Positions 1 through 64,000 of a stretch of 64,000 nt of DNA are shown here, in pieces. Under the pieces are notes generated by a model. The model made no database searches. It was given only the letters and a program-made list of their open reading frames with translations, and was not told the origin of the DNA. The position numbers and the translations under genes were made by a program. How positions within the stretch are numbered: the first letter of the stretch is position 1; each line of letters begins with the position of its first letter. Source of the stretch: Oscillospiraceae bacterium (lineage in GTDB: Bacteria > Bacillota > Clostridia > Oscillospirales > Oscillospiraceae); the NCBI GenBank assembly GCA_017437095.1, contig JAFSBW010000043.1:34592-98591 (forward strand), read 5' to 3'.

Positions 1-25
1 GATATGATTTTTCTGTGTGTCTTTC

Positions 26-51
26 TGTCTTCTGGCAGGAAGACATTTTTT
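26..51 (+). terminator. Attenuator hairpin at the end of the ribosomal protein L10 leader
   Basis: A perfect 7-bp stem (TGTCTTC at 26-32, GAAGACA at 39-45) with loop TGGCAG is followed directly by six T residues, 22 bases before the rplJ start and just ahead of its Shine-Dalgarno site. An intrinsic terminator here matches the downstream end of the Firmicute L10 leader, in which L10(L12)4 binding is thought to control readthrough. The L10-binding part would lie before the window, so only the terminator half is seen. Confidence 0.7.
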
Positions 52-72
52 CATTTCGGAGGTGAACACCAC

Positions 73-597
73 ATGCCCAACGCAAAGGTTCTGGAGAGCA
101 AGAAGGCAGTTGTTGAAGCCTTGACCAACACCATGAAGGAAGCTACTTCCGTCGTGTTCGTTGACTACAAGGGCATCAATGTTGCTCAGGATACCGCCCT
201 GCGTAAGCAGTTCCGTGATGCTGGCGTGGAGTACACCGTTGTTAAGAACACTCTTACCCGTTTCGCTGCCAAGAATATTGGCTACGATTTCGACGAGGTT
301 CTCAACGGCACTACTGCTATGGCCTGCACCACCGGCGATCCCATTGCCCCCGCTCGCATCGTGTGCGAGTTCGCCAAGAAGAACAAGAACGTGCTGACCA
401 TCAAGGGTGGCGTAGTAGAAGGCTCTGTGCTGACTGCTGACCAGCTGAATGGTTTCGGCGAGCTGCCCAGCAAGAATGCTCTGGTTGCTCAGGTTCTCGG
501 TACCTTCCTGGCACCCATTTCCAGCCTGGCATTTGTCCTGGATCAGATCCGGGAGCAGAAGGCCGGCCCCGCTCCTGCTGCAGAAGCAGAAGCCTAA
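73..597 (+). CDS. rplJ: 50S ribosomal protein L10
   Basis: This is the 174-residue L10 (uL10) protein, the base of the ribosomal stalk that binds rRNA and carries L7/L12 dimers. The N-terminal half (VFVDYKGINVAQDTALRKQF, then VVKNTLTRFAA) is the RNA-binding domain. The C-terminal helix from about residue 140 is where L12 dimers dock, and the protein ends in an Ala/Glu-rich tail. The start at 73 is chosen because CGGAGGTG lies 10 bases upstream; an earlier in-frame ATG at 4 would translate through the leader hairpin. rplL follows after 56 bases, the usual rplJL arrangement. Regulation by the upstream attenuator is inferred. Confidence 0.98.
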   Translation: MPNAKVLESKKAVVEALTNTMKEATSVVFVDYKGINVAQDTALRKQFRDAGVEYTVVKNTLTRFAAKNIGYDFDEVLNGTTAMACTTGDPIAPARIVCEFAKKNKNVLTIKGGVVEGSVLTADQLNGFGELPSKNALVAQVLGTFLAPISSLAFVLDQIREQKAGPAPAAEAEA

Positions 598-653
598 TTT
601 CGTAAACCTATCAACACATTCTAACACACACACATTATTAGGAGGATTTAACA

Positions 654-1028
654 ATGGCTAGTGAAAAGATCACTGCTCTCGTAGAGGAAGTTAAGGGCCT
701 GACCGTTCTGGAGCTGTCCGAGCTGGTTCACACCCTGGAGGAAGTTTTCGGCGTTTCCGCCGCTGCCGCTGCTGTTGCCGGCCCCGCTGTTGCCGCTGCT
801 GCTGAGGTTGAAGAGAAGACCGAGTTCGACGTTATCCTGAAGGCTGCCGGCGCTTCCAAGCTGGGCGTTATCAAGGTTGTTCGTGCTGCTACCGGCCTGG
901 GTCTGAAGGAAGCCAAGGATCTGGTTGACAACGCTCCCAAGACCCTGAAGGAAGCTATCTCTAAGGAAGATGCTGAGAAGCTGGTTGCCGAGCTGAAGGA
1001 AGCCGGCGCTGACGCTGAGATCAAGTAA
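654..1028 (+). CDS. rplL: 50S ribosomal protein L7/L12
   Basis: L7/L12 (bL12) is the multicopy stalk protein that recruits and activates translational GTPases. The 124 residues show the expected layout: an N-terminal dimerisation helix pair (residues 1-35), an Ala/Val-rich flexible hinge (about 36-52), and a C-terminal domain beginning [13 protein letters not shown] and containing [12 protein letters not shown]. Its Shine-Dalgarno AGGAGG lies 7 bases before the ATG. It is co-transcribed with rplJ and ends in a strong intrinsic terminator. Length and sequence are typical, and nothing is odd. Confidence 0.99.
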
Positions 1029-1042
1029 TTTCCCCTCACTTA

Positions 1043-1074
1043 AAAAGGCTGCAGCATTGCGCTGCAGCCTTTTC
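1043..1074 (+). terminator. Intrinsic terminator after rplJL
   Basis: AAAAGGCTGCAGC, a five-base loop and GCTGCAGCCTTTT form a 13-bp perfect stem with a short T-run, 15 bases after the rplL stop codon. Confidence 0.9.
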
Positions 1075-1132
1075 TCTTGCTTTTTTGTGTGTTATCGCCT
1101 ATAATGTTCCTGTTTATCAGTAGGAGGTAATT

Positions 1133-1939
1133 ATGGATGCTTTAAAAGAGCAGCTGCTCGCTTTGAATATTACCGGCGACCATTTCTGGAAAGCAGTTGT
1201 GCTGCTTGCTGTCGGTTCATTGGTGCTGGGCTGCATTGGCCGGTATTGTTTTGGAAAAAACAGTATTATCGACCATTCCGTGTCTTCCGCCATTGGTATC
1301 CTGTTTATATACGCGGCTACTGTTGTGCTTTTTAGCTTGGGCGCAAAATACGAACGGTTTGTGGCTACCCTTCCCTTTATTCGTCTTTCCGGCGATACTA
1401 TGCATATTTTTGTATTTGAGGGGACGGAGTTTACTCTTATCTGCGAACAGCTTGTAAATATGATCATTTTGGCATTTCTGGCCAATGTGCTTGATAGCAT
1501 TTTGCCCCGTGGAGAAAACTTCTTTACCTGGCTTATTTTCCGATGCCTTACTATTATTCTGGCCATTGCTATGCAGCTTGGGGTAAACTGGCTGTTTACC
1601 GCCTACTTGCCCCAGGGGATCGTAACCTACGCTCCAACGATCCTGCTGATCGTGCTGGTGCTTATGCTGGCTGTAGGCATTTTTAAGATCTTTGTAGGTG
1701 CTGCCATTGCTACGGTAAATCCTATCGTCGGCGCGCTGTACACCTTCTTTTTTGCAACCTATATCGGAAGATCAATCTCCAAGGCGGTATTGACCACAAT
1801 TATTCTCAGCTTTTTGGTTTTGGGGCTTAATTCTCTTGGTATTACAGCCATCGGCATCGCTCTTGCAGGATTGGTAGCATACATCCCGCTGATGGTCGCG
1901 CTGCTTATCGTTTGGTATATTGTGAACCGTATTTTGTAA
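1133..1939 (+). CDS. Polytopic membrane protein of unknown function
   Basis: The 268-residue product is almost entirely hydrophobic, with about six or seven membrane segments (near residues 18-38, 48-70, 105-120, 130-150, 160-190, 195-215 and 220-265). The overall pattern recalls CvpA-like membrane proteins, but no diagnostic motif is visible, so no function is assigned. TAGGAGGTAATT precedes the ATG. It sits alone between the rplL terminator and the promoter of the CofE-like gene, with no terminator of its own. The charged first ten residues and lack of a cleavable signal fit a plain integral membrane protein. Confidence 0.8.
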   Translation: MDALKEQLLALNITGDHFWKAVVLLAVGSLVLGCIGRYCFGKNSIIDHSVSSAIGILFIYAATVVLFSLGAKYERFVATLPFIRLSGDTMHIFVFEGTEFTLICEQLVNMIILAFLANVLDSILPRGENFFTWLIFRCLTIILAIAMQLGVNWLFTAYLPQGIVTYAPTILLIVLVLMLAVGIFKIFVGAAIATVNPIVGALYTFFFATYIGRSISKAVLTTIILSFLVLGLNSLGITAIGIALAGLVAYIPLMVALLIVWYIVNRIL

Positions 1940-1999
1940 TATTCCCCAAATTTAACAAAAATTTATGTGTAAAAAGCCTATTTTCTTGCAGATTTATGT

Positions 2000-2028
2000 T
2001 TTACAAATGGCCGCGGATGTATTATAAT
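2000..2028 (+). promoter_or_regulatory. Vegetative promoter for the CofE-like gene
   Basis: TTTACA (2000-2005), a 17-bp spacer and TATAAT (2023-2028) lie 58 bases before the start codon. The match to the housekeeping consensus is near perfect. Confidence 0.8.
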
Positions 2029-2085
2029 ATATCAGTAAAAAACTCCGGCAAATATAAACTTGATCTAGATTAGGAGTGTTGTTCC

Positions 2086-3282
2086 ATGAGTCGTATGTTC
2101 GGAACTGTGTCCATGGGTCTTCGGGCCCCCATTATCCGTCAAGGTGATAACCTGGCTGAGATCGTTGTAAACTGTGTGCAGCAGGCTATGGAAAGCGATG
2201 GCCTCAAGCCTCGTGACCGGGATGTTGTTGCTATGACCGAAGCGATCGTTGCCCGCTCCCAGGGCAACTATGCCAGCGTTGAAGACATTGCTGCAGATGT
2301 CCGCGCCAAGCTCGGCGGAGAGACCGTTGGCGTTATCTTCCCTATCCTCAGCCGTAACCGCTTTGCTATTTGCCTGCGGGGTATTGCCAAGGGCTGCAAG
2401 AAGATCGTGCTGATGCTGAGCTACCCTTCTGATGAAGTAGGTAACCACCTGATCGATCTGGATATTATGGACGAGAAGGGCGTAAATCCCTATACCGATG
2501 TACTCAGCGAAGAAAAGTATCGCGAGCTGTTTGGCTACCGCAAGCATACCTTTACCGGCGTTGACTATGTAGAATACTACAGCAGCCTTATCCGTGAATG
2601 CGGCGCAGAGGTCGAGGTCATCTTTGCCAATGATCCCCGTGCCATCCTTAAGTACACCAAGAATGTGATCAATTGCGATATCCATACCCGCGTACGCACC
2701 AAGCGGCTGCTCCGGGATGCCGGTGCCGAGATCGTTTGCGGCCTGGACGATATTATGAATAAGCCCGTTGGCAGCAGCGGCTACAATACCCGCTACGGTC
2801 TGCTGGGCTCCAACAAGGCTACGGAAGATACCGTTAAGCTCTTCCCTCAGGACTGCCAGAGCCTGGTTGAGGACATTCAGGACCGTCTTTTGAAGCTTAC
2901 CGGTAAGCACATGGAGGTTATGGTCTACGGCGACGGCGCTTTTAAGGATCCCATCGGCAAGATCTGGGAGCTGGCTGACCCTGTGGTCTCCCCTGCTTAC
3001 ACCGCTGGCCTGGAGGGTACTCCCAACGAGCTGAAGCTGAAATACCTGGCAGATAACGATTTCGCCAACCTCTCCGGCGAAGCTCTGCGCAATGCCATCA
3101 GCGAAAAGATCCGCCATAAGGACGGCTCTTCCCTGGTTGGCAATATGGCAGCCCAGGGCACTACCCCCCGCCGCCTGACCGACCTGATCGGCTCTCTGTG
3201 CGACCTGACCTCCGGCTCCGGCGACAAGGGCACTCCCATCGTATATATCCAGGGTTATTTCGATAACTACACCAACGACTAA
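2086..3282 (+). CDS. Coenzyme F420-0:L-glutamate ligase (CofE-like) family protein
   Basis: The 398 residues resemble the CofE/FbiB ligase family, which adds glutamate to F420-0 with GTP. Family-like features are the N-terminal VGLRAP-type segment, VVAMTEAIVARSQGNY (residues 47-62), FPILSRNRFAICLRGIA near 85-101, and a Gly/Asp-rich stretch VMVYGDGAFKDPIGKIWE near 280-300. Clostridial genomes commonly carry such a homologue without other F420 genes, so the substrate may be a different polyglutamylated or peptide product; that is inference. It has its own promoter and a terminator, so it is monocistronic. It is longer than archaeal CofE (about 250 residues), which suggests an extra domain. Confidence 0.72.
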   Translation: MSRMFGTVSMGLRAPIIRQGDNLAEIVVNCVQQAMESDGLKPRDRDVVAMTEAIVARSQGNYASVEDIAADVRAKLGGETVGVIFPILSRNRFAICLRGIAKGCKKIVLMLSYPSDEVGNHLIDLDIMDEKGVNPYTDVLSEEKYRELFGYRKHTFTGVDYVEYYSSLIRECGAEVEVIFANDPRAILKYTKNVINCDIHTRVRTKRLLRDAGAEIVCGLDDIMNKPVGSSGYNTRYGLLGSNKATEDTVKLFPQDCQSLVEDIQDRLLKLTGKHMEVMVYGDGAFKDPIGKIWELADPVVSPAYTAGLEGTPNELKLKYLADNDFANLSGEALRNAISEKIRHKDGSSLVGNMAAQGTTPRRLTDLIGSLCDLTSGSGDKGTPIVYIQGYFDNYTND

Positions 3283-3286
3283 TGTT

Positions 3287-3346
3287 AAAATCCGCTGCCG
3301 TTGACGGCAGCGGATTTTTTATGCCGCCGGAAGATCTCCGGCGGCA
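3287..3346. terminator. Convergent terminator with two adjacent hairpins
   Basis: AAAATCCGCTGCCG / CGGCAGCGGATTTTTT (3287-3320) is flanked by A and T runs and can stop transcripts from both sides. A second GC-rich hairpin, TGCCGCCGGA / TCCGGCGGCA (3322-3346), lies beside it. They separate the CofE-like gene from the convergent Mrp gene. Confidence 0.85.
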
Positions 3347-3353
3347 TTATTAT

Positions 3354-4178
3354 TTAGTTGGAAGCCAGAATGGTATCTACAACACCCTGGATAGCAGAGG
3401 TATCTACAGCCTCCATAAGCCCGCTGTCGTAGCTCTCAGCCACTTTGGGATCGATGGGGAGCCGGGCCAGGACGGGCAGATCAAACTCCTTAGCAACCTC
3501 CTCCAGGCGGCTCTTGCCAAACACTTCAATGCGCTTGCCGCAATCGGGGCACTCCAGGTAGCTATAGTTCTCTACAAAGCCCAGAACGGGAATGTGCATC
3601 AAATTAGCCATCTTAACAGCCTTGGATACGATCATGCTTACCAGATCCTGAGGGCTGGTTACGATCACGATGCCGTCCACGGGCAGGCTCTGGAAAACGG
3701 TAAGGGGCACATCGCCGGTGCCGGGAGGCATATCCACAAACATATAGTCCACATCTTCCCAGATAACATCCGTCCAGAACTGCTTGACAGCGCCGGCGAT
3801 CACAGGGCCGCGCCAAACCACGGGATCGGTATTGTTCTCCAGCAGCAGATTGATGGACATAACCTGGATACCGCCCTTGGTAAGGGCAGGATACAGCCCA
3901 TCCTGGCTAGCGCCCTGGCACTCAGTAACGCCAAAGGCGGTAGGCACGGAAGGGCCGGTAATATCGGCATCCAGAACGCCGACCCGCTTGCCCTGCTTGG
4001 CCATAGCCACAGCCAGCATAGAAGTTACAGTACTCTTGCCAACGCCGCCCTTGCCGGATACCACAGCGATCACCTTTTTAACGCTGGATTTGGGATTCAG
4101 CTTGGCAAGAAGGCTTTCCGCCTTGCGGTCGGCACAATCGCTGCCGCAGGTAGAACAGTTACCACTACAACCACTCAT
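3354..4178 (-). CDS. mrp: Mrp/NBP35 family iron-sulfur carrier P-loop ATPase
   Basis: This 274-residue protein belongs to the Mrp/ApbC/NBP35 family, which carries Fe-S clusters and transfers them to target proteins in the cytoplasm. An N-terminal cysteine cluster (Cys4, Cys8, Cys11, Cys15) precedes the deviant Walker A SGKGGVGKST at about residues 41-50. DADITGPS and MFVDMPPGTGD (Walker B region) follow. The conserved CPDC pair near residue 212 is the usual site of the bridging cluster. A good ribosome site (AAGGAGA) precedes the ATG. No other Fe-S assembly gene is adjacent, and the client proteins are unknown. Confidence 0.93.
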   Translation of the reverse strand: MSGCSGNCSTCGSDCADRKAESLLAKLNPKSSVKKVIAVVSGKGGVGKSTVTSMLAVAMAKQGKRVGVLDADITGPSVPTAFGVTECQGASQDGLYPALTKGGIQVMSINLLLENNTDPVVWRGPVIAGAVKQFWTDVIWEDVDYMFVDMPPGTGDVPLTVFQSLPVDGIVIVTSPQDLVSMIVSKAVKMANLMHIPVLGFVENYSYLECPDCGKRIEVFGKSRLEEVAKEFDLPVLARLPIDPKVAESYDSGLMEAVDTSAIQGVVDTILASN

Positions 4179-4248
4179 AGAAAAAATCTCCTTAGTTTTT
4201 ATTCTGGGTTATTATAGGCCGCTTTTTATAATGTGTCAAGCCCTTGGA

Positions 4249-4530
4249 TTAAACTCTGGCTTTAAAACCAAGGATACACATAGCAATACACAAAGCAACA
4301 CCAACAATTCCATAAATAATCGCCTGGCGCTTGTTTTTTCTCCAAATAAACGCAGCCGCAGCAACGCATTCAAAAGCCCCGACAATAAATACATAGGGAA
4401 GCACAGTTTCAATCGCATCTCTTGCTGACAACATCAGAGCAAGCATCACCAGAGTACACACTCCAGCTGCAATCAAGCCGATTTTTTCATTGATTGCAAA
4501 TTTAGACCAGGTTTCTTTTAATCTATCCAT
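4249..4530 (-). CDS. Small membrane protein, unknown (paralogue-like of the next gene)
   Basis: The 93-residue product has a short polar N-terminus (MDRLKETWSKFAINEKIG), then three hydrophobic segments near residues 17-34, 43-63 and 70-88. The start at 4530 is chosen because GAAAGGAAG lies just upstream; a longer reading frame to 4644 has no ribosome site and would overlap the neighbouring gene. It lies downstream of the other small membrane gene and shares its W-x(n)-EKI N-terminal pattern and membrane layout. No function is recognised. Confidence 0.7.
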   Translation of the reverse strand: MDRLKETWSKFAINEKIGLIAAGVCTLVMLALMLSARDAIETVLPYVFIVGAFECVAAAAFIWRKNKRQAIIYGIVGVALCIAMCILGFKARV

Positions 4531-4595
4531 AATGTTCTTCCTTTCTAAATGGAATATATCGTTACGCAGTTTTAACTCAGAAACAAATTTTCTGT

Positions 4596-4868
4596 TTAAA
4601 GCAATTCGGATAACCAAAAATAAATAAACAATGCAAAAAGACAAATGTGAAAAGCTGAATAAAGCTTATCATATTTCCAGGAGATCACAGCCTCAGACAG
4701 CCCATAAATTGCAAGTATTGGAACAGCAACCGCAGCAACATTCGTAATTACGCTTGTTATTGCCAAGACTGCGGCCACCAGCATCGCACCCATGCTCAAA
4801 AGAGATAACACATAAAAAATCTTTTCATAAAGGGGCATATCCTGCCATTTTTGATTCTTGTTTACCAT
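4596..4868 (-). CDS. Small membrane protein, unknown
   Basis: The 90-residue product begins with a polar stretch (MVNKNQKWQDMPLYEKIFYV) and carries about three membrane segments (17-37, 41-60, 70-88). AAGGAGGATCAACC precedes the ATG. It is 27 bases downstream of the ABC-F gene on the same strand and is probably co-transcribed with it and with the similar 93-residue gene that follows. The W-x(n)-EKI motif shared with that neighbour suggests an old duplication. Function unknown. Confidence 0.72.
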   Translation of the reverse strand: MVNKNQKWQDMPLYEKIFYVLSLLSMGAMLVAAVLAITSVITNVAAVAVPILAIYGLSEAVISWKYDKLYSAFHICLFALFIYFWLSELL

Positions 4869-4895
4869 GGTTGATCCTCCTTATTTCGTTTCAAT

Positions 4896-6758
4896 TTATT
4901 CCTGCGCCGCTTCCCACTGCTCCATAAGCTCCATGAGAACAAGCTCTGCTTCTTCCTTCTCTCCCAGAAGGTGGGTAAGCTCCTGGTAGTCAGCAGCGGC
5001 GTTTTCTATGGCGGTATCCAGCTGAGCAATCACGCCCTCCTGCTTTTCGATCTCCCGTTCCAGGCGGCGGATAAGCTTATCCTGCTCCTTTGTGCCGCCC
5101 TTGGGCTTTTCTTTTTTGGGCTTCGCCTCGGAAACGACCGGCTGGCGCTGCATAGCTTCACGCTCTAAAATGGAGCGGTATTTTGCGTAGCCGCACTTGA
5201 AATCCCGGATGCTGCCATCTTCCAGCAGCCAGATACGCTCGGCAAACTTTTCGATAAAATAACGGTCATGGGATACAAACAGCAGCACGCCCTCAAACTC
5301 TTCAATAGCGGCTTCGATCCACTCCCGGGAGGCGATATCCAGATGGTTGGTAGGCTCATCCAGGATCAGCAGGTTGATCTTTTCATCCATGAGCATGCAT
5401 AGCCGCAGACGGGACTGCTCGCCGCCGGAAAGCTCCCCTACCTTTTTGAACACATCTTCGCCCTGGAAAAGAAAAGCGCCCAGGCGGTCACGAGCGACCT
5501 GAGGAGTGCAATTCTTTTCGTAGAGCATGGTATCGTACAAAGTGCGCTCCGGGTGTTCAAAATGAATGATCTGGGGAAGGTAGCCCCACTTAACAGTCGG
5601 GCCGAACTGGATCTTTCCGGCGCAGTCTTCCTCTCCCAAAAGACATTTGATAAAGGTGGATTTTCCCGTGCCGTTGTCACCCAGCAGAGCGATGCGCTCC
5701 CCTGCTTCTACATTCAGCTCTACGCCTTCAAAGAGCATTCTCTCGCCAAAGCCTTTGGCTACATTTTTCATCTTGAAAACCACATCGCCGGAAAAATCCT
5801 TTTCGCCGAAGGTGGCTTTCATAGTCTTTTCCGTCTTAGGGCGCTCCGTCTTTTGTATGCGCTCCATGCGGTGCTGGATGGACATAGCCCGGCGGTAAAG
5901 GGTGCGGTTGTTAATGCCCCAGCCCTTCATGCGCTCTACCGTAAAGCCAAGCTGCTTCAGTTTTGCCTGCTCGGTCTGATACTGCTTCATCTGAAGGTCA
6001 AACCGGGCCTGCTTTTCGTCCATATAGAAAGAATAATTGCCGGAGTAGAACTCAGCATGGCCGTCCACAATCTCGATCACCCGCTGGGCAATGCGGTCGA
6101 TGAAATAGCGGTCGTGAGAAATGGCCAGCACAGTACCCTTAAAGGCTTTTATATAGCCCTCCAGCCATTCTACACTGTTCAGGTCCAGATGGTTGGTAGG
6201 CTCGTCCAGCAGCAGAATATCCGTCTTTTCCAGAAGCAGCCGGGCAAGGTTCATCCTGGTCTTTTCGCCGCCGGATAGGCTGGAAAAGAGCTGCTTTCGC
6301 TGCTCCGGGGTAATGGCAAGGCCGTTGCAGATCTTATCCACCTCTACATCCATCTCGTAGCCGCCGCCGGATTGGAAGCGGTTGACCAGGGTATCATATT
6401 CTTTTAGCTGCTCCTGGGTAGCCCCGGTGAGCATAGCCTCCTCCAGCTCCTCCATGCGCTGCTTGGTGCGCAGAATGCCGGTGTAGGCAGAGCGCAAAAC
6501 CTGCTCCACCGTGTAGCCCTGGGGAAAATTGGGGATCTGGGAAATAAGACCGATCCGCTTATGGGGATTTACAAAGACAGTACCCTCGTCGTAGTCCATC
6601 TCCCCGGTAAGGATCTTGAAAAGCGTAGTCTTTCCGCAGCCGTTGCGGCCGAGAATAGCAACCCGCTCCCCTTCTTGAATTTCAAAAGACAGACCCTCCA
6701 GCAAATTCTCACCGATCACGAAGAATTTGGTAAGGTCTTTTACTTGTATATCAACCAT
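4896..6758 (-). CDS. ABC-F family ATP-binding protein
   Basis: The 620 residues contain two ABC ATPase domains and no membrane part, the mark of ABC-F proteins, which act on the ribosome during translation or antibiotic protection. Domain 1 has Walker A GRNGCGKTT (38-46), signature SLSGGEKTR and LLLDEPTNHLD. The linker (about 245-320) is basic and helical. Domain 2 has GDNGTGKST, ELSGGEQSR and LILDEPTNHLD. A coiled-coil tail (about 545-620) resembles that of Uup or YdiF types. The start at 6758 uses GGAGAAAG and overlaps the RNase M5-like gene by 8 bases, suggesting translational coupling. A resistance role cannot be read from sequence alone. Confidence 0.93.
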   Translation of the reverse strand: MVDIQVKDLTKFFVIGENLLEGLSFEIQEGERVAILGRNGCGKTTLFKILTGEMDYDEGTVFVNPHKRIGLISQIPNFPQGYTVEQVLRSAYTGILRTKQRMEELEEAMLTGATQEQLKEYDTLVNRFQSGGGYEMDVEVDKICNGLAITPEQRKQLFSSLSGGEKTRMNLARLLLEKTDILLLDEPTNHLDLNSVEWLEGYIKAFKGTVLAISHDRYFIDRIAQRVIEIVDGHAEFYSGNYSFYMDEKQARFDLQMKQYQTEQAKLKQLGFTVERMKGWGINNRTLYRRAMSIQHRMERIQKTERPKTEKTMKATFGEKDFSGDVVFKMKNVAKGFGERMLFEGVELNVEAGERIALLGDNGTGKSTFIKCLLGEEDCAGKIQFGPTVKWGYLPQIIHFEHPERTLYDTMLYEKNCTPQVARDRLGAFLFQGEDVFKKVGELSGGEQSRLRLCMLMDEKINLLILDEPTNHLDIASREWIEAAIEEFEGVLLFVSHDRYFIEKFAERIWLLEDGSIRDFKCGYAKYRSILEREAMQRQPVVSEAKPKKEKPKGGTKEQDKLIRRLEREIEKQEGVIAQLDTAIENAAADYQELTHLLGEKEEAELVLMELMEQWEAAQE

Positions 6759-7350
6759 TTTCTTTCTCCAACTGCCCGGCAAGCTCCTGAAGCTCCGGCA
6801 GGGTGTACAGTAAATTCACAGCCTGCAACAGTGCATTGCTGCTCATGTGCTTGGGAAATCCCAGCTTTGCCATCAGGCGGGCTCTCTTTTCGCTGCTGCC
6901 AGCGCCGCCGGAAAGGCCCAGAGCCATAAAATCCTGCTTGGTGATAGCGCCGCTTTGAAGCTCGCTCTCCCCTTCTATGGTAGCGCCGCTGCGGCGCAGT
7001 GCCTGCAAAATGATCTCCGGCGTCATGCCCTCTACCCCAAGCAAACCCTCTTTTCCGGCAGAAGCTTTGCGGCGCTCTTTGCCGGAAATATCCGGAATGT
7101 AGGCATGCTTCAGCTGAGAAGCAGGAATCAGCCCCTTGAGAAAATTACGGATCACAAAGCCTGCGCCGTCGCTATCGGTAAAGACGATCAAGCCCCGCTT
7201 GGCAGCGATTTGCCGCAAAAGATGCTGCTGATCTTTATCCTTAAAAATGCCAAAGCCGGAAGTTTCCACAATAGGGGCATTTACGATCTGGGCCAGGGTG
7301 TTTTTATCATACCGGCCCTCTACAACGATACACTCCCGAATATTAACCAT
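6751..7350 (-). CDS. rnmV: Toprim-domain ribonuclease M5-like protein
   Basis: The 199-residue product has an N-terminal Toprim domain with the catalytic Glu in VVEGRYDK (Glu11) and the acidic pair in FTDSDGAG (Asp59, Asp61), as in RNase M5, which matures the 5' and 3' ends of 5S rRNA. The start at 7350 is favoured by AGGAGG 6 bases upstream and gives an 8-base overlap with holA. RNase M5 is usually next to ksgA and a TatD gene; here it lies between holA and an ABC-F gene, so the symbol is given with some caution. The C-terminal half (about 100-199) is helical and matches the family in size. Confidence 0.8.
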   Translation of the reverse strand: MVNIRECIVVEGRYDKNTLAQIVNAPIVETSGFGIFKDKDQQHLLRQIAAKRGLIVFTDSDGAGFVIRNFLKGLIPASQLKHAYIPDISGKERRKASAGKEGLLGVEGMTPEIILQALRRSGATIEGESELQSGAITKQDFMALGLSGGAGSSEKRARLMAKLGFPKHMSSNALLQAVNLLYTLPELQELAGQLEKENG

Positions 7351-8392
7351 TGCGGGCCTCCTGGGCAAGACGCATGATCAACATTTCCAGCAAGCGGTCG
7401 GTATCGTCAAAAGAAGTTTTGATCTTATAATCCGTTTCCAGCACCAGCTGCGCCGTCTTGGCATAGAAGCGAGGGGGAAACTTTCCCGCAGCGGACATAG
7501 TCTTTCTTGCCGCATAGTCTGCAATGCCGCACAGCTTCATCAGTTCGCCGGCGTTTTTGCCCTGATCCAAGAGTATTCTTGCCGCGCTCAAGCGGCGGAA
7601 ATGGCCGCCGATAGCGCCTAAAATGCCCAGGGGCTCCTGCTGCATTTTCAGCAGCTGGCGAAGCTTCAGCAGCGCGCCGCCGTAGTTCCCCTGCCCAAGC
7701 ATATCTGTCATTTGGAAGACCACTGCATCCATAACTGGCTCAGTAACCGCATCTATATCCGCTTTGCAGATGGCATCCGAGCCGGAATAGGCAGAAATTT
7801 TAGCAATTTCCCCGGAAAGGGCCGTCATAGTGCCCCCCGTAATGTCGATCAGGTAAGCGCAAAGATCAGGACTGATCTTCTTTTGCCGGGCAGCGAAATG
7901 CCGGGTGATCCAGGCGATCAGGTCCCGCTGGCTCTGCTTTGCAAACTCCACAATAACGCCGTTTTTGCTAACTGCGTCCCAAAGCCTTTTCAGCCGCTTA
8001 TCCGGCTTCCAGGCAGTAGTAATGTAGGTAAACACTACCGTGCAATAATCCGGCATATCGGAAAATAGCTCAATAAGCTTTTCCCGGTCTGATTCGTTGC
8101 ACTTGAAAATATCCACATCGTCTACCCAAATAAGGGTGCGCTCTGCCATCATAGGCAGGGCTTCCACCGCTTCGGCAAATGCGCGGATATCAAAAGTTTC
8201 TCCTGTAAGCTTATGATAGTTAAACGATTCCGTAAGCTCATCGATAATGTGCTTGCGCAGCTGCTCCAGATAGTGGTGCAGCAAAAAGGTTTCTTCTCCA
8301 TGGAAGAAATACAGCGGAGAAAAAGCTTTTGCTTTAATATGGGATTTTAGAAGCTGAACGCTGTCAACACATTCCGTTTCTTTTCTTGCCAT
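7343..8392 (-). CDS. holA: DNA polymerase III subunit delta
   Basis: HolA is the delta subunit of the clamp loader that opens the beta sliding clamp. The 349 residues match in length and pattern: SPLYFFHGEETFLLHHYLEQ near the N-terminus is the typical opening, followed by an AAA-like fold lacking a P-loop and a C-terminal collar domain (YGGALLKLRQLLKMQQEPL, then ILGAIGGHFRRL). It begins 4 bases after comEC ends, with GGGGGTGA as ribosome site. The comEC-holA order is common in Firmicutes, where rpsT often follows; here an RNase M5-like gene follows instead. Confidence 0.95.
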   Translation of the reverse strand: MARKETECVDSVQLLKSHIKAKAFSPLYFFHGEETFLLHHYLEQLRKHIIDELTESFNYHKLTGETFDIRAFAEAVEALPMMAERTLIWVDDVDIFKCNESDREKLIELFSDMPDYCTVVFTYITTAWKPDKRLKRLWDAVSKNGVIVEFAKQSQRDLIAWITRHFAARQKKISPDLCAYLIDITGGTMTALSGEIAKISAYSGSDAICKADIDAVTEPVMDAVVFQMTDMLGQGNYGGALLKLRQLLKMQQEPLGILGAIGGHFRRLSAARILLDQGKNAGELMKLCGIADYAARKTMSAAGKFPPRFYAKTAQLVLETDYKIKTSFDDTDRLLEMLIMRLAQEARNG

Positions 8393-8396
8393 GGAT

Positions 8397-10646
8397 TCAC
8401 CCCCTTATAACGATCGTTCCCAGTAGATCAGTGCGTAAAATTTTGCATCCGTGGGCAAGTAACCGGTCTAGCACCTCTTGATGCGGGTGATCGAATCGGT
8501 TATTCTCTCCGGCGCTGATCAGCACAGTTTCAGGCTTCAGCCGGCGAAGCAGCGCATCGCTGGTAGAAGTTCTGGCGCCGTGATGCCCGGCTACCAAATA
8601 ATCCAGCTGTGGAATATCCGCATAAAACAGCAGCATAAGCTCTGTGCTGATAGGCCTATCGCCTGTAATCAGTATATCACAGTTTCCGCTTTGAAACAAG
8701 ACACACAAGCTCTTTTCATTGCTGTTTGTGCCGCCATTGGCGCTAAATACTGTAATTTTGGCGCTGCTCCATGCTATAAAAAGATCTTGCGTAACCGTGA
8801 TTGCATTTTTGCTCTTGCCGGATAACAAAGCATAATCCGCATGCTCCGGATCATCCGGTAAAAACAGAGTATCCACCTGGATCCTGCTTAATAGATTCTC
8901 CACACCGCAGGTATGGTCTGCATCAAAATGGGTAAGGATCAGCCCATCCAGCCGGGTTATGCCCATGCTAAGCAGGGTTTCCGCAGCAATATCCGCCGTA
9001 CCCTCGGCATAATCGCCGCCGCAATCTACCATATAGGTGCGCTGTCCGCTTTGCAGCAGGATGCTCTGCCCCTGCCCAACATCCAAAACAGTAATGCGCC
9101 AAGGATCTTGAAGCGGCGCCATCCAGGAAGAAGCCAAACCCAGAAACAGAATGCAGGCAATCAGGCAGCCGCCCATCCAAATACGAAGCTGTTTCCAATA
9201 GAGCATTAGCAGCAGCACGCCGTAGGCAGCTATGGCTGCAAGGATAATATATTCATTTCGCAGGTATAAGCACCCTCCAGGCACAGCAGAAAGGGCTTTG
9301 GCAACCGAAAGAATAAAACGGATAGGAATACTCAGCAGCTTACCCAGCCGCACAGCGCCCCAGCTCCAAACCGCGCCCAATGCTACACACAGAATAATGC
9401 CGTAGAATACCAATGTAATAAGCCAAAGGGTAACTAAATTGGTAACAACGCCTATAAGGCTTACAGTACGGAAATAAATCGCGCTTAAGGGCACGGTAAT
9501 TACCATAGAAGACAGTGTAACCGACACCGAACCAATAAGCCAATGCAAAAGCTTTCCTAATATCGTTTGATCCTTGACCCTTTTGAAAAAGGACCACTCC
9601 CGTATTCTTCGGTAAATACGGCTGGAATACAAAAACATGCCAATAATACTGCCGGCACTCAGCTGCAAACTTACAGAGGTTACCGCCAGAGGATTGGCCG
9701 CTATCATCAGTAGCACAGCAAAGGACAACGCGGTAGGGCCGTCATATTCCCTCTTGATCAAAAACGCTCCCAGCATAACAAGCTGCATAATACAAGCGCG
9801 AAGAATAGACGGCGTAAAGCCTGCCATAGCCGCAAACAGTATAGAAATAGGGATGCTGACAAAGCAGGCAATCTTTCGGCTTCTGCCGGAAAGAAGCATA
9901 ACAGCAGCCAAAAGTATGACCAAATGCTGGCCGGAAACTGCAACCACATGGCGAATGCCGCTAATTTTAAGGGCAGTATTTTCGGCATAAGTCAGCCCAT
10001 CGTCCTCTCCGATCAACAGCGCCGAAGCGAAAGGCGCTGTATCTGCCGGAAAAACATCGTTCAATAGCTTTAGAACCGCCTTTCGCAGCACTGCGGGATA
10101 AAAGCGGGCATCTAGCCCATCTGCAGGATAAACCGTAGGCTCTCCTTTGCTGTAAGCCAGCAGAAAAATACCCTCGCTTTGGTGAAAAGATGCGCCCTTT
10201 TCTCCGCCGGCAGCTGTATAGCGCAAGCGGAAATCTCCTTGCACCCGGTCCCCGGGCTTTAGCTCACATTTTTCATTTAAATAAAAGCGAACTTGATAGC
10301 GTCTTTCGCTAAGTACAATTTCTCCGTCCGCAGCCGTACCATAGCTGGTATCAAAACTGTAATCGGTCACGCGGATATTGCAGCTGCTTACAGTTTGGTC
10401 CCGTATTCTGGCAGGTTTTAGAAAATAGGCATCATAACCCCAATACCAAAGAAAAGACACTGCTGCTCCAAGCAGGCATACACCGGCAGCAACAGCAGCA
10501 CGCTTGCGAAGGCAAACGCAGAAAACAAAAAGGAAAAAGAATACTGCTGCCAACATGAGCCAAAGGGCGTTTTGATCCCAGGCCAGATAAGCGCAAAAGG
10601 CGCTGCCGGAGCAAAAGCCCAGGGTAAAAAGCATGAGCAGGCGCAT
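8397..10646 (-). CDS. comEC: ComEC/Rec2-type DNA uptake channel protein
   Basis: ComEC forms the inner-membrane channel for single-stranded DNA in natural transformation. The 749 residues contain an N-terminal membrane pair and a DUF4131-like soluble segment (about 60-190). A Competence membrane domain follows, with FASALLIGEDDGL and HVVAVSGQHLVIL. After further membrane segments comes a C-terminal metallo-beta-lactamase-like domain with LDVGQGQSILL, MVDCGG and THFDADHTCG (His near residue 572). All expected parts are present and the frame is open, so it looks functional. AAAGGAG precedes the ATG, and it heads the comEC-holA-rnmV-ABC-F operon. No other competence genes are in the window. Confidence 0.95.
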   Translation of the reverse strand: MRLLMLFTLGFCSGSAFCAYLAWDQNALWLMLAAVFFFLFVFCVCLRKRAAVAAGVCLLGAAVSFLWYWGYDAYFLKPARIRDQTVSSCNIRVTDYSFDTSYGTAADGEIVLSERRYQVRFYLNEKCELKPGDRVQGDFRLRYTAAGGEKGASFHQSEGIFLLAYSKGEPTVYPADGLDARFYPAVLRKAVLKLLNDVFPADTAPFASALLIGEDDGLTYAENTALKISGIRHVVAVSGQHLVILLAAVMLLSGRSRKIACFVSIPISILFAAMAGFTPSILRACIMQLVMLGAFLIKREYDGPTALSFAVLLMIAANPLAVTSVSLQLSAGSIIGMFLYSSRIYRRIREWSFFKRVKDQTILGKLLHWLIGSVSVTLSSMVITVPLSAIYFRTVSLIGVVTNLVTLWLITLVFYGIILCVALGAVWSWGAVRLGKLLSIPIRFILSVAKALSAVPGGCLYLRNEYIILAAIAAYGVLLLMLYWKQLRIWMGGCLIACILFLGLASSWMAPLQDPWRITVLDVGQGQSILLQSGQRTYMVDCGGDYAEGTADIAAETLLSMGITRLDGLILTHFDADHTCGVENLLSRIQVDTLFLPDDPEHADYALLSGKSKNAITVTQDLFIAWSSAKITVFSANGGTNSNEKSLCVLFQSGNCDILITGDRPISTELMLLFYADIPQLDYLVAGHHGARTSTSDALLRRLKPETVLISAGENNRFDHPHQEVLDRLLAHGCKILRTDLLGTIVIRG

Positions 10647-10671
10647 ATACTTTCTCCTTTCATGAATTTTG

Positions 10672-10700
10672 AAAAGGAGGATGCCGCTGGGGCATCCTCC
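10672..10700 (-). terminator. Intrinsic terminator after alaS
   Basis: GGAGGATGCC and GGCATCCTCC form a 10-bp stem with a 5-base loop, followed on the minus strand by TTTT. It separates alaS from comEC. Confidence 0.85.
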
Positions 10701-10708
10701 TTTGATAG

Positions 10709-13345
10709 TTATACCTTAGAGGCTACGAAATCGTCCACCATAGCCAGAGCATCGTCCAGCTTCATAACATCCTTGCCGCCGCCCATAGCGCTGTCGGGCT
10801 TGCCGCCGCCGCTGCCGCCGCAGGCAGTACATACCTGGCGCACCAGGTCGCCGGCCTTAACGCCCTTGGCAATGGCATCCTTGCCGCAAACAGCCAGGAA
10901 GGTGATCTTGCCATCGTTAACTGCAGACAGAACAGCCACTACATTGCTTGCCTTATCCCGCAGCAGGTCGCCCATCTGGCGCAGCTTGCCGGCATCGGCA
11001 TTGGGTACAGTTGCAGTAAGCACCCGCAGACCGGAGATCTCTTTTGCGCCGAACAGGAAGCGGTCTGCTTCGCCGGCGACCTCCTTGGTCTTAAAGCTTT
11101 CAATATTGCGCTTAAGTGCCTTGATCTCATCGATCTGGCCATGGATCTTGTCCACCAGGTCGGCAGGCTTGGTCTTCAGCTCAGCGCAGGCAGCATACAG
11201 CAGCTTGCGGTTGCGCTCCATATCGGCCAGGCACTCCTTGCCGGTAATAGCCTCGATACGGCGCACGCCGGAAGCTACACTGCCCTCGCTCTCAATGCGG
11301 AAGGGGCCAACCTTGGCGGTATTGTCCAGGTGCGTGCCGCCGCAAAGCTCAATGGAGTAGCCGCCCATATTAACAACGCGGACAGTATCGCCGTACTTTT
11401 CACTAAACAGAGCGGTAGCGCCCATTTCCTTGGCTTCGTCGATGGACATTTCCCGGATGTCGATGGGGTAACCCTCCAGCACGGTAGCCTGAACAACAGC
11501 ATCCACCTTAGCCAGCTCTTCAGCGGTCAGAGCAGAATAGTGGGTAAAGTCGAAGCGCAGACGGTCAGGCTCTACCAAAGAGCCAGCCTGATGGACATGG
11601 TCGCCCAGCACGCCAACCAGAGCTTTCTGCAGCAGGTGGGTAGCAGAGTGGGCGCGCATAATGGCGCTGCGCCGCTCGGTATCGATAACAGCCCAAACAC
11701 TGTCGTCTACCTTAATGGTTCCGCTGAGCATAGTGCCGTGGTGCAGGTACTTGCCGCCCTTGTCCTTCAGCACATTGGTAACCTGGAACTTAATCTCATC
11801 AATACAGATCACGCCGTGGTCAGCCACCTGGCCGCCCATTTCAGCATAGAAAGGTGTCTTATCCAGAACGATAATGCCCTTTTCGCCGCCGGTGATAGAG
11901 CCGGTAACTTCCTCACCGACACAAACAGCCAAAACCTTGGCTTCGCAGCCGATCTCTTCGTAACCCACAAACTGAGTAGGCGTATTGTCCAGGCCCAGGT
12001 CGATACCGGCCCAGCCAAGGTCACCCATCTTCTTGCGGTCTTCCCGGGCACGGATGCGCTGCTCTTCCCGGCAGGCAACATACTTTTCCATATCTACGGT
12101 CATGCCTTCGTCTTCCAGCATTTCCACAGTAAGGTCAATGGGGAAGCCGTAGGTATCAGACAGCAGGAAGGCATCCGCGCCGGAGAATACGGTAGCGCCG
12201 GCAGCTTTATGCTCCGCCAGCTTCTCAGAGAAGATACGCATGCCGATATCGATGGTACGGGCGAAGTTTTCTTCCTCGTTCTTTACCACACGGATCACAT
12301 GAGCGGCGCGCTCACGAAGATAGGTGTAGTGGCTCTCGTTCTCCTTGATAACGGTTTCCACAACCTCATACAGGAAGGGCTTATTCACGCCCAGGAGCTT
12401 GCCGTGACGGGCAGCACGACGCAGCAGACGGCGAAGCACATAGCCTCTGCCCTCGTTGGTGGGCTGTACGCCGTCGGCGATCATAAAGGTGGAAGCCCGG
12501 ATATGGTCGGTAATAACACGCAGGCTTACATCGGTCTTGACGCTCTGGCCGTAAGAAGCGCCGGTAATGGCAGTAACATGGTTGGTGATGTTCATAACCG
12601 TATCCACATCGAAGAGGCTGTTAACATCCTGGCAAACCACAGCCAAACGCTCCAGACCCATGCCGGTGTCGATATTCTTCTGGGCAAGCTCAGTATAGTT
12701 ACCCTGGCCATCGTTGTCAAACTGGGAGAATACATTGTTCCAAACTTCCATGAAGCGGTCGCACTCGCAGCCTACCTTGCAATCGGGGCTGCCGCAGCCG
12801 TACTTTTCGCCGCGGTCATAGTAAACCTCGCTGCAGGGGCCGCAAGGACCGGAGCCATGCTCCCAGAAATTATCACTCTTGCCAAAACGGAAGATGCGAT
12901 CGGCTGCAACACCGATCTCCTTATTCCAGATCTCAAAGGCCTCTTCGTCGTTTTCATAGATAGAGGGGTAAAGACGGTTTTCATCCAGCCCAACTACCTT
13001 GGTAAGGAACTCCCTGCACCAGGCAATGGCTTCATGCTTAAAGTAATCACCGAAGGAGAAGTTGCCCAGCATTTCAAAATAAGTGCCATGGCGGGCGGTC
13101 TTGCCGATGTTTTCAATATCGCCGGTACGGATGCACTTCTGGCAAGTGCAAACACGGCGGCGGGGAGGCTCTACTTCGCCCTTGAAATAGGGCTTCATAG
13201 GGGCCATGCCGGAGTTGATCAGCAGCAAAGACTGGTCATTCTGAGGGATCAGAGAAAAGCTGGGCAGGCGCAGATGGCCCTTGCTTTCAAAGTAGGAAAG
13301 GAACATTTCCCGAAGTTCGTTTACGCCATAAGGTTTCTGGCTCAT
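10709..13345 (-). CDS. alaS: Alanine--tRNA ligase
   Basis: AlaRS charges tRNA-Ala in the cytoplasm. The 878 residues have the standard order: class II catalytic domain (1-250, opening with the LREMFLSYFESKGHL motif), tRNA-binding helical domain, editing domain with zinc ligands in HSATHLL (566-572) and CGGTHL (from Cys668), and the C-terminal DHHA1-like domain with the Gly-rich ACGGSGGGKPDSAMGG. The length is normal and the start is fixed by TTGGAGGTAAATACC. Expression is controlled by the T-box leader just upstream. Confidence 0.99.
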   Translation of the reverse strand: MSQKPYGVNELREMFLSYFESKGHLRLPSFSLIPQNDQSLLLINSGMAPMKPYFKGEVEPPRRRVCTCQKCIRTGDIENIGKTARHGTYFEMLGNFSFGDYFKHEAIAWCREFLTKVVGLDENRLYPSIYENDEEAFEIWNKEIGVAADRIFRFGKSDNFWEHGSGPCGPCSEVYYDRGEKYGCGSPDCKVGCECDRFMEVWNNVFSQFDNDGQGNYTELAQKNIDTGMGLERLAVVCQDVNSLFDVDTVMNITNHVTAITGASYGQSVKTDVSLRVITDHIRASTFMIADGVQPTNEGRGYVLRRLLRRAARHGKLLGVNKPFLYEVVETVIKENESHYTYLRERAAHVIRVVKNEEENFARTIDIGMRIFSEKLAEHKAAGATVFSGADAFLLSDTYGFPIDLTVEMLEDEGMTVDMEKYVACREEQRIRAREDRKKMGDLGWAGIDLGLDNTPTQFVGYEEIGCEAKVLAVCVGEEVTGSITGGEKGIIVLDKTPFYAEMGGQVADHGVICIDEIKFQVTNVLKDKGGKYLHHGTMLSGTIKVDDSVWAVIDTERRSAIMRAHSATHLLQKALVGVLGDHVHQAGSLVEPDRLRFDFTHYSALTAEELAKVDAVVQATVLEGYPIDIREMSIDEAKEMGATALFSEKYGDTVRVVNMGGYSIELCGGTHLDNTAKVGPFRIESEGSVASGVRRIEAITGKECLADMERNRKLLYAACAELKTKPADLVDKIHGQIDEIKALKRNIESFKTKEVAGEADRFLFGAKEISGLRVLTATVPNADAGKLRQMGDLLRDKASNVVAVLSAVNDGKITFLAVCGKDAIAKGVKAGDLVRQVCTACGGSGGGKPDSAMGGGKDVMKLDDALAMVDDFVASKV

Positions 13346-13382
13346 TGGTATTTACCTCCAATAATGATTGATAAGCGGTAAC

Positions 13383-13600
13383 AAAAAAACGCCCCTAACA
13401 CATAGGGGCGAATAATCGCGGTACCACCCTAATTATCCCAACGGGATATCTTAGCTGCTCTGTAACGGGAGCGCCCGTCCCGGTCTTCCCGGGCTGCTTG
13501 GAAGTGGCTCATATAGCGCTCACCGCAGGGCTTCCACCGTCCCCTGCTCTCTTCAGGCAGCTGCTATAATTTGTTTCCGCATTGCTTTTGCATATCGTGG
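13383..13600 (-). promoter_or_regulatory. T-box leader (alanine-responsive riboswitch) of alaS
   Basis: The minus strand carries the T-box hallmark AGGGTGGTACCGCG (13430-13417), then a terminator hairpin CGCCCCTA / TAGGGGCG (13410-13390) with seven T residues. Upstream lies a Stem I-like region with GAGAGCAG and GGTGGAAG segments. A GCT triplet followed by A, at 13517-13515 on the 3' side of that stem, is the likely alanine specifier codon. Uncharged tRNA-Ala would pair with the specifier and with the UGGN bulge in GGTGGTACC, stabilise the antiterminator and let alaS be transcribed. The T-box call is firm; the exact specifier register is inferred by eye. Confidence 0.93.
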
Positions 13601-13603
13601 TTA

Positions 13604-13631
13604 ATTCTATCACAAATGAAAGAAAAGTCAA
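13604..13631 (-). promoter_or_regulatory. Promoter of the alaS T-box transcript
   Basis: On the minus strand, TTGACT (13631-13626), a 16-bp spacer and TAGAAT (13609-13604) lie directly upstream of the leader RNA. Confidence 0.7.
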
Positions 13632-13664
13632 TATTTTGTTGGCCTTTTCCATAAAAAAAGTTAA

Positions 13665-13969
13665 GCAGAGGGGATGTTTCCCCTCTGCCCAGTCTGTCGA
13701 AAAAGTATTTTTCGACAGACTGCCAGAGGTCGAGAAAGCCACAAAGACAAGCAAACCGCACTCGTCGGCGTACATACGGTACGGTAGAGGGCGGTTTGCG
13801 CAGTAAGTCAAAATGCCTTGCGAAGCAAGCTTTTTCGCTTCATTTTAAGTAAATGCTTTATTTAAAAACAGCTTCCATTCTAAAAAATCGCCCCAAACTG
13901 CCAAAAACTGCATTTTGACGGTTTGGGGCTTTATCGACACTCTGAGCAGAGGGGATGTTTCCCCTCTGC
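13665..13969. repeat. Non-coding hairpin module bounded by two identical palindromes
   Basis: A 24-bp palindrome (core GCAGAGGGGATG / CCCCTCTGC) occurs at 13665-13688 and identically at 13946-13969. Between them lie a 15-bp perfect stem with loop GTA (13690-13722), AAACCGC/GCGGTTT arms near 13755-13800, and GCCCCAAAC/GTTTGGGGC arms near 13891-13929. No reading frame in it has a ribosome site or protein-like composition. It fills the gap between the alaS promoter and the pepF operon. It could be a small mobile-derived or structural repeat; the family is not recognised. Confidence 0.6.
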
Positions 13970-13977
13970 CTCTTGGG

Positions 13978-14244
13978 TTATACCTGCGCTTCCAGCCAGG
14001 CCTTTAAGCTTAGGCGGCCTTCCTCGCTCATAGGAAAGGTATTCTCACCCTCCATTTCGCTTTTTTCATAGCAAAACGGCCCATGCCAAAACTGGGCATA
14101 GATAGAGCTGGCTGCAAAGTCCACCTCTTTTTTGGTTGCCATAACCACCTTTGGCACAATGCGGAAACGGAGTGCACCGCAAGAGCCGGTAAACAGGTTG
14201 TTCATAGCAAAGGTATGAAGGGTCGGCAGGAAAATGTCTGCCAT
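13978..14244 (-). CDS. Conserved-looking hypothetical protein downstream of pepF
   Basis: This is an 88-residue soluble protein (MADIFLPTLHTFAMNNLFTG...) with no recognised domain. The start at 14244 is chosen over a TTG at 14250 because GGAGGATTGATT is well spaced for the ATG. It begins 2 bases after the pepF stop, so it is almost certainly translated from the pepF transcript. It contains aromatic and charged residues in a mixed alpha/beta-like pattern and two cysteines. Function unknown. Confidence 0.65.
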   Translation of the reverse strand: MADIFLPTLHTFAMNNLFTGSCGALRFRIVPKVVMATKKEVDFAASSIYAQFWHGPFCYEKSEMEGENTFPMSEEGRLSLKAWLEAQV

Positions 14245-14246
14245 AA

Positions 14247-16040
14247 TCAATCCTCCATAAGCGCTTCCATTTCGTCCAGAAGCTGGCCAAACAGTTCCAG
14301 CGCCTGGTTAACAGGCTCAGGGCCGGTCATATCCACGCCGGCGCCCTTGAGCAGATCGATGGGGCTCTTGGAGCAGCCGCCGGAGAGGAAGCCCAGATAA
14401 TCCTTCACAGCGCTTTCGCCTTCGCTGAGGATCTTTCTGGACAACGCAATGGCGGCAGAGTAGCCGGTAGCATACTGGAACACATAATAATCGTAATAGA
14501 AATGGGGAATTCTTGCCCATTCCATAGCGATATAGTCATCTACAACCATATCCGGGCCGTAGTACATTTCGTTCAGGCGCTTATACTCGGCGCAAAGCGC
14601 ATCGGCAGTAAGGGTCTTACCCTCAGCTACCATCTTGCCAATATTCAGCTCATACTCAGCGAACATGGTCTGGCGGTAAAGCGTACCCTTGAACTGATCC
14701 AGGAAGTGATTGATCAGATAAGCCCGCTCTTTCTTATCGGTAGTCTTGCCCAGCAGATACTCCATCAGCAGTGCTTCATTGCAGGTAGAAGCAACTTCCG
14801 CAACAAAGATCACATAACCGGCATCTACGGGGTTTTGGGTCTTGTTAGAGTAATAAGAGTGGAGGGCGTGGCCCATTTCATGGGCAAGGGTAAACTGGCT
14901 GTCCAGAGTGCCGGAATAGTTCAGCAGCACATAAGGATGCACCACCGCGCCAGCTGAGTAAGCGCCGCTGCGCTTGCCTTCGTTCTGGTATACATCGATC
15001 CAGCGGTTTTCAAAACCCTGCTTCAAAATGGCCCGGTAATCCTCGCCGAGGGGCGCAAGGGCATCATATACAGTCTGCTTGGCTTCGGCAAAGGGGATTT
15101 TTTTATCCACATCGGCAAGCAGCGGGGTATAAACATCGTAAAAATGCAGCTCGTCTACCCCCAGAAGCTTCTTACGCAGGCGGACATAACGGTGCATCTT
15201 GTCAAAGTTGTTATGTACAGCTTCGATCAGGTTGTCGTAAACCTCTACGGGAACATTGTTGCCAAACAGAGCAGCCGCCCGGGCATCGGAGAACTTTCTG
15301 GCTTCGGCATAAAACTTGCGCTGCTTGTTTTCAGCATTCAGCAGAGCCGCAGCAGTGTTCTTGAAGCTCTGGTACTGGCCGTAAAGGCTTTCATAGGCGC
15401 TCTTGCGCAGAACGCGGTCAGGGCTTTCTTCCAGGCTTACAAATGTGCCCTGGGATACGGGGTAGGTATTGCCCTTGCTATCGATAGCATCGGGGAATTT
15501 CATATCTGCATTGGAGAATGCGCCAAACACTGCGCTGGGCGCACCGGCCATCTCTCTGGCAGATGCCAGAAGCTTTTCCTCGGCCTGAGAAAGATAATGG
15601 TCTCTACCCCGGCGAAGCTCTGTCAGGCTGCGGCGGTAACGCTCAAGCTTGGGGAACTGGGCAAAGAAACTTTCCAGCTTTTCATCAGAAATAGCCAGGA
15701 TCTCCGGAGTTTGGAAGCTACGGCTTGCGCTCAGGCCCACAGCTACAGAGCGGAATTTGCCGGACATTGCCTGATACTTGGCAACACGGGTATCTTCATC
15801 GGCCTTGCGGGAGCAGTAGTTACCCAGAAGGCTCATCTTCTGGCCAACTTTTTCACAATAAGACAAGAAATCAAACAGCACCTGGCCGCTCTCAGCCAGG
15901 CGGCCTGCGTAGGAAACAATAACTTTCTTATCCTCTTCCAGGGTAGCCAGCTCCTGTTCCCAGGCTTCGTCTGTTGCAAACAGATCTTCAGTTGCCCAGG
16001 TATCCTCTACGGGGATCTCGCTGCGTTTGCGAATATTCAT
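14247..16040 (-). CDS. pepF: Oligoendopeptidase F
   Basis: PepF is a cytoplasmic zinc metallopeptidase (M3B) that cleaves short peptides. The 597 residues include the zinc site HEMGHALH (387-394) with a downstream Glu ligand in the EVASTCNEALL segment, plus the family segments YNKT-like SYYSNKTQNPVDAGY and FYDYYVFQYATGYSAA. The start at 16040 follows GGGAGGTTTTTT; a longer frame to 16103 runs through the promoter. It has its own promoter and is followed by an 88-residue hypothetical gene. Confidence 0.96.
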   Translation of the reverse strand: MNIRKRSEIPVEDTWATEDLFATDEAWEQELATLEEDKKVIVSYAGRLAESGQVLFDFLSYCEKVGQKMSLLGNYCSRKADEDTRVAKYQAMSGKFRSVAVGLSASRSFQTPEILAISDEKLESFFAQFPKLERYRRSLTELRRGRDHYLSQAEEKLLASAREMAGAPSAVFGAFSNADMKFPDAIDSKGNTYPVSQGTFVSLEESPDRVLRKSAYESLYGQYQSFKNTAAALLNAENKQRKFYAEARKFSDARAAALFGNNVPVEVYDNLIEAVHNNFDKMHRYVRLRKKLLGVDELHFYDVYTPLLADVDKKIPFAEAKQTVYDALAPLGEDYRAILKQGFENRWIDVYQNEGKRSGAYSAGAVVHPYVLLNYSGTLDSQFTLAHEMGHALHSYYSNKTQNPVDAGYVIFVAEVASTCNEALLMEYLLGKTTDKKERAYLINHFLDQFKGTLYRQTMFAEYELNIGKMVAEGKTLTADALCAEYKRLNEMYYGPDMVVDDYIAMEWARIPHFYYDYYVFQYATGYSAAIALSRKILSEGESAVKDYLGFLSGGCSKSPIDLLKGAGVDMTGPEPVNQALELFGQLLDEMEALMED

Positions 16041-16068
16041 AAAAAACCTCCCTATAATTGTTTTTTCT

Positions 16069-16097
16069 ATTATATCAGCGCAAAAAGAAAATAGCAA
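16069..16097 (-). promoter_or_regulatory. pepF promoter
   Basis: On the minus strand, TTGCTA (16097-16092), a 17-bp spacer and TATAAT (16074-16069) lie 29 bases before the start codon. Confidence 0.75.
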
Positions 16098-16107
16098 TCC
16101 CATCCTA

Positions 16108-16136
16108 TTGCAAAAAATGGCGCTTTATGGTATATT
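16108..16136 (+). promoter_or_regulatory. Promoter of the EamA transporter gene
   Basis: TTGCAA (16108-16113), a 17-bp spacer and TATATT (16131-16136) lie just upstream of the GAGGTGAT ribosome site. It is divergent from the pepF promoter. Confidence 0.7.
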
Positions 16137-16152
16137 TCCCGAGGTGATATGT

Positions 16153-17046
16153 ATGAAAGACAAAATAAAAGGCAGCGCCTATATCCTGATCGCTACTGTC
16201 ATTTGGGGCAGCGCCTTTGTAGCCCAGAGCGTGGGTATGGACCATATTGGCCCATTTACTTTTCAAGCTGTGCGCTGCGCACTTGCGGCCATTGGGCTTT
16301 TGCCCTTTATTTATTTTGCGGATAAAAAGCAGGGAAACAGCTTCCTGCGGCAATGGAAGAATAAGCGGCTCTGGCTGGCAGGCTGCCTCTGCGCCATTCC
16401 CTTTTTTCTGGCTGCGAATTTGCAGCAGATCGGTCTGGTAACAACAGATGCCGGTAAAAGCGGCTTTTTAACAGCGATGTATATTGTAATCGTACCCATT
16501 ATTGGCCTTTTCCGGGGCAAGAAATTTACCTTTATGATCCCCATCAGTGTTGTTTTAGCTGTAGCGGGATTGTACCTTCTTAGCTGCGCAGGCATTGGAA
16601 ATATCCAAATTGGAGATATTTGCCTGATGGGCTGCGCGCTGATGTTTGCGCTGCAAATTACAGTTGTGGATATTTTCGCAAACGATGTAGATGCTATGCG
16701 GCTAAACTGCCTGCAAGCAGGCCTTGGCGCCATAGCAACTGCAGTTGTAGTTGCCTTTACGGAAACACCTACCCTGCAAGGGGTGTTAAACTGCGCCCTG
16801 CCGCTTTGCTATACCGGCTTTTTGAGTATGGGCCTTGCCTATACCCTGCAAATTCTGGGGCAGCGGTATTTGGAAAGCGCTGCCGCTTCCCTGCTGATGA
16901 GCCTGGAATCTGCCTTTGCTGTGCTGTTCGGGTGGATCATCTTAGGCGAACGGCTTTCCCAAAACGAGGCTATCGGCTGCTGCCTGATGTTTGCCGCTGT
17001 AATCATTTCGCAAATACCTATAAAAGAAAAGAGCGCATCCCAATAG
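16153..17046 (+). CDS. DMT superfamily (EamA) transporter
   Basis: The 297-residue protein has ten predicted membrane helices made of two EamA repeats (about 7-140 and 150-290). It opens with the typical LIATVIWGSAFVAQSVGMD. The second repeat contains ESAFAVLFGWIILGERLSQNEAIGC, a conserved DMT signature. Such proteins export or exchange amino acids, nucleosides or other metabolites; the substrate cannot be deduced here. The start at 16153 follows GAGGTGAT. The gene stands alone between a divergent promoter and a convergent terminator. Confidence 0.88.
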   Translation: MKDKIKGSAYILIATVIWGSAFVAQSVGMDHIGPFTFQAVRCALAAIGLLPFIYFADKKQGNSFLRQWKNKRLWLAGCLCAIPFFLAANLQQIGLVTTDAGKSGFLTAMYIVIVPIIGLFRGKKFTFMIPISVVLAVAGLYLLSCAGIGNIQIGDICLMGCALMFALQITVVDIFANDVDAMRLNCLQAGLGAIATAVVVAFTETPTLQGVLNCALPLCYTGFLSMGLAYTLQILGQRYLESAAASLLMSLESAFAVLFGWIILGERLSQNEAIGCCLMFAAVIISQIPIKEKSASQ

Positions 17047-17060
17047 ATGCGCTCTCATTT
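17031..17060. terminator. Bidirectional terminator between convergent genes
   Basis: GAGCGCATC and GATGCGCTC form a 9-bp stem with A residues before it and TCATTTTT after it. It overlaps the 3' end of the transporter gene and lies just past the stop of the E2-like gene. Confidence 0.75.
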
Positions 17061-17951
17061 TTATCGCTGAATGGCGTATTCAACTTCCGTATTGGCAGGC
17101 ATTTCCAGAAGCTCCGGATGGGCCAAAAGCTCCTTTACAAGCGCTACTGTGCCGGAATAGTAGTAGCCATCGGCAATGCGCTCATCCAGAGTAATGCCCA
17201 GAGGAATTACCTCGCAAATATCTTCGTTGCCCTGCTTGTCGTAGAGCTTTTTCATGTGCTTTTTGCCGACCACCACAAAGCAGGAGTTGGTACCCCAGTT
17301 AGCCAGATGGTGGTAGCCGCCTTCCAGACCGATAGAGCCAAGATTGGTAAGCATAATGGATGCATGGTAAGGATCCGAGCCGATCAGCGCGTCCGGCGCA
17401 AGGCCGTGACGGTCCAGCAGCTTAATGCCGTTGACAACAACTGTGGTAACGCAATGGGGAAGCTTTACCAGAATGTCCATAGCATCAGAAGAAGTATCGC
17501 CGCCGCCTTCCTTGCGCACAGCATGGACGATACGCATTAGATCGTCGTGGAAGGTATCGACGGTGCTGTCAGGCTGGAACTTAATATAGGCCAGGCCTTC
17601 CTCAGACTTATCGGAAAACTGCTTTTTTACCACGAACGCCAGGGTAAGCTCATCCCGCTGAAACACCTTATTGTTGCAAATAAAGCGGTTCATCCTGGGG
17701 CGAAGCACAAAAGCCTTGGCAATGGCCGCGCTGATCACATGAAAATATGTATAGCGGTGAGATTTATCCAAGCCCTCGTTCTTTTTTGCCAAATAGGCAT
17801 CCAGGGGGCGCAGATCGATATCCAGATTGATATAGGCCTCGTTATCTGCCCGGTTGGGCATCAAAGTAGGCATGATCTGATTCATAGCAGGGATATCCCG
17901 AAGCCACCGGGCATCCCGGCGGTCACCCCAACGCTTTTTATATTTTTCCAT
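17061..17951 (-). CDS. 2-oxoacid dehydrogenase E2-like acyltransferase without lipoyl domain
   Basis: The 296 residues align by pattern with the catalytic core of dihydrolipoamide acyltransferases and chloramphenicol acetyltransferase: FHVISAAIAKAFVLRP near 66-81, MLTNLGSIGLEGGYHHL near 212, and ITLDERIADGYYYSG near 260. In E2 enzymes the last motif reads D-H-R-x-x-D-G, with His as catalytic base; here it is D-E-R-I-A-D-G, so the His is replaced by Glu. There is no lipoyl or E1-binding domain and no E1 or E3 gene nearby. It may be a non-catalytic homologue or have another chemistry. The start follows AGAGGTG. Confidence 0.75.
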   Translation of the reverse strand: MEKYKKRWGDRRDARWLRDIPAMNQIMPTLMPNRADNEAYINLDIDLRPLDAYLAKKNEGLDKSHRYTYFHVISAAIAKAFVLRPRMNRFICNNKVFQRDELTLAFVVKKQFSDKSEEGLAYIKFQPDSTVDTFHDDLMRIVHAVRKEGGGDTSSDAMDILVKLPHCVTTVVVNGIKLLDRHGLAPDALIGSDPYHASIMLTNLGSIGLEGGYHHLANWGTNSCFVVVGKKHMKKLYDKQGNEDICEVIPLGITLDERIADGYYYSGTVALVKELLAHPELLEMPANTEVEYAIQR

Positions 17952-18082
17952 AAGAAGCACCTCTTTTCTCAAAACTAAGGCCAATTATAACAAGATTCGC
18001 CATCAATTGCAATCATTTCTCCCCTATTTTTAGATTAACTCCCTATTTTTTCGCAAATACTGAAAGAAAAAAGGAGAATCCT

Positions 18083-19057
18083 ATGTGTACAGCTATATCT
18101 TTTTCCTCCGGCGATCATTATTTCGGCCGAAATCTGGATCTGGAATATCACTACCATGAGCAGGTAGCCGTAACGCCCAGAAATTATCCTTTTTGTTTTC
18201 GTTCTGCGGGAACAATGCAAGCCCATTATGCCATGATCGGCATGGCTATGGTAGAAAAAGGGTATCCCCTCTACTATGATGCTACCAATGAGGCAGGGCT
18301 AAGCATGGCAGGGCTGCATTTCCCGGGAAATGCAGTGTATCATCAGCCGGAAGCGTCAAAAAACAATTTGGCATCTTTTGAGCTGATCCCCTGGCTGTTA
18401 GGAAAATACGAAACAGTAAGCCAGGTTCGGCAGGCACTAAGCAATATCCAAATTGTAGATACCGCATACAGCGATGATCTTCCGCCATCCCCTCTGCACT
18501 GGATGATAAGCGACAAAGCCGAAAGCATCGTGCTGGAATGTATGGCAGACGGTATGCATATATACGATGACCCTGTAGGCGTGCTGACCAACAACCCGCC
18601 ATTTCCCTACCATATGTACCGCATGGCAGACTATATGGGGCTCAGCCGGGAAACCGCTATCAATAGCTTTTCAGAGGATGTGAAAATAATGCCTTACAGC
18701 CATGGCTTGGCGGCTTTCGGGTTACCGGGAGATCTGAGCTCCTCATCCCGGTTTGTAAGAGCAGCTTATATCAAGCTGAATTCTGTATGCGACAGCTCGG
18801 AAAATGCCAGCATAAGCCAGTTTTTTCATATTCTCAGCGGCGTTGCCCAGCGAAAAGGGATGGTAGTCGCCAGAGATGAAATGTACGAGTATACCGTATA
18901 TTCCAGCTGCTGCAATACAAGGAAAGGAATCTATTACTACACCACCTACGAAAACAGCCAGATCACGGCTGTGGATATGCGCAAATGCGATCTGCAGGGC
19001 AAAGAAGTAATATTCTTTCCGCTGGTACGATCCCAACAGATACGCCGTGAGAATTAA
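18083..19057 (+). CDS. Choloylglycine hydrolase family (bile salt hydrolase / penicillin V acylase-like)
   Basis: This 324-residue Ntn-hydrolase homologue begins MCTAISF, so removal of Met exposes the nucleophile Cys2. Other expected residues are Arg16 and Asp19 (GRNLDLEY), Asn170 (GVLTNNP) and Arg223 (SSSRFVRAAY). The segment corresponding to GLN-F-P in bile salt hydrolases (Asn) or Tyr in penicillin V acylases is GLHFPGN here, giving His79. It has no signal peptide, so it should act in the cytoplasm on imported conjugates; activity on bile salts is likely but unproven. AAAGGAG precedes the start, and a bidirectional terminator follows. Confidence 0.9.
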   Translation: MCTAISFSSGDHYFGRNLDLEYHYHEQVAVTPRNYPFCFRSAGTMQAHYAMIGMAMVEKGYPLYYDATNEAGLSMAGLHFPGNAVYHQPEASKNNLASFELIPWLLGKYETVSQVRQALSNIQIVDTAYSDDLPPSPLHWMISDKAESIVLECMADGMHIYDDPVGVLTNNPPFPYHMYRMADYMGLSRETAINSFSEDVKIMPYSHGLAAFGLPGDLSSSSRFVRAAYIKLNSVCDSSENASISQFFHILSGVAQRKGMVVARDEMYEYTVYSSCCNTRKGIYYYTTYENSQITAVDMRKCDLQGKEVIFFPLVRSQQIRREN

Positions 19058-19098
19058 AAATGCCCATCCGGGAAAGACGGATGGGCTATTTTTTTGAG
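19058..19098. terminator. Bidirectional terminator (hydrolase / isocitrate dehydrogenase)
   Basis: GCCCATCCG (19062-19070) and CGGATGGGC (19078-19086) form a 9-bp stem with A-runs on the left and T-runs on the right, so it serves both convergent transcripts. Confidence 0.9.
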
Positions 19099-19106
19099 TA
19101 CCTCAG

Positions 19107-20219
19107 TTAGAGCATCTCGATAAGAGCATTGGCATATTCTTCGCAGGTAGCGCCGGATTCATTGCCGGTGATCACAGCGGGGCAATTTGCCATAGCATCC
19201 TCCAGCTTGGCAGCAGCTTCCGGGCGGCAGATATGGCGCAGAAGCAGAGCCGCAGCCTTGATAATGCTGGCGGGGTTGGCATAATGGCCCATGCCGCGTT
19301 CGATCATTCGGGGAGCGCTGCCGTGAATGGCTTCAAACATGGCATACTTATCGCCAATGTTGGCAGAGCCGGCAGTGCCTACACCGCCCTGGATCTGGGC
19401 AGCTTCATCGGTAATAATGTCGCCATACAGATTGGGAAGCACAATTACCTGGAATTGCTGGCGCAGAGGATCCTTCAGCAGATTGGCGGTCATAATATCA
19501 ATGTAGTAATCTTCCACGGTAATGCCGGGGTAATCCTTAGCGATCTCGTGAGCGATGGCGGTAAACTTGCCATCAGTCTTCTTCATGATATTTGCCTTGG
19601 TAACTACGCTCAGGTGGGTCTTGCCGTTGTTCTTGGCATACTCAAAGGCAGCGCGGACGATCCGGCGGGTACCGGCGTCGGTAGTAACCTTAAAGTCCAC
19701 AGCCATACCGGGAAGCTCTACGCCCCGGCTGCCCAGAACATACTCACCCTCGGTGTTTTCCCGGTAGAACATCCAGTCGATATTCTTTTCGGGAATGCAT
19801 ACCGGGCGGCAGTTGGCGTACAGGTCCAGCTCCCGGCGCATTGCCACATTGGCGCTCTCCATAGTGCCGCCATGAGGAGTAGTAGTGGGGCCCTTCAGCA
19901 GAACATCGCAGCTCTTGATCTCGGCCAGAACATCGTCAGGAATAGCCTTGCCGCAAGCCATGCGGTTCTCAATGGTAAGGCCCTGGATCTGCTTGATCAC
20001 GATAGAGCCGGCGGCCACTTCGTCAGCCAGCAGCTTTTCCAAAACCCGGGCAGCAGCGGTTGTAATAATCGGGCCGATGCCATCGCCATCAATTACACCG
20101 ATGGTAACGGTCTTCTTGGTGGCAAAATCGGTCTTGGTGGTATCCATAGCAGCAACTCTTGCCAGCTGCTCCTCTACAAGCTTCTTAAATGCCTCGCAGG
20201 CTTCGTTTACATTCATCAT
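19107..20219 (-). CDS. icd: Isocitrate dehydrogenase, isocitrate/isopropylmalate dehydrogenase family
   Basis: The enzyme oxidatively decarboxylates isocitrate to 2-oxoglutarate. The 370 residues show IGVIDGDGIGP near 41-51, LLKGPTTTPHGG, the phosphate-binding RENTEGEY, the metal-binding LPNLYGDIITDEAAQIQGG, and the cofactor loop EAIHGSAPR. It lacks the long insert of E. coli-type NADP enzymes and looks NAD-type, though cofactor use is inferred. A TAATG junction with the aconitase stop gives a 1-base overlap, and AAGGAGG precedes the start. As the last gene of the citrate operon it completes the route to glutamate precursors. Confidence 0.92.
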   Translation of the reverse strand: MMNVNEACEAFKKLVEEQLARVAAMDTTKTDFATKKTVTIGVIDGDGIGPIITTAAARVLEKLLADEVAAGSIVIKQIQGLTIENRMACGKAIPDDVLAEIKSCDVLLKGPTTTPHGGTMESANVAMRRELDLYANCRPVCIPEKNIDWMFYRENTEGEYVLGSRGVELPGMAVDFKVTTDAGTRRIVRAAFEYAKNNGKTHLSVVTKANIMKKTDGKFTAIAHEIAKDYPGITVEDYYIDIMTANLLKDPLRQQFQVIVLPNLYGDIITDEAAQIQGGVGTAGSANIGDKYAMFEAIHGSAPRMIERGMGHYANPASIIKAAALLLRHICRPEAAAKLEDAMANCPAVITGNESGATCEEYANALIEML

Positions 20220-22141
20220 TATAGTCCACCCTCCTTGGTGTAGTTCAGCAGGCCGCCGGCAGTAACAATTGCTCTCTGGCGGTCGGTCATTACGCAGCTA
20301 AGCTGATAGGTTTTGCCGGTATCGTCGGTCATAGTGACCACGCCTTCTTCCATACCCTTGGTAAGGTCGCTGAAGCTAAGCTTTGCGCCCTCGGTGAGGC
20401 TGTCGTAATCTTCAGGATTTACAAAGGTCATAGGCAGAATGCCGGCATTGATCAGGTTCGCCACATGGATTCTGGCAAAGCTCTTTGCGATTACGCAGCG
20501 GATACCCAGATACATAGGCACAAGCGCGGCATGCTCACGGGAAGAGCCCTGGCCATAGTTGCTGCCGCCGATGATCACACCGTCTCCTGCTGCCTTAGCA
20601 CGCTCCGGGAAAGCGGGATCGCAAACCTGGAAGCAGAACTGGGACAGGAAAGGAATGTTGGAGCGGTAAGGCAGGATCTTGGCGCCGGCGGGCATGATAT
20701 GGTCGGTAGTGATATTGTCGCCCACTTTCAGCACCAGGCTGGCATCCAAGGTATCGGCAAAGGGCTTGCTCTTGGGGAACTCCTTGATATTCGGTCCGCG
20801 AAGCACCTGCACGTCGTTGCCCTCAGGAGCGGGAGCCAGAACAGCAGAATCGTCGATCTTAAACTTCTCCGGCATGACGATGGGCGCCATGGGCTCAAAG
20901 GTGGTAGGATCGGTAATGTAGCCGGTAAGGGCAGCAGCCACGGCAGTTTCAGGAGAAACCAGGTAGACCTGGCCGTCCTTAGTGCCGCTTCTGCCCAGGA
21001 AATTACGGTTAAAGGTACGCAGGCTTACACCGCCGGAATTGGGAGAAAAGCCCATACCGATGCAGGGGCCGCAGGCGCATTCCAGCAGACGGGCGCCGCT
21101 GGCGAGAATATCGGTAAGCGCGCCGCACTCGCTGAGCATGCTCAGCACCTGCTTGGAGCCGGGAGAAATAGAAAGGCTGACATTGGGAGAAATGGTCTTG
21201 CCCTTGAGCATGGAAGCTACCTTGAGCATATCCATCAGGGAAGAATTGGTGCAAGAGCCGATGCAGACCTGGTCTACCTTAGTGCCCTTCAGGCTTTCTA
21301 CAGAAACCACATTGTCAGGGCTGTGGGGACAGGCGATCATAGGCTTGAGGCTGCTCAGATCAATAGAAATAATGCGGTCGTACTGGGCATCCTCGTCGCT
21401 GGCCAGAGGGATATAATCCTGCTCTCTGCCCTGGGCGGCCAGGAAAGCCCGGGTGGTTTCATCGGAGGGGAAGATTGAGGTAGTAGCGCCAAGCTCCGTA
21501 CCCATATTGGTAATGGTAGCCCGCTCAGGCACGGAAAGGGTCTTAACACCCTCGCCGCCCCATTCAATGATCGCGCCAACGCCGCCCTTAACGGAAAGAA
21601 TACGCAGCAGCTCCAGGCTGACATCCTTGGCAGTTACATAGGGATTCAGCTTGCCGGTAAGCTCTACCTTGAACATCTTGGGCATAGTGATATAGTAAGC
21701 GCCGCCGCCCATAGCTACGGCAACATCCAAACCGCCAGCGCCGAAGGCCAGCATACCAATGCCACCGCCGGTGGGAGTATGGCTGTCAGAGCCGATAAGG
21801 GTCTTGCCGGGCTTGCCAAAGCGCTCCAAATGCACCTGGTGGCAAATGCCATTGCCGGGGCGGGAGAAATGAACGCCGTGCTTGCTGGCGACTGTCTGCA
21901 AATAGCGGTGGTCGTCAGCGTTTTCAAAGCCGGACTGCAGGGTGTTATGGTCAACATAAGCAACAGAAAGCTCGGTCTTGACTCTGGGGATGCCCATAGT
22001 TTCAAATTCCAGGTAAGCCATCGTGCCGGTAGCATCCTGGGTAAGGGTCTGGTCAATACGCAGAGCAACCTCGCTTCCGGGAGTCATATCCCCAGATACC
22101 AGATGGGCTGCGATTATTTTCTGTGCAATGGTCATTGACAT
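20219..22141 (-). CDS. acn: Aconitate hydratase
   Basis: Aconitase isomerises citrate to isocitrate using a 4Fe-4S cluster. The 640 residues contain the family segments LIGSDSHTPTGGGIGMLAFGAGG, CIGSCTNSS (first cluster Cys) and CACGPCIGM (the remaining two), and a C-terminal swivel domain with GGSNYGQGSSREHAAL. The length fits the shorter, mitochondrial-like bacterial aconitases rather than the 850-890-residue AcnA/AcnB. GGAGGAAG is 9 bases upstream of the chosen ATG. It lies 3 bases after the GntR gene stop and overlaps icd by 1 base. Confidence 0.96.
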   Translation of the reverse strand: MSMTIAQKIIAAHLVSGDMTPGSEVALRIDQTLTQDATGTMAYLEFETMGIPRVKTELSVAYVDHNTLQSGFENADDHRYLQTVASKHGVHFSRPGNGICHQVHLERFGKPGKTLIGSDSHTPTGGGIGMLAFGAGGLDVAVAMGGGAYYITMPKMFKVELTGKLNPYVTAKDVSLELLRILSVKGGVGAIIEWGGEGVKTLSVPERATITNMGTELGATTSIFPSDETTRAFLAAQGREQDYIPLASDEDAQYDRIISIDLSSLKPMIACPHSPDNVVSVESLKGTKVDQVCIGSCTNSSLMDMLKVASMLKGKTISPNVSLSISPGSKQVLSMLSECGALTDILASGARLLECACGPCIGMGFSPNSGGVSLRTFNRNFLGRSGTKDGQVYLVSPETAVAAALTGYITDPTTFEPMAPIVMPEKFKIDDSAVLAPAPEGNDVQVLRGPNIKEFPKSKPFADTLDASLVLKVGDNITTDHIMPAGAKILPYRSNIPFLSQFCFQVCDPAFPERAKAAGDGVIIGGSNYGQGSSREHAALVPMYLGIRCVIAKSFARIHVANLINAGILPMTFVNPEDYDSLTEGAKLSFSDLTKGMEEGVVTMTDDTGKTYQLSCVMTDRQRAIVTAGGLLNYTKEGGL

Positions 22142-22144
22142 GGT

Positions 22145-22786
22145 TTACTTCCTCCCCAGCATATAGATCTTGGCGTTTTCAATGTGTTTAGAAAGCAGGC
22201 TGCGGGCCAATTCTGCATCGCCGGAGCAAATAGCATCGCAGATCTCGTGATGCTCTGCCAGGGTATGGCTGGCCCGTTCTTTGTCCTGCATAGCCTGGCG
22301 GCGATAGCGGCGGGTCTTGCGGTGCAGCGGTACCAGCGTGTCGGTAATTACAGCCCGGCGGCTCATAAAGCAGATCGTATCATGGAAAGCATCGTCCACC
22401 TGGCGCAGATGCTCTACATCCCACTTGGAATAGTAGAAATCCTGCAGGTCCATAATGTGGCGCAGCTCCTTGCGATCGTCATCGGTAGCATTCACGGTTG
22501 CATAATAAGCAGCAAGGGCTTCGATATGCTCACGGATGTTCATAATATCCAGAAGATCCTCTTCCGTAATTCCCAGAACAACAGATCCCTTGCCGGTATC
22601 GTTGATCAGCCGCTCCTGCTCCAACCGGCGCAGAGCTTCGCGGATAGGCGTACGGCTTACGCCAAGCTGTTCTACCAGCTTCAGCTCCGTTAACACCTCT
22701 CCTCTGGGATATACGCCCAGAATAATATCGTTTTCCAGCTTATCAAAAACCTGATCAGCAAGAGAAGTGGTGCGAAATTCTCTCAT
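22145..22786 (-). CDS. GntR/FadR-type transcriptional regulator of the citrate operon
   Basis: The 213 residues have an N-terminal winged helix-turn-helix (LADQVFDKLENDIILGVYPRGE through VSRTPIREALRRLE at about 40-53) and an all-helical FCD ligand domain (from about 75) with Asp/His metal-type positions in the DDAFHDTI segment. FCD regulators sense organic acids. Its place inside the Re-citrate synthase operon and a palindromic TGTATACA next to the operon promoter suggest autoregulation in response to citrate or 2-oxoglutarate. That ligand is inferred. GGGGGAAG precedes the start. Confidence 0.9.
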   Translation of the reverse strand: MREFRTTSLADQVFDKLENDIILGVYPRGEVLTELKLVEQLGVSRTPIREALRRLEQERLINDTGKGSVVLGITEEDLLDIMNIREHIEALAAYYATVNATDDDRKELRHIMDLQDFYYSKWDVEHLRQVDDAFHDTICFMSRRAVITDTLVPLHRKTRRYRRQAMQDKERASHTLAEHHEICDAICSGDAELARSLLSKHIENAKIYMLGRK

Positions 22787-22798
22787 AGCGCTTCCCCC

Positions 22799-24175
22799 TT
22801 AATCTCTCTGGAACCGGCCGGGAGCCAGCTCCTCAATTTTGGTTTCCAGTTCTTTATTGGAAAGCACGGTCTGACGGCCGTCTTCGTACTCCTGGTCGAT
22901 CCATTCCTTCAGCGCAATGACCAAAGGATCTTTCTTATCCAGCTTCTTTTCTTCCGGCAGGTTATAAGTGCCGTTGATCCAGTAAGCAATGCCCGCCAGG
23001 CCGGAAGCCTTGCCGATCTGCACGGTTGCAGGCCGGTTCAGGAGCTTTTTGGTATCGAAAATAGTGTAGATCTCTTCGTCCTTCATGAGGCCGTCAGCGT
23101 GGATGCCCGCCCGGGTAACATTGAAGTTGCGGCCTACAAAGGGAGTCATATCCGGAACTTCGTAACCGACTTCATGGCGGAAGAAATCAGCAATCTCGGT
23201 AATAACCGTGGGGTCCATACCGTCCATAGAGCCGCGAAGAGAGGCATACTCAAATACCATGGCTTCCAGAGGAATATTGCCGGTGCGCTCGCCGATACCA
23301 AGCAGCGAGCAGTTTACAGCGGAAGCGCCGTACAGCCATGCGGTAGAGGCGTTGGCAACTGCCTTGTAGAAATCGTTATGGCCGTGCCACTCCAGCATTT
23401 CGCTGGGAACATCAGAGTAATGCTGCAGGCCGTAGATAATACCTGCTACACTGCGGGGCATAGCTGCTTCTGTATAGGGAACGCCGTAGCCCATGGTATC
23501 GCAGGCGCGGATCTTAACCGGGATACCAGCCTGACGGGAGAGCATCTGCAATTCATTTACAAAAGGAACTACAAATCCGTAAAAATCCGCCCGGGTAATA
23601 TCCTCCAGGTGGCACCGGGGCATAATGCCTGCATTAAAAGCATCCTTAACAGTACCCAAGTAATAATCCAGCACCTGACTACGGGTCATCTTCATCTTCT
23701 TGAAAATATGATAGTCAGAGCAGCTGACAAGAATACCCGTTTCTTTAATGCCCATATCCTTAACAAGCTTAAAATCTTCCTTGCTGGCACGGATCCAGGT
23801 GGTGATCTCAGGGAACTTCAGGCCCAGCTCCATGCACTTTTCTACAGCCTGACGGTCTTTCTGGCTATAGATGAAGAACTCGGTCTGGCGAATGATGCCG
23901 TAAGGGCCGCCAAGCTTACTCAGCAGCTGGTAGATCTTAACAATCTGGTCTACAGTATAAGGCTCAACAGATTGCTGGCCGTCACGCAGAGAAGTATCCG
24001 TGATCCAAATATCCTCCGGCATATTCATAGGCACGCGGCGGTGGTTAAACGCCACCTTGGGGACTGCACCCTGAGTGAAAAAGTCCCGCTGCAGATTCGG
24101 CTCAGCCACATCCTGCAGAGAATACTTGTAGGACTTATGCTCCAATAGGTTTGTCTTGTTGGAAATTTCCAGCAT
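22799..24175 (-). CDS. Re-type citrate synthase (homocitrate/isopropylmalate synthase family)
   Basis: The 458-residue protein belongs to the DRE-TIM metallolyase family and closely resembles the clostridial Re-citrate synthase, which joins acetyl-CoA and oxaloacetate with stereochemistry opposite to GltA. The catalytic DTSLRDGQQ motif is at 60-68, the metal-binding HGHND near 265, and GERTGNIPLEA follows. A C-terminal region of about 100 residues ends the protein, without the long LeuA allosteric domain. Aconitase and isocitrate dehydrogenase downstream favour citrate over isopropylmalate or homocitrate as product. The start at 24175 follows GAGGTAATTGAA; upstream in-frame codons lie in the promoter. 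Confidence 0.88.
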   Translation of the reverse strand: MLEISNKTNLLEHKSYKYSLQDVAEPNLQRDFFTQGAVPKVAFNHRRVPMNMPEDIWITDTSLRDGQQSVEPYTVDQIVKIYQLLSKLGGPYGIIRQTEFFIYSQKDRQAVEKCMELGLKFPEITTWIRASKEDFKLVKDMGIKETGILVSCSDYHIFKKMKMTRSQVLDYYLGTVKDAFNAGIMPRCHLEDITRADFYGFVVPFVNELQMLSRQAGIPVKIRACDTMGYGVPYTEAAMPRSVAGIIYGLQHYSDVPSEMLEWHGHNDFYKAVANASTAWLYGASAVNCSLLGIGERTGNIPLEAMVFEYASLRGSMDGMDPTVITEIADFFRHEVGYEVPDMTPFVGRNFNVTRAGIHADGLMKDEEIYTIFDTKKLLNRPATVQIGKASGLAGIAYWINGTYNLPEEKKLDKKDPLVIALKEWIDQEYEDGRQTVLSNKELETKIEELAPGRFQRD

Positions 24176-24208
24176 TTCAATTACCTCACATTCCTGGGGG
24201 ATTGTTTT

Positions 24209-24220
24209 AATGTATACAAT
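24209..24220. promoter_or_regulatory. Candidate GntR-family operator of the citrate operon
   Basis: AATGTATACAAT contains the perfect palindrome TGTATACA, typical of FadR/FCD-type GntR operators. It begins right at the downstream edge of the operon's -10 box, where bound repressor would block transcription. Its assignment to the operon's own GntR protein is inference. Confidence 0.6.
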
Positions 24221-24246
24221 TATACTCAAAAACAAAAAAATGTCAA
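24219..24246 (-). promoter_or_regulatory. Promoter of the citrate operon
   Basis: On the minus strand, a perfect TTGACA (24246-24241), a 16-bp spacer and a perfect TATAAT (24224-24219) lie 43 bases before the Re-citrate synthase start. Confidence 0.88.
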
Positions 24247-24249
24247 TAC

Positions 24250-24280
24250 AAAAGCCCCTCCAGCAAGCCGGAGGGGCTAC
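24250..24280 (-). terminator. Intrinsic terminator after carD
   Basis: AGCCCCTCC and GGAGGGGCT form a 9-bp stem (24253-24278) followed on the minus strand by TTTTGTATT. It also insulates the citrate operon promoter from carD. Confidence 0.75.
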
Positions 24281-24293
24281 AATATTTGCTAAT

Positions 24294-24794
24294 TTATTCC
24301 ATCTGTTTTTGGATATATTGCCGAACATCCTCTTTGGGAATGCCCAAAACCAAGCTGAATTCACCGGCAATAAGCTTTTGCGCATCCCGCAAGAAATTCT
24401 CATCACACAAATGCAGTTTCTTTCCAAGGGCCTGCTGCTTATCTTTTTGCCGCAGGACGGCCCCAACAGTACACAGCATAGCTTTACGGTCCAACCCGGA
24501 CATAAGCTCGCGGTAATGCTGCTTGCGGCTGTTTTCATCGGCGATCCAGGGCGTATCTTCCCCCTTAACAGACGCCAGCAGCGAGGATAGCTCGTCTTTA
24601 GACATAAGGGGATGGAGCTTGTTGGTAGCGGCCTGGCTGGAAACGGGGATGTAAAACATGGCGCTCTTCTGTTCCACAGGGCAAAGGCAGTAAAACTCAA
24701 CCATTTTTCGATCTACCTTGCGGCTCTCAATACCAACCATTTCGCACACGCCATGTGCGCTGTACAGAAGCTTCTGTCCCTGATAAAAGGTCAT
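24294..24794 (-). CDS. CarD family transcriptional regulator
   Basis: The 166 residues start with MTFYQGQKLLYSAHGVCEMVGI, the typical RNA-polymerase interaction domain (Tudor-like) of CarD/CdnL proteins, then a helical C-terminal domain (about 70-166) that contacts promoter DNA near the -10 edge. CarD proteins bind the RNA polymerase beta subunit and stabilise open complexes. GGGGAGG precedes the start. It is flanked by terminators and appears monocistronic. The C-terminal region is slightly divergent, but the length is normal. Confidence 0.88.
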   Translation of the reverse strand: MTFYQGQKLLYSAHGVCEMVGIESRKVDRKMVEFYCLCPVEQKSAMFYIPVSSQAATNKLHPLMSKDELSSLLASVKGEDTPWIADENSRKQHYRELMSGLDRKAMLCTVGAVLRQKDKQQALGKKLHLCDENFLRDAQKLIAGEFSLVLGIPKEDVRQYIQKQME

Positions 24795-24903
24795 CGTGCA
24801 TCCTCCCCCACTATATGCTATTTAAATAATAGCATAAAGCGGCTGAAATTGCATATAGGAAAAATGCCGAAAATTCACCCATTAAATTGCACGATTTGCC
24901 AAT

Positions 24904-24940
24904 AAAAAACGCCATCCGGGCAACATACCGGATGGCGTTG
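24904..24940 (-). terminator. Intrinsic terminator after pyk
   Basis: AACGCCATCCGG and CCGGATGGCGTT form a long stem followed on the minus strand by TTTTTTATT. Confidence 0.9.
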
Positions 24941-24949
24941 ATAATAAGA

Positions 24950-26362
24950 TCAGATGCTTTCCACCTTAATGGTGTTGGTGTTGCCGGATTGACCGTTGAT
25001 GGGGCCGCCGGTAAGCACCACATTATCGCCCTTTTCAAGGCCTAAATACTTCTTTGCGTAAGACTTCGCATGGTAGAACATAACATCCTGAGAGGTATAT
25101 TCCTCTGTAAGCACAGGGGTTACGCCCCAGCTCAGAGCCAGTCTTCTCCAGATCTTCTCGTTGGTGGTCATGCCGATGATATCCACCGGGCAGCGGAATC
25201 GGCTGACCAGACGGGCGGTACGGCCGGAAACAGAGCAAATGACCATACCCTTGGCCTCTACATCAATTGCCATGGCGCATACAGCATGGGAGATGGCATC
25301 CAGATTGTGGCGGATCTTATATTCCGTGTTCAGAAAACGCTTTTTATAGCTGGTGTGCAACTCTGTATACTCGGCGATCTTGGCCATATTACGAACAGCC
25401 TCTACAGGATACTTACCGGCAGCGGATTCACCGGAAAGCATAATAGCAGAGGTTCCGTCATATACAGCATTGGCTACATCGGAGATCTCAGCGCGGGTAG
25501 GCCGGGGATTTGTGATCATGCTCTCCAGCATTTCTGTTGCGGTGATCACCCGCTTGCCGATCATGCGGCACTTGCTGATAAGGCGCTTCTGAATAGCAGG
25601 CACTTCAACAAAGGGAATTTCCACACCCAGATCACCCCGGGCGATCATAATGCCTTCAACCTCTTCGCAGATCTCTTCTACGCAATCTACACCGGAGCGG
25701 TTTTCGATCTTAGCAATGATCTCAATATCTGCGCCGCCGTTTTCCTTCAGGAACTGGCGCAGTTCAATAGCATCCTGGCGGGTGGAGACAAAAGATGCCG
25801 CCACAAAATCCACATCGTTCTTGATGCCGAACAGCAGATCTTCTTTATCCTGCTCAGACAGATAAGGGCCGCTCATAACCTTATTGGGGAAGCTCATGCT
25901 CTTGCGGTTGCTCAGTACGCCGCCGACAACGGCAGTACAAACAGCCTCCTTTTCCTTCAGCTCAATAACCTCAAAGTTTACAAGGCCATTGTTAACAAGG
26001 ATCTGATCACCCACAACCAGGTTTTTTACAAGATCTTTATAGCTTACGCTAACCCGGGTCTCATCGCCTACCACATCTTCGGTAGTAAAAGTAAAAGTAG
26101 CACCGTCAGCGATCTCCACCTTGCCATTCTCGAAGGTACCGATACGGTACTCAGGGCCCTTAGTATCGAGCATGATGGCAATGGGCAGATTCAGCTTTTC
26201 CCTCACAGCCTTGATCAGATCGATCTTCTTTTGATGCTCCTCATGGGTGCCATGAGAACAGTTCAGGCGGGCAACATTCATGCCGGCAAGGGCCATTTGG
26301 GTAAGTGTAGCTTCGTTTTCACTGGCAGGGCCAATGGTGCAAATGATTTTTGTTTTTCTCAT
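24950..26362 (-). CDS. pyk: Pyruvate kinase
   Basis: Pyruvate kinase converts phosphoenolpyruvate and ADP to pyruvate and ATP, the last glycolytic step. The 470 residues show KIICTIGPAS at the N-terminus, MLDTKGPEYR, the catalytic IIAKIENRSG, IMIARGDLGVE and ITATEMLESM, and the C-terminal allosteric domain. There is no extra PEP-utilising domain as in Bacillus enzymes. The start follows AGAGGTATAG; a promoter and a terminator flank it, so it is monocistronic. Confidence 0.98.
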   Translation of the reverse strand: MRKTKIICTIGPASENEATLTQMALAGMNVARLNCSHGTHEEHQKKIDLIKAVREKLNLPIAIMLDTKGPEYRIGTFENGKVEIADGATFTFTTEDVVGDETRVSVSYKDLVKNLVVGDQILVNNGLVNFEVIELKEKEAVCTAVVGGVLSNRKSMSFPNKVMSGPYLSEQDKEDLLFGIKNDVDFVAASFVSTRQDAIELRQFLKENGGADIEIIAKIENRSGVDCVEEICEEVEGIMIARGDLGVEIPFVEVPAIQKRLISKCRMIGKRVITATEMLESMITNPRPTRAEISDVANAVYDGTSAIMLSGESAAGKYPVEAVRNMAKIAEYTELHTSYKKRFLNTEYKIRHNLDAISHAVCAMAIDVEAKGMVICSVSGRTARLVSRFRCPVDIIGMTTNEKIWRRLALSWGVTPVLTEEYTSQDVMFYHAKSYAKKYLGLEKGDNVVLTGGPINGQSGNTNTIKVESI

Positions 26363-26417
26363 AATCTATACCTCTTTCGTAGATTGATCGCATTTAAAGC
26401 ACAATAATACAGTCTAA

Positions 26418-26446
26418 ATAATAGCATAAAGCCAGCCGTGCGTCAA
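26418..26446 (-). promoter_or_regulatory. pyk promoter
   Basis: On the minus strand, TTGACG (26446-26441), a 17-bp spacer and TATTAT (26423-26418) lie 55 bases before the pyk start. Confidence 0.75.
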
Positions 26447-26464
26447 TCGATATTTCTTCAGTCG

Positions 26465-28285
26465 CTATAGCGCAATACGGATATTGTAAGCTTCCAGCCA
26501 ATGGTTCAGCTGAAGCATATACGCCATGATCTGCGGCCCTCGCATTAGTTGACCGTACCAGGGCCAGACGGATTCTGCTGTCAGCAGCTGCGCAAGCGCC
26601 CGGCGGTCTACCAGCGCGAAAACGGGCGCGTCTTTTTTGCCCAGCAAATCGGTGATCCTTTGACGCATGATAGCTTCATACTGCGGGTCGTAGGTCTTGG
26701 GATACGGGCTTTTTTTGCGGTAAAGCACCTGCTGGGGCAGCAGCCCCTCCATAGCTTTGCGCAGAAGCCCTTTCTCCATCCCCTGCCAGTCTTTATACTC
26801 CCAAGGCACGCCGTACAGATACTCTGCAATACGGTAGTCACAAAAAGGTACGCGAACTTCCAGGCCGGAATACATACTCATGCGGTCTTTTCTATCCAGC
26901 AAGGTTTGCATAAACCAGCGATAATTCAGGTTGACCATCTCTTTCATGCGCTTTTCCTGGGAACTGGTGCCCGGCAGAATATCCGTTTCCAGTATTGTTT
27001 GCCGATAGCGGTCGGCTACAAAGGTTTGGGGGTCCAGTTTTTCCGCCAACGCAGGGCTGAGCAGCCCGGCCCGCTGTGCTGTATTCTGCGCCCAAGGGAA
27101 ACCCTGAACGGCACGCACCTGGCTATCTCGATACCAAGGATATCCCCCAAATATCTCATCGGCGCACTCCCCGGATAAGGCGACCGTTACCTCTTTTTTT
27201 ATTTCTTTGCAAAAGATCAGCAGGGAAAAATCCACATCTGCCATACCTGGCAGATCCCGGGCATAGGTAGCTTCCTCCAGCGCCTCACTTAGCTGCAAAG
27301 GACAAAGAACAGTATCATGATGGCGGGTTTGCAAAAACTGGGCCATAATTTTGATATAATCGTTATCGTTGGTTGGCTGAAACTTATTGGGGGTAAAATA
27401 TTTTTGAGAATCCTTGTAATCCAAAGAAAAGGTGTCCAGCGTTTTCCCTTGGCTTTTATACTCCGTGGCCGCAACGGCAGATATAATGCTGGAATCCAGG
27501 CCGCCGGACAAAAATGTCCCCAAAGGCACATCGCTGACCAATTGCCGCCGGATGGCATCGGTTACCAAATAGCGAACTTTTTCTACTGTTTCTTCAAAAG
27601 TATCCAGATGCTCCCGGTCCGTTAACTGCCAGTAACGCCGAACAGAAAGGTTATCCGAGCAATAGCCGCAGCAGCCTGGCTCTATTTCATAAATACCTTT
27701 CAGTACGCCGCTTCCAGGCGATCTCCCCGGGCCCAGGAGCAGCAGCTCACCGGCCCCTTCTTCGTCTAAAATCGGCGCAAAACCGGGATAGGCTAATATA
27801 GTTTTTATCTCAGATGCAAATATCAGACCGTTTCTTACCCTGGCATAAAAAAGGGGCTTTACGCCCATGCGATCCCTGGCAAGAAAAATACGGTTTTCCC
27901 TATCTTCCACAACAGCAAAAGCAAATATCCCATTCAATTTCTCCAGGCAGTTTTCCCCAAATTCCGCAAAGGCATGGAGCACCACCTCTGTATCGGAATG
28001 GCCCTGAAAAGTATGGCCCAGCGCAATCAGTTCCCGGCGAAGCTCCGGGGTATTATACAGCTCTCCATTGTAAACAATGGCATATTCCCTGCCCCCATGG
28101 GAAAGCGTCATGGGTTGCTGCCCGCCCTCTGGGTCGATCACGCAGAGTCTACGGTGCAAAAGGATAGCATTTTTACAATGAAGAATGCCCTCTTCGTCCG
28201 GGCCGCGGCGAATCATAGTATCCAGCATTTTCCGTTGCGCCCGGTCATCCAGCTCCAGGCGAAATACGCCGGCAATGGCGCACAT
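26465..28285 (-). CDS. asnB: Asparagine synthase (glutamine-hydrolysing)
   Basis: AsnB makes asparagine from aspartate, glutamine and ATP. The start at 28285 is set so that Cys2 (MCAIAGVF) becomes the N-terminal nucleophile of the class II glutaminase domain (1-190, with RRGPDEEG and YNGELYN). The C-terminal synthetase domain begins near 210 and has the P-loop LSGGLDSS and ALSGECADEIFGGY. The 606-residue length is usual for Firmicute AsnB. AAGGAAGGTG precedes the start. It stands alone and is divergent from the peptidoglycan-binding cluster. Confidence 0.96.
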   Translation of the reverse strand: MCAIAGVFRLELDDRAQRKMLDTMIRRGPDEEGILHCKNAILLHRRLCVIDPEGGQQPMTLSHGGREYAIVYNGELYNTPELRRELIALGHTFQGHSDTEVVLHAFAEFGENCLEKLNGIFAFAVVEDRENRIFLARDRMGVKPLFYARVRNGLIFASEIKTILAYPGFAPILDEEGAGELLLLGPGRSPGSGVLKGIYEIEPGCCGYCSDNLSVRRYWQLTDREHLDTFEETVEKVRYLVTDAIRRQLVSDVPLGTFLSGGLDSSIISAVAATEYKSQGKTLDTFSLDYKDSQKYFTPNKFQPTNDNDYIKIMAQFLQTRHHDTVLCPLQLSEALEEATYARDLPGMADVDFSLLIFCKEIKKEVTVALSGECADEIFGGYPWYRDSQVRAVQGFPWAQNTAQRAGLLSPALAEKLDPQTFVADRYRQTILETDILPGTSSQEKRMKEMVNLNYRWFMQTLLDRKDRMSMYSGLEVRVPFCDYRIAEYLYGVPWEYKDWQGMEKGLLRKAMEGLLPQQVLYRKKSPYPKTYDPQYEAIMRQRITDLLGKKDAPVFALVDRRALAQLLTAESVWPWYGQLMRGPQIMAYMLQLNHWLEAYNIRIAL

Positions 28286-28379
28286 AGCAATCACCTTCCT
28301 TATAGGCTATTGTATGCGTTTGGGCATTCACGGTGCATAGTTTTAAAAAAGAAAGCCATAATCCAAATGAGGTGATACT

Positions 28380-28808
28380 ATGAACGAAAACCAAAAGCTC
28401 CTATCGTCTATCCTGGAAACCGCACAAATGGGACAAATCGGGATTCGCGCTGCTATGAAGGCAAATATGAAGCCCTCTCTGCGGGTAAACCTGCAAAAGC
28501 AGCTGCGCCAATACGATATGTTTGAAAACAGCGCCCATGAAATTGCATCCACTCGCTGCTGGGAAGTTCATGATATTGATCCGGCGGCAAAATTCATGGC
28601 CAAAGCAACCGCCAAAGGGAAGCTAAGCTTTGGCGATGTGGATTCTAAAATTGCGGCCATGATGATCCAGGGCAATACCCGCGGCATGATCCTGGCCTGC
28701 AAAAACAGAAACCGCTGCCAAAAGCCGGATAATCAGGTTTTTGCCCTGGCGGACAAAATGATCGAGCAAAGCGAGCAGAATGTTCAGGATATGCAGCCGT
28801 TTCTGTAA
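28380..28808 (+). CDS. Hypothetical helical protein (DUF2383-like?)
   Basis: The 142-residue soluble protein is predicted all-helical, with many Met, Gln and Lys residues and the segments MGQIGIRAAMKANMKPSLR and CKNRNRCQKPD. The pattern of long amphipathic helices recalls ferritin-like DUF2383 proteins, but I see no clear metal-ligand motif, so this is only a hint. GAGGTGAT precedes the ATG. It is the first gene of the cluster that continues with the SpoIID-like and peptidoglycan-binding proteins, 92 bases before the next start. Confidence 0.65.
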   Translation: MNENQKLLSSILETAQMGQIGIRAAMKANMKPSLRVNLQKQLRQYDMFENSAHEIASTRCWEVHDIDPAAKFMAKATAKGKLSFGDVDSKIAAMMIQGNTRGMILACKNRNRCQKPDNQVFALADKMIEQSEQNVQDMQPFL

Positions 28809-28900
28809 CAAAGCCATAAGATCATGCATAGAATGGCAAAGCACCAGGCAGGGAGAAACCGTTCTCCCTGCTCACCTTATATATTTAGGAGGAATGAAGC

Positions 28901-29281
28901 TTGTCTGCAACCGGCTATTTACGCTTGAGAGCTTTTACCAGCCAGGCAGAGATCCCGCTGCAATATGTAACAGTAAGCGTTACCGATACCCAAGGCAATA
29001 CCATTGCTTACCGCACCACTGACAGAAGCGGCCTAGTTGAGCAGATCCCTATTCAAACTCCGGATCTAAGCGCCGGAACATCTCCAAACAGCGGTGTGCT
29101 TCCCTTTGGGCGGGTGAATGTTTATGCCCATTTGGACGGTTACGAGCAGATCGATGCATTGGATGTACAGATATTCCCCGGCACAGTAACAAATCTGAAT
29201 TTACAAATGATTCCCCTATCTGAGCTTCCGCACACCTGGAACGAAGAAGAAAGCTTCCAAACCCCCGCCCAAAACTTATAG
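28901..29281 (+). CDS. Carboxypeptidase-regulatory-like (Ig-fold) domain protein
   Basis: The 126-residue protein uses a TTG start, supported by AGGAGG 7 bases upstream; a nearby ATG at 28894 is in another frame. The sequence is beta-rich: IPLQYVTVSVTDTQGNTIAYR, then DRSGLVEQIPIQTP and FGRVNVYAHLDGYEQ. This fits the small transthyretin-like fold of the carboxypeptidase-regulatory domain. It has no signal peptide. It is followed after 10 bases by the SpoIID-like gene, so a shared role with that protein is likely. Function unknown. Confidence 0.75.
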   Translation: MSATGYLRLRAFTSQAEIPLQYVTVSVTDTQGNTIAYRTTDRSGLVEQIPIQTPDLSAGTSPNSGVLPFGRVNVYAHLDGYEQIDALDVQIFPGTVTNLNLQMIPLSELPHTWNEEESFQTPAQNL

Positions 29282-29291
29282 GAGGGAAATC

Positions 29292-30557
29292 ATGCCAACA
29301 GTAACCCCCTACATACCTCAAGATATCACAGTACACTTAGGCCCGCCGGATTCCTCTGCGGCCAATGTAACTGTGCCATTTGTAAACTATGTTAAAAATG
29401 TAGCTTCCAGCGAGATCTACCCAACCTGGGATGAAAGCGCCCTGCGTGCCAATATCCTGGCAATAACATCCTTTGCCTTAAACCGGGTTTATACGGAGTT
29501 TTACCGAAGCCGGGGCTATGATTTTGACATTACCAGCTCCACAGCCTACGACCAGGCCTTTGTAAACGGGCGAAGTTATTTTGAAAATGTAAGCCGCTTG
29601 GCAGATGAGCTTTTTAACGACTATCTGCGCCGCCCTGGGTTTGTAGAGCCTTTGGCCGCCAAGTTCTGCAACGGCACTACGGTAACCTGCGAAGGCTTGA
29701 GCCAATGGGGCAGCCAAAATTTGGCACAGCAGGGGTATAGCGCTGAGCAGATCCTGCGCAGCTATTACGGCAATGTAGAAACTGTTGTAAACGCACCCGT
29801 CCGGGATATTACATCCTCTTACCCCGGCTCGCCCCTGCGCCTTGGCAGCTCCGGGCCCAGCGTTGTGGTAATACAAACTTCTTTAAACCGCATTGCCCAA
29901 AACTACCCGGCTATCCCCAAAATACCCAATGTAGACGGAATTTTCGGCCCAAGAACGGAAAACTCTGTGCGGGCCTTTCAGCGCATATTTGGCCTGACCA
30001 GCGACGGGATCGTAGGCAGCGCAACCTGGTATGAGATCGTTCGGCTGTACACGGCAGTTACACGCCTTTCGGAGCTGCGAAGCCAGGGGCAGCAGTTTTA
30101 TAACATCAACTGGGCGCCTCCAACAACATTGCAAGTAGGCAGCAGCGGCGAAAAGGTAAGACTGCTGCAGCAGATGCTCTCTATACTGTCAGAATTCATT
30201 CCGGAAATTCCTTCTCTTGCCGTAGATGGGGTATACGGTCCGGCCACCCGGGCAGCTGTTTTGGCCGCACAGCGCCGTTTCGGTTTGCCGGAAACGGGGA
30301 CAGTAGGCGCTGCTACCTGGGACGAGATCTACGACCAGTTTTCCGGCATAGAAAACGCCGTGCTGCGCTCCCGGGAGCTTTTCCCGGAACAGGGCGCTGT
30401 TGCGGCAATGGCTGTAAGGAATACGAGGGCAGCTGTTCGCCGCACCCCGGCGCAGCCAAGGACTACAGCTCCCAGCAGCGCAACCTTTACCCAGTTTCCC
30501 GGATTTGATTTGCATTTTGGCAGCACCGATCCAGTATCTCAGGAGGTGGTAAGATGA
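29292..30557 (+). CDS. SpoIID-like domain protein with two peptidoglycan-binding domains
   Basis: The 421 residues begin with a SpoIID/LytB-like domain (about 28-165), recognised by VKNVASSEIYPTWDESALRA, whose Glu matches the lytic transglycosylase Glu of SpoIID, and by EGLSQWGSQNLAQQGYSAEQ. Two PG_binding_1 domains follow (about 180-250 and 280-350, with VDGIFGPRT and VDGVYGPAT), then a Pro/Thr-rich tail. Unlike SpoIID it has no signal peptide or membrane anchor. A role on the spore cortex or coat, reached from the mother cell, is plausible but inferred. The next gene overlaps by 4 bases. Confidence 0.82.
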   Translation: MPTVTPYIPQDITVHLGPPDSSAANVTVPFVNYVKNVASSEIYPTWDESALRANILAITSFALNRVYTEFYRSRGYDFDITSSTAYDQAFVNGRSYFENVSRLADELFNDYLRRPGFVEPLAAKFCNGTTVTCEGLSQWGSQNLAQQGYSAEQILRSYYGNVETVVNAPVRDITSSYPGSPLRLGSSGPSVVVIQTSLNRIAQNYPAIPKIPNVDGIFGPRTENSVRAFQRIFGLTSDGIVGSATWYEIVRLYTAVTRLSELRSQGQQFYNINWAPPTTLQVGSSGEKVRLLQQMLSILSEFIPEIPSLAVDGVYGPATRAAVLAAQRRFGLPETGTVGAATWDEIYDQFSGIENAVLRSRELFPEQGAVAAMAVRNTRAAVRRTPAQPRTTAPSSATFTQFPGFDLHFGSTDPVSQEVVR

Positions 30558-31108
30558 GGCCCGAGGAAAGCTTTGTAGGCGCCAATGTCCGCTCACTTCA
30601 AACCATGCTGCGCGTTATTTCCGAACACGACACTCGCCTGCCTATCATTATACCTGACGGTATATACGGCCAGGATACCATCAACGCTGTATCTGCCTTT
30701 CAGCGTACCAACAGCCTGCCGGTAACGGGCATAACGGACCAAGCCACATGGGAAGCCATTGCAAGCGCTTACGATCTGGCGCTCATCTACCGGGATAAGC
30801 CCGAGCCCATTCAGGTGCTTTTTGAGCCAGGCCAGATCATCCGGCTTGGGGAATACAACGCAAATATCTTCCTTCTGCAGGCTATGCTGGCTTTTCTTGC
30901 AACTCAGGAAAAAACGATTTCCTCTCCCGGTATCAGCGGAACTTTAGACAGCGCAACCAGCGAAGCTATCTCTGCCTTTCAGCTGCTTGCCGGCCTGGAG
31001 ACCACCGGAGAGCTGGACCGCCTGACATGGAAAAACATTGTGCATCAATATATCCTTGGCGCTAACCGGGAGAACCGCAGAAAACCTCCAAAGCAATATT
31101 ATTTGTAA
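30554..31108 (+). CDS. Tandem peptidoglycan-binding domain protein
   Basis: The 184 residues are two PG_binding_1 repeats: FVGANVRSLQTMLRVI with PDGIYGQDTINAVSAFQ, and IRLGEYNANIFLLQAMLAF with ISGTLDSATSEAISAFQ. There is no catalytic domain and no signal peptide. The ATGA overlap with the SpoIID-like gene indicates translational coupling, and the protein reads like a third and fourth repeat unit separated from its neighbour by a stop. It ends in a basic tail. Its likely job is binding cortex or cell wall next to the SpoIID-like protein. Confidence 0.82.
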   Translation: MRPEESFVGANVRSLQTMLRVISEHDTRLPIIIPDGIYGQDTINAVSAFQRTNSLPVTGITDQATWEAIASAYDLALIYRDKPEPIQVLFEPGQIIRLGEYNANIFLLQAMLAFLATQEKTISSPGISGTLDSATSEAISAFQLLAGLETTGELDRLTWKNIVHQYILGANRENRRKPPKQYYL

Positions 31109-31134
31109 ATTTTTTTCAAAACCGATAATTGCAC

Positions 31135-31163
31135 TTGATAAACCTGAACAAGTGGCGTATAAT
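31135..31163 (+). promoter_or_regulatory. pgsA promoter
   Basis: TTGATA (31135-31140), a 17-bp spacer and TATAAT (31158-31163) lie 40 bases before the pgsA start. Confidence 0.8.
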
Positions 31164-31202
31164 ATTTGGAAAAGCACCCAAAGATACCCTGGAGGAACAC
31201 GA

Positions 31203-31784
31203 ATGATCATCAAAGACTGGAAGAAAGATGTATTTACAATACCGAATGTGCTCAGCCTTGTTCGGCTTTTAATGATTCCGGTATATGTAGTTATCTACCT
31301 AAACGCCGAAAAGGCGGCAGACTACTACCTGGCTGCCGGTATTTTGGCAGTTTCCTGCCTTACCGACCTGATCGACGGCAAGATCGCCCGGCATTTTAAT
31401 ATGCAGTCGTACATCGGTATGCTGCTGGACCCCGTAGCAGACAAGGCTACCCAGTTTGCGCTGATCGTCTGTCTGGCTGTGAGCTACCCCATTGTGTGGA
31501 ATCTGGTTGCGCTGTTTGTCATTAAAGAAGGCTTCCAACTCATCGTCGGAATGATCACCTATTTCAAAGACGGGAAGATCCTCAACGGCGCTCTGCTCCC
31601 GGGCAAGATCTGCACAACCATTCTGTTTGTCAGCCTGATCATTCTGGTTATGATCCCCTCCCCTTCCAAAACTCTGGTTACTGTGTTTACCATTGTGGAT
31701 GCCGTATTTCTGACCATTGCGTTTGTTACCTACATTTTGGCATATTTTGGCAAAAACAAAAAGATCCACGATATTGAACAGTAA
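31203..31784 (+). CDS. pgsA: CDP-diacylglycerol--glycerol-3-phosphate 3-phosphatidyltransferase family protein
   Basis: The 193-residue membrane enzyme carries the CDP-alcohol phosphotransferase motif D-G-x2-A-R-x8-G-x3-D-x3-D as DGKIAR, then GMLLDPVAD (about 58-80), and about five membrane helices. It likely makes phosphatidylglycerophosphate for phosphatidylglycerol and cardiolipin. The N-terminal IPNVLSLVRLLMIPVYV is typical of PgsA rather than of Pss. The start at 31203 follows GGAGG; an upstream in-frame frame has no ribosome site. Another CDP-alcohol transferase specificity cannot be excluded. Confidence 0.88.
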   Translation: MIIKDWKKDVFTIPNVLSLVRLLMIPVYVVIYLNAEKAADYYLAAGILAVSCLTDLIDGKIARHFNMQSYIGMLLDPVADKATQFALIVCLAVSYPIVWNLVALFVIKEGFQLIVGMITYFKDGKILNGALLPGKICTTILFVSLIILVMIPSPSKTLVTVFTIVDAVFLTIAFVTYILAYFGKNKKIHDIEQ

Positions 31785-31816
31785 AAAAAGCGGCAGTTTG
31801 AAACTGCCGCTTTTCT
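31785..31816. terminator. Bidirectional terminator after pgsA
   Basis: GCGGCAGTT (31790-31798) and AACTGCCGC (31802-31810) form a 9-bp stem with seven A residues on the left and TTTT on the right. It can end pgsA on the plus strand and a minus-strand transcript from the region beyond. Confidence 0.88.
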
Positions 31817-31903
31817 TATTGGGGTAAGATCTGTCACAAGCGCTGCGTCGGGTCATCCGCAGCCATTGCCGCAGCATCACAGCGCTCCATCTCCCGGTTT
31901 CCA
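31787..31903 (-). ncRNA. Candidate small RNA in the pgsA-downstream gap
   Basis: On the minus strand an extended -10 (TG, one base, TATACT at 31915-31910) is followed by about 117 bases that end in the bidirectional terminator. The presumed RNA contains a 9-bp stem (31886-31878 with 31847-31839). It has no start codon with a ribosome site. It lacks the conserved loop of SRP RNA and no known family was recognised. There is no clear -35 box. This is a structural inference only. Confidence 0.35.
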
Positions 31904-31954
31904 TTGCAGAGTATAACATTTGCATTCTAAGAAAACCGTAAAACTTTGTACTGT

Positions 31955-32033
31955 GCGCATATTCCTTTGTACGCCTTTGGTAACTGTAAGCCCCGGTTAA
32001 ATGGGAATGGGCCGCTATTACTAGAATATGCGC
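31955..32033. other. Long-range inverted repeat in the pgsA-downstream gap
   Basis: GCGCATATTC (31955-31964) and GAATATGCGC (32024-32033) are perfect 10-base inverted copies enclosing 59 bases that can fold further (GTAA/TTAC and GCCC/GGGC arms). The whole gap 31817-32040 holds no credible gene; it contains this structure and the candidate small RNA. Confidence 0.5.
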
Positions 32034-32040
32034 CGCTGTG

Positions 32041-32083
32041 AAAAAAATGCTGCCGGGAAGAAAAACTTTCCGGCAGCATTGGC
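32041..32083 (-). terminator. Intrinsic terminator after the Ig-like membrane protein gene
   Basis: ATGCTGCCGG and CCGGCAGCAT (32047-32079) form a 10-bp stem followed on the minus strand by seven T residues. Confidence 0.9.
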
Positions 32084-32086
32084 TGT

Positions 32087-33088
32087 TCAATTATTCTTCT
32101 TTTCTTCGGTAACAATGATCTTGCAGGTGTATACCCAGCCCTCATAGGTACAGCTAATTTCGGTAGTACCGGTGGAAACGGCCTTTACAAGGCCATCCTC
32201 GGATACGGTAGCCACACCGGGCTTGCTGGAAGTCCAGTTGGTAACTTCAAGAGCAGTTTTATTCTTATCTCGGAGCTTCAGGCGGAAAGCGCTGCCCTTG
32301 GTCAGGGAGCCCTCAAAGGGTTCATAGGTGTTAAAGGTCAGATCCTTATTCTCCTCAGGCACCTGAACGGTAATAGCGCACTGGGCAGATGCTGTACCGC
32401 AGGAAACGGTAATGGTAGCAGTGCCGTTGCCGATGGCAATGATTCGGCCATTGGCATCAACCGTAGCAACTGTAGGATCAGAAGAAGTAAAGGTGAGCTG
32501 ATCCACAGTATCTGCCGGCTCAACAGTAGCGGTCAAGGTCCAAACGCCACCCAGGTTGCTAAAGGTTATGCTCTGATCCGTCAGGGTAACACCGGTGCAG
32601 CTCTTGTCCGGCGTGGTTTCCACAGTAGTGGTGGGCTCAGGAGTAGTAGCCGGCGGCGTAGTCGGCTGAGTGGTAGTGATAACGGGCGTAGTAGTAACAA
32701 CGGGCGTAGTTACCACCGGCTTTTCCTTTCCGGATCCGGAGCCCGCAAAGAAACGGATGTAGATATAGGCCGCAACAGCAATAATAGCCAGCAGCAAAAC
32801 AATAATAGCAATGGTCAGGCCGCGGTTGGATTCCTTGGGGATCTCATCCTCGTCCATATCGTCTTGCTCGTATACGGCCGCAGCCTTGGCCATATTATTG
32901 CGCTTACGCACATTGCTCTTGGAAAACCGGCCGCCCTTTACATAGGTGTATCCGGCTGCCGCTTCTTCTGCCAGGGGCTGATTGGCCTGCATCTGGGGAT
33001 CAGACGGCTGGGCGCAACCGCAAATCGGGCATTGATGGGCTGTATCGGGATATACCGTACCGCACATCTCACAAATGATTTTATTCAT
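32087..33088 (-). CDS. Zinc-ribbon, one-pass membrane protein with two Ig-like (Big_2) domains
   Basis: The 333 residues start with a zinc ribbon (Cys6, Cys9, Cys20, Cys23). A charged cytoplasmic segment follows, then one membrane helix (about 91-112, LTIAIIVLLLAIIAVAAYIY) and a Thr/Pro-rich spacer (about 125-160). Two bacterial Ig-like domains come last (about 165-245 and 255-325), recognised by TFTSSDPTVATVDANG and WTSSKPGVATVSEDG. The Ig domains should lie outside the cell. Function unknown; similar proteins are thought to bind surface or envelope components. It is divergent from the pseudokinase gene, and the two promoters are 8 bases apart. Confidence 0.85.
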   Translation of the reverse strand: MNKIICEMCGTVYPDTAHQCPICGCAQPSDPQMQANQPLAEEAAAGYTYVKGGRFSKSNVRKRNNMAKAAAVYEQDDMDEDEIPKESNRGLTIAIIVLLLAIIAVAAYIYIRFFAGSGSGKEKPVVTTPVVTTTPVITTTQPTTPPATTPEPTTTVETTPDKSCTGVTLTDQSITFSNLGGVWTLTATVEPADTVDQLTFTSSDPTVATVDANGRIIAIGNGTATITVSCGTASAQCAITVQVPEENKDLTFNTYEPFEGSLTKGSAFRLKLRDKNKTALEVTNWTSSKPGVATVSEDGLVKAVSTGTTEISCTYEGWVYTCKIIVTEEKKNN

Positions 33089-33133
33089 AGGGTATCCTCC
33101 TCTTCCGACAGCATAGCTGCCAAAGTCAAGGGT

Positions 33134-33162
33134 ATTATATCATTACTTTTGAAATAAAACAA
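33134..33162 (-). promoter_or_regulatory. Promoter of the Ig-like membrane protein gene
   Basis: On the minus strand, TTGTTT (33162-33157), a 17-bp spacer and TATAAT (33139-33134). Confidence 0.7.
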
Positions 33163-33170
33163 CCTCAGGG

Positions 33171-33199
33171 TTGCTTTTTTTACAAATTTATTCTATTAT
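33171..33199 (+). promoter_or_regulatory. Promoter of the pseudokinase gene
   Basis: TTGCTT (33171-33176), a 17-bp spacer and TATTAT (33194-33199) lie 35 bases before the TTG start. Confidence 0.65.
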
Positions 33200-33234
33200 A
33201 TTACAAGAAAAACTATAGTAAGGAGGAACTGGGA

Positions 33235-36200
33235 TTGTCTGAACCTAAACTGATTAGCCCCCTTCTGGACGGTTTCGTAATGGGCCCGTCCATGAGCGCC
33301 CATCCCGGCGTTCGATCCTGCCCGGCTATGCCCCAGGATTCTGATAAGCGCTATATCGTTAAAATCATTTCCATTCCTGCATCCGCAGAACAGCTGGAAG
33401 CTCTGCTGCTTACCGGAGCTTTTGCAACCCAGGAGTCTGCCCTGGCCTATTTTAAAGACCAGGCCCAGCGCACCATTGAAGAAATCGGCGTGCTGAAAAA
33501 GCTTTCTTCTTTAGAGGGTTTTGTTCCGTTTGAAGCTTACCAGCTGGTAGATAAGCAGAACGAGCCCGGCTATGAGCTGTATATCCTGAGCCCCTACAAG
33601 ACCTCTTTAGAGCAGCAGCTGAACCGCCACACCATGACCCACCTGAATGCCGTAAATCTGGGTCTGGATCTGTGCGCATCTTTGGCTGTATGCCGCCGGG
33701 CAGGCTACCTGTATGTAAACCTGAAGCCTGAAAATGTGTTCATGTCCGAAGACAAGGAATTCCGCATTGGCGATCTGGGCTTTGTCAGCATGGATTCGCT
33801 CAAGTATACTTCTTTGGATGAGCGCTACCACAGCCCTTACTCCGCCCCGGAATGCAGCAATGTGTTTGAAACCCTGAACACTACGGTAGATACCTATGCT
33901 GCCGGTATGATCCTTTACCAGACCTATAACGACGGCTTCCTTCCCTCCCCGGAAGATGGCGACCAGCTGCCCCCTCCCCAGTATGCCGACTACGAAATGG
34001 CCGAGATCATCATGAAGGCCATTGATCCTAACCCGGCCAACCGCTGGAAGGATCCCATCGCTATGGGGCAGGCTATTGTTACCTATATGCAAAAATACGG
34101 GGCAAACGATGTTCCTATCGTTCCCGTAGCCATCCCGGTAAATCCCGCGCCTATTGTTGCGGAAGTTGCGGAAGAGATTCCTGAAACTCAAGCCGAAGAG
34201 ATCGAAGCCGATGTTCCCGCTTTGGAAGAGGAGATCGATGCTCTCGTTTGGGAAGAGGAAGCCGGCGCTGCGGATACTGTTGCGCAGGATGAAGCTGCTG
34301 CGCAGGAATTGGCAGAGGAGCTTGCGCAGCCTATTGCGGATATTCCCGCAGAAGCTGAAGATGTGCCTTCTGACGAGGAGCTTATGCAGCAGATCCAGCT
34401 GCTTTTGGGCGATGAAGATATCACCCCAGAAGATCCTCTGCCTTTGAGCGAAGCAGAAGCTTTTGCCGAAGATATGCCCGCTGCCGCAGAGCTTTCCGAA
34501 ACCCCCGATGCCGGCGCTGAAGCTGAGCAGATAGCTGACGAGGCTTTGGCGGAAACCGAGAATGCTGAAGAAACATTGGAAGAAGCCTTGGAAGAAGCTC
34601 CGGAATTAGACCCGGATGATCCTGCCAACCTTTCTTTTATGCAGCTTTTGGTAAGTGACGAGACAGCCCCCTCCGAAGATATGGCTGATGCTTTCGGTTA
34701 CGATGAGCTTTCTCAGGATGCTACCGATATTCTGGCTCTGGCAGACGAGCTTTTGATGCACGAAACTCCCGCAGGCGTAGTTGCGCCTGAGCCTATTGAT
34801 GTTCCGGCGCCGCCTCCTATCATGCTGAAAACTGAGGAGGATATGGAGCCCATAACCGCCATCGATTCTGATTATCAGCCCCCCGCAGCCACCGCCCAAG
34901 AGGACGACACACAAGGCTTGGACGAAGCTGATTATGATGATGACGATTACGATGACGACTATGAGGATCTCCCCTCCAGCTTCTCCTGGAAAAAGCTGGC
35001 GATTGCCGCTCTGATCATCGCCCTGATCGGCGCCATTTGTTTGATCGGCTACAGTCATTTCAGCAAAGACTACGTTCTGAAAATTGACGATCTGAATGTG
35101 ATTGGCACCGGAAACTCCATAAGCGTGCAAGTAGATTCCGACATTAAGGACGAGCTGATCACGATTGAATGCATCGACAACAACGGCACAAAGCAAACCA
35201 GCCAGGTCGTAAACGGATATGCGGAGTTTACCAATTTAAATCCGGATACTTTGTACCGCATTTATGTAAGGGTAAGCGGTAACCACAAGGTCAAAGGTGA
35301 GCAGGAAGCCCGCTACACAACTCCCAAAATCACCAATGTTATTAGCTTTACGGCCGTAGCCGGCGCTGAAGACGGCTCTGCTACGCTGCGGTTCAAAGTA
35401 GATGGCCAGACAGCCAAAAGCTGGAAGGTAGTTTACAGCACCGAAGGTGAGCCGGAGCTTGTTAAAGAGTTTACCGACGATATGGTTACCGTCACCGGTC
35501 TGACTATCGGCAAGACCTATACTTTCCGCCTGCAATCGGACGACGCGGTTTATATTGTGGGTTATGACACTTTGGAGTATACGGCCAAAGCCCTGGTTAT
35601 GGCGCAGGATGTACAGATCACCGGGTGCGACAACGGTAAGCTTACCGTCCAATGGGCAACGCCTGAAGGCCAAAGCGTAAACAGCTGGAGCGTGCGCTGC
35701 TATAACGAGGATATTGGCTACAACGAAACCGTCACCACCTCCGGCAACAGCGCAGAATTTACTCTAACGGATACCACCAAGGGCTACACAGTAGCTGTTA
35801 CTGCCGAAGGCATGACCACTCCCACCCGCGCGTTCCTGAAGCCTGGCAGCATCACCGTTCGTGAGTTTAAAGTAGACGATTCTGATCCTACCAAGCTGAC
35901 TATTTCCTGGAATTACGGCGGGCCCGCTCCCGAGGGTGAATGGCTGCTCATGTACAATGTGGAAGGTAAGGAAGAAACAGAGCTGGTACGCACAGCTACA
36001 ACCGAATCTGTTGTGATCCACAACAAAGTGCCCAACGCTACTTACCATTTTACCATTTCTACCCAATCCGGTGTAACGGTATTTAACGATACCCACAGCG
36101 TAACCACTAAGGCTGCGCCCAGCTTTGATAAATACAAAATCGCAGCCAAGGATATTGTTTTCACCATGTGCGTTACCCCCGACAAGCCTGATTGGACCTA

Positions 36201-36501
36201 CCGGGATGTAGAAATCAAAACCCAAACCTTTAAACCAGGTCAAAAGGCATCGTTTACCATGAGCCTGCTGCTGGCTCCCGGCGACTCTTATGACATGATC
36301 ACGATCATGTATGTGATCCGGGATGAACAGGGGAATGTCCTTAGCGATGATACGCAAACTGTCCAGTGGATTGTTATGTGGAAAGATTACCGCGGAGAGC
36401 TGGATGTGCCCGCTCTGCCCACAGAGCCCGGAAATTATAGCATAGATATCTACTTTAACGGCTGCTTCGTGAAAAATGAAAAGTTCACCATCACGCAATA
36501 A
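33235..36501 (+). CDS. Receptor-like pseudokinase with FN3-like extracellular domains
   Basis: The 1088-residue protein starts at TTG, 8 bases after AGGAGG. Residues 1-285 form an Hanks-type kinase fold: Lys43 in RYIVKII, YVNLKPENVF at 160-169, DLG at 180-182 and APE at 204-206. The catalytic Asp of HRD is Asn162 here and no Gly-rich loop is visible, so phosphotransfer is unlikely. Residues 290-580 are an acidic Ala/Glu/Asp-rich linker. One membrane helix (about 583-604) leads to a beta-rich extracellular part with repeated TLYRIYVR- and KTYTFRLQS-type fibronectin III signatures. It probably senses or scaffolds at the envelope. Ligand and partners are unknown. Confidence 0.8.
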   Translation: MSEPKLISPLLDGFVMGPSMSAHPGVRSCPAMPQDSDKRYIVKIISIPASAEQLEALLLTGAFATQESALAYFKDQAQRTIEEIGVLKKLSSLEGFVPFEAYQLVDKQNEPGYELYILSPYKTSLEQQLNRHTMTHLNAVNLGLDLCASLAVCRRAGYLYVNLKPENVFMSEDKEFRIGDLGFVSMDSLKYTSLDERYHSPYSAPECSNVFETLNTTVDTYAAGMILYQTYNDGFLPSPEDGDQLPPPQYADYEMAEIIMKAIDPNPANRWKDPIAMGQAIVTYMQKYGANDVPIVPVAIPVNPAPIVAEVAEEIPETQAEEIEADVPALEEEIDALVWEEEAGAADTVAQDEAAAQELAEELAQPIADIPAEAEDVPSDEELMQQIQLLLGDEDITPEDPLPLSEAEAFAEDMPAAAELSETPDAGAEAEQIADEALAETENAEETLEEALEEAPELDPDDPANLSFMQLLVSDETAPSEDMADAFGYDELSQDATDILALADELLMHETPAGVVAPEPIDVPAPPPIMLKTEEDMEPITAIDSDYQPPAATAQEDDTQGLDEADYDDDDYDDDYEDLPSSFSWKKLAIAALIIALIGAICLIGYSHFSKDYVLKIDDLNVIGTGNSISVQVDSDIKDELITIECIDNNGTKQTSQVVNGYAEFTNLNPDTLYRIYVRVSGNHKVKGEQEARYTTPKITNVISFTAVAGAEDGSATLRFKVDGQTAKSWKVVYSTEGEPELVKEFTDDMVTVTGLTIGKTYTFRLQSDDAVYIVGYDTLEYTAKALVMAQDVQITGCDNGKLTVQWATPEGQSVNSWSVRCYNEDIGYNETVTTSGNSAEFTLTDTTKGYTVAVTAEGMTTPTRAFLKPGSITVREFKVDDSDPTKLTISWNYGGPAPEGEWLLMYNVEGKEETELVRTATTESVVIHNKVPNATYHFTISTQSGVTVFNDTHSVTTKAAPSFDKYKIAAKDIVFTMCVTPDKPDWTYRDVEIKTQTFKPGQKASFTMSLLLAPGDSYDMITIMYVIRDEQGNVLSDDTQTVQWIVMWKDYRGELDVPALPTEPGNYSIDIYFNGCFVKNEKFTITQ

Positions 36502-36512
36502 CCCCATCTTCC

Positions 36513-36545
36513 GGGCTGCTTCCCATGGAGCAGCCCGGTTTTCTT
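36513..36545 (+). terminator. Intrinsic terminator after the pseudokinase gene
   Basis: CCGGGCTGCT and AGCAGCCCGG form a 10-bp stem with an 8-base loop, followed by TTTTCTT. Confidence 0.88.
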
Positions 36546-36589
36546 GCCAAAATGAACAAATATTTTTTAGAATTTTGTCCAATTTGTAC

Positions 36590-36618
36590 TTGCAAAATAG
36601 AAAACATAGTGCTATACT
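36590..36618 (+). promoter_or_regulatory. Promoter of the aromatic amino acid operon
   Basis: TTGCAA (36590-36595), a 17-bp spacer and TATACT (36613-36618) lie 35 bases before the leader-peptide start. Confidence 0.78.
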
Positions 36619-36652
36619 ACTTTTAGCTAATGTGTTTGGAGGTCAACTGATC

Positions 36653-36721
36653 ATGGTTGCCAATGTCTTTGCCGCACAGTTTTACTTTAGCTACTATTAC
36701 TTTTTTACCTGCAAAAAGTAA
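36653..36721 (+). CDS. Phe/Tyr-rich leader peptide of the aro operon
   Basis: This is a 22-codon open frame with a strong ribosome site (GGAGGT, 9 bases upstream). It encodes a peptide with five Phe and four Tyr; residues 10-18 read FYFSYYYFF, eight aromatics out of nine. It stops at 36719-36721, ahead of an intrinsic terminator and the DAHP synthase gene. There is no Trp. The composition, position and overlapping RNA hairpins are those of a classical attenuation leader, in which ribosome stalling on scarce Phe- or Tyr-tRNA allows readthrough. Confidence 0.88.
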   Translation: MVANVFAAQFYFSYYYFFTCKK

Positions 36722-36801
36722 TAGCGATTTGTGCTGCAAGGAATTTTCAAGATTTTGTTTATTTTTAACGCTGCACATACTGTGCGGCGTTTTTATTTTT
36801 T
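36668..36801 (+). promoter_or_regulatory. Transcription attenuator of the aro operon (four-segment type)
   Basis: Segment 1 (36668-36679, inside the leader just before the aromatic codons) can pair with segment 2 (36729-36740) over about 12 positions with one mismatch and one G-U. Segment 2 (36730-36737, TGTGCTGC) can instead pair with segment 3 (36770-36777, GCTGCACA), giving an antiterminator. Segment 3 with segment 4 (36767-36777 / 36781-36791) makes an 11-bp terminator followed by TTTATTTTTT. Stalling at codons 36680-36706 would mask segment 1 and favour 2:3. Pairings were found by eye; energies were not computed. Confidence 0.8.
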
Positions 36802-36816
36802 AAGGAGATGTTTGTT

Positions 36817-37818
36817 ATGATCGCAGTATTGAAGCATGGAACCACCCCGGAGCAGACCCAATACCTGGTGCAGTGGCTGGCCCGCATGAATCTGGATGTA
36901 CACATTTCCGAGGGTGCCGAGGTTACCGTTCTGGGCCTCATCGGTGACACTTCCCGGGTAGACATGGAGCTGCTTGGCTCTTTGGAGATCGTGGACTCTG
37001 TAAAGCGGGTATCCGAGCCCTTTAAGCAGGCAAACCGTAAGTTCCACCCCAATGATACCGTAGTGCAGGTTGGCGATGCTAAGATCGGCGGCGGCAATTT
37101 TGCCATGATCGCAGGCCCCTGCTCCGTAGAGAGCGAAGAGCAGATCATTGAAGTAGCAACCGCTGTGAAAGCCTCCGGCGCACACATCCTGCGCGGCGGC
37201 GCATTCAAGCCCCGTACCTCCCCCTACGCCTTCCAGGGTATGAAGGGCGATGGCATCAAGCTGCTGCTGGAAGCCAAAAAGGCTACCGGCCTTCCCATTA
37301 TTACCGAAATCATGAACATCAGCACTCTGGACCTGTTTGAAGATGTTGACATCATTCAGGTCGGCGCCAGAAATATGCAAAACTTCGACCTTTTGAAGGA
37401 GCTTGGCAAGACCAAAAAGCCAATCCTCCTCAAGCGCGGCCTGGCCAATACCCTGCAGGAGCTTCTTATGAGCGCCGAATACATTATGAGCGAGGGCAAT
37501 GAAAATATTATTCTCTGTGAGCGAGGCATCCGCACCTTTGAGACCTGCACCCGGAATACTTTGGATCTTTCCGCTGTTCCCGTGCTGCATGAGCTGACCC
37601 ACCTGCCTGTGATGGTCGATCCCAGCCATGCTACCGGCAAAGCCAAGCTGGTAGCTCCTATGGCCGTGGCAGCCGCTGCCAGCGGCGCTGACGGCATCAT
37701 GATCGAGGTGCATAACAACCCCTCCTGCGCACTTTGTGACGGCGCACAGTCCCTTACTCCCGCTCAGTTTGACGCTCTGAATAAGAAAGTCAACGCCGTG
37801 CGCGAGGCTTTGGTATGA
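36817..37818 (+). CDS. aroF: 3-deoxy-7-phosphoheptulonate (DAHP) synthase, type I-beta with N-terminal regulatory domain
   Basis: This enzyme performs the first shikimate step, joining PEP and erythrose 4-phosphate. Residues 1-75 are the ferredoxin-like regulatory domain (MIAVLKHGTTPEQTQYLV...) found in Thermotoga-type enzymes that are inhibited by Tyr or Phe. The catalytic barrel follows with FAMIAGPCSVES, LRGGAFKPRTSPYAFQG, and VMVDPSHATGK. The start at 36817 is preferred over the ATG at 36808 because AAGGAG overlaps the latter. It is the first structural gene after the attenuator and overlaps tyrA by 4 bases. Confidence 0.96.
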   Translation: MIAVLKHGTTPEQTQYLVQWLARMNLDVHISEGAEVTVLGLIGDTSRVDMELLGSLEIVDSVKRVSEPFKQANRKFHPNDTVVQVGDAKIGGGNFAMIAGPCSVESEEQIIEVATAVKASGAHILRGGAFKPRTSPYAFQGMKGDGIKLLLEAKKATGLPIITEIMNISTLDLFEDVDIIQVGARNMQNFDLLKELGKTKKPILLKRGLANTLQELLMSAEYIMSEGNENIILCERGIRTFETCTRNTLDLSAVPVLHELTHLPVMVDPSHATGKAKLVAPMAVAAAASGADGIMIEVHNNPSCALCDGAQSLTPAQFDALNKKVNAVREALV

Positions 37819-38645
37819 ATGTAGGCATATTGGGCCTGGGGCTTATTGGCGGAAGCTTAGCCCGGGCCTACGCTAAGTCCGGCGCTCAGGTTTACGCCCA
37901 GGAAAAAGACGAGCAGATCTTTGGCTTTGCGCAGCTCTCCGGCGTTGTATCCGGGGCTTTGGACGAGTCCACAATCCCCAGCTGCGACCTGATCCTGCTT
38001 GCCATCTATCCCGGCGGCAGCATCGCCTGGCTGGAGCAAAACGCAAAGCACATCTCCCCTGCTGCGCTGGTTATGGATTGCTGCGGTGTAAAAGAAGAGG
38101 TTTGCGCCTGCTGTTTCCCCCTTGCCAAGGAATTTGGCTTTACCTTTATCGGCGGCCACCCCATGGCCGGCTCACACAATTCCGGCTTTAAGTATAGCCG
38201 CAGCAACCTGTTCCAGGGTGCTCCTATGGTGCTTGTGCCGGAAAGGTTTGACGATATTGCGCTTTTACAGCGGGCAAAGGATGCCCTTGCCCCCTGCCAG
38301 TTTGGCCGTTTCTCGGTTACTACCGCCCGCAAGCATGACCAGATGATCGCTTTTACCAGCCAAATGCCCCATATTCTTAGCAATGCCTTTATCAAATCCC
38401 CTACCGCTTTGGAGCATAAGGGTTTTTCAGCCGGCAGCTATAAAGACCTCACCCGGGTCGCCTGGTTAAACCCCCAGATGTGGGCAGAGCTATTTCTGGA
38501 TAACAAAGAGTTTGTGCTATCTGAGCTGGACTGCTTTCTGGAGAACCTGGCAGCTTACCGCAGGGCCATTGCCGCGGAGGATAAAGATGCGCTTGTTGCT
38601 CTGCTGGATGAAGGTAAGCGCCGCAAAGAGGAGGTAGACGGATGA
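37815..38645 (+). CDS. tyrA: Prephenate dehydrogenase
   Basis: TyrA oxidatively decarboxylates prephenate to 4-hydroxyphenylpyruvate, the Tyr branch. The 276 residues have the dinucleotide-binding GILGLGLIGGSLARAY at the N-terminus, VMDCCGVKEEV, and GGHPMAGSHNSG, which carries the catalytic His. The helical dimer domain fills the C-terminal half. There is no ACT domain, so feedback may rest on other enzymes. ATGA overlaps join it to aroF and aroB on both sides. Confidence 0.94.
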   Translation: MNVGILGLGLIGGSLARAYAKSGAQVYAQEKDEQIFGFAQLSGVVSGALDESTIPSCDLILLAIYPGGSIAWLEQNAKHISPAALVMDCCGVKEEVCACCFPLAKEFGFTFIGGHPMAGSHNSGFKYSRSNLFQGAPMVLVPERFDDIALLQRAKDALAPCQFGRFSVTTARKHDQMIAFTSQMPHILSNAFIKSPTALEHKGFSAGSYKDLTRVAWLNPQMWAELFLDNKEFVLSELDCFLENLAAYRRAIAAEDKDALVALLDEGKRRKEEVDG

Positions 38646-39688
38646 AAACCGTAGAAGTAACCGCTTCCAAAAATTACCGGGTGGTCATCGGCAATGCTCT
38701 GCTGCCGCATTTGGGAGATTTTCTCTCTCAGGTATGCAAAGCCCAGAAGATCGCCATCGTAAGCGACAGCAATGTATGGCCCCTGTTCGGCAAAACCGTT
38801 ACTGACGCCTTGGCAGGCTATGAAACCGTTTCCTTTGTATTCCCCGCCGGGGAAGAAAGCAAAAACGGCGCTACCTACCTGCGCCTGCTGAACTTTCTGG
38901 CAGAAAACAAGCTGACCGGAAGCGATTGCCTGGTAGCCCTGGGCGGCGGCGTTGTCGGCGATCTTACCGGTTTTGCCGCTGCTACCTACCGCCGGGGCAT
39001 AGCCTATGTGCAAGTGCCTACAACCGTTCTGGCCGCTGTAGATTCCAGCGTTGGCGGCAAAACCGCCATCGATCTGGATTCCGGCAAAAACCTGGCCGGC
39101 GCTTTCCATCAGCCCAGCCTGGTGCTTTGCGATCTGGATACGCTGAACACCCTGCCCAAAGATATTTTCCGGGACGGCTGCGCGGAGATCATTAAGTACG
39201 GCGTTCTCTACGACGAAGGGCTTTTTGCCCACTTAGAAGAAAAGGGGCTTGCCTTTGACCGCAAGCAGGTGATCTCCCGCTGCGTAGAGCTAAAGCGAGA
39301 TGTGGTCGCCCGGGATGAATTTGACCGGGGTGAGCGCCAGAAGCTCAACCTTGGCCATACCCTTGGCCACGGCATCGAAGCATGCAGCCATTATGAGATC
39401 TCTCACGGCAGCGCCGTAGCCGCGGGCATGGCCATGGTAAGCCGCCTCGCCCAAAAGCTGGGCATCTGTTCCGCAAGCTGCGCTTTGCGCATTGAGCAGG
39501 TGCTGAAAGCTTTTGGTTTGCCTACCAATTCCCAGTTTTCTGCCAAAGAGCTTTATCAGTGCGCTCTGTCTGATAAAAAACGCAGCGGCGCTACTGTAAA
39601 CCTGATCTTGCCCGAGAAAATCGGTTTTTGCCGCATTGCCCCTACTGATATTACCAAAATGGAAGCCTATATAGAAATGGGACGATAA
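38642..39688 (+). CDS. aroB: 3-dehydroquinate synthase
   Basis: AroB converts DAHP to 3-dehydroquinate using NAD and a metal ion. The 348 residues show the NAD site (IAIVSDSNVWPLFG), VALGGGVVGDLTGFAAATY, the substrate-binding VPTTVLAAVDSSVGGKTAID, and the metal ligands in LGHTLGHGIE (His) near 240. Length and order are typical. It overlaps tyrA by 4 bases and ends 2 bases before aroA. Confidence 0.97.
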   Translation: MKTVEVTASKNYRVVIGNALLPHLGDFLSQVCKAQKIAIVSDSNVWPLFGKTVTDALAGYETVSFVFPAGEESKNGATYLRLLNFLAENKLTGSDCLVALGGGVVGDLTGFAAATYRRGIAYVQVPTTVLAAVDSSVGGKTAIDLDSGKNLAGAFHQPSLVLCDLDTLNTLPKDIFRDGCAEIIKYGVLYDEGLFAHLEEKGLAFDRKQVISRCVELKRDVVARDEFDRGERQKLNLGHTLGHGIEACSHYEISHGSAVAAGMAMVSRLAQKLGICSASCALRIEQVLKAFGLPTNSQFSAKELYQCALSDKKRSGATVNLILPEKIGFCRIAPTDITKMEAYIEMGR

Positions 39689-39690
39689 TT

Positions 39691-40860
39691 ATGGATATTA
39701 CCATCCACCCGGGAAAGCTGAGGGGCTCACTTACCGCCATCCCCTCAAAATCTCAGGCCCACCGGCTGCTGATCTGCGCCGCCTTTGCCCAAGGGGAAAC
39801 TAAGCTGATCTGCCGGGATACCAACGAGGATATTGAAGCTACCGCCGCTTGCCTGAACGCGCTGGGCGCAAATATTACCCGCCATAGCTGGGGCTACCAT
39901 GTGATCCCCGCAAGTAAGCTCCCTGACGAGGCTATGCTCCCGGTGAACGAAAGCGGGTCCACGCTTCGGTTTTTATTGCCGGTAGCCGGCGCTTTGGGAG
40001 TAAATGCAACTTTTATAATGGCTGGCCGCCTGCCCCAGCGCCCCCTTTCTCCCCTATGGGAAGAGCTGGAGCGCATGGGTTGCCATCTAAGCCGGCCTAC
40101 GGAAAGCAGCATTTACATTTCCGGTAAGCTTCGCCCCGGCAATTACAGCATTGACGGCGGCGTTAGCAGCCAGTTTATCAGCGGGTTGCTGTTTGCCATC
40201 ACATTGATAGGCCAGGGCAGCCGGCTAAATGTTACGGGCAATGTGGAATCCCGTCCCTATATTGATATGACCGAAAAGGCATTGGCCTTATTTTTGAAAA
40301 ACGGCGCTTTGGTCTCCCCCGGGGAAATTACCGTTGAGGGCGATTGGAGCAACGGCGCTTTCTTTCTGGCCGCGAAAGCCCTTGGAAGCAATATAGAAAT
40401 TACCGGCCTTGCTTCCGATTCTCCCCAAGGTGACCGGGCCTGCGCCCATTGGGTCCCCGCGCTGGAGCAGCACCAGACTATCAGCGCAAAGGACATTCCC
40501 GATCTGGTGCCGATCCTGGCGGTAGTAGCCGCTGCCAACCAGGGAGCGGTTTTTACAGACATCCGCCGCCTGCGTGCCAAGGAATCCGACCGGGTAGAAA
40601 GCGTTAAGAACATGCTGAGCGCGCTTGGTGTGAAAAGCCATTCCGACGAAAACACCTTGACCGTATATCCCGCCAGCTTTACCGGCGGAATTGTAAATAG
40701 CCAAAACGACCACCGCATTGCCATGGCAGCTGCCATCGCCGCAACTGTGGCATCGGCAGATGTAACAGTGCTTGGGGCGCAATGCGTCAAAAAATCCTAC
40801 CCCTCCTTCTGGGAGGAATACGGAAAACTGGGAGGCAATTATGAGCTCGACCTACGGTGA
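39691..40860 (+). CDS. aroA: 3-phosphoshikimate 1-carboxyvinyltransferase (EPSP synthase)
   Basis: AroA transfers the enolpyruvyl group of PEP to shikimate 3-phosphate. The 389 residues contain IPSKSQAHRLLICAAFA (15-32) at the shikimate phosphate site, NESGSTLRFLLPVAGALG at the PEP site, VSSQFISGLLFA and RAKESDRVESVKNML. It is rather short for the family (usually about 425-430), with the deletions spread over loops. It overlaps aroC by 20 bases, so translation is probably coupled. Confidence 0.95.
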   Translation: MDITIHPGKLRGSLTAIPSKSQAHRLLICAAFAQGETKLICRDTNEDIEATAACLNALGANITRHSWGYHVIPASKLPDEAMLPVNESGSTLRFLLPVAGALGVNATFIMAGRLPQRPLSPLWEELERMGCHLSRPTESSIYISGKLRPGNYSIDGGVSSQFISGLLFAITLIGQGSRLNVTGNVESRPYIDMTEKALALFLKNGALVSPGEITVEGDWSNGAFFLAAKALGSNIEITGLASDSPQGDRACAHWVPALEQHQTISAKDIPDLVPILAVVAAANQGAVFTDIRRLRAKESDRVESVKNMLSALGVKSHSDENTLTVYPASFTGGIVNSQNDHRIAMAAAIAATVASADVTVLGAQCVKKSYPSFWEEYGKLGGNYELDLR

Positions 40861-41926
40861 AAATTTAAAGCTTTCTATTTTTGGCCAGAGCCATGGCAGC
40901 GCCATCGGCATGACCCTCAATGGCATTCCTGCCGGGCTTACTGTGGATGAAAAAAAGCTGGCCGCATTTCTGGCGCGCAGAGCGCCCGGGCAGAACGGCT
41001 GGTCTACTCCCCGTAAAGAAACAGATGCGCCGGAATTTCTTTCCGGAATCGTAGACGGATACACCTGCGGCGCTCCCATTGCGGCGATCATCCGCAATAC
41101 CAACACCCGCTCCGGTGACTATGATAACCTGAAAGACTGTCCCCGGCCCGGCCATGCAGACTATACAGCCCAGATCAAATACGGCGGGTTTCAGGATGCC
41201 GCAGGTGGCGGCCATTTTTCCGGCCGTCTTACCGCCCCGCTTTGTATCGCCGGCGGTATGTGCAAACAATGGCTGGAGCAGCTTGGCATTCAGATCAGCG
41301 CCCACATTGCATCCATTGGCGATGTAAGCGATGACCTGTTTGATCCTGTAAACCCGGATATGCAGGGCGTTGGGCCGGTTTTCCCGGTGCTTGACCCGAA
41401 AGCGGGGCTGCAAATGCAAGGGCTGATCGAAAAAGTAAAACGCGAAGGCGACAGCATCGGCGGTACGGTGGAATGCTGCATTACCGGCCTTCCCGCCGGG
41501 CTGGGTGAGCCTATGTTTGGCGGCATGGAGAGCAGAATCGCTGCCATTGTATACGGCGTTCCCGCTGTAAAGGGCGTAGAGTTCGGCGCCGGCATGCAGG
41601 TAGCCCGGATGCGCGGCAGCGAAAACAATGACCCCTTTACTGTAGTAAACGGGCAGATCCAAACCGAGACCAACCACTGCGGCGGCATCCTGGGCGGCAT
41701 TACCAACGGCATGCCTTTGATCTTCCGCTGCGCTGTAAAGCCTACCCCCTCTATAGCCAAACTACAGCAAAGCGTAAAGCTTTCTGAAAATGTAATTACC
41801 ACACTGCAAGTACAAGGCCGCCACGACCCCTGCATCGTTCCCCGGGCTGTTCCGGTAATCGAGGCCGCAGCCGCCATTGCCATCTATGATACGATTTTGG
41901 GAGGAAATAACCATGGAGCTAAATGA
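40841..41926 (+). CDS. aroC: Chorismate synthase
   Basis: AroC makes chorismate from EPSP with reduced FMN. The 361 residues open MSSTYGENLKLSIFGQSHGS, the family's first signature, followed by RAPGQNGWSTPRKE, GGGHFSGRLTAPLCIAGG and a C-terminal GRHDPCIVPRAVPVIEA. The start at 40841 follows GGGAGGCAATT; the longer frame from 40772 has no ribosome site. It overlaps pheA by 14 bases. No flavin reductase domain is fused, so it is the monofunctional type. Confidence 0.97.
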   Translation: MSSTYGENLKLSIFGQSHGSAIGMTLNGIPAGLTVDEKKLAAFLARRAPGQNGWSTPRKETDAPEFLSGIVDGYTCGAPIAAIIRNTNTRSGDYDNLKDCPRPGHADYTAQIKYGGFQDAAGGGHFSGRLTAPLCIAGGMCKQWLEQLGIQISAHIASIGDVSDDLFDPVNPDMQGVGPVFPVLDPKAGLQMQGLIEKVKREGDSIGGTVECCITGLPAGLGEPMFGGMESRIAAIVYGVPAVKGVEFGAGMQVARMRGSENNDPFTVVNGQIQTETNHCGGILGGITNGMPLIFRCAVKPTPSIAKLQQSVKLSENVITTLQVQGRHDPCIVPRAVPVIEAAAAIAIYDTILGGNNHGAK

Positions 41927-43055
41927 ACTGAGAAATCAAATCGATAATATTGACGACGAGCTGGTAAAACTTTTTGGCAAGCGGATGGAAGTAGCTGCCC
42001 AGATCGCAGACTACAAAAAGGAAAACGGTCTGCCCATCTTTGTTCCCTCCCGGGAGCGGGAAAAGCTGCTGGATGTTTCCACCAAGGCCGGCCCGGATAT
42101 GGACAACTACACCCGGGTGCTGTACTCTCTGCTTTTTGAGCTGAGCCGCAGCTATCAGAGTAAGCGCAATATCAAGACCTCCGCCCTGCATGAGCAGATC
42201 ACCGAGGCCATCGAATCTACCCCCAAGCTTTTCCCCCAGAACGCTATGGTTGCCTGCCAGGGCGTAGAGGGCGCTTACTCTCAGATCGCCTGCGAGAAGA
42301 TGTTCAAGAGCCCCTTTATTATGTATTTCAAGAACTTTGAAGGCGTATTCAACGCCATTGACCAAGGCCTTTGCCAGTACGGCATTCTGCCCATCGAAAA
42401 CTCAACCGCCGGCTCCGTAAAAAAGGTATACGACCTGATGATCAAGCACAATTTCTCCATTGTGCGCACCTTCCGGCTTAAAGTAGACCACAACCTGCTG
42501 GCCAACAAGGGTACCAAGCTGGAAGACATTCGGGAGATCTATTCCCATGAGCAGGCCATTAACCAGTGCGCCGATTTCCTGGCAGGGCTGAAGAATGTTA
42601 AGATCATTCCCGTAGAGAATACCGCCGTGGCCGCTAAAATGGTTGCCGATTCCAAGCGCACCGATGTAGCCGCCCTTTCCAGCCGCAACTGCGCTGAGCT
42701 TTACGGGCTGGTATGCCTTTGCGCTTCCATTCAGGATAAGGGCAATAACCGCACCCGCTTTATCTGCATCAGCAAACGCATGGAGATCTACCCCGGCTCT
42801 GATAAGACCAGCATTATGATGGTGCTTAACCACAAGCCCGGCGCGCTGTATAAGGTGCTGGCCAGAATGTATGTATTGGGCATCAATGTGATCAAGCTGG
42901 AATCCCGCCCCATTCCTGACCGGGATTTTGAGTTTATGTTCTATTTTGACCTGGAAACCTCTATCTACTCTGAGGAATTTGTGCAGCTGATGTGCGAGCT
43001 GGACGAGCTTTGCGAGGAATTTAAGTACCTCGGCAGCTACAGTGAGGTTGTTTAA
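41913..43055 (+). CDS. pheA: Bifunctional chorismate mutase / prephenate dehydratase
   Basis: The 380-residue protein makes prephenate and then phenylpyruvate, the Phe branch. Residues 1-85 are an AroQ-type chorismate mutase (MELNELRNQIDNIDDELVKL, then FVPSREREKLLD). Residues 105-285 are the dehydratase, with VACQGVEGAYSQIACEKMF and IENSTAGSVKKVYDL. The rest is an ACT domain with the GAL and ESRP (KLESRPIP) motifs that bind Phe, implying feedback inhibition. The start at 41913 follows GGGAGGAAATAACC. It joins the next gene by a TAATG overlap. Confidence 0.96.
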   Translation: MELNELRNQIDNIDDELVKLFGKRMEVAAQIADYKKENGLPIFVPSREREKLLDVSTKAGPDMDNYTRVLYSLLFELSRSYQSKRNIKTSALHEQITEAIESTPKLFPQNAMVACQGVEGAYSQIACEKMFKSPFIMYFKNFEGVFNAIDQGLCQYGILPIENSTAGSVKKVYDLMIKHNFSIVRTFRLKVDHNLLANKGTKLEDIREIYSHEQAINQCADFLAGLKNVKIIPVENTAVAAKMVADSKRTDVAALSSRNCAELYGLVCLCASIQDKGNNRTRFICISKRMEIYPGSDKTSIMMVLNHKPGALYKVLARMYVLGINVIKLESRPIPDRDFEFMFYFDLETSIYSEEFVQLMCELDELCEEFKYLGSYSEVV

Positions 43056-44281
43056 TGGTATGCGGGCTGCTGGGCGGGAAGCTTGGCCACAGCTACTCCC
43101 CCCAGATCCATAGCCAGCTTGGCGAATATGAATACCGCCTGTTTGAAAAGAAGCCGGAGGAGCTGGCTCAATTTTTGAAAGAGGGGGATTTTGCCGGGCT
43201 GAATGTGACCATTCCCTACAAAAAAGATGTAATAGCCTATTGCGATGCCCTCTCCCCCATTGCCAAGCGGCTGGGCGCGGTAAACACCATCGTAAAAAGG
43301 GCAGATGGCACTCTGATCGGCCACAATACCGACTATTTTGGCTTTGCCAGCATGGTGAAGCGCAGCGCCCTGGATCCCAAAGGCAAAAAAGTGCTGGTGC
43401 TGGGCAGCGGCGGCGCTTCCAATACTGCAAAAGCGGTTATGGCGGAGCTGGGCGCAAAGGTTGTAGTCATCTCCCGTTCCGGGGAGAATAACTACGAAAA
43501 CCTGCATCTGCATAGCGACTGCGCTATTATTGTTAACACCACTCCTGTTGGCATGTATCCCAATGTTGGCGTTTCCCCTATCCGCCTGGAGCAGTTCCCT
43601 GCCCTGGAAGGCGTGCTGGATGTGATCTACAATCCCGCCAATACCCAGCTGTTGCTGGATGCCCAAAAGCTGGGGTTAAAGACAGAAAACGGGCTTTGGA
43701 TGCTGGTAGCCCAAGCCAAGGAAAGCAGCGAATGGTTTACCGGGCGCAGTATTAGCAACGATAAGATCAGCGATATTCACCGCAAGCTGCGCCGGCAGAC
43801 GGAAAATATTATCCTGATCGGTATGCCCGGCTGCGGCAAAACCACCGTAGGCAAAGCTTTGGCCCAGAAGCTGGGAAAAACCTTTGTAGACGCAGATGAA
43901 GCTATTGCCCAAACTGCGGGTTGTGATATCCCAACCATCTTTGCCACCCAGGGAGAAAGCGGATTCCGTCAGCTGGAAACCCAAGCTCTTGCAGATATTG
44001 GCAAACGATCCGGCCTGGTGATGTCCACCGGCGGCGGCTGCGTTACCCAAGAGAGGAATTACCCCCTGCTGCACCAAAACGGCACCCTTATCTGGCTGCA
44101 GCGCAGCTGCGATGCTCTGGCTACCGGTGGCCGGCCATTGTCACAAAAACAAAACCTGGCAGATATGTACGCCGTAAGAAAGCCTATGTATGAAGCCTTT
44201 GCCGATGGCATTGTGGAAAACTCCGGCAGCATCGAGCATGCGGTAAGCCTATGCCTGGAACTATGGGAGGATTTGGTATGA
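43055..44281 (+). CDS. aroEK: Fused shikimate dehydrogenase - shikimate kinase
   Basis: The 408 residues join two consecutive pathway enzymes. Residues 1-245 are shikimate dehydrogenase (GGKLGHSYSPQIHS, GLNVTIPYKKDV, GHNTDYFGF, and the NADP loop VLGSGGASNTAKAV). A basic linker (KLRRQTENI) leads to shikimate kinase (about 250-408) with P-loop IGMPGCGKTTVGKAL, DADEAIAQTAG, the GFRQLETQAL motif and STGGGCV. Both sets of active-site residues appear intact. AroE-AroK fusions are uncommon, and here the fusion replaces separate genes. There is a 1-base overlap with pheA and 4 bases with aroQ. Confidence 0.93.
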   Translation: MVCGLLGGKLGHSYSPQIHSQLGEYEYRLFEKKPEELAQFLKEGDFAGLNVTIPYKKDVIAYCDALSPIAKRLGAVNTIVKRADGTLIGHNTDYFGFASMVKRSALDPKGKKVLVLGSGGASNTAKAVMAELGAKVVVISRSGENNYENLHLHSDCAIIVNTTPVGMYPNVGVSPIRLEQFPALEGVLDVIYNPANTQLLLDAQKLGLKTENGLWMLVAQAKESSEWFTGRSISNDKISDIHRKLRRQTENIILIGMPGCGKTTVGKALAQKLGKTFVDADEAIAQTAGCDIPTIFATQGESGFRQLETQALADIGKRSGLVMSTGGGCVTQERNYPLLHQNGTLIWLQRSCDALATGGRPLSQKQNLADMYAVRKPMYEAFADGIVENSGSIEHAVSLCLELWEDLV

Positions 44282-44706
44282 AAATTTTGGTATTAAACGG
44301 CCCTAATATCAATATGCTGGGTATCCGTGAGCCGGGTATTTACGGCAAGCAAAGCTTTGTCGATCTGCTGGCCGTGCTGCAAGCTACTGCTGAAGCAGAG
44401 AATGTAGAAATAGACCAGTACCAAAGCAACCATGAGGGCTGCCTGGTGGATAAGATCCAGCAGGCCTTGGGGGTATACGACGGCATTGTGATCAACCCCG
44501 CCGCCTATACTCATACCTCTGTTGCGATTCTGGATGCATTGAAGGCTGTAGCTATTCCTGCGGTGGAAGTGCATATCTCCAATGTAGATGCCAGAGAGGC
44601 TTTTCGGCAGATCTCTTATGCGGGCCTTGCCTGCAAACATACCATCAAAGGCCAGGGCCTGGATGGCTACCGGCAAGCAGTAGTTTGGCTGAAAGAGCAT
44701 ATTTGA
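44278..44706 (+). CDS. aroQ: 3-dehydroquinate dehydratase, type II
   Basis: AroQ dehydrates 3-dehydroquinate to 3-dehydroshikimate. The 142 residues are the small type II fold, with VLNGPNINMLGIREPGIYG containing the catalytic Tyr, YQSNHEGCLVD, INPAAYTHTSVAILDA and EVHISNVDAREAFR with the catalytic His. It is the last gene of the operon and overlaps aroEK by ATGA. With it the operon encodes every step from PEP and erythrose 4-phosphate to chorismate. Confidence 0.96.
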   Translation: MKILVLNGPNINMLGIREPGIYGKQSFVDLLAVLQATAEAENVEIDQYQSNHEGCLVDKIQQALGVYDGIVINPAAYTHTSVAILDALKAVAIPAVEVHISNVDAREAFRQISYAGLACKHTIKGQGLDGYRQAVVWLKEHI

Positions 44707-44710
44707 ATAT

Positions 44711-44740
44711 TGCCCCCGGATGCTTACGCTTCCGGGGGCT
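44711..44740 (+). terminator. Intrinsic-type hairpin ending the aro operon
   Basis: GCCCCCGGA and TCCGGGGGC form a long GC-rich stem (44712-44739), but the T-run is poor because the tRNA promoter's TTGACA begins immediately after it. Confidence 0.65.
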
Positions 44741-44768
44741 TGACATTTCCATAGAAATTCAGTATAAT
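44740..44768 (+). promoter_or_regulatory. tRNA-Pro(CGG) promoter
   Basis: Perfect TTGACA (44740-44745), a 17-bp spacer and perfect TATAAT (44763-44768) lie 12 bases before the tRNA. Confidence 0.92.
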
Positions 44769-44780
44769 GTTTAGGCTTTA

Positions 44781-44858
44781 TCGGGGTGTGGCGAAGTTTG
44801 GTATCGCGCTTGGTTCGGGTCCAAGAGGCCCCGGGTTCAAATCCCGGCACTCCGACCA
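44781..44858 (+). tRNA. tRNA-Pro (anticodon CGG)
   Basis: The 78-base sequence, including an encoded CCA, folds as a tRNA: acceptor TCGGGGT / ACTCCGA, anticodon stem CTTGG / CCAAG with loop TTCGGGT (anticodon CGG, reading CCG), and T-arm CCGGG TTCAAAT CCCGG. It has its own consensus promoter and a downstream terminator. Confidence 0.96.
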
Positions 44859-44860
44859 GA

Positions 44861-44892
44861 AAAAGACCTTGTCGAAAGACAAGGTCTTTTTC
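44861..44892 (+). terminator. tRNA-Pro(CGG) terminator
   Basis: AAAAGACCTTGT and ACAAGGTCTTTTT form a 12-bp stem with a T-run directly after the tRNA. Confidence 0.9.
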
Positions 44893-44893
44893 A

Positions 44894-45070
44894 ACGAAAT
44901 AAATCCCTGCGGGATTTATGAAATGCACTTCGTGCGTGAAATACGCTTACGGCGTGTGAAATGCCTGCAGGCGTGAGTGGATTTATTTCATTTCACTTTC
45001 TGCTTTAGCAGAAAATTTCATAATTCACGAGCTGAATTATTTCACCGTGAGCGAAAGCGAACGATTTCAC
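44894..45070. repeat. Array of short hairpins joined by TGAAAT-type links
   Basis: Successive small stems, GCAC/GTGC, ACGC/GCGT, GCCT/AGGC, TTTCTGC/GCAGAAA and AATTCA/TGAATT, are separated by GTGAAAT or close variants. The first part is enclosed by a perfect 11-base inverted repeat, GAAATAAATCC (44896-44906) and GGATTTATTTC (44979-44989). There is no coding signal. It lies between the tRNA terminator and the pepD terminator and looks like an intergenic repeat; the family was not recognised. Confidence 0.55.
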
Positions 45071-45109
45071 TTAATGCTAATGTATATCCGAATAACATAT
45101 AGGAAATAA

Positions 45110-45142
45110 AAGCTCTCAGCTAAAGGGCAGCTGAGAGCTTTT
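45110..45142 (-). terminator. Intrinsic terminator after pepD
   Basis: AGCTCTCAGCT and AGCTGAGAGCT form an 11-bp stem followed on the minus strand by TTTTATTT. Confidence 0.85.
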
Positions 45143-45150
45143 TTCTGTAA

Positions 45151-46593
45151 TTACAGCGCTTTGAGAACTTCCAGCAGGAAGCGCCAGGTGCGCTCGGTGG
45201 AGGCAATGTCCAGCCGCTCGCGGCTGGTGTGGATATCGTGCATCTGAGGGCCGATGGAAACGCAGTCCAGCCCGGGCAGCTTATCGCTGAGGATGCCGCA
45301 TTCCAGGCCGGCATGGATGGCCACAACCTGGGGCTCTTGGCCGAACATATCCTTATAAACGGTTACCATGGTGTCCCGCAGAGGGCTATCCTTGCGGTAC
45401 TCCCAGGCGGGGTAATCTCCCATCTCGCTGTATTCGCCGCCAAATTCTTGGGCAATGGCCTGCAGCCGGGCCAGAAGCTCCCGCTTTTCCCGGTTAACGC
45501 TGGAGCGCACAGAGAAGGTAAGCTTCAGATCGTCTGCTAAAGTCATAACGCCCAGATTCAGGCTGGTCTGCACTAAGCCCTGAATATACGGGCTCCAGGC
45601 CTGCACGCCGTTGGGAACTTGGCAAAGAAGCTTGATCACCTTGGCGCTGTCCTGAGTAGAAAGGGCATTGCCGCCCAGCGCATCCACATCCTCGCCGTAG
45701 ATCACCGCCTGGGGCTCCTGGAAGCTCTGGCGCACCTCATTTTGCAGCTGCTGGCAAACATCGTTAATGCGCTCAATATGGCTGCCCATGGCCACCAGAG
45801 TGGCCTGGCAGGATCTGGGGATAGCATTATCCTTAGAGCCGCCGGAAAGGCCGGTTATGCACAGGGGCATCAGCTCCTGCACACGGGCCAAAAGGTGGCC
45901 CATGATCTTGGAGGCATTGGCTCGGTTTTGGTGGATCTCCACGCCGGAGTGGCCGCCCTGCAGGCCGTCCACAACCAGCTTGACGCAGGGGCCGTACACA
46001 GCCCGGCGCTCCAGGGGCAAGCGGATCGTCCCTCTGGCGCCACCGGCGCAGGAAACGGTAAAGATGCCCTCATCCTCGCTGTCGATATTGATCAAAGTGC
46101 GGCCCTTGAGCATAGAAAGATCTACCCCGGTAGCGCCCTCCATGCCGGTTTCTTCGTCTACCGTAATAACGATCTCCAACGCCGGGCGGGCAATGGAATC
46201 ATCGTCCAGGATGGCCAGCGCATAAGCAAGGGCAATGCCATCATCGCCGCCCAAGGTTGTACCCTTGGCGAAAACATACTTGCCGTCATGGGTAACATCC
46301 AGGCCGTCAACCGCCATATCCAGGGGGCAATCATCATCCTTTTCGCAAACCATATCCATATGGCCCTGAAGGATCACCGGGGCATGGTCTTCATACCCGG
46401 CGGTAGCAGGGGCAAATATAATAACATTGTTCAGAGTGTCCTGAATGTATTTCAGGCCATGCTCCCGGGCAAAGGCCACCAGATAATCGCTGATGAGCTT
46501 GGTATTACCTGAGCCATGGGGAATAGAGCAAAGTTTTTCAAAATACGCAAATACTTTTTCCGGCTGCAAGCCGGCCAGCTTTTGAGAAATCAT
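45151..46593 (-). CDS. pepD: Aminoacyl-histidine dipeptidase (Xaa-His dipeptidase, PepD)
   Basis: This 480-residue M20 family zinc peptidase cleaves carnosine-like and other dipeptides in the cytoplasm. It shows LQGHMDMVCEK (first metal His and Asp), GTTLGGDDGIALA, the catalytic VDEETGMEGA, INIDSEDEG, and the later GGHSGVEIH and IHAGLECG. A lid/dimerisation domain lies in the middle third. The length matches PepD. It has its own terminator, and no partner genes are nearby. Confidence 0.95.
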   Translation of the reverse strand: MISQKLAGLQPEKVFAYFEKLCSIPHGSGNTKLISDYLVAFAREHGLKYIQDTLNNVIIFAPATAGYEDHAPVILQGHMDMVCEKDDDCPLDMAVDGLDVTHDGKYVFAKGTTLGGDDGIALAYALAILDDDSIARPALEIVITVDEETGMEGATGVDLSMLKGRTLINIDSEDEGIFTVSCAGGARGTIRLPLERRAVYGPCVKLVVDGLQGGHSGVEIHQNRANASKIMGHLLARVQELMPLCITGLSGGSKDNAIPRSCQATLVAMGSHIERINDVCQQLQNEVRQSFQEPQAVIYGEDVDALGGNALSTQDSAKVIKLLCQVPNGVQAWSPYIQGLVQTSLNLGVMTLADDLKLTFSVRSSVNREKRELLARLQAIAQEFGGEYSEMGDYPAWEYRKDSPLRDTMVTVYKDMFGQEPQVVAIHAGLECGILSDKLPGLDCVSIGPQMHDIHTSRERLDIASTERTWRFLLEVLKAL

Positions 46594-46651
46594 AAGGCAT
46601 CTCCTTTTGCTTTTTTCTATAGTTTAGCACAAACCGCCAAAAAAGTCTATG

Positions 46652-46684
46652 AAAAAAGGCTGCGGAAAAATCCGCAGCCTTTTA
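46652..46684 (-). terminator. Intrinsic terminator after secG
   Basis: GGCTGCGGA and TCCGCAGCC form a 9-bp stem with a run of T residues on the minus strand, immediately downstream of the secG stop. Confidence 0.88.
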
Positions 46685-46691
46685 CGGTTTT

Positions 46692-46922
46692 TTACTGAAC
46701 GATGTTCAGAGCCAGGGTGATCACGATCCAAGCCAGAGCAACCCACTTGGTAGCAGTGGCGAGCATCTTGTCCATATTGGCCTTGCCGTTCTTGGACAGG
46801 TAAGTCTCAGAATTGCCAGATAGAGCGCCGGACAAGCCAGCCTCCTTGCCGGACTGGAACAGAACAACTGCGATCAGCGCAATGCTGACAATGATCTCCA
46901 GAATGATCAGAACAATATCCAT
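46692..46922 (-). CDS. secG: Preprotein translocase subunit SecG
   Basis: SecG is the small accessory subunit of the SecYEG protein-export channel. The 76 residues have two membrane helices (about 2-22 and 55-75) and the conserved loop LFQSGKEAGLSGALSGN between them, diagnostic of the family. GAGAAGGGAGG precedes the start. In many Firmicutes rnr and smpB follow secG; here it stands alone, with pepD downstream beyond a terminator. Confidence 0.96.
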   Translation of the reverse strand: MDIVLIILEIIVSIALIAVVLFQSGKEAGLSGALSGNSETYLSKNGKANMDKMLATATKWVALAWIVITLALNIVQ

Positions 46923-47095
46923 CAGTGTAACCTCCCTTCTCGGTTCGCCGGAAGCCCAACGAATAGAGAATCAAGCCGCAAAAAAGCAGCGAAAATTCAA
47001 TAGCCCGTATATATTACCACAAGCGCCGGAAAAAAGCAAGAGAAAATCTATATTTTTTTAGCGATTTTGCGGTAATATACCAGTAATCAGAAAAA

Positions 47096-47992
47096 TTACT
47101 GCGCTGGCTGGGCAGGCTCAGCATAGCCGTAGAGGATCTTTACAATGGGGCTGTCAGGGCTGAGAACGATCACATTTTCCCCGTTATCCAGAGCGATCTT
47201 CAGCGCATCCAGGGCACGGACAAACTCGTAGAATGCTGCCTTATCCTCGTTATTGTAGGCTTCAGACAGGAGGCGCATATACTCCGCTTCGCCTTCTGCG
47301 CGCATCTGCTCCGCCAGAGCTTCCGCTTCAGCGATCATAATGGCGATCTCACGGTCGGTCTCAGAGCGGATGATCTGGGCTTCTTTTTCGCCTTCGGCGG
47401 TAAAGCTGGCAGAAAGAGCATTGCGCTCAGAGACCATGCGGTTGAATACAGATGCTTTATTGTCATAAGGCAGATCCAGATGCTTGGTTTCTACAGACAG
47501 CAGCTCAATGCCGTACTGGGCAAAATTGGGCTTTGCCGCGTCGGTAATGTCGGCAGCCAGTTTGCCGGTACGGTCACCGATGACCTCCGCCTGCGTACGG
47601 GAGGAGATCTCGTTCTTCATTGCGTTGTATACCAGCATCTCGATGCGGGATTCCGCATTGGCCACAGAGCCGCTCAGGCTCTTAATGAACAGCTGGGGAT
47701 CAGAAATGCGCCAAATGGCAAAGGAGTCGGCTACCATGGTCTGCTTATCCTTGGTAATGACCTCGGATACGGGAAGGTCATAGATCAGCTGCTTCTTGGG
47801 AAGCTTTTCCACGGATTGCACAAAGGGAATTTTAAACTTCAGGCCCGTTTCCTCGTAGATGGTTACTACCTTGCCAAACTGCTTGACAACGGCATACTCG
47901 TCACGGTTGACGGTAAAGGTGCTGGAGGAGATGCCGATAATAGCCACAACAAGAATAGCCAAAACAATAACAAGCCGCTTTACAGATTTCAT
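47096..47992 (-). CDS. hflC: HflC-like SPFH/prohibitin membrane protein
   Basis: The 298 residues have an N-terminal membrane anchor (about 7-24), an SPFH domain (VNRDEYAVVKQFGKVV onward) and a C-terminal coiled coil rich in Glu and Ala (about 185-265). HflC pairs with HflK to form a large assembly that surrounds and restrains the FtsH protease. The start at 47992 follows AAGGAGGTAACCGAT, so an in-frame extension into hflK is rejected. It lies 13 bases after hflK. ftsH is not in the window. Confidence 0.92.
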   Translation of the reverse strand: MKSVKRLVIVLAILVVAIIGISSSTFTVNRDEYAVVKQFGKVVTIYEETGLKFKIPFVQSVEKLPKKQLIYDLPVSEVITKDKQTMVADSFAIWRISDPQLFIKSLSGSVANAESRIEMLVYNAMKNEISSRTQAEVIGDRTGKLAADITDAAKPNFAQYGIELLSVETKHLDLPYDNKASVFNRMVSERNALSASFTAEGEKEAQIIRSETDREIAIMIAEAEALAEQMRAEGEAEYMRLLSEAYNNEDKAAFYEFVRALDALKIALDNGENVIVLSPDSPIVKILYGYAEPAQPAQ

Positions 47993-48005
47993 ATCGGTTA
48001 CCTCC

Positions 48006-48932
48006 TTATTTCCCATCTTTGCCGAGGATATTGATGATAGTGCCATCCTTATCCTGCACGATCACGGTAATGTTAGGCAGCAGCTGCTCCATAGCTTCAA
48101 AGTACATACGCTGCATAGTAACCTCGGGGAACTTAACATACTCATCGTACATAGCATTAAACCGGGCGATCTGGCCCTGGGCTTCGGCAATGCGGGCAGC
48201 CTTTTCGGCAGTAGCCTTTTCGGTAATAGACCTTACCTGGGCTTCCGCGGCGGGCAGGTTTTGATTCTTATAAGCAGTAGCGCCGTTTACAACAGTTTCC
48301 GCATTCTGCTTGGCATCTTCTACAGCCTTGAAAGCGTTTGCGACCTCAGCCGTAGGAGGCTCTGCGTCCTGAATGGCAACACTGCGGATGGTAACGCCGA
48401 TATTCTCCGCAGCCAGGCGCTCCATGAGCTTGTCCTTGATCTCAGTCTGGATCTGGGCCTTGCCGGTAGTCAGCACTTCGTCTACACTGTAAGAGCCAAC
48501 GGTGTCGCGGATATAGCTCATAGCCAGGGTCTTGACCACCGTTTCAGGATCTTCCGCAGCATACAAGAAAGCAACGGCATCGGTAACCTGCCACTCTAAG
48601 TAGAAATCCACGGAAACAAAGTTGAAGTCCTTGGTAATCATCAGCGATTCGTTTTCAATGGAATTGCCGTAGGCATCGTAGCCGATCTGCATGCCCTGCA
48701 CGGACATATCCACCTTGCGCACCTTCTGGATACCAAAGGGCAGCTTAAAATGCATACCGGAGTCGGATACTACCGAGGGATGGCCAAAAGTAGTCACCAC
48801 AGCATCCTCGTCTTCGTTGATGGTGTAAAAAGATGTAAGCACCATAACCACCACAAGGATCCCCAGGGCAACCATCCATGCAAGGCGCACAAGCTTGGTT
48901 ATATCCTGGTCGCTAAAATCGTTCTGTTTCAT
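48006..48932 (-). CDS. hflK: HflK-like SPFH/prohibitin membrane protein
   Basis: The 308-residue protein has a membrane helix at about 17-38 (WMVALGILVVVMVLTSFYTI), an SPFH domain beginning EDEDAVVTTFGHPS, the family segment RDTVGSYSVDEVLTTGKAQI, and a coiled coil (about 215-270). With HflC it should form the FtsH-associated cage. It lacks the Gly-rich N-terminal tail of proteobacterial HflK. A promoter precedes it and hflC follows in the same transcript. Confidence 0.93.
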   Translation of the reverse strand: MKQNDFSDQDITKLVRLAWMVALGILVVVMVLTSFYTINEDEDAVVTTFGHPSVVSDSGMHFKLPFGIQKVRKVDMSVQGMQIGYDAYGNSIENESLMITKDFNFVSVDFYLEWQVTDAVAFLYAAEDPETVVKTLAMSYIRDTVGSYSVDEVLTTGKAQIQTEIKDKLMERLAAENIGVTIRSVAIQDAEPPTAEVANAFKAVEDAKQNAETVVNGATAYKNQNLPAAEAQVRSITEKATAEKAARIAEAQGQIARFNAMYDEYVKFPEVTMQRMYFEAMEQLLPNITVIVQDKDGTIINILGKDGK

Positions 48933-48982
48933 TGGTTCACTCTCCTTTTTTTGCTAAGCGTTTATATTTACGCATTGGGTGT

Positions 48983-49011
48983 ATTATACATCAAATATTT
49001 GAATTTGTGAA
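48983..49011 (-). promoter_or_regulatory. hflKC promoter
   Basis: On the minus strand, TTCACA (49011-49006), a 17-bp spacer and TATAAT (48988-48983). Confidence 0.7.
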
Positions 49012-49085
49012 GATGTGTCTTTAATGAGTAGTATTTTTACCTCTGGATTTTTAAAAAATGTCATTGCACGCAATTTAAGTGGTAA

Positions 49086-49238
49086 CATCATATAAACCGC
49101 ATGGGACGGAATTTGAAAGACATCCAGGAATGGCTTGGGCACTCCGATATTAAGATGACCGCCAATCTCTATTCTCATCTGGATGTAACCCGGAAGAACA
49201 ATATTGCCAATTCCCTGGCAGAAAAGTTTAACGCCTGA
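49086..49238 (+). pseudogene. Remnant of a tyrosine recombinase (integrase) C-terminus
   Basis: The frame reads NRMGRNLKDIQEWLGHSDIK and continues MTANLYSHLDV, the conserved end of phage and conjugative-element integrases: the GHSD His region and the YSHL segment with the nucleophile Tyr. It stops at 49236-49238. Only about 50 residues are left; a stop at 49083-49085 closes the frame upstream, so the catalytic Arg region is missing. It lies 95 bases from the 3' end of tRNA-Pro(GGG) and points towards it, the usual place of an integrase at an attachment site. The interval 48933-49333 otherwise holds only the hflKC promoter and tandem copies of ATGTTAGACAA at about 49239-49258. Confidence 0.8.
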
Positions 49239-49296
49239 TGTTAGACAAATGTTAGACAACACGGAAAAACCCGCAGAAAAACATCCAAAAAGTTAG

Positions 49297-49333
49297 AAAA
49301 AGTGCCTGAAATCATACGATTTCAGGCACTTTT
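49297..49333 (-). terminator. tRNA-Pro(GGG) terminator
   Basis: AAGTGCCTGAAATC and GATTTCAGGCACTT form a 14-bp stem followed on the minus strand by TTTTTC, directly after the tRNA. Confidence 0.9.
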
Positions 49334-49411
49334 TGGTCCGAGTGACTGGATTCGAACCAGCGGCCTCTTGAACCCCATTCAAGCGCGATACCAAACTTCG
49401 CCACACCCGGA
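49334..49411 (-). tRNA. tRNA-Pro (anticodon GGG)
   Basis: The 78 bases with an encoded CCA fold as a tRNA: acceptor TCCGGGT / ACTCGGA, anticodon stem CTTGA / TCAAG with loop ATGGGGT (anticodon GGG, reading CCC and CCU), and T-arm GCTGG TTCGAAT CCAGT. The D-arm is identical to that of the tRNA-Pro(CGG) gene 4.6 kb away. It is the likely integration site of the lost element whose integrase remnant lies beside it. Confidence 0.96.
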
Positions 49412-49440
49412 AATTGCTTGCATTTTTCAACTGCCTGAAT

Positions 49441-49469
49441 ATACTAGCATATATTGGCGGAAAATGCAA
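49441..49469 (-). promoter_or_regulatory. tRNA-Pro(GGG) promoter
   Basis: On the minus strand, TTGCAT (49469-49464), a 17-bp spacer and TAGTAT (49446-49441), 30 bases before the tRNA. Confidence 0.7.
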
Positions 49470-49496
49470 GCATTATTTTTGCTTTTTTCAAAAAAA

Positions 49497-49715
49497 TTAT
49501 TCGCCGGGGTTGATCTTGATAACTTTGCCGATGTTCCACAGCGTTGCTACCCGCTTTTCGGCTTCCAGCTTCTCTTCTTCGTTGCTATACTCTACATATA
49601 CAGTATGGGCGCCGCAATCGCCGCACTCAACCTGCACATTCCAGCCGCCTTCATGGGTAAGAAAACCAACGCCACGGCAGGCGGGGCACTCTTCCAGCTC
49701 AATAATATTGTCCAT
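49497..49715 (-). CDS. Small zinc-ribbon protein, Lar-like
   Basis: The 72 residues carry two Cys pairs, CPAC (10-13) and CGDC (31-34), and end in a helical KRVATLWN segment. The layout (C-P-x-C ... C-x-x-C ... A-x-x-x-WN) is that of the Lar restriction-alleviation family of zinc ribbons, often seen on phages but also in chromosomes. AAGGAG precedes the start. It is 11 bases after the DUF2344 gene and is probably the last gene of that operon. A role in restriction alleviation is not implied by its context. Confidence 0.65.
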   Translation of the reverse strand: MDNIIELEECPACRGVGFLTHEGGWNVQVECGDCGAHTVYVEYSNEEEKLEAEKRVATLWNIGKVIKINPGE

Positions 49716-49726
49716 CGAATATCTCC

Positions 49727-50386
49727 TTATCTAAAAACATTATGGGAACTGTCAAAAATTTCTTCCCGGAAGTATTCGGCATACTCCGGCATATAGGATT
49801 TCTTATTTGCCGCGATGGCTGCCACCAGCTGGGCAGGGTTCAGCGCAGGGTTTTGGCAGCATATAGTAGCGCGGATACGCAGAGTTTTTGCATCCAACGG
49901 CTCCAAAGCGATGGCTTGGATCATAGGAATGATATCCTGCTCCACCGGGCCGTTTTTGCCGTTTTTGGTAACCATCAGGCTATCCTGAGCAAAAAGCTTC
50001 TCAAGGGATGCCGGGGCTTTGGCAGGGATCTTGTTTTTATAGTGCAGATCAATGGCGCACTGCAGCAGCGCAATGTCCCTTTGCTTGCGGCCACCCTCAT
50101 AAACCTCCAGCACCTTTACGCCGGGGATCAGCGCGCCGTTCAGCAAACTGACGATCTGCTGGCAGGCTACGCCCTCGTCCTCTATCTCAAAATCCAGCAG
50201 CTCGCAGCGGCTGGCTACGCCCACCGCCATAGGCAGCGCAATGGATACCGACGGCCGGGGGTTAAAGCCCTGGGTATGCTTCAGGTGCAGCCCGGCTCGC
50301 TTAAAGGCACGCTGGAACAGGCGCATAAGATCCAGATGGGAGATCCAGATAGCATTGCCCTGCTTTTCAAATACGGCTCTAAGCAT
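49727..50386 (-). CDS. DUF2344 (TIGR03936-like) radical-SAM-linked protein
   Basis: The 219 residues match the DUF2344 family by AVFEKQGNAIWISHLDLMRL, FKRAGLHLKHTQGFNPRPS and ISIALP-type segments near the N-terminus. Members are found fused or adjacent to TIGR03960 radical SAM proteins and are thought to act together in an RNA or protein modification that is not yet defined. It overlaps the radical SAM gene by 8 bases. Function unknown beyond this partnership. Confidence 0.88.
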   Translation of the reverse strand: MLRAVFEKQGNAIWISHLDLMRLFQRAFKRAGLHLKHTQGFNPRPSVSIALPMAVGVASRCELLDFEIEDEGVACQQIVSLLNGALIPGVKVLEVYEGGRKQRDIALLQCAIDLHYKNKIPAKAPASLEKLFAQDSLMVTKNGKNGPVEQDIIPMIQAIALEPLDAKTLRIRATICCQNPALNPAQLVAAIAANKKSYMPEYAEYFREEIFDSSHNVFR

Positions 50387-52214
50387 CGCAGGCCACCTCC
50401 TTCAGCAGGCAATTTGCCCCGCAGCCGGCGCATTTCTCCCGGCAATCGGGGGTAACCAGGCCTTCCATGGCTCTGTGGCGCTCTTTGAGCAGGAATTTCT
50501 TGGTTACGCCTACATCGATATGATCCCAGGGAAGCAGCTCGTCTTCCGCGTAGCCACGGGTAGTATAGAAATTGATATCCAGCTTGCAGCGCTCAAAGGC
50601 CTGCATCCAGGCTTCGTTGTTAAAATGCTCGTCCCAGCCGTCCAAGCGGGCGCCTCGCTTAAAAGCTTCGGCGATTACAGAGCCGACCCGCCGGTCACCC
50701 CGGGTGAATACAGCTTCCAGGCGGCTCAGGGCAGGATCGTGATAGTCGTACTCAATACTCTTAGAATAGAAATGGCTTTTCAGCAGCTTGCAGCGGCGTA
50801 AGTATTCCTGGGGCGTGATCTGCTGCTCCCACTGGAAGGGGGTATGGGGCTTGGGAACAAAGAAAGCAGTAGCCACATGGACACGAAGGCCCCGCTTCTT
50901 ATTGGAGGCATGCTCCTTCCAGGTTTGGATCACCTTGTATACAAGCTCTGCAATGCCCAGCACATCTTCGTCAGTTTCCGTAGGCAGGCCCAGCATAAAA
51001 TAAAGCTTAACATTGTTCCAGCCGCCGGAGAAGGCATTGGCGCAGGTAGTAAGGATCTCTTCTTCCGTCAGGTTTTTGTTGATCACATCTCTCAGCCGCT
51101 GGGTGCCGGCTTCCGGGGCAAAGGTAAGGCCGGTCTTGCGCACGGTCTGCAGCTTTTCCATCAGCTCCCGGGAGAAGTTATCCGCTCGCAGGGAAGGCAC
51201 AGAAAGGCTCACCCGCTGCTGCTCGCAGTAAGGGATCAATTCATCGGTAAGCTCCTTGAGGCCCCGGTAATCGGAGGTAGAAAGGCTGCTGAGGGTGATC
51301 TCATTGATGCCGGAGTTTTCCAGAGTTTCAACTGCCTGGCGGTACAGCACCTCCGGGCTTTTTTTGCGCACCGGGCGGCAGGAAAAACCAGCCTGGCAGA
51401 ATCGGCAGCCCCGGATACAGCCCCGGAAAACCTCCAGGTTTGCCCGGTCGTGAACGATCTCGGTAGAAGGAACGATCATCTTGGTAGGATAATAGGCATT
51501 GTCCAGATCTTCTACGATGCGTTTGGTGACCGTAGCAGGCGCCCCCTCCTTGGGGATCATCTCTTTCAGCGTGCCGTCTTCATTGTATACGGCATCGTAG
51601 AAAGAGGGAACATACACGCCGGGGATCTTGGCAACTTCCTTCAGGAACATGCCTCTTGTCCAGCGCTCTTGCTTTGCTTTATCGTAAAGGGCTATGATCT
51701 CAGGGGTACTCTCCTCCCCTTCTCCCAGGGAGAAAAAGTCGATAAACTCGGCCAGCGGCTCCGGGTTAAAGGTACAAACACCGCCGGCAAAGACAATACC
51801 CTTCAGGCCCATACGCTCCCGTGTACGCAGCGGCAAACCGCTCAGGCGAAGCATATTTAAAATATTGGTGTAGCTCATCTCATAGCCCACGGTAAAGGCG
51901 ATCATGTCAAAATCGATGACGGGATCTTGACTTTCCAGCGCCCAGAGATACATATTGTTCTCCAGCATAGCCTTTTCCATATCGGACCAGGGGGCGAACA
52001 CCCGCTCGCACCATACGCCCTCCATCTCGTTCATAACGCCGTAGAGGATGCGCATGCCCACATTGGACATACCGATCTCATAGGTATCCGGGAAGCAATA
52101 GGCAACTCTTACCCGAACATCTTTCAGGTCTTTTTTTACTTCGTTAAATTCGCCGCCGGTGTACCGGCCGGGCTTCTGCACGGTTGGCAGAATTTTGCGC
52201 AGCAATTCGTTCAT
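50379..52214 (-). CDS. B12-binding-domain radical SAM protein (TIGR03960-like)
   Basis: The 611 residues have an N-terminal B12-binding-like Rossmann region (VRVAYCFPDTYEIGMSNVGM). The radical SAM core follows, with cluster cysteines in GCIRGCRFCQAG (first Cys near residue 265), SLSSTSDYRGL and LTFAPEAGTQRLRDVINK. The C-terminal part ends with a Cys cluster, CREKCAGCGANC, probably a second metal site. The family is widespread in Firmicutes next to DUF2344 and often rng (RNase G) and rplU, which are absent here. The substrate is unknown. Confidence 0.9.
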   Translation of the reverse strand: MNELLRKILPTVQKPGRYTGGEFNEVKKDLKDVRVRVAYCFPDTYEIGMSNVGMRILYGVMNEMEGVWCERVFAPWSDMEKAMLENNMYLWALESQDPVIDFDMIAFTVGYEMSYTNILNMLRLSGLPLRTRERMGLKGIVFAGGVCTFNPEPLAEFIDFFSLGEGEESTPEIIALYDKAKQERWTRGMFLKEVAKIPGVYVPSFYDAVYNEDGTLKEMIPKEGAPATVTKRIVEDLDNAYYPTKMIVPSTEIVHDRANLEVFRGCIRGCRFCQAGFSCRPVRKKSPEVLYRQAVETLENSGINEITLSSLSTSDYRGLKELTDELIPYCEQQRVSLSVPSLRADNFSRELMEKLQTVRKTGLTFAPEAGTQRLRDVINKNLTEEEILTTCANAFSGGWNNVKLYFMLGLPTETDEDVLGIAELVYKVIQTWKEHASNKKRGLRVHVATAFFVPKPHTPFQWEQQITPQEYLRRCKLLKSHFYSKSIEYDYHDPALSRLEAVFTRGDRRVGSVIAEAFKRGARLDGWDEHFNNEAWMQAFERCKLDINFYTTRGYAEDELLPWDHIDVGVTKKFLLKERHRAMEGLVTPDCREKCAGCGANCLLKEVACDA

Positions 52215-52244
52215 GGGCGCACCTCGCTTATAGTATCTATCCTA

Positions 52245-52817
52245 TTATACAGCCAGGCGGCCCGCTTTGCAAGGATTAGTTAATAAATCCGATTTAATCA
52301 GCAACCCAAAGCCGATAAATAAAGGCAGGATTCCCAGCTTTTGAACAAAGCAAGCCCAAAGGCACACAAATAGAAGAACTAAAGCGAGGATCTTTTGGAG
52401 AATATCGTAAATAAAAGCGCCCATCCGGGGAAACAGCAGCGCCAGCAAGCATTCCAGCGCTCGTCCCCCATCCAGGGGCGCAACCGGCAGCAGGTTGAAA
52501 GCGCTGTGCGCCAGAGCGCAGATCGCTATCCTGGGAAAAGAAAAGGCTGCAAAAAATAAAACGATCCCTCCAATAGGCCCTGCCAAAGCGCAAACCATCT
52601 GCCGTGCCGGAGATAAAAGCGAAGTATGCATAGTAACTCCCGCAGCTGTGATCTGCAGCCCATATACTTGTCCGCCGCACAAATGCACCGCGAGATAATG
52701 GCAAAGCTCATGCACCAGTATACTTACCGCTGCAGCCAACAGCCAACGAAGGGGCAGCCCTAAAACAAGAATCCCCAATGTAAGCCATAGGCTCTTCCCT
52801 ACCCGCAGCCTAGCCAT
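52245..52817 (-). CDS. M50 family (SpoIVFB-like) intramembrane metalloprotease
   Basis: The 190-residue polytopic protein has the zinc motif HELCH at 36-40 in the second membrane helix and NLLPVAPLDGGRA (Asp116 as third ligand), the pair that defines site-2 proteases. It resembles SpoIVFB, which cleaves pro-sigma-K in the mother cell, but lacks the CBS domain. The start at 52817 (CGGAG upstream) overlaps the preceding small membrane gene by 8 bases. An ATG at 52862 would add 15 residues but lacks a ribosome site. The substrate is unknown. Confidence 0.85.
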   Translation of the reverse strand: MARLRVGKSLWLTLGILVLGLPLRWLLAAAVSILVHELCHYLAVHLCGGQVYGLQITAAGVTMHTSLLSPARQMVCALAGPIGGIVLFFAAFSFPRIAICALAHSAFNLLPVAPLDGGRALECLLALLFPRMGAFIYDILQKILALVLLFVCLWACFVQKLGILPLFIGFGLLIKSDLLTNPCKAGRLAV

Positions 52818-53094
52818 GAAACTCCGCGAAAATCTGGCGGCAAAAGATCTCAAGCGCTTCATCCATAGCCATTCCGCCGGCGATTTGATCTACCATAACT
52901 TCCAGCGACTGGGCTGCATCCTCTGTAAAGCCGGGAAATACGATTTGGGCAACTGCCAAGGAAAAGCCAGGAACAAACAGCATTGCCCCAATAAGCCCCA
53001 CAATGGCCGCAGGAACGATCCACAGTTTAAACCGCTTTGGGCGCGGTGTCTGCTGCTTAACCGGCAAGCTGTTGTAAGAAACGCAATATGACAT
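52810..53094 (-). CDS. Small one-pass membrane protein upstream of the M50 protease
   Basis: The 94 residues have a basic N-terminus (PRPKRFKLW), one or two membrane segments (about 25-50) and a soluble acidic helical tail (EDAAQSLEVMVDQIAGG). The GAGAGG ribosome site and the 8-base overlap with the M50 protease suggest it is made in step with that enzyme. By position it could be a SpoIVFA-like regulator, but no LytM or other SpoIVFA domain is present, so this is speculative. No close family is recognised. Confidence 0.7.
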   Translation of the reverse strand: MSYCVSYNSLPVKQQTPRPKRFKLWIVPAAIVGLIGAMLFVPGFSLAVAQIVFPGFTEDAAQSLEVMVDQIAGGMAMDEALEIFCRQIFAEFHG

Positions 53095-53139
53095 AGCTAC
53101 ACCCTCTCCATTTTGTTATTGTAAGTATATGGCTTTGCA

Positions 53140-53178
53140 AAAAAATAATACCGGCGCTCCACACGGGAGCGCCGGTAA
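53140..53178 (-). terminator. Intrinsic terminator after the first zinc-ribbon membrane gene
   Basis: ACCGGCGCTCC and GGAGCGCCGGT form an 11-bp stem (53150-53176), followed on the minus strand by ATTATTTTTT. Confidence 0.9.
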
Positions 53179-53181
53179 CTG

Positions 53182-53955
53182 TTATGCGGTTTGGGTGGGC
53201 CTGGAACGGCGAGGTCTTTTTTGCCGCTGCATAGAGAGGATCACGCCGCCGGCAATGACAACGCCGACAGCCAGGATATACAGGAAAAAGCCGATCTGGA
53301 TGCCGTAGCCAACGCCAGAGAAAGCGCCATCGGTGGCCTTGGAAAGAAGGTTTTTAAAGGCAAGCCAGGTAAAAAGCTCTGCAAGAATGGCAGCAGCAAT
53401 GGCTACCATAGAAAGGCCCATATAGTTATTATCCCGCCGCCAGGTAAAGTAGGCGATCATAATTGGGGCAACGATCAGCACCAGGTAGAAACCGATGCAC
53501 ATAAAGACCAGGAAACCCAGATTTCCCAGATCACCCAGAAAATCAAAGAGCAGGCCGAACACGCTGAACTTTTCCAGCCCCTTACCTACAGAAAACCAAG
53601 GCAGCAGCAGGCAAATAAAGGCTGCAACCGCGCCGCCAAAGGGCAGCCATTCGATACCCTGGGGGTATGGGCTTCTGCGCCTGCGGGGGCGCTGCTGTGC
53701 CCGGCGGATAGGCTGCTCAGAAGCTGCTTGGGGAACACGCACCGGCTGTGCAGGACAGATAGGCTCCGGGTCTGCCTGCTCAGGAGCAGGCTGATAGGCG
53801 TAAGCAGGCTGGGGGGCGGGCTGGGAATAGGCAGGCTTAGGCGCAGCTGCCACAGTATCCGGGTCATCCAGAGATACGCCGACTAAAACCGCGCCGCAGT
53901 TGGTGCAGAAAATGTCTTCATCGTTGTTGGCAGCGCCACATTTTAAACAAATCAT
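53182..53955 (-). CDS. Zinc-ribbon polytopic membrane protein (1 of 4)
   Basis: The 257 residues begin with a double-Cys zinc ribbon (MICLKCGAANNDEDIFCTNC), then a Pro/Ala/Gln-rich linker (about 40-90) and an Arg-rich patch. A membrane domain of about four helices (110-245) follows, and the protein ends in a basic tail. The start at 53955 follows GGAGAAAG. It is one of four neighbouring genes with the same layout. Zinc-ribbon membrane proteins of this kind are common in clostridia but uncharacterised; a sensor or envelope role is only a guess. Confidence 0.78.
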   Translation of the reverse strand: MICLKCGAANNDEDIFCTNCGAVLVGVSLDDPDTVAAAPKPAYSQPAPQPAYAYQPAPEQADPEPICPAQPVRVPQAASEQPIRRAQQRPRRRRSPYPQGIEWLPFGGAVAAFICLLLPWFSVGKGLEKFSVFGLLFDFLGDLGNLGFLVFMCIGFYLVLIVAPIMIAYFTWRRDNNYMGLSMVAIAAAILAELFTWLAFKNLLSKATDGAFSGVGYGIQIGFFLYILAVGVVIAGGVILSMQRQKRPRRSRPTQTA

Positions 53956-54046
53956 ATATCTTTCTCCATCTCTATGGGGCAAAGCGCCGCATTATTTTAA
54001 GGGCGAATGCCCCATACCGGTAAAACGGTATGGGGCAGCATAAGGA

Positions 54047-54640
54047 TCAGCGGTAGCTTTCGTTTACAAAGTCCACAACGCCGCTACCCAGCATAGCGAT
54101 CATGTAGAAATAGAAGCCGATGTGGGTCTTCAGGCTGCTAACGCCCAGGTATTCCTTGACCAGGAACATCAGGATAAAGGCCAGCAGCGCAGCGCCAATG
54201 GCAACGAACTTACCCCAGGGCAGCTTCTTGCTGTTGAAATACATGCATACAAAGGGAGCTGCAATGCAGGCGATGGTAAACACATACATCATAACAGCGC
54301 CGAAATCCTGAGTCCACTCGCTGAAGTTGGCGAAGAGGTAGAACAGGGAGAAATAGTCAGCCTCACCGTAATACTTAATGCCAAACCAGGGAAGCAGAGC
54401 GCAGACAATAGCCACGATGATGGCGATGCCGGGGATCTTCTTCATAATGGGAGGCAGAGGAGCGCGGGCGGGTCTGGGAGCGTAGCGAACGTTGGGATTG
54501 TAGCCGGGGTTGGGAGCATAGCCGGGAGCGGGAGCAGCATTCACGGGAGCTGCGGGCTCGACCTGATCCATGGGGTTGCCGCAGGCGCGGCAGAACTTTA
54601 CGCCATCAGCGTTCTGGGTACCACAATTTCTGCAAAACAT
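54047..54640 (-). CDS. Zinc-ribbon polytopic membrane protein (2 of 4)
   Basis: The 197 residues start MFCRNCGTQNADGVKFCRAC, a zinc ribbon with two CxxC pairs. A Pro/Ala/Tyr-rich linker (about 28-65) leads to four membrane segments (about 69-88, 110-130, 138-155, 175-190). It resembles the 189-residue neighbour most closely (CALLPWFGIKYYGEADYFS against CVVLPWYTISMFGVSESAT), pointing to recent duplication. GAAAGGAAAGATACT precedes the start. Function unknown. Confidence 0.78.
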   Translation of the reverse strand: MFCRNCGTQNADGVKFCRACGNPMDQVEPAAPVNAAPAPGYAPNPGYNPNVRYAPRPARAPLPPIMKKIPGIAIIVAIVCALLPWFGIKYYGEADYFSLFYLFANFSEWTQDFGAVMMYVFTIACIAAPFVCMYFNSKKLPWGKFVAIGAALLAFILMFLVKEYLGVSSLKTHIGFYFYMIAMLGSGVVDFVNESYR

Positions 54641-54718
54641 AGTATCTTTCCTTTCTTGGAAAAAATTAGCGCAGCTGGGGATCTACTCCCCAAGCACAAT
54701 GGATATGTACCTAAAGTA

Positions 54719-55288
54719 TTACTTCTTCTCGTTCAGGATGCTGACAACGCCGGCGCCTACCATGGCAATGATGTACAGATAGAACGCAAAGCCAACCTTA
54801 GCATACTCAGACAGGCCCTTTGCAATGGCATCAGCGCAGGAATCCCATGCAAACATGGTCAGGAAAGCAATAACAGCGCCGGCAAAGGCAACGATCTTGG
54901 CGATGGGCAGCTTCTTAACGCTGGCAAATACGGTAAAGCCGGCAGCAACGATACAGCCGATGCTCAGCAGGCTCAGCATGATGGCGGAGAAGCCAACTTC
55001 CCAGGACTCAAAGTCGAAAGCAGTGCCCAGCACGGTTGCAGACTCGGACACACCAAACATGGAAATAGTATACCAAGGCAGAACTACGCACAGCAGAGCA
55101 ACAGCCGCAGCAATAGCGGGGAGCAGCTTCATAACATCGGACTTAGCGGGAGCAGCGCTCTGGGGAGCATAAGCGGGGTTGGGAGCATAGCCGGGAGCGG
55201 GAGCGGCGTTCTGGGTCATGGGGGCTCCGCAGGTGCGGCAGAATTTGGTGCCCTCAGGATTCTGAGTGCCACAATTGGTACAATTCAT
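54719..55288 (-). CDS. Zinc-ribbon polytopic membrane protein (3 of 4)
   Basis: The 189 residues begin MNCTNCGTQNPEGTKFCRTC, with the linker motif APAPGYAPNPAYAP shared almost word for word with the 197-residue neighbour. Four membrane segments follow (about 54-72, 90-115, 125-145, 165-183). GAGAGGAAATTGTT precedes the start, 66 bases after the larger fourth member. The same position of a Leu-Pro-Trp turn after the first helix in both proteins supports common descent. Function unknown. Confidence 0.78.
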   Translation of the reverse strand: MNCTNCGTQNPEGTKFCRTCGAPMTQNAAPAPGYAPNPAYAPQSAAPAKSDVMKLLPAIAAAVALLCVVLPWYTISMFGVSESATVLGTAFDFESWEVGFSAIMLSLLSIGCIVAAGFTVFASVKKLPIAKIVAFAGAVIAFLTMFAWDSCADAIAKGLSEYAKVGFAFYLYIIAMVGAGVVSILNEKK

Positions 55289-55353
55289 AACAATTTCCTC
55301 TCTTCATTTGATATATTTGCAGCGCGGAAAGTTTTCCGCGTTATGCATAAGTT

Positions 55354-56517
55354 TTAGCTCTTGCCAGCATTCTTGCGGTTGCGGCCAAAGACAGCAAGCA
55401 GCGCGCCAAGGATATACAGCCATGCACCGGAGCCGGGAACGCGGAGGAAGCCCTCCACCAGCTCATGATCCTTAGCTACATTACGCCAATAAGCATCGGG
55501 AAGCGCAGCGATGTTCGACCAGCACACAGCTACTAAAAATACCAGCACGGTGACCAGGCAAATGATCGCCATGGGGCGGCAATTCACCTTGAAACAGGCC
55601 ATAAAGAACAGCACCAGAGCAAAGATGCCTAACAGAATGCCGCAAACCAGCAGAACGATCTCTAAAACAGGCAGGATGCCCTCCATGGAGGTGATCCGGT
55701 CAAAGTCCTCAAACAGATCCGGCAGATTCTTATAAAAATCAAAAATCGATCTGCCGGAGGAGGAGATGACCTCAAAGAACAGCGACATAAGCGCAATGAT
55801 CGCGCCCACAAAAGCAAGGCCGGAGAACTTTTTAGCCGCTTTCTTGTTGGACGCCAGGCTGTTATCCGGCGCGGGGGCGCTTTCAGGCTGGGCAGTAGGC
55901 GCATAGTAAACCGGCGCGGCAGGAGCATAGCCCTGCTGGGGCGCAGCGGCGTAAGCAGGCTGGCCATTGGGACCATAGGCTACACCGCCATATACAGGCA
56001 CGCCATAATAGCCGGGCATATTGGGATAGCCCTGAGCATTGTATGCCGGAGCATTGCCGTAATATGTAGGCACAGCGTTAGGGATCGCGCCGTGGTATGC
56101 AGGGGCGCTGAACAAGGGCGCTCCGGCAGGCGGTGTCTGGAAAGAAACCGCAGGCGCTTCCTGCACAGCTGCGGCAGGAGCTTCCTGCACGGGCGCGGCA
56201 GGAATCTGCTGGCTAGCGGCAGGCTCTTCTACCTGAACAGGCACAAAAACAGGTTCCTGCTCCGGCTGATCGGCCTCCTCGACAACTACTTCAGGATTGT
56301 AAACCAGAGCTTCTTCCCGGATATCCGGCTCCTGAGGAGGTGCAAAAGCAGATTCGGGCGCTTGCGCGATAGGATCAGGCAAAATATCGTTGAATACCGC
56401 AAAGGTATCCTCAGGAATGGGCGCAACTTGCTCTTGGGCGGCCACCAAAGGCGAGCCGCATTTCTCGCAGAACTTGCCAGGCTGAGAGGGAACAAAACCG
56501 CATTTTTCGCAAATCAT
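55354..56517 (-). CDS. Zinc-ribbon membrane protein with long Pro/Ala-rich linker (4 of 4)
   Basis: The 387 residues open with MICEKCGFVPSQPGKFCEKC, followed by an acidic segment (about 38-110). A long Ala/Pro/Tyr/Gly-rich low-complexity region comes next (about 110-225, with GYPNMPGYYGVPVYGG). The C-terminal domain has about four membrane helices (235-385). AAAGGGGATCT precedes the start. It is the first of the four in transcription order. A possible promoter (TTGCAA, 17 bp, TAAAAT on the minus strand near 56640-56680) was seen. The low-complexity part resembles the tail of the gene at 63 kb. Confidence 0.76.
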   Translation of the reverse strand: MICEKCGFVPSQPGKFCEKCGSPLVAAQEQVAPIPEDTFAVFNDILPDPIAQAPESAFAPPQEPDIREEALVYNPEVVVEEADQPEQEPVFVPVQVEEPAASQQIPAAPVQEAPAAAVQEAPAVSFQTPPAGAPLFSAPAYHGAIPNAVPTYYGNAPAYNAQGYPNMPGYYGVPVYGGVAYGPNGQPAYAAAPQQGYAPAAPVYYAPTAQPESAPAPDNSLASNKKAAKKFSGLAFVGAIIALMSLFFEVISSSGRSIFDFYKNLPDLFEDFDRITSMEGILPVLEIVLLVCGILLGIFALVLFFMACFKVNCRPMAIICLVTVLVFLVAVCWSNIAALPDAYWRNVAKDHELVEGFLRVPGSGAWLYILGALLAVFGRNRKNAGKS

Positions 56518-56752
56518 AGGAGATCCCCTTTCCAAATATTAGGCGGGATGCTCTTTGATATTCTTTCACAAAGAAACAAAAGTTTCTCTGCCGAAAGCAG
56601 ATCAGAACAATGCCGCGCCAATAAGTATACTTTATTTTATCATACGAATCTTTTGATTGCAATGATAAAAACAGAAATTCCTGCAAAAAGTAAACATAAA
56701 TTCCAACGGATATCTGCCAATAACCGGAAGGCTATTGGCCTTCCGGCGGCAG

Positions 56753-57391
56753 TTACATCCCCAGCTCCTCCCCTACCAGCACAAATTTAATGCGCCCGGT
56801 GGGCCGGCCATGGCGGGTAATAACGATATGGTTGCAGATGCACCCTTCACTCTTGCAATCGGCGCAGATGCCGGTCTTAGCGCAGGGGGTATCCCCCAAA
56901 AAGCGCTGCTCATTCATGGGCGCGGCAACAGTACGGGCCCGGCGCAGCGCATCCTCCAGGGTATCGCAGACCTTGTTCATGCCCGCAATGATCAGCACCT
57001 CTTTCGCCCCGTAGATCACAGCAGCTACCCGGTTACCCAGGCCGTCGATATTCACCATCTCGCCGGTAAGGGCCAGGGCGTTTGCGCCGGAGATAAACAC
57101 ATCGGCAGTGATCGCCTTGCGGGTATTGGCATCAAAGTCCGCCTTGGTAGGGGCAGTATCCCGGTCGATGGCTACATAATCTCCTTTTCTTACCGCATCC
57201 AGCAGGCCGATCTCGGCGGCAGACTTTGCGCCGCCCCAGCCAACTGTAGCCCCCTGGGGGATCCATGCCAGAGCCTTCTGCAGCGCTTCTTCCTTGGTGG
57301 CGCAGTATACGGCATCAAAATGCCGGGATCTCAGGCTCTTTACCAAAAACTCGGCCCGCTTTTCATAGTAAAGGTTTTTAGGGCTTGCCAT
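56753..57391 (-). CDS. LUD-domain (LutC/DUF162-like) protein
   Basis: The 212 residues match the LUD family: FDAVYCATKEEALQKAL, the glycine-rich GATVGWGGAKSAAEIGLLDA, ISGANALALTGEMVNIDGLGNRVAA and a C-terminal Cys-rich segment (CAKTGICADCKSEGCIC) that could bind a metal or Fe-S centre. LutC-type proteins act with LutA and LutB in lactate oxidation, but these partners are absent, so the stand-alone clostridial subtype is meant and its reaction is unknown. The start at 57391 follows CAGGAGGTACATACT. It lies 28 bases after the helicase gene. Confidence 0.87.
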   Translation of the reverse strand: MASPKNLYYEKRAEFLVKSLRSRHFDAVYCATKEEALQKALAWIPQGATVGWGGAKSAAEIGLLDAVRKGDYVAIDRDTAPTKADFDANTRKAITADVFISGANALALTGEMVNIDGLGNRVAAVIYGAKEVLIIAGMNKVCDTLEDALRRARTVAAPMNEQRFLGDTPCAKTGICADCKSEGCICNHIVITRHGRPTGRIKFVLVGEELGM

Positions 57392-57419
57392 AGTATGTAC
57401 CTCCTGCAGTAATTTGGAA

Positions 57420-58610
57420 TTATCGGAATCTGCGTTTGGGCGCAGGCGCTTTCTTAACTTCTTCCTGGGTAAGTTCGCCGTTGGCGCCAAGCACCATAGC
57501 GGGGATGGTATAGCCGGAGAATTTTGCGATCTCATCCAGCTTTGCCTTTTCCGGGAAATTGCCCACAATAGACCAGGCTATGCCTTTTTTTCTGGCCCGG
57601 CCGGTACGGCCGATTCGGTGGACATAGTATTCATTTTCTTCGGGAATATCGTAGTTGATCACGCAGTCTACATCGTCCACATCGATACCCCGGGATGCCA
57701 CATCCGTAGCTACCAATACAGCCAGCTTACCGTCCCGGTAGCGCTGCATAGTCTTCTCCCGCTGGGACTGGCGGATATCGCCATGGATACAGTCGCAATC
57801 CACCCCGGCGCGTACCAGCTCGTCGCTGAGCCGCTGGCACATGTGTTTGGTGTTGCAGAAGATAATTACCCGCTCATAGCCCTGGGTGCGGATCAGGCGC
57901 AGGGTAGTTTCCGCCTTTTCCAGAGGCGTAACTGCCAGGGAATACTGGGTAATATCCGGGCGGTCTTCCTTTTTGGGCTCTACGGTGATCTCCACCTCAT
58001 CGCGCTGGTACATCCAGGAAACGGTCATGACCTCCTGGGAGATGGTAGCGGAGAACAGGCCCAGATTTTTGCGGTTTTTAACCTTTTCAATAATGCGGGT
58101 AACATCCTTGAAAAAGCCCATATCCAGCATTCTGTCCGCTTCGTCCAACACCACCGTCTGGATCTTATCCAGACGGATGGTCTTTCGGTTGTAGTGGTCC
58201 ATCAACCGGCCGGGGGTCGCCACAACGATCTGGGGCTTTCTTTCCAGCTGCTTGATCTGGGCGCCGATGCCGGCGCCGCCGTAAAGCACCGCCACACGAA
58301 TGCCCTGGTAGTAAGTAAGCAGACCCCGAAGCTCGTCGCCGATCTGAATAGCCAGCTCACGGGTGGGCGCCAAAATAAGGCCCTGAACGCTTTCATCCTC
58401 GGCGTTCACATGCTCGATCATAGGAATGCCGAAGGCAAAGGTCTTACCCGTGCCGGTAGGCGCTTTTGCGATCACATCCTTCCACTGCAAAAAGGCAGGA
58501 ATTGCCAGCTGCTGAATGGTGGTAGGATAGCCGTAACCCTTTTTCTCCAGGGCCTTCAACATGGCTTCGCTCAGCCCCAGGTCCTGAAAAGACAGTACTT
58601 TTTCTTCCAT
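57420..58610 (-). CDS. DEAD-box ATP-dependent RNA helicase
   Basis: The 396 residues carry all the DEAD-box motifs: the Q-motif (FQDLGLSEAMLKALEKKGY), APTGTGKTFAF, PTRELA, TPGR, VLDEADRM, FSAT, the C-terminal RGIDVDDVDCVINYD and HRIGRTGR. The tail after residue 370 is short and basic (KKAPAPKRRFR), as in RhlE/CshB-like enzymes. It should unwind RNA in ribosome assembly or mRNA decay. It is transcribed from its own promoter, with the LUD gene downstream. Confidence 0.95.
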   Translation of the reverse strand: MEEKVLSFQDLGLSEAMLKALEKKGYGYPTTIQQLAIPAFLQWKDVIAKAPTGTGKTFAFGIPMIEHVNAEDESVQGLILAPTRELAIQIGDELRGLLTYYQGIRVAVLYGGAGIGAQIKQLERKPQIVVATPGRLMDHYNRKTIRLDKIQTVVLDEADRMLDMGFFKDVTRIIEKVKNRKNLGLFSATISQEVMTVSWMYQRDEVEITVEPKKEDRPDITQYSLAVTPLEKAETTLRLIRTQGYERVIIFCNTKHMCQRLSDELVRAGVDCDCIHGDIRQSQREKTMQRYRDGKLAVLVATDVASRGIDVDDVDCVINYDIPEENEYYVHRIGRTGRARKKGIAWSIVGNFPEKAKLDEIAKFSGYTIPAMVLGANGELTQEEVKKAPAPKRRFR

Positions 58611-58649
58611 AAATATTTCCTTTTTCTGTAATGTATTCTTAACAGCGCT

Positions 58650-58678
58650 ATTATATCAGCATTTTTTAGAATATGCAA
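58650..58678 (-). promoter_or_regulatory. Helicase gene promoter
   Basis: On the minus strand, TTGCAT (58678-58673), a 17-bp spacer and a perfect TATAAT (58655-58650). Confidence 0.82.
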
Positions 58679-58728
58679 CCGCATTGCTTTCTTTCACAGA
58701 AAATTCAAATTGTAAAAGCTTGTTTCTG

Positions 58729-58757
58729 TGGACAATCCAGGGAAAATGTGCTATATT
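58729..58757 (+). promoter_or_regulatory. Promoter of the tmk-DJ-1-mltG-U32 operon
   Basis: TGGACA (58729-58734), a 17-bp spacer and TATATT (58752-58757) lie 51 bases before the tmk start. Confidence 0.7.
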
Positions 58758-58808
58758 ATATGCTAGATAATTATAGGAATCTCTCAATATAGGAGGGTTT
58801 TGCAAAAT

Positions 58809-59477
58809 ATGGGTAAGCTAATAGTAATTGAGGGTACTGACGGCTCCGGCAAGTCTACCCAGTTTCGTTTGATCACCCAGCGGTTGGAGCAGGAAAAGGT
58901 GGATTTCCGTAAGATCGTTTTCCCCCGGTACGACCAGCCCAGCTCCGCGCTGATCCGTATGTATTTAGGCGGCGAATTTGGCGATAAGCCTTCGGATGTA
59001 AACGGCTATGCCGCTTCCGCGTTTTACGCGGTAGACCGTTTTGCTTCTTACAAGCAGGATTGGGGCGCATACTACGAAGGCGGCGGCCTGATCCTTTCCG
59101 ACCGGTACACCACTTCCAACGCCGTGCATCAAACCGTAAAGCAGCCAGAAGCGGAGCGCTCGGAGTTTTTGCGCTGGCTGTACGAATTTGAATACGATAA
59201 ACTGGGCCTTCCCAGGCCGGATCTGATCATCTACCTGGATGTGCCTACGGATTTTACAGAAAAGATGCTCCGGGGCCGGGAAGCCAGCACCAACACCCAG
59301 GCAGATATCCACGAAAAGGATATGCAGTACCTGGCCGCCTGCCGCAAGGCCGGCAAAGCCGCAGCCCAGTTTTACGGCTGGAATGTGATCCAATGCGTAA
59401 AAGATGGCGCTATGCGCTCTATTGAAGACATTCACGAAGAGATCTACCAAAAGGTAAAAGCCTGCTTGGAGGGTTAA
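58809..59477 (+). CDS. tmk: Thymidylate kinase family protein
   Basis: Tmk phosphorylates dTMP to dTDP for DNA synthesis. The 222 residues start MGKLIVIEGTDGSGKSTQF with the P-loop at 9-17, then YAASAFYAVDRFASYKQ, ILSDRYTTSNAVHQ (the DRY motif) and LIIYLDVPTDFTEKML. The start at 58809 suits AGGAGGG; a TTG at 58800 is too close to it. The protein is the clostridial variant, slightly longer than E. coli Tmk and lacking its LID arginine pattern, so use of another nucleoside monophosphate cannot be excluded. The next gene begins 3 bases later. Confidence 0.88.
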   Translation: MGKLIVIEGTDGSGKSTQFRLITQRLEQEKVDFRKIVFPRYDQPSSALIRMYLGGEFGDKPSDVNGYAASAFYAVDRFASYKQDWGAYYEGGGLILSDRYTTSNAVHQTVKQPEAERSEFLRWLYEFEYDKLGLPRPDLIIYLDVPTDFTEKMLRGREASTNTQADIHEKDMQYLAACRKAGKAAAQFYGWNVIQCVKDGAMRSIEDIHEEIYQKVKACLEG

Positions 59478-59480
59478 ATT

Positions 59481-60023
59481 ATGGTATATGTTTTGTTAGG
59501 AAAAGGCTTTGAAGAAGTAGAAGCCATTACCCCCGTAGATTATCTGCGGCGGGCTAAGATCGCCGTTGCTACCGTAGGCATCGGCGGCAAGGTTATCACC
59601 GGCGGCCACGGCATTGCCGTGCAGGCTGATATAGAGATCGCCGAGATGGACCTGACGGATCTGGATATGATCGTGCTGCCCGGCGGTTTAGGCGGCGTTG
59701 CTTCCATTAAGGCAAGCGCCGAGGCTATGAACGCCATCCAATTTGCCTGGGAAAACGGCAAATATGTAGCCGCTATCTGCGCCGCCCCCACTATTTTGGG
59801 TCAGATGGGTCTGCTGCAGGGTAAGGCCGCTACCTGCTACCCCGGCTGTGAAGATCAGCTGCAAGGCGCGAACTACCGGGAAGCTGCCGCAGTGGTAGAC
59901 GGTAAGCTGATCACCGGCGCTTCGGCCGGCTGCGCCGAGCAATTCGCAAACTGCCTGATTGCAGCCTTGAAGGGCCAGGAGGCCGCTTGCCAGGTGCGTC
60001 AGCAGATCGTTGTTCGCCCCTGA
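59481..60023 (+). CDS. DJ-1/PfpI family protein
   Basis: The 180 residues are a DJ-1-like glutamine amidotransferase fold. FEEVEAITPVDYLRRAKI includes the conserved Glu (about 12-15), VLPGGLGG forms the oxyanion region, and AAICAAPTILG holds the reactive Cys100. Members act in protection against glyoxal-type damage or in regulation, and the exact role is often unknown. A second segment, ITGASAGCAEQFANCLI, is typical of the not-thiJ/YajL group. It lies between tmk and mltG in the same operon. Confidence 0.9.
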   Translation: MVYVLLGKGFEEVEAITPVDYLRRAKIAVATVGIGGKVITGGHGIAVQADIEIAEMDLTDLDMIVLPGGLGGVASIKASAEAMNAIQFAWENGKYVAAICAAPTILGQMGLLQGKAATCYPGCEDQLQGANYREAAAVVDGKLITGASAGCAEQFANCLIAALKGQEAACQVRQQIVVRP

Positions 60024-60039
60024 TTAGGAGGAAACTGTT

Positions 60040-61668
60040 ATGAGTAATAAATTCTATCCTGAAAATCCTGAAATGGATAATCTGCTGGAGAATTTCTTAG
60101 CAGCAGAGGATGCTATCAACAGCGAAGATATACCTGCTGTTGATTTGGAAAACACCCTCTCCCCTGCTGAGCTGGACATTGAGCGCATCATTGCCGAAAC
60201 CAATGCTGCCGAGCTGGCCGAAAGCCAGGCTTTGCACCCTGCGGAAGATCTTGCGCCGGCGCAAGAAGCAGATATCCCCGCCGAGTATGCACCGCCCCAG
60301 GCAGAGCTGCCCTATTTTTTGGACGATAGCCCTATCGAGTATCAGGATACCCGGGCCATCCCTCCCGTAGCTTTTGACTACACCCAGGAGCTTCCTGCTA
60401 CCGAATTTGCACCCATGACGGAAGCGGCCGCTGCCCCCGTAGAAGAAAAGCCGGCTCAGCAGCCTGCTGAAAGCAGCAAGGACGCTCCCTCTGTAGAAAA
60501 GCGCCGCCCGGAGAGAAAAAAGGGCTACGGCTTGTTTGGTCTGCCCCACATTGTATCCACCCTGGTATGGCTGGCTATTATCGTAGCCATTGGCGTAACC
60601 CTGGGCCGTTTGATCTGGGTCGCCTCCGCGGATATGCTGGCTTTTAACAAACCCTATGTATCCGCTGTGATCACCATTACCGACGAAGACAGCCTGGATG
60701 ATATCATTGAAGACCTGGAGGATGCGGGCCTGGTGCGCTACCCCGTGCTTTTCAAAGCCTTTGCCAATATCAAGGGCGGCCGCTCCGAGTTCAGCTCCGG
60801 CACTTTTACCTTTACCAATGACCGGCTATACGACTATAATGCCATTATGAACAACGTTAACCCCACCTCTTCCGGCAGAGAGGTCGTTTCGGATGTAGTG
60901 ATCCCCGAAGGCTATACCTGCGCCCAGATCTTTGCCCTGCTGGAGGAAAAGGGCGTATGTACCGTTGCTGAGCTGGAAGAATACTGCGCCAACGGCGAGA
61001 TCAAAGACTACTGGTTCCTGGAAGGCGTTGAGCGTGGGGATAAATACTGCCTGGAAGGCTACCTCTTCCCCAACACCTATGATTTCTACAAAGACGACGC
61101 TCCTGCCCATGTGATCGGCAAAATGCTGCGAAGCTTTGACGATAACTACACCGATGTTATGATCGCTAAGCTGGAGCCTCTGAACCAGCGCCTGGCTGCA
61201 ACTCTTGCCAGCCGCGGCTTCAGCCAGGAATATATCGACGACCACAAGATCACCATTCGCGAGGTAATTATCATCGCATCCATGATCGAGCGTGAATCCA
61301 TCGGCGGTGAAGAGCGGTTTAAGGTTTCCGGCGTTATCTACAACCGCCTTACCAACCCCACCCAGTTCCCCAAGCTGCAGATCGATGCTACCATCATCTA
61401 CGCCCTGGGCGGCAATTTGGATGAAAACGGCAATGTAAAACCCCTTACCAAGGCAGACCTGGCCATGGATCACCCCTACAACAGCTATGTATACGACGGC
61501 TTGATCCCCGGCCCCATCTCAAACCCCGGCTCCGCAAGTATCAACGCAGCCCTTGATCCCAACGACGAAGGCTACTATTTCTATGTATACGACCCCAAGG
61601 CCGGCGAGCATATCTTCTCCAAGACCCAGGCCGAGCATGAAAAGGCCGTAAACTCTGTGAGGGACTGA
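60040..61668 (+). CDS. mltG: Endolytic transglycosylase MltG with long N-terminal extension
   Basis: MltG cleaves nascent peptidoglycan strands at the membrane. The 542 residues have an unusually long acidic Ala/Glu/Pro-rich cytoplasmic region (1-170), one membrane helix (about 178-200), a LysM-like segment and the YceG catalytic domain. The catalytic Glu lies in IIIASMIERES (Glu417), followed by VIYNRL and LPKLQIDATIIYALG-type motifs, and YNSYVYDGLIPGPISNPG near the end. MltG is normally about 340-380 residues, so the extension is extra. TAGGAGGAAACTGTT precedes the start, and the U32 gene follows 1 base after the stop. Confidence 0.93.
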   Translation: MSNKFYPENPEMDNLLENFLAAEDAINSEDIPAVDLENTLSPAELDIERIIAETNAAELAESQALHPAEDLAPAQEADIPAEYAPPQAELPYFLDDSPIEYQDTRAIPPVAFDYTQELPATEFAPMTEAAAAPVEEKPAQQPAESSKDAPSVEKRRPERKKGYGLFGLPHIVSTLVWLAIIVAIGVTLGRLIWVASADMLAFNKPYVSAVITITDEDSLDDIIEDLEDAGLVRYPVLFKAFANIKGGRSEFSSGTFTFTNDRLYDYNAIMNNVNPTSSGREVVSDVVIPEGYTCAQIFALLEEKGVCTVAELEEYCANGEIKDYWFLEGVERGDKYCLEGYLFPNTYDFYKDDAPAHVIGKMLRSFDDNYTDVMIAKLEPLNQRLAATLASRGFSQEYIDDHKITIREVIIIASMIERESIGGEERFKVSGVIYNRLTNPTQFPKLQIDATIIYALGGNLDENGNVKPLTKADLAMDHPYNSYVYDGLIPGPISNPGSASINAALDPNDEGYYFYVYDPKAGEHIFSKTQAEHEKAVNSVRD

Positions 61669-61669
61669 T

Positions 61670-62887
61670 ATGGCGAAACTGGAATTGCTCAGCCCCGCCG
61701 GAGACATGGAACGGCTGCGCATGGCAGTGCTTTACGGCGCTGACAGCGTATATCTGGCAGGCACCGCATTTGGCATGCGGGCCTTTGCCGGAAACTTTTC
61801 CCCGGAGGAGCTTCCCCAGGCTGTGCGTTTTGCCCACAGCCATGGGGTTAAGGTGCATGTTACGGTAAACACCATGCCCCGAAACGATGAAGTAGTAAGC
61901 TTGCCCGCTTATATGGAGCAGCTTCAGGATGCAGGGGTCGATGCCCTGATCCTTGCAGATCTGGGCGCATTTACCCTGGCGGGAAAATATGCTCCCAAAT
62001 GCCAGCGCCATATCTCTACCCAGCAATCCATTGCCAACTATGAATGCGCTACCGCCTGGCATGATCTGGGCGCTGACCGTGTAGTTCTGGCCAGAGAGCT
62101 GAGCCTGCCGGAAATTGCCGAGATCCGGGCAAAGACCCCCAAAGAGCTGGAGATCGAAACCTTTGGGCACGGCGCTATGTGCGTCAGCTACTCCGGCCGG
62201 TGTCTGCTCAGCAACTATATGACCGGGCGGGATTCCAACCGGGGTGCCTGCGCCCAGCCCTGCCGATACCAATACGCCCTTGTAGAGGAAAAACGTCCCG
62301 GGGAATACTTCCCCGTGTTTGAAGACGAAAAAGGCACGTATATCCTCAACTCCAGGGATATGTGTACCATAGATCATCTGCAGGACCTGATGGATGCGGG
62401 CATTGATTGCATTAAAATTGAAGGCCGGGCCAAATCTGCCTATTACGCCGCCATCGTTACCGGCGCTTACCGCCATGTGATCGACGATCTGTACGCCGGA
62501 AAAGCTCCTGACCCGGTTTGGCTGGACGAAGTGAACCATGTATCCCACCGGGTTTACTCCACCGGTTTTTACTACGGCTACCCCGGGCAATATACCGAGC
62601 ATTCCCGGTATATTAGGCAATGGCAGATCTGCGCCATTGTAGAAAGCTGCGACGAAAACGGTCTGGCCCTTTGCAGCCTGCGCAACAAATTCAGCCAGGG
62701 AGATCCCCTGGAGCTGGTTGGGCCTGACAGTAAGCCCTTTTCTCTGGAGGCCGGGAAGATGACCGATCTGGAGGGAAATACCTTGCAGGAGCCCAGAACG
62801 CCCCAGATGAAGTTTTATATGCAGCTGAGCAAGCAGGTACCCGCTTACAGCATTCTCCGCAGAGCTGTAGACCTATCCGCAAAATAA
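61670..62887 (+). CDS. U32 family peptidase / tRNA hydroxylation protein-like
   Basis: The 405 residues match the U32 family: LLSPAGDMERLRMAVLYGAD at the N-terminus and the signature GHGAMCVSYSGRCLLSNYMT, then GACAQPCRYQYALVE with cluster cysteines. U32 proteins such as TrhP (YrrN/YrrO in Bacillus) supply prephenate-dependent hydroxylation of tRNA uridine 34; others are collagenase-like. The mltG-U32 order matches the Bacillus yrrL-yrrMNO neighbourhood, favouring the tRNA role. Only one U32 gene is present and the methyltransferase is missing. Prephenate would come from the aro operon in this same window. Confidence 0.87.
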   Translation: MAKLELLSPAGDMERLRMAVLYGADSVYLAGTAFGMRAFAGNFSPEELPQAVRFAHSHGVKVHVTVNTMPRNDEVVSLPAYMEQLQDAGVDALILADLGAFTLAGKYAPKCQRHISTQQSIANYECATAWHDLGADRVVLARELSLPEIAEIRAKTPKELEIETFGHGAMCVSYSGRCLLSNYMTGRDSNRGACAQPCRYQYALVEEKRPGEYFPVFEDEKGTYILNSRDMCTIDHLQDLMDAGIDCIKIEGRAKSAYYAAIVTGAYRHVIDDLYAGKAPDPVWLDEVNHVSHRVYSTGFYYGYPGQYTEHSRYIRQWQICAIVESCDENGLALCSLRNKFSQGDPLELVGPDSKPFSLEAGKMTDLEGNTLQEPRTPQMKFYMQLSKQVPAYSILRRAVDLSAK

Positions 62888-62919
62888 ACCCAAGCTTATT
62901 TCTTTGCTTATGCTACAGC

Positions 62920-62949
62920 TTGACAATAAGGCTTGTTTTGTATTATTAT
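62920..62949 (+). promoter_or_regulatory. Promoter of the Pro/Ala/Tyr-rich membrane protein gene
   Basis: Perfect TTGACA (62920-62925), an 18-bp spacer and TATTAT (62944-62949), 59 bases before the start. Confidence 0.75.
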
Positions 62950-63008
62950 ACCTACATAATCTTCCTTTCCTGTAAATGGAAGGTAAATCATTTTAAGAGG
63001 TGTCAGTT

Positions 63009-63671
63009 ATGAAATTGGAAACCGCAACCATCATTGGCGCTGTGAGCGCTCTGGTTATCGCAATTGTTGTATTCATTACCCTTCTGGCTAAGAATCAGGA
63101 AGGCCGCCTGGTAAACCGCTATGCGAAGGCTGCCCAGAACTTCTTCGGCTTTAAGTACTCCCTGGCTGAGCCGCTGCTGAAGATCTTCTATGTCGGCATT
63201 ACCTGCTACTGCATTATCAAGGGCATCTTCACCATGTTCTGCAAAGAGTATGGCTACGGCGACTACATGATCTGGGACGGCATCGTTCTGATCCTGTTCT
63301 ACCCCCTGATCGTCCGCTTCTTCTACGAGATGACTCTGCTGTTCATCACTCTGGTTAAGAAGATTACTGCCATTGAAGCCAAGCTGAAGGACGAGAACCC
63401 CGACGGCGACAAGACTTCTATCTTTGATCTGGACCGCGAGACCATCCTGCCCGCTCCCGTTTATCCCGCCGGCTACGCTCCCTATGCTCCTCAGGGTTAT
63501 CCCCAGGGTTACGCTCAGGGCTATCCCCAGGGCTACGCTCCTGCAGCTCCCGCTGCTCCTGCTGCTCCTGTAGCTCCTGCTGCTCCTACCGCCCCTGCTG
63601 CTCCCGCCAATGCTCCTAAGATCATCGGCTACGATGTAAACACCGGCGCTCCCATTTACGAAAATCAGTAA
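63009..63671 (+). CDS. Membrane protein with Pro/Ala/Tyr-rich repetitive tail
   Basis: The 220 residues have membrane segments near 7-27, 58-80 and 90-115, then a short charged linker. A low-complexity tail (about 145-200) follows, built of GYPQGYAQ-type and APAAP repeats, and the protein ends PKIIGYDVNTGAPIYENQ. The tail should be cytoplasmic or extracytoplasmic depending on topology, which I cannot fix. GAGGTG precedes the ATG at 63009. The tail recalls the linker of the zinc-ribbon membrane proteins at 53-56 kb. It is monocistronic; function unknown. Confidence 0.78.
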   Translation: MKLETATIIGAVSALVIAIVVFITLLAKNQEGRLVNRYAKAAQNFFGFKYSLAEPLLKIFYVGITCYCIIKGIFTMFCKEYGYGDYMIWDGIVLILFYPLIVRFFYEMTLLFITLVKKITAIEAKLKDENPDGDKTSIFDLDRETILPAPVYPAGYAPYAPQGYPQGYAQGYPQGYAPAAPAAPAAPVAPAAPTAPAAPANAPKIIGYDVNTGAPIYENQ

Positions 63672-63690
63672 GGCGTACATATCAGAAATA

Positions 63691-63731
63691 AGATCCCAGG
63701 CCGGCAAAAGCTGGCCTGGGATCATTTTTTC
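63691..63731 (+). terminator. Intrinsic terminator
   Basis: GATCCCAGGCC and GGCCTGGGATC form an 11-bp stem followed by ATTTTTT. Confidence 0.9.
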
Positions 63732-63766
63732 GTTTCGTCATAATAGAGTTGTTTAAAATGCGTTAA

Positions 63767-63894
63767 AGCGGGTGACGAGGCTCGTTGCTTCGGTGCCGGA
63801 GGCACCTCATATGGTTGCGCCGGTGCCCTTCCCCGGCGCCCAACAGCCCACTGGGCTGTTGGATTTTAACTTTCGAGCCATCTCGCCACCCGCT
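63767..63894. repeat. Cloverleaf-like structured repeat, copy 1
   Basis: A long closing stem (63767-63784 with 63874-63894, about 17 pairs with one mismatch and a small bulge) encloses three perfect hairpins: GGTGCC/GGCACC (63792-63806), GCGCCGG/CCGGCGC (63817-63839) and a 10-bp CCAACAGCCC/GGGCTGTTGG (63840-63862). No ribosome site or real reading frame was seen. A second copy starts 168 bases later. The interval 63732-64000 contains nothing else. Confidence 0.65.
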
Positions 63895-63936
63895 CCATAA
63901 AAAAAGACAAGCCTATTGGCAGATCCTTTGTAAATT

Positions 63937-64000
63937 GGGTGACGAGGCTCGTTGCTTCGGTGCCGGAGGCACCTCATATGGTTGCGCCGGGGCCCTGACC
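63937..64000. repeat. Cloverleaf-like structured repeat, copy 2 (cut by window end)
   Basis: From GGGTGACGAGGCTCG onward this copy matches copy 1 for about 54 bases (through the GGTGCC/GGCACC hairpin), then differs in the second hairpin (GCGCCGGGGCCC). The window ends before its closing strand. Confidence 0.65.

Follow-up and report, generated by a model that had tools for sequence, protein, structure and literature searches.

A putative Phe/Tyr leader-peptide attenuator upstream of a shikimate operon in an Oscillospiraceae bacterium, and similar leaders before aroF in related Clostridia

Organization of the aroF locus

We analyzed a 64,000-nt stretch of DNA from an Oscillospiraceae bacterium, an uncultured gut bacterium (assembly GCA_017437095.1, contig JAFSBW010000043.1, positions 34,592-98,591, forward strand). 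This whole stretch is referred to as the window, and all coordinates are given in window numbering, in which position 1 is its first letter. The window harbors the following eight genes:

36817-37818 (+), aroF, DAHP synthase of the B. subtilis type (family match)
37815-38645 (+), tyrA, prephenate dehydrogenase (family match below the models' cut-offs)
38642-39688 (+), aroB, 3-dehydroquinate synthase (family match)
39691-40860 (+), aroA, EPSP synthase (259.7 bits; model cut-off 287)
40841-41926 (+), aroC, chorismate synthase (family match; start chosen by eye)
41913-43055 (+), pheA, chorismate mutase-prephenate dehydratase (below the models' cut-offs; start chosen by eye)
43055-44281 (+), aroE-aroK, shikimate dehydrogenase-shikimate kinase fusion (below the models' cut-offs)
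44278-44706 (+), aroQ, type II 3-dehydroquinate dehydratase, the last gene (start chosen by eye)

Several of these family matches are strong yet under the models' own cut-offs. The eight genes (36817-44706) overlap or sit 2 bp apart, given the starts of aroC, pheA and aroQ chosen by eye, and this tight spacing suggests that they likely form a shikimate/Phe/Tyr operon transcribed as one unit from the leader region described below. Phe and Tyr, which the control codons of this leader specify, are among the products of the operon.

The gene directly upstream of the operon (33235-36501, +) encodes a large protein whose N-terminal part weakly matches protein kinase, and its end at 36501 is followed by a terminator-like hairpin (36511-36538). 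Shortly past the end of the operon lies a Gut-1 RNA (RF01706, 67.6 bits; 44892-44967, +), with a tRNA gene (44782-44855) in between.

A leader peptide rich in Phe and Tyr precedes aroF

The region upstream of aroF contains the following predicted features:

36590-36618 (+), promoter TTGCAA-17-TATACT with TG before the -10 (sequence, motif scan)
36638-36642 (+), Shine-Dalgarno GGAGG of the leader peptide (sequence, genus comparison)
36653-36721 (+), leader peptide gene, MVANVFAAQFYFSYYYFFTCKK, 22 codons (ATG 36653, TAA 36719-36721)
36666-36679 (+), segment 1, outer 5' arm, partner of segment 2 (folding; unconserved across the genus)
36694-36724 (+), codon hairpin, 36694-36705 pairing with 36713-36724 (folding, genus alignment)
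36729-36742 (+), segment 2, partner of segment 1 or, with 36730-36737, of segment 3 as antiterminator
36767-36791 (+), terminator hairpin of 11 bp, segment 3 (36767-36777) and segment 4 (36781-36791)
36790-36801 (+), T-rich tract of the terminator (sequence)

A sequence-only reading of this locus had described a promoter, a 22-codon leader peptide with a ribosome site and Phe or Tyr at eight of the nine positions 10-18, and an 11-bp terminator with a T-run ahead of the DAHP synthase gene, and our analysis found each of these elements in place. Residues 10-18 read FYFSYYYFF, and this leader is the sole ORF of 10-60 amino acids on both strands of the 64 kb that combines a Shine-Dalgarno sequence with at least six Phe/Tyr in nine residues; the runner-up ORF of this size has five. 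Between the end of the terminator and the start of aroF at 36817 are 25 nt. The promoter, with its end 34 nt ahead of the leader ATG, scores second among the promoter-like sites of the window leader, behind TTGCCA-18-TAGAAT, whose end lies 79 nt before the ATG; in 27 of 31 leaders from the genus, the promoter-like site with the best score ends 28-36 nt before the ATG. Taken alone, the promoter and terminator scans barely exceed chance (two found of each vs 1.0 and 0.9 in shuffled sequences), so that the case has to be carried by comparison.

Conservation of the leader within the genus

An aroF match was found in 34 of the 37 genus genomes searched (the window's own and 36 others), and examination of all 34 upstream regions identified an aromatic leader in 31. 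Thus, the leader is kept in related species, where its absence would have argued against the attenuator. The three leaderless loci (G010, G034 and G035) have the most diverged aroF genes (57-69% identity; next lowest, 77%). Together, the 31 peptides contain 145 Phe, 121 Tyr and no Trp, with at least two Phe and at least two Tyr each and 7-9 Phe/Tyr in nine residues, while the residues outside the run vary. In the upstream regions L034 and L044, which belong to diverged aroF genes of the genus, reading by eye showed a terminator-like hairpin and no aromatic leader, possibly a decayed attenuator.

We saw no sign of a multi-site regulon in a search of 42 genus genomes with a codon-hairpin pattern and of the window's own genome with segment 2. 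Of the 42 genomes, 27 have a single place that fits the pattern (none with the reversed control); the pattern misses variant hairpins, and this place can be read as the aroF leader only in genomes with a known aroF position. Segment 2 occurs once in the window's own genome.

Alternative RNA structures and covariation

The pairings 1:2, 2:3 and 3:4 proposed from the sequence are all present in the window, with folding energies of -24.2 (including the inner codon hairpin), -10.3 and -15.8 kcal/mol, respectively, and the leader RNA as a whole (36625-36800) folds at -47.9 kcal/mol (z = -3.4; none of 200 shuffles as good). The pairing described as a single 1:2 helix does exist, but as two nested helices: an outer one joining 36666-36679 with 36729-36742, and an inner one, the codon hairpin, built from the Tyr/Phe codons. 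The 5' arm of the latter (36694-36705) lies within codons 14-18 (Tyr-Tyr-Tyr-Phe-Phe), and its 3' arm (36713-36724) comprises the Lys codons and the stop.

Next to these energies, we analyzed covariation in an alignment of the 31 genus leaders, in which the codon hairpins of L028 and L030 are shifted by three columns and were left so. RNAalifold yielded two hairpins from this alignment, the terminator and the codon hairpin, with the 5' arm of the latter in the Tyr-Tyr-Phe-Phe codons. As related sequences are not independent, none of the covariation and permutation figures that follow is a strict probability. In the terminator, 8 of the 11 pairs show changes on both sides, a number reached by none of 500 shuffles. 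The antiterminator was defined as segment 2 (consensus CGAUUUGUGC-UGC) paired with segment 3 and the terminator loop (GC-GCACGAAUUG), and its covariation count leaves out a column pair with a mismatch in almost every sequence. Within it, 91.3% of cells are paired (0/500 shuffles as high), nine cells have changes on both sides vs 3.0 in shuffles (1/500 as high), and double changes occur in 4 of 12 pairs (reached by 22/500 shuffles); further pair types were not above the shuffles (215/500 reach the count). Slid versions of this pairing all fall far below the native one.

Since the antiterminator was picked by eye from the same sequences, a second, permutation test was made. When segment 2 was re-dealt among the 23 distinct 2:3 pairs, the native total was never reached in 10,000 permutations, and with single swaps of segment 2 the native duplex lies above the mean in 28 of 31 leaders. 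Compensatory changes in relatives, whose absence would have spoken against the proposal, were therefore seen for both 2:3 and 3:4. The column pair left out of the count is a U-C or U-U mismatch (36735/36772 in the window, alignment columns 107/156) that is kept in nearly all genus leaders, and the same position, 36735, also faces a mismatch with segment 1 in the 1:2 pairing of the window, as if the mismatch were kept to hold these helices weaker than the terminator.

Segment 1 fared differently. Across the genus, its outer helix has 78.7% of cells paired and no excess covariation, and we rejected it as a conserved pairing partner, a point on which the earlier reading needs correction. The codon hairpin is the better conserved upstream element, with 93.5% of cells paired; it has one double compensation among 13 pairs (51/500 shuffles reach this), contributed by L031, the locus with the lowest aroF similarity among the 31, so that conservation of this hairpin could be largely driven by coding.

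Effect of ribosome position on the predicted fold

To relate these structures to translation, we used a folding model in which a ribosome masks the RNA over an assumed footprint, reaching 18 nt upstream and 11 nt downstream from the first base of the A-site codon, and in which the readout is the equilibrium probability of the antiterminator core before segment 4 is made. Averaged over the 31 leaders, this probability is 0.78 for stalls at Phe/Tyr codons and 0.25 with the ribosome at the stop codon; it is 0.56 when no ribosome is present. The model thus separates the stalled from the finished state, as expected of an attenuator. In 27 of the 31 leaders, the mean over Phe/Tyr stalls lies above 0.5 (it is at most 0.5 in four), and the value at the stop codon is below 0.1 in 20 and at least 0.1 in 11, the window included. 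Without a ribosome, the antiterminator probability is at least 0.5 in 18 leaders and below 0.5 in 13; silence without translation is thus predicted only for the window and 12 other genus leaders.

In the window, the probability is 0.98-0.99 with the ribosome at codons 4-15, at most 0.02 at codons 16-18, 0.13 at the stop codon and 0.00 without a ribosome. The proposal that a stalled ribosome would mask segment 1 and so favor 2:3 is consequently borne out by the model for stalls up to codon 15, and fails for codons 16-18, where segment 1 is uncovered and the antiterminator is not favored. Since the mostly non-aromatic codons 4-9 favor the antiterminator as much as codons 10-15 do (the aromatic run starts at codon 10), the model captures an effect of position only, and the cause of a stall lies outside its reach.

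T-boxes and other RNA families

An Rfam search of the leader locus returned no family over threshold. RF01859 (Phe_leader) reached 18.7 bits (E = 0.78), below its gathering cut-off of 55, and together with GcvB (18.2 bits, cut-off 42) and two other sub-threshold matches at the leader it was treated as a chance match. The genome contains 12 matches to the T-box family (RF00230), seven of them above the cut-off and none at aroF, and a T-box at this locus was rejected on this basis. Among eight T-box loci taken for gene lookup, seven are followed by tyrS, metG, a leuA-like gene, three acyl-CoA-ligase-like genes and ileS, and at the eighth no ORF was found by the script. The T-box before tyrS is L053 (G000:C70:70430-70661, -). 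Within the window, a further T-box match (13401-13591, -; 83.7 bits, cut-off 93) lies before alaS (10709-13345, -). Charging of tRNA-Tyr is thus probably sensed in two ways in this genome, by a T-box at tyrS and by the leader peptide at aroF.

Distribution of aromatic leaders in the order and the class

We then considered regions upstream of 240 aroF loci, comprising the genus and other relatives, a sample of the order and 80 loci from named genomes (the best 80 of 591), a set that includes duplicates and close relatives. With a Shine-Dalgarno filter, ORFs with at least six Phe/Tyr in nine residues were found at 107 of the 240 loci vs 3 of 1190 dinucleotide shuffles. Without this filter, and with two loci dropped for length, the counts were 164/238 vs 62/1190 for at least five in nine (about 5% by chance), 134/238 vs 7/1190 for at least six, and 84/238 vs 0/1190 for at least seven.

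Leaders of this kind are accompanied by terminators. Among 195 distinct regions, with a leader defined by at least five of nine and 36 genus-type leader loci left out, a terminator of -8 kcal/mol or lower is present in 119 of 122 leader-bearing regions vs 30 of 73 leaderless ones. For 61 of 110 distinct leader peptides (49 lacking it), a stretch between the run and the terminator pairs with the 5' arm and loop of the terminator so well that no more than 5% of mononucleotide shuffles equal it.

The order sample consisted of 157 genomes with 104 aroF carriers, 99 of which were examined together with one further relative. A leader (at least five of nine) and a terminator precede aroF in 68 of these 100 genomes, from 19 of 21 families, and are absent by the same criteria in 32; one of the 68 belongs to the window's genus, and some of the ORFs picked by rule, such as that of L032, are probably not the true leader. 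The two families lacking the arrangement are f6 (0/3) and f14 (0/1). T-box motifs stand in for the leader mainly in one family, f13, where they occur in nine of ten genomes and the leader in one. In several families other than that of the window, a Gly-Lys-Ala-(Tyr/Phe/Cys) motif often comes after the aromatic run (e.g., L036, L037, L155 and L182).

In a sample of the class, aroF was matched in 87 of 118 genomes, and a leader ORF with a terminator was found in 38 of the 69 upstream regions examined. Among the named genomes, an ORF with five or six Phe/Tyr in nine residues precedes aroF in, for example, Clostridium ganghwense, Pelosinus sp., Angelakisella massiliensis and Papillibacter cinnamivorans; no Phe/Tyr-rich ORF was found before aroF in Desulfosporosinus fructosivorans or Faecalibacterium sp. 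An122. Because the arrangement is common in the order and occurs elsewhere in the class, the leader is not an oddity of one genome, and the expectation, raised from the sequence alone, that Firmicutes would control such genes with T-boxes or repressors fits poorly here.

Trp codons and anthranilate synthase

The lack of Trp codons in the genus leaders was compared with the occurrence of anthranilate synthase component I (PF04715), which was detected in all 14 control genomes and in none of the 41 from the genus, 15 of which have a completeness of 90% or more with contamination no higher than 5%. On this evidence, the aromatic pathway in the genus most likely ends in Phe and Tyr, which fits a leader without Trp codons, and the host is likely a Trp auxotroph. 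As no anthranilate synthase was found, a comparison with a trp operon leader in the window's own genome was dropped. A search for three consecutive Trp codons gave 40 places vs 56 in the control, that is, background.

Outside the genus, 114 genomes were searched for trpE, of which 111 bear a leader (here, at least five Phe/Tyr/Trp in nine, with no terminator required). Trp codons in or next to the run were found in 10 of 37 leader genomes with trpE vs 5 of 74 without it (one-sided Fisher p = 0.005; p = 0.006 collapsed by genus), an association that is exploratory, post hoc and uncorrected for kinship. In the remaining 27 of these 37 genomes with trpE, Trp codons are absent from the run and its immediate neighborhood.

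Discussion

The E. coli pheL/pheA and trpL attenuators form alternative 1:2, 2:3 and 3:4 hairpins. The locus described here is very probably a transcription attenuator of the same trp type, in which a leader peptide would sense charged tRNA-Phe and tRNA-Tyr and control the eight-gene operon. Several features that define such attenuators were found: a short ORF, preceded by a ribosome site, in which codons for the operon's products form a run; an intrinsic terminator between this ORF and aroF; and, downstream of the control codons, an antiterminator that excludes the terminator, as indicated by covariation and permutation. The 1:2 hairpin, which would exclude the antiterminator, is strong in the window; in the genus its outer helix is unconserved and its inner helix is conserved with little covariation. 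Sequence and comparison thus agree on the leader, the hairpins and the operon and on their conservation and covariation.

From this arrangement, we infer how the leader would respond to Phe and Tyr. Under shortage of either amino acid, a ribosome would stall in the FYFSYYYFF run and cover segment 1 as well as the codon hairpin; segment 2 would then pair with segment 3, no terminator would form and RNA polymerase would read into aroF. With ample Phe and Tyr, the ribosome would reach the stop codon and cover the start of segment 2, leaving segments 3 and 4 to pair and transcription to end near 36800. In the absence of translation, 1:2 pairing in the window's own genome would likewise leave the terminator free. 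The codon hairpin is probably a pause site for RNA polymerase, which would let the ribosome catch up. The idea that trp-leader logic is applied here to Phe and Tyr together is therefore supported by the genus comparison, the covariation and the folding model, with function as the inferred part.

An arrest peptide would share this RNA logic entirely. In that case, the nascent Phe/Tyr-rich chain, with or without a free amino acid, would stall the ribosome as TnaC does, with no role for uncharged tRNA; so strongly aromatic a nascent chain is unusual, and the folding model, being sensitive to position only, cannot tell what stalls the ribosome. However, Phe and Tyr interchange by position, the rest of the peptide is unconserved, and the length and context of the run vary across families. 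Arrest peptides usually retain a fixed motif, which is at odds with so variable a leader, and we consider this explanation improbable. Even less probable is a terminator that attenuates constitutively and without regulation, with a leader that affects only translation or mRNA stability. The terminator does end close to aroF, and terminator-like hairpins also occur in two-fifths of the distinct leaderless regions (30/73), but they accompany nearly all leader-bearing regions outside the genus-type loci, and segment 2 covaries with segment 3. Least probable of all is control of the operon by a tRNA- or metabolite-binding RNA (T-box or riboswitch) beside an incidental small ORF, since the T-box matches of this genome, those at tyrS and alaS included, and the T-box motifs at some aroF genes of the order are offset by the lack of any T-box match or Rfam family over threshold at the aroF leader and by a Phe/Tyr run far beyond chance (none of the 1190 shuffles at seven of nine).

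Attenuation by a Phe/Tyr leader, the reading we favor, is a known mechanism with precedents at aroF in Corynebacterium and Acholeplasma. In the actinobacterium C. glutamicum, the aroR leader peptide, with Phe and Tyr codons, precedes the DAHP synthase gene aroF, and stalling raises transcription under Phe limitation (Neshat et al. 2014, as cited in PMC11802643); it is likened to our leader by its peptide rather than by RNA segments, and the source gives a Phe-Tyr-Phe motif where the window has a run of eight in nine. The Acholeplasma uORFC-13-1, a proposed attenuator, is a Phe-coding uORF before a terminator and aroF, with 24 examples from Acholeplasma and unassigned environmental sequences only; it is set apart by its description, which in the part of the source devoted to it gives at least one Phe codon and no Tyr run (PMC8632094). 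For aroF(-tyrA) of E. coli and Shewanella, attenuation before DAHP synthase is presented in the relevant parts of the sources as a hypothesis or prediction in Proteobacteria, with no leader sequence given, and a Shewanella table names Tyr-tRNA as the signal (PMC8632094; PMC2659441). The E. coli pheL/pheA and trpL leaders also carry cognate codons, according to the section that covers them (PMC11802643).

Each of these two E. coli systems responds to a single amino acid of a terminal branch, whereas here Phe and Tyr would act together on the common pathway. Leader-peptide attenuation has been described mostly in Proteobacteria and Actinobacteria; the pre-2010 exception given in a 2010 survey is the atypical ermC leader, to the knowledge of its authors, and the His leaders of bacilli are presented there as the first regular ones outside these two phyla (PMC2965389). 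The His leaders of Firmicutes (PMC2965389; PMC9413887) and a Leu-rich attenuator peptide of Staphylococcus aureus (PMC5794164) share the mechanism, as far as these accounts describe it, and concern other amino acids and operons. The Firmicutes T-boxes of aromatic genes likewise sense tRNA charging before aromatic amino acid genes but, as outlined in the source, bind tRNA directly and have no leader peptide (PMC2494555), and they have no match at our aroF locus. Enterococcus faecium aroFBC-tyrA also has a cis-regulatory RNA before a Firmicutes aroF operon, set apart by its description as a predicted riboswitch with no leader peptide in the portion of the text concerned (PMC4448216).

Among the matches listed in a search of the open-licence literature by title and start of abstract, with subscription papers outside its scope, we recognized no report of Phe/Tyr leaders in Clostridia. 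Aromatic regulation in low-GC Gram-positives was reportedly treated by Panina et al. in 2003. The interest of the present finding lies in its breadth in Clostridia and in its fit to the likely Trp auxotrophy of the host, not in the mechanism itself.

Taken together, leader-peptide attenuation looks like a common entry control of aromatic amino acid synthesis in gut Clostridia. A broader scenario, to which we would give just short of an even chance, is that Phe/Tyr leader attenuation is both old and the prevailing way to control DAHP synthase in the order, reaching into other orders and replaced by T-boxes in some lineages, and that leader codons follow the aromatic amino acids made by the host, with Trp codons lost (or gained) along with anthranilate synthase. 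A leader at aroF and a T-box at tyrS in one genome provide a system for asking what keeps two sensors of one tRNA side by side, how lineages exchange one sensor for the other, and whether the codons of a leader follow the amino acid auxotrophies of its host.
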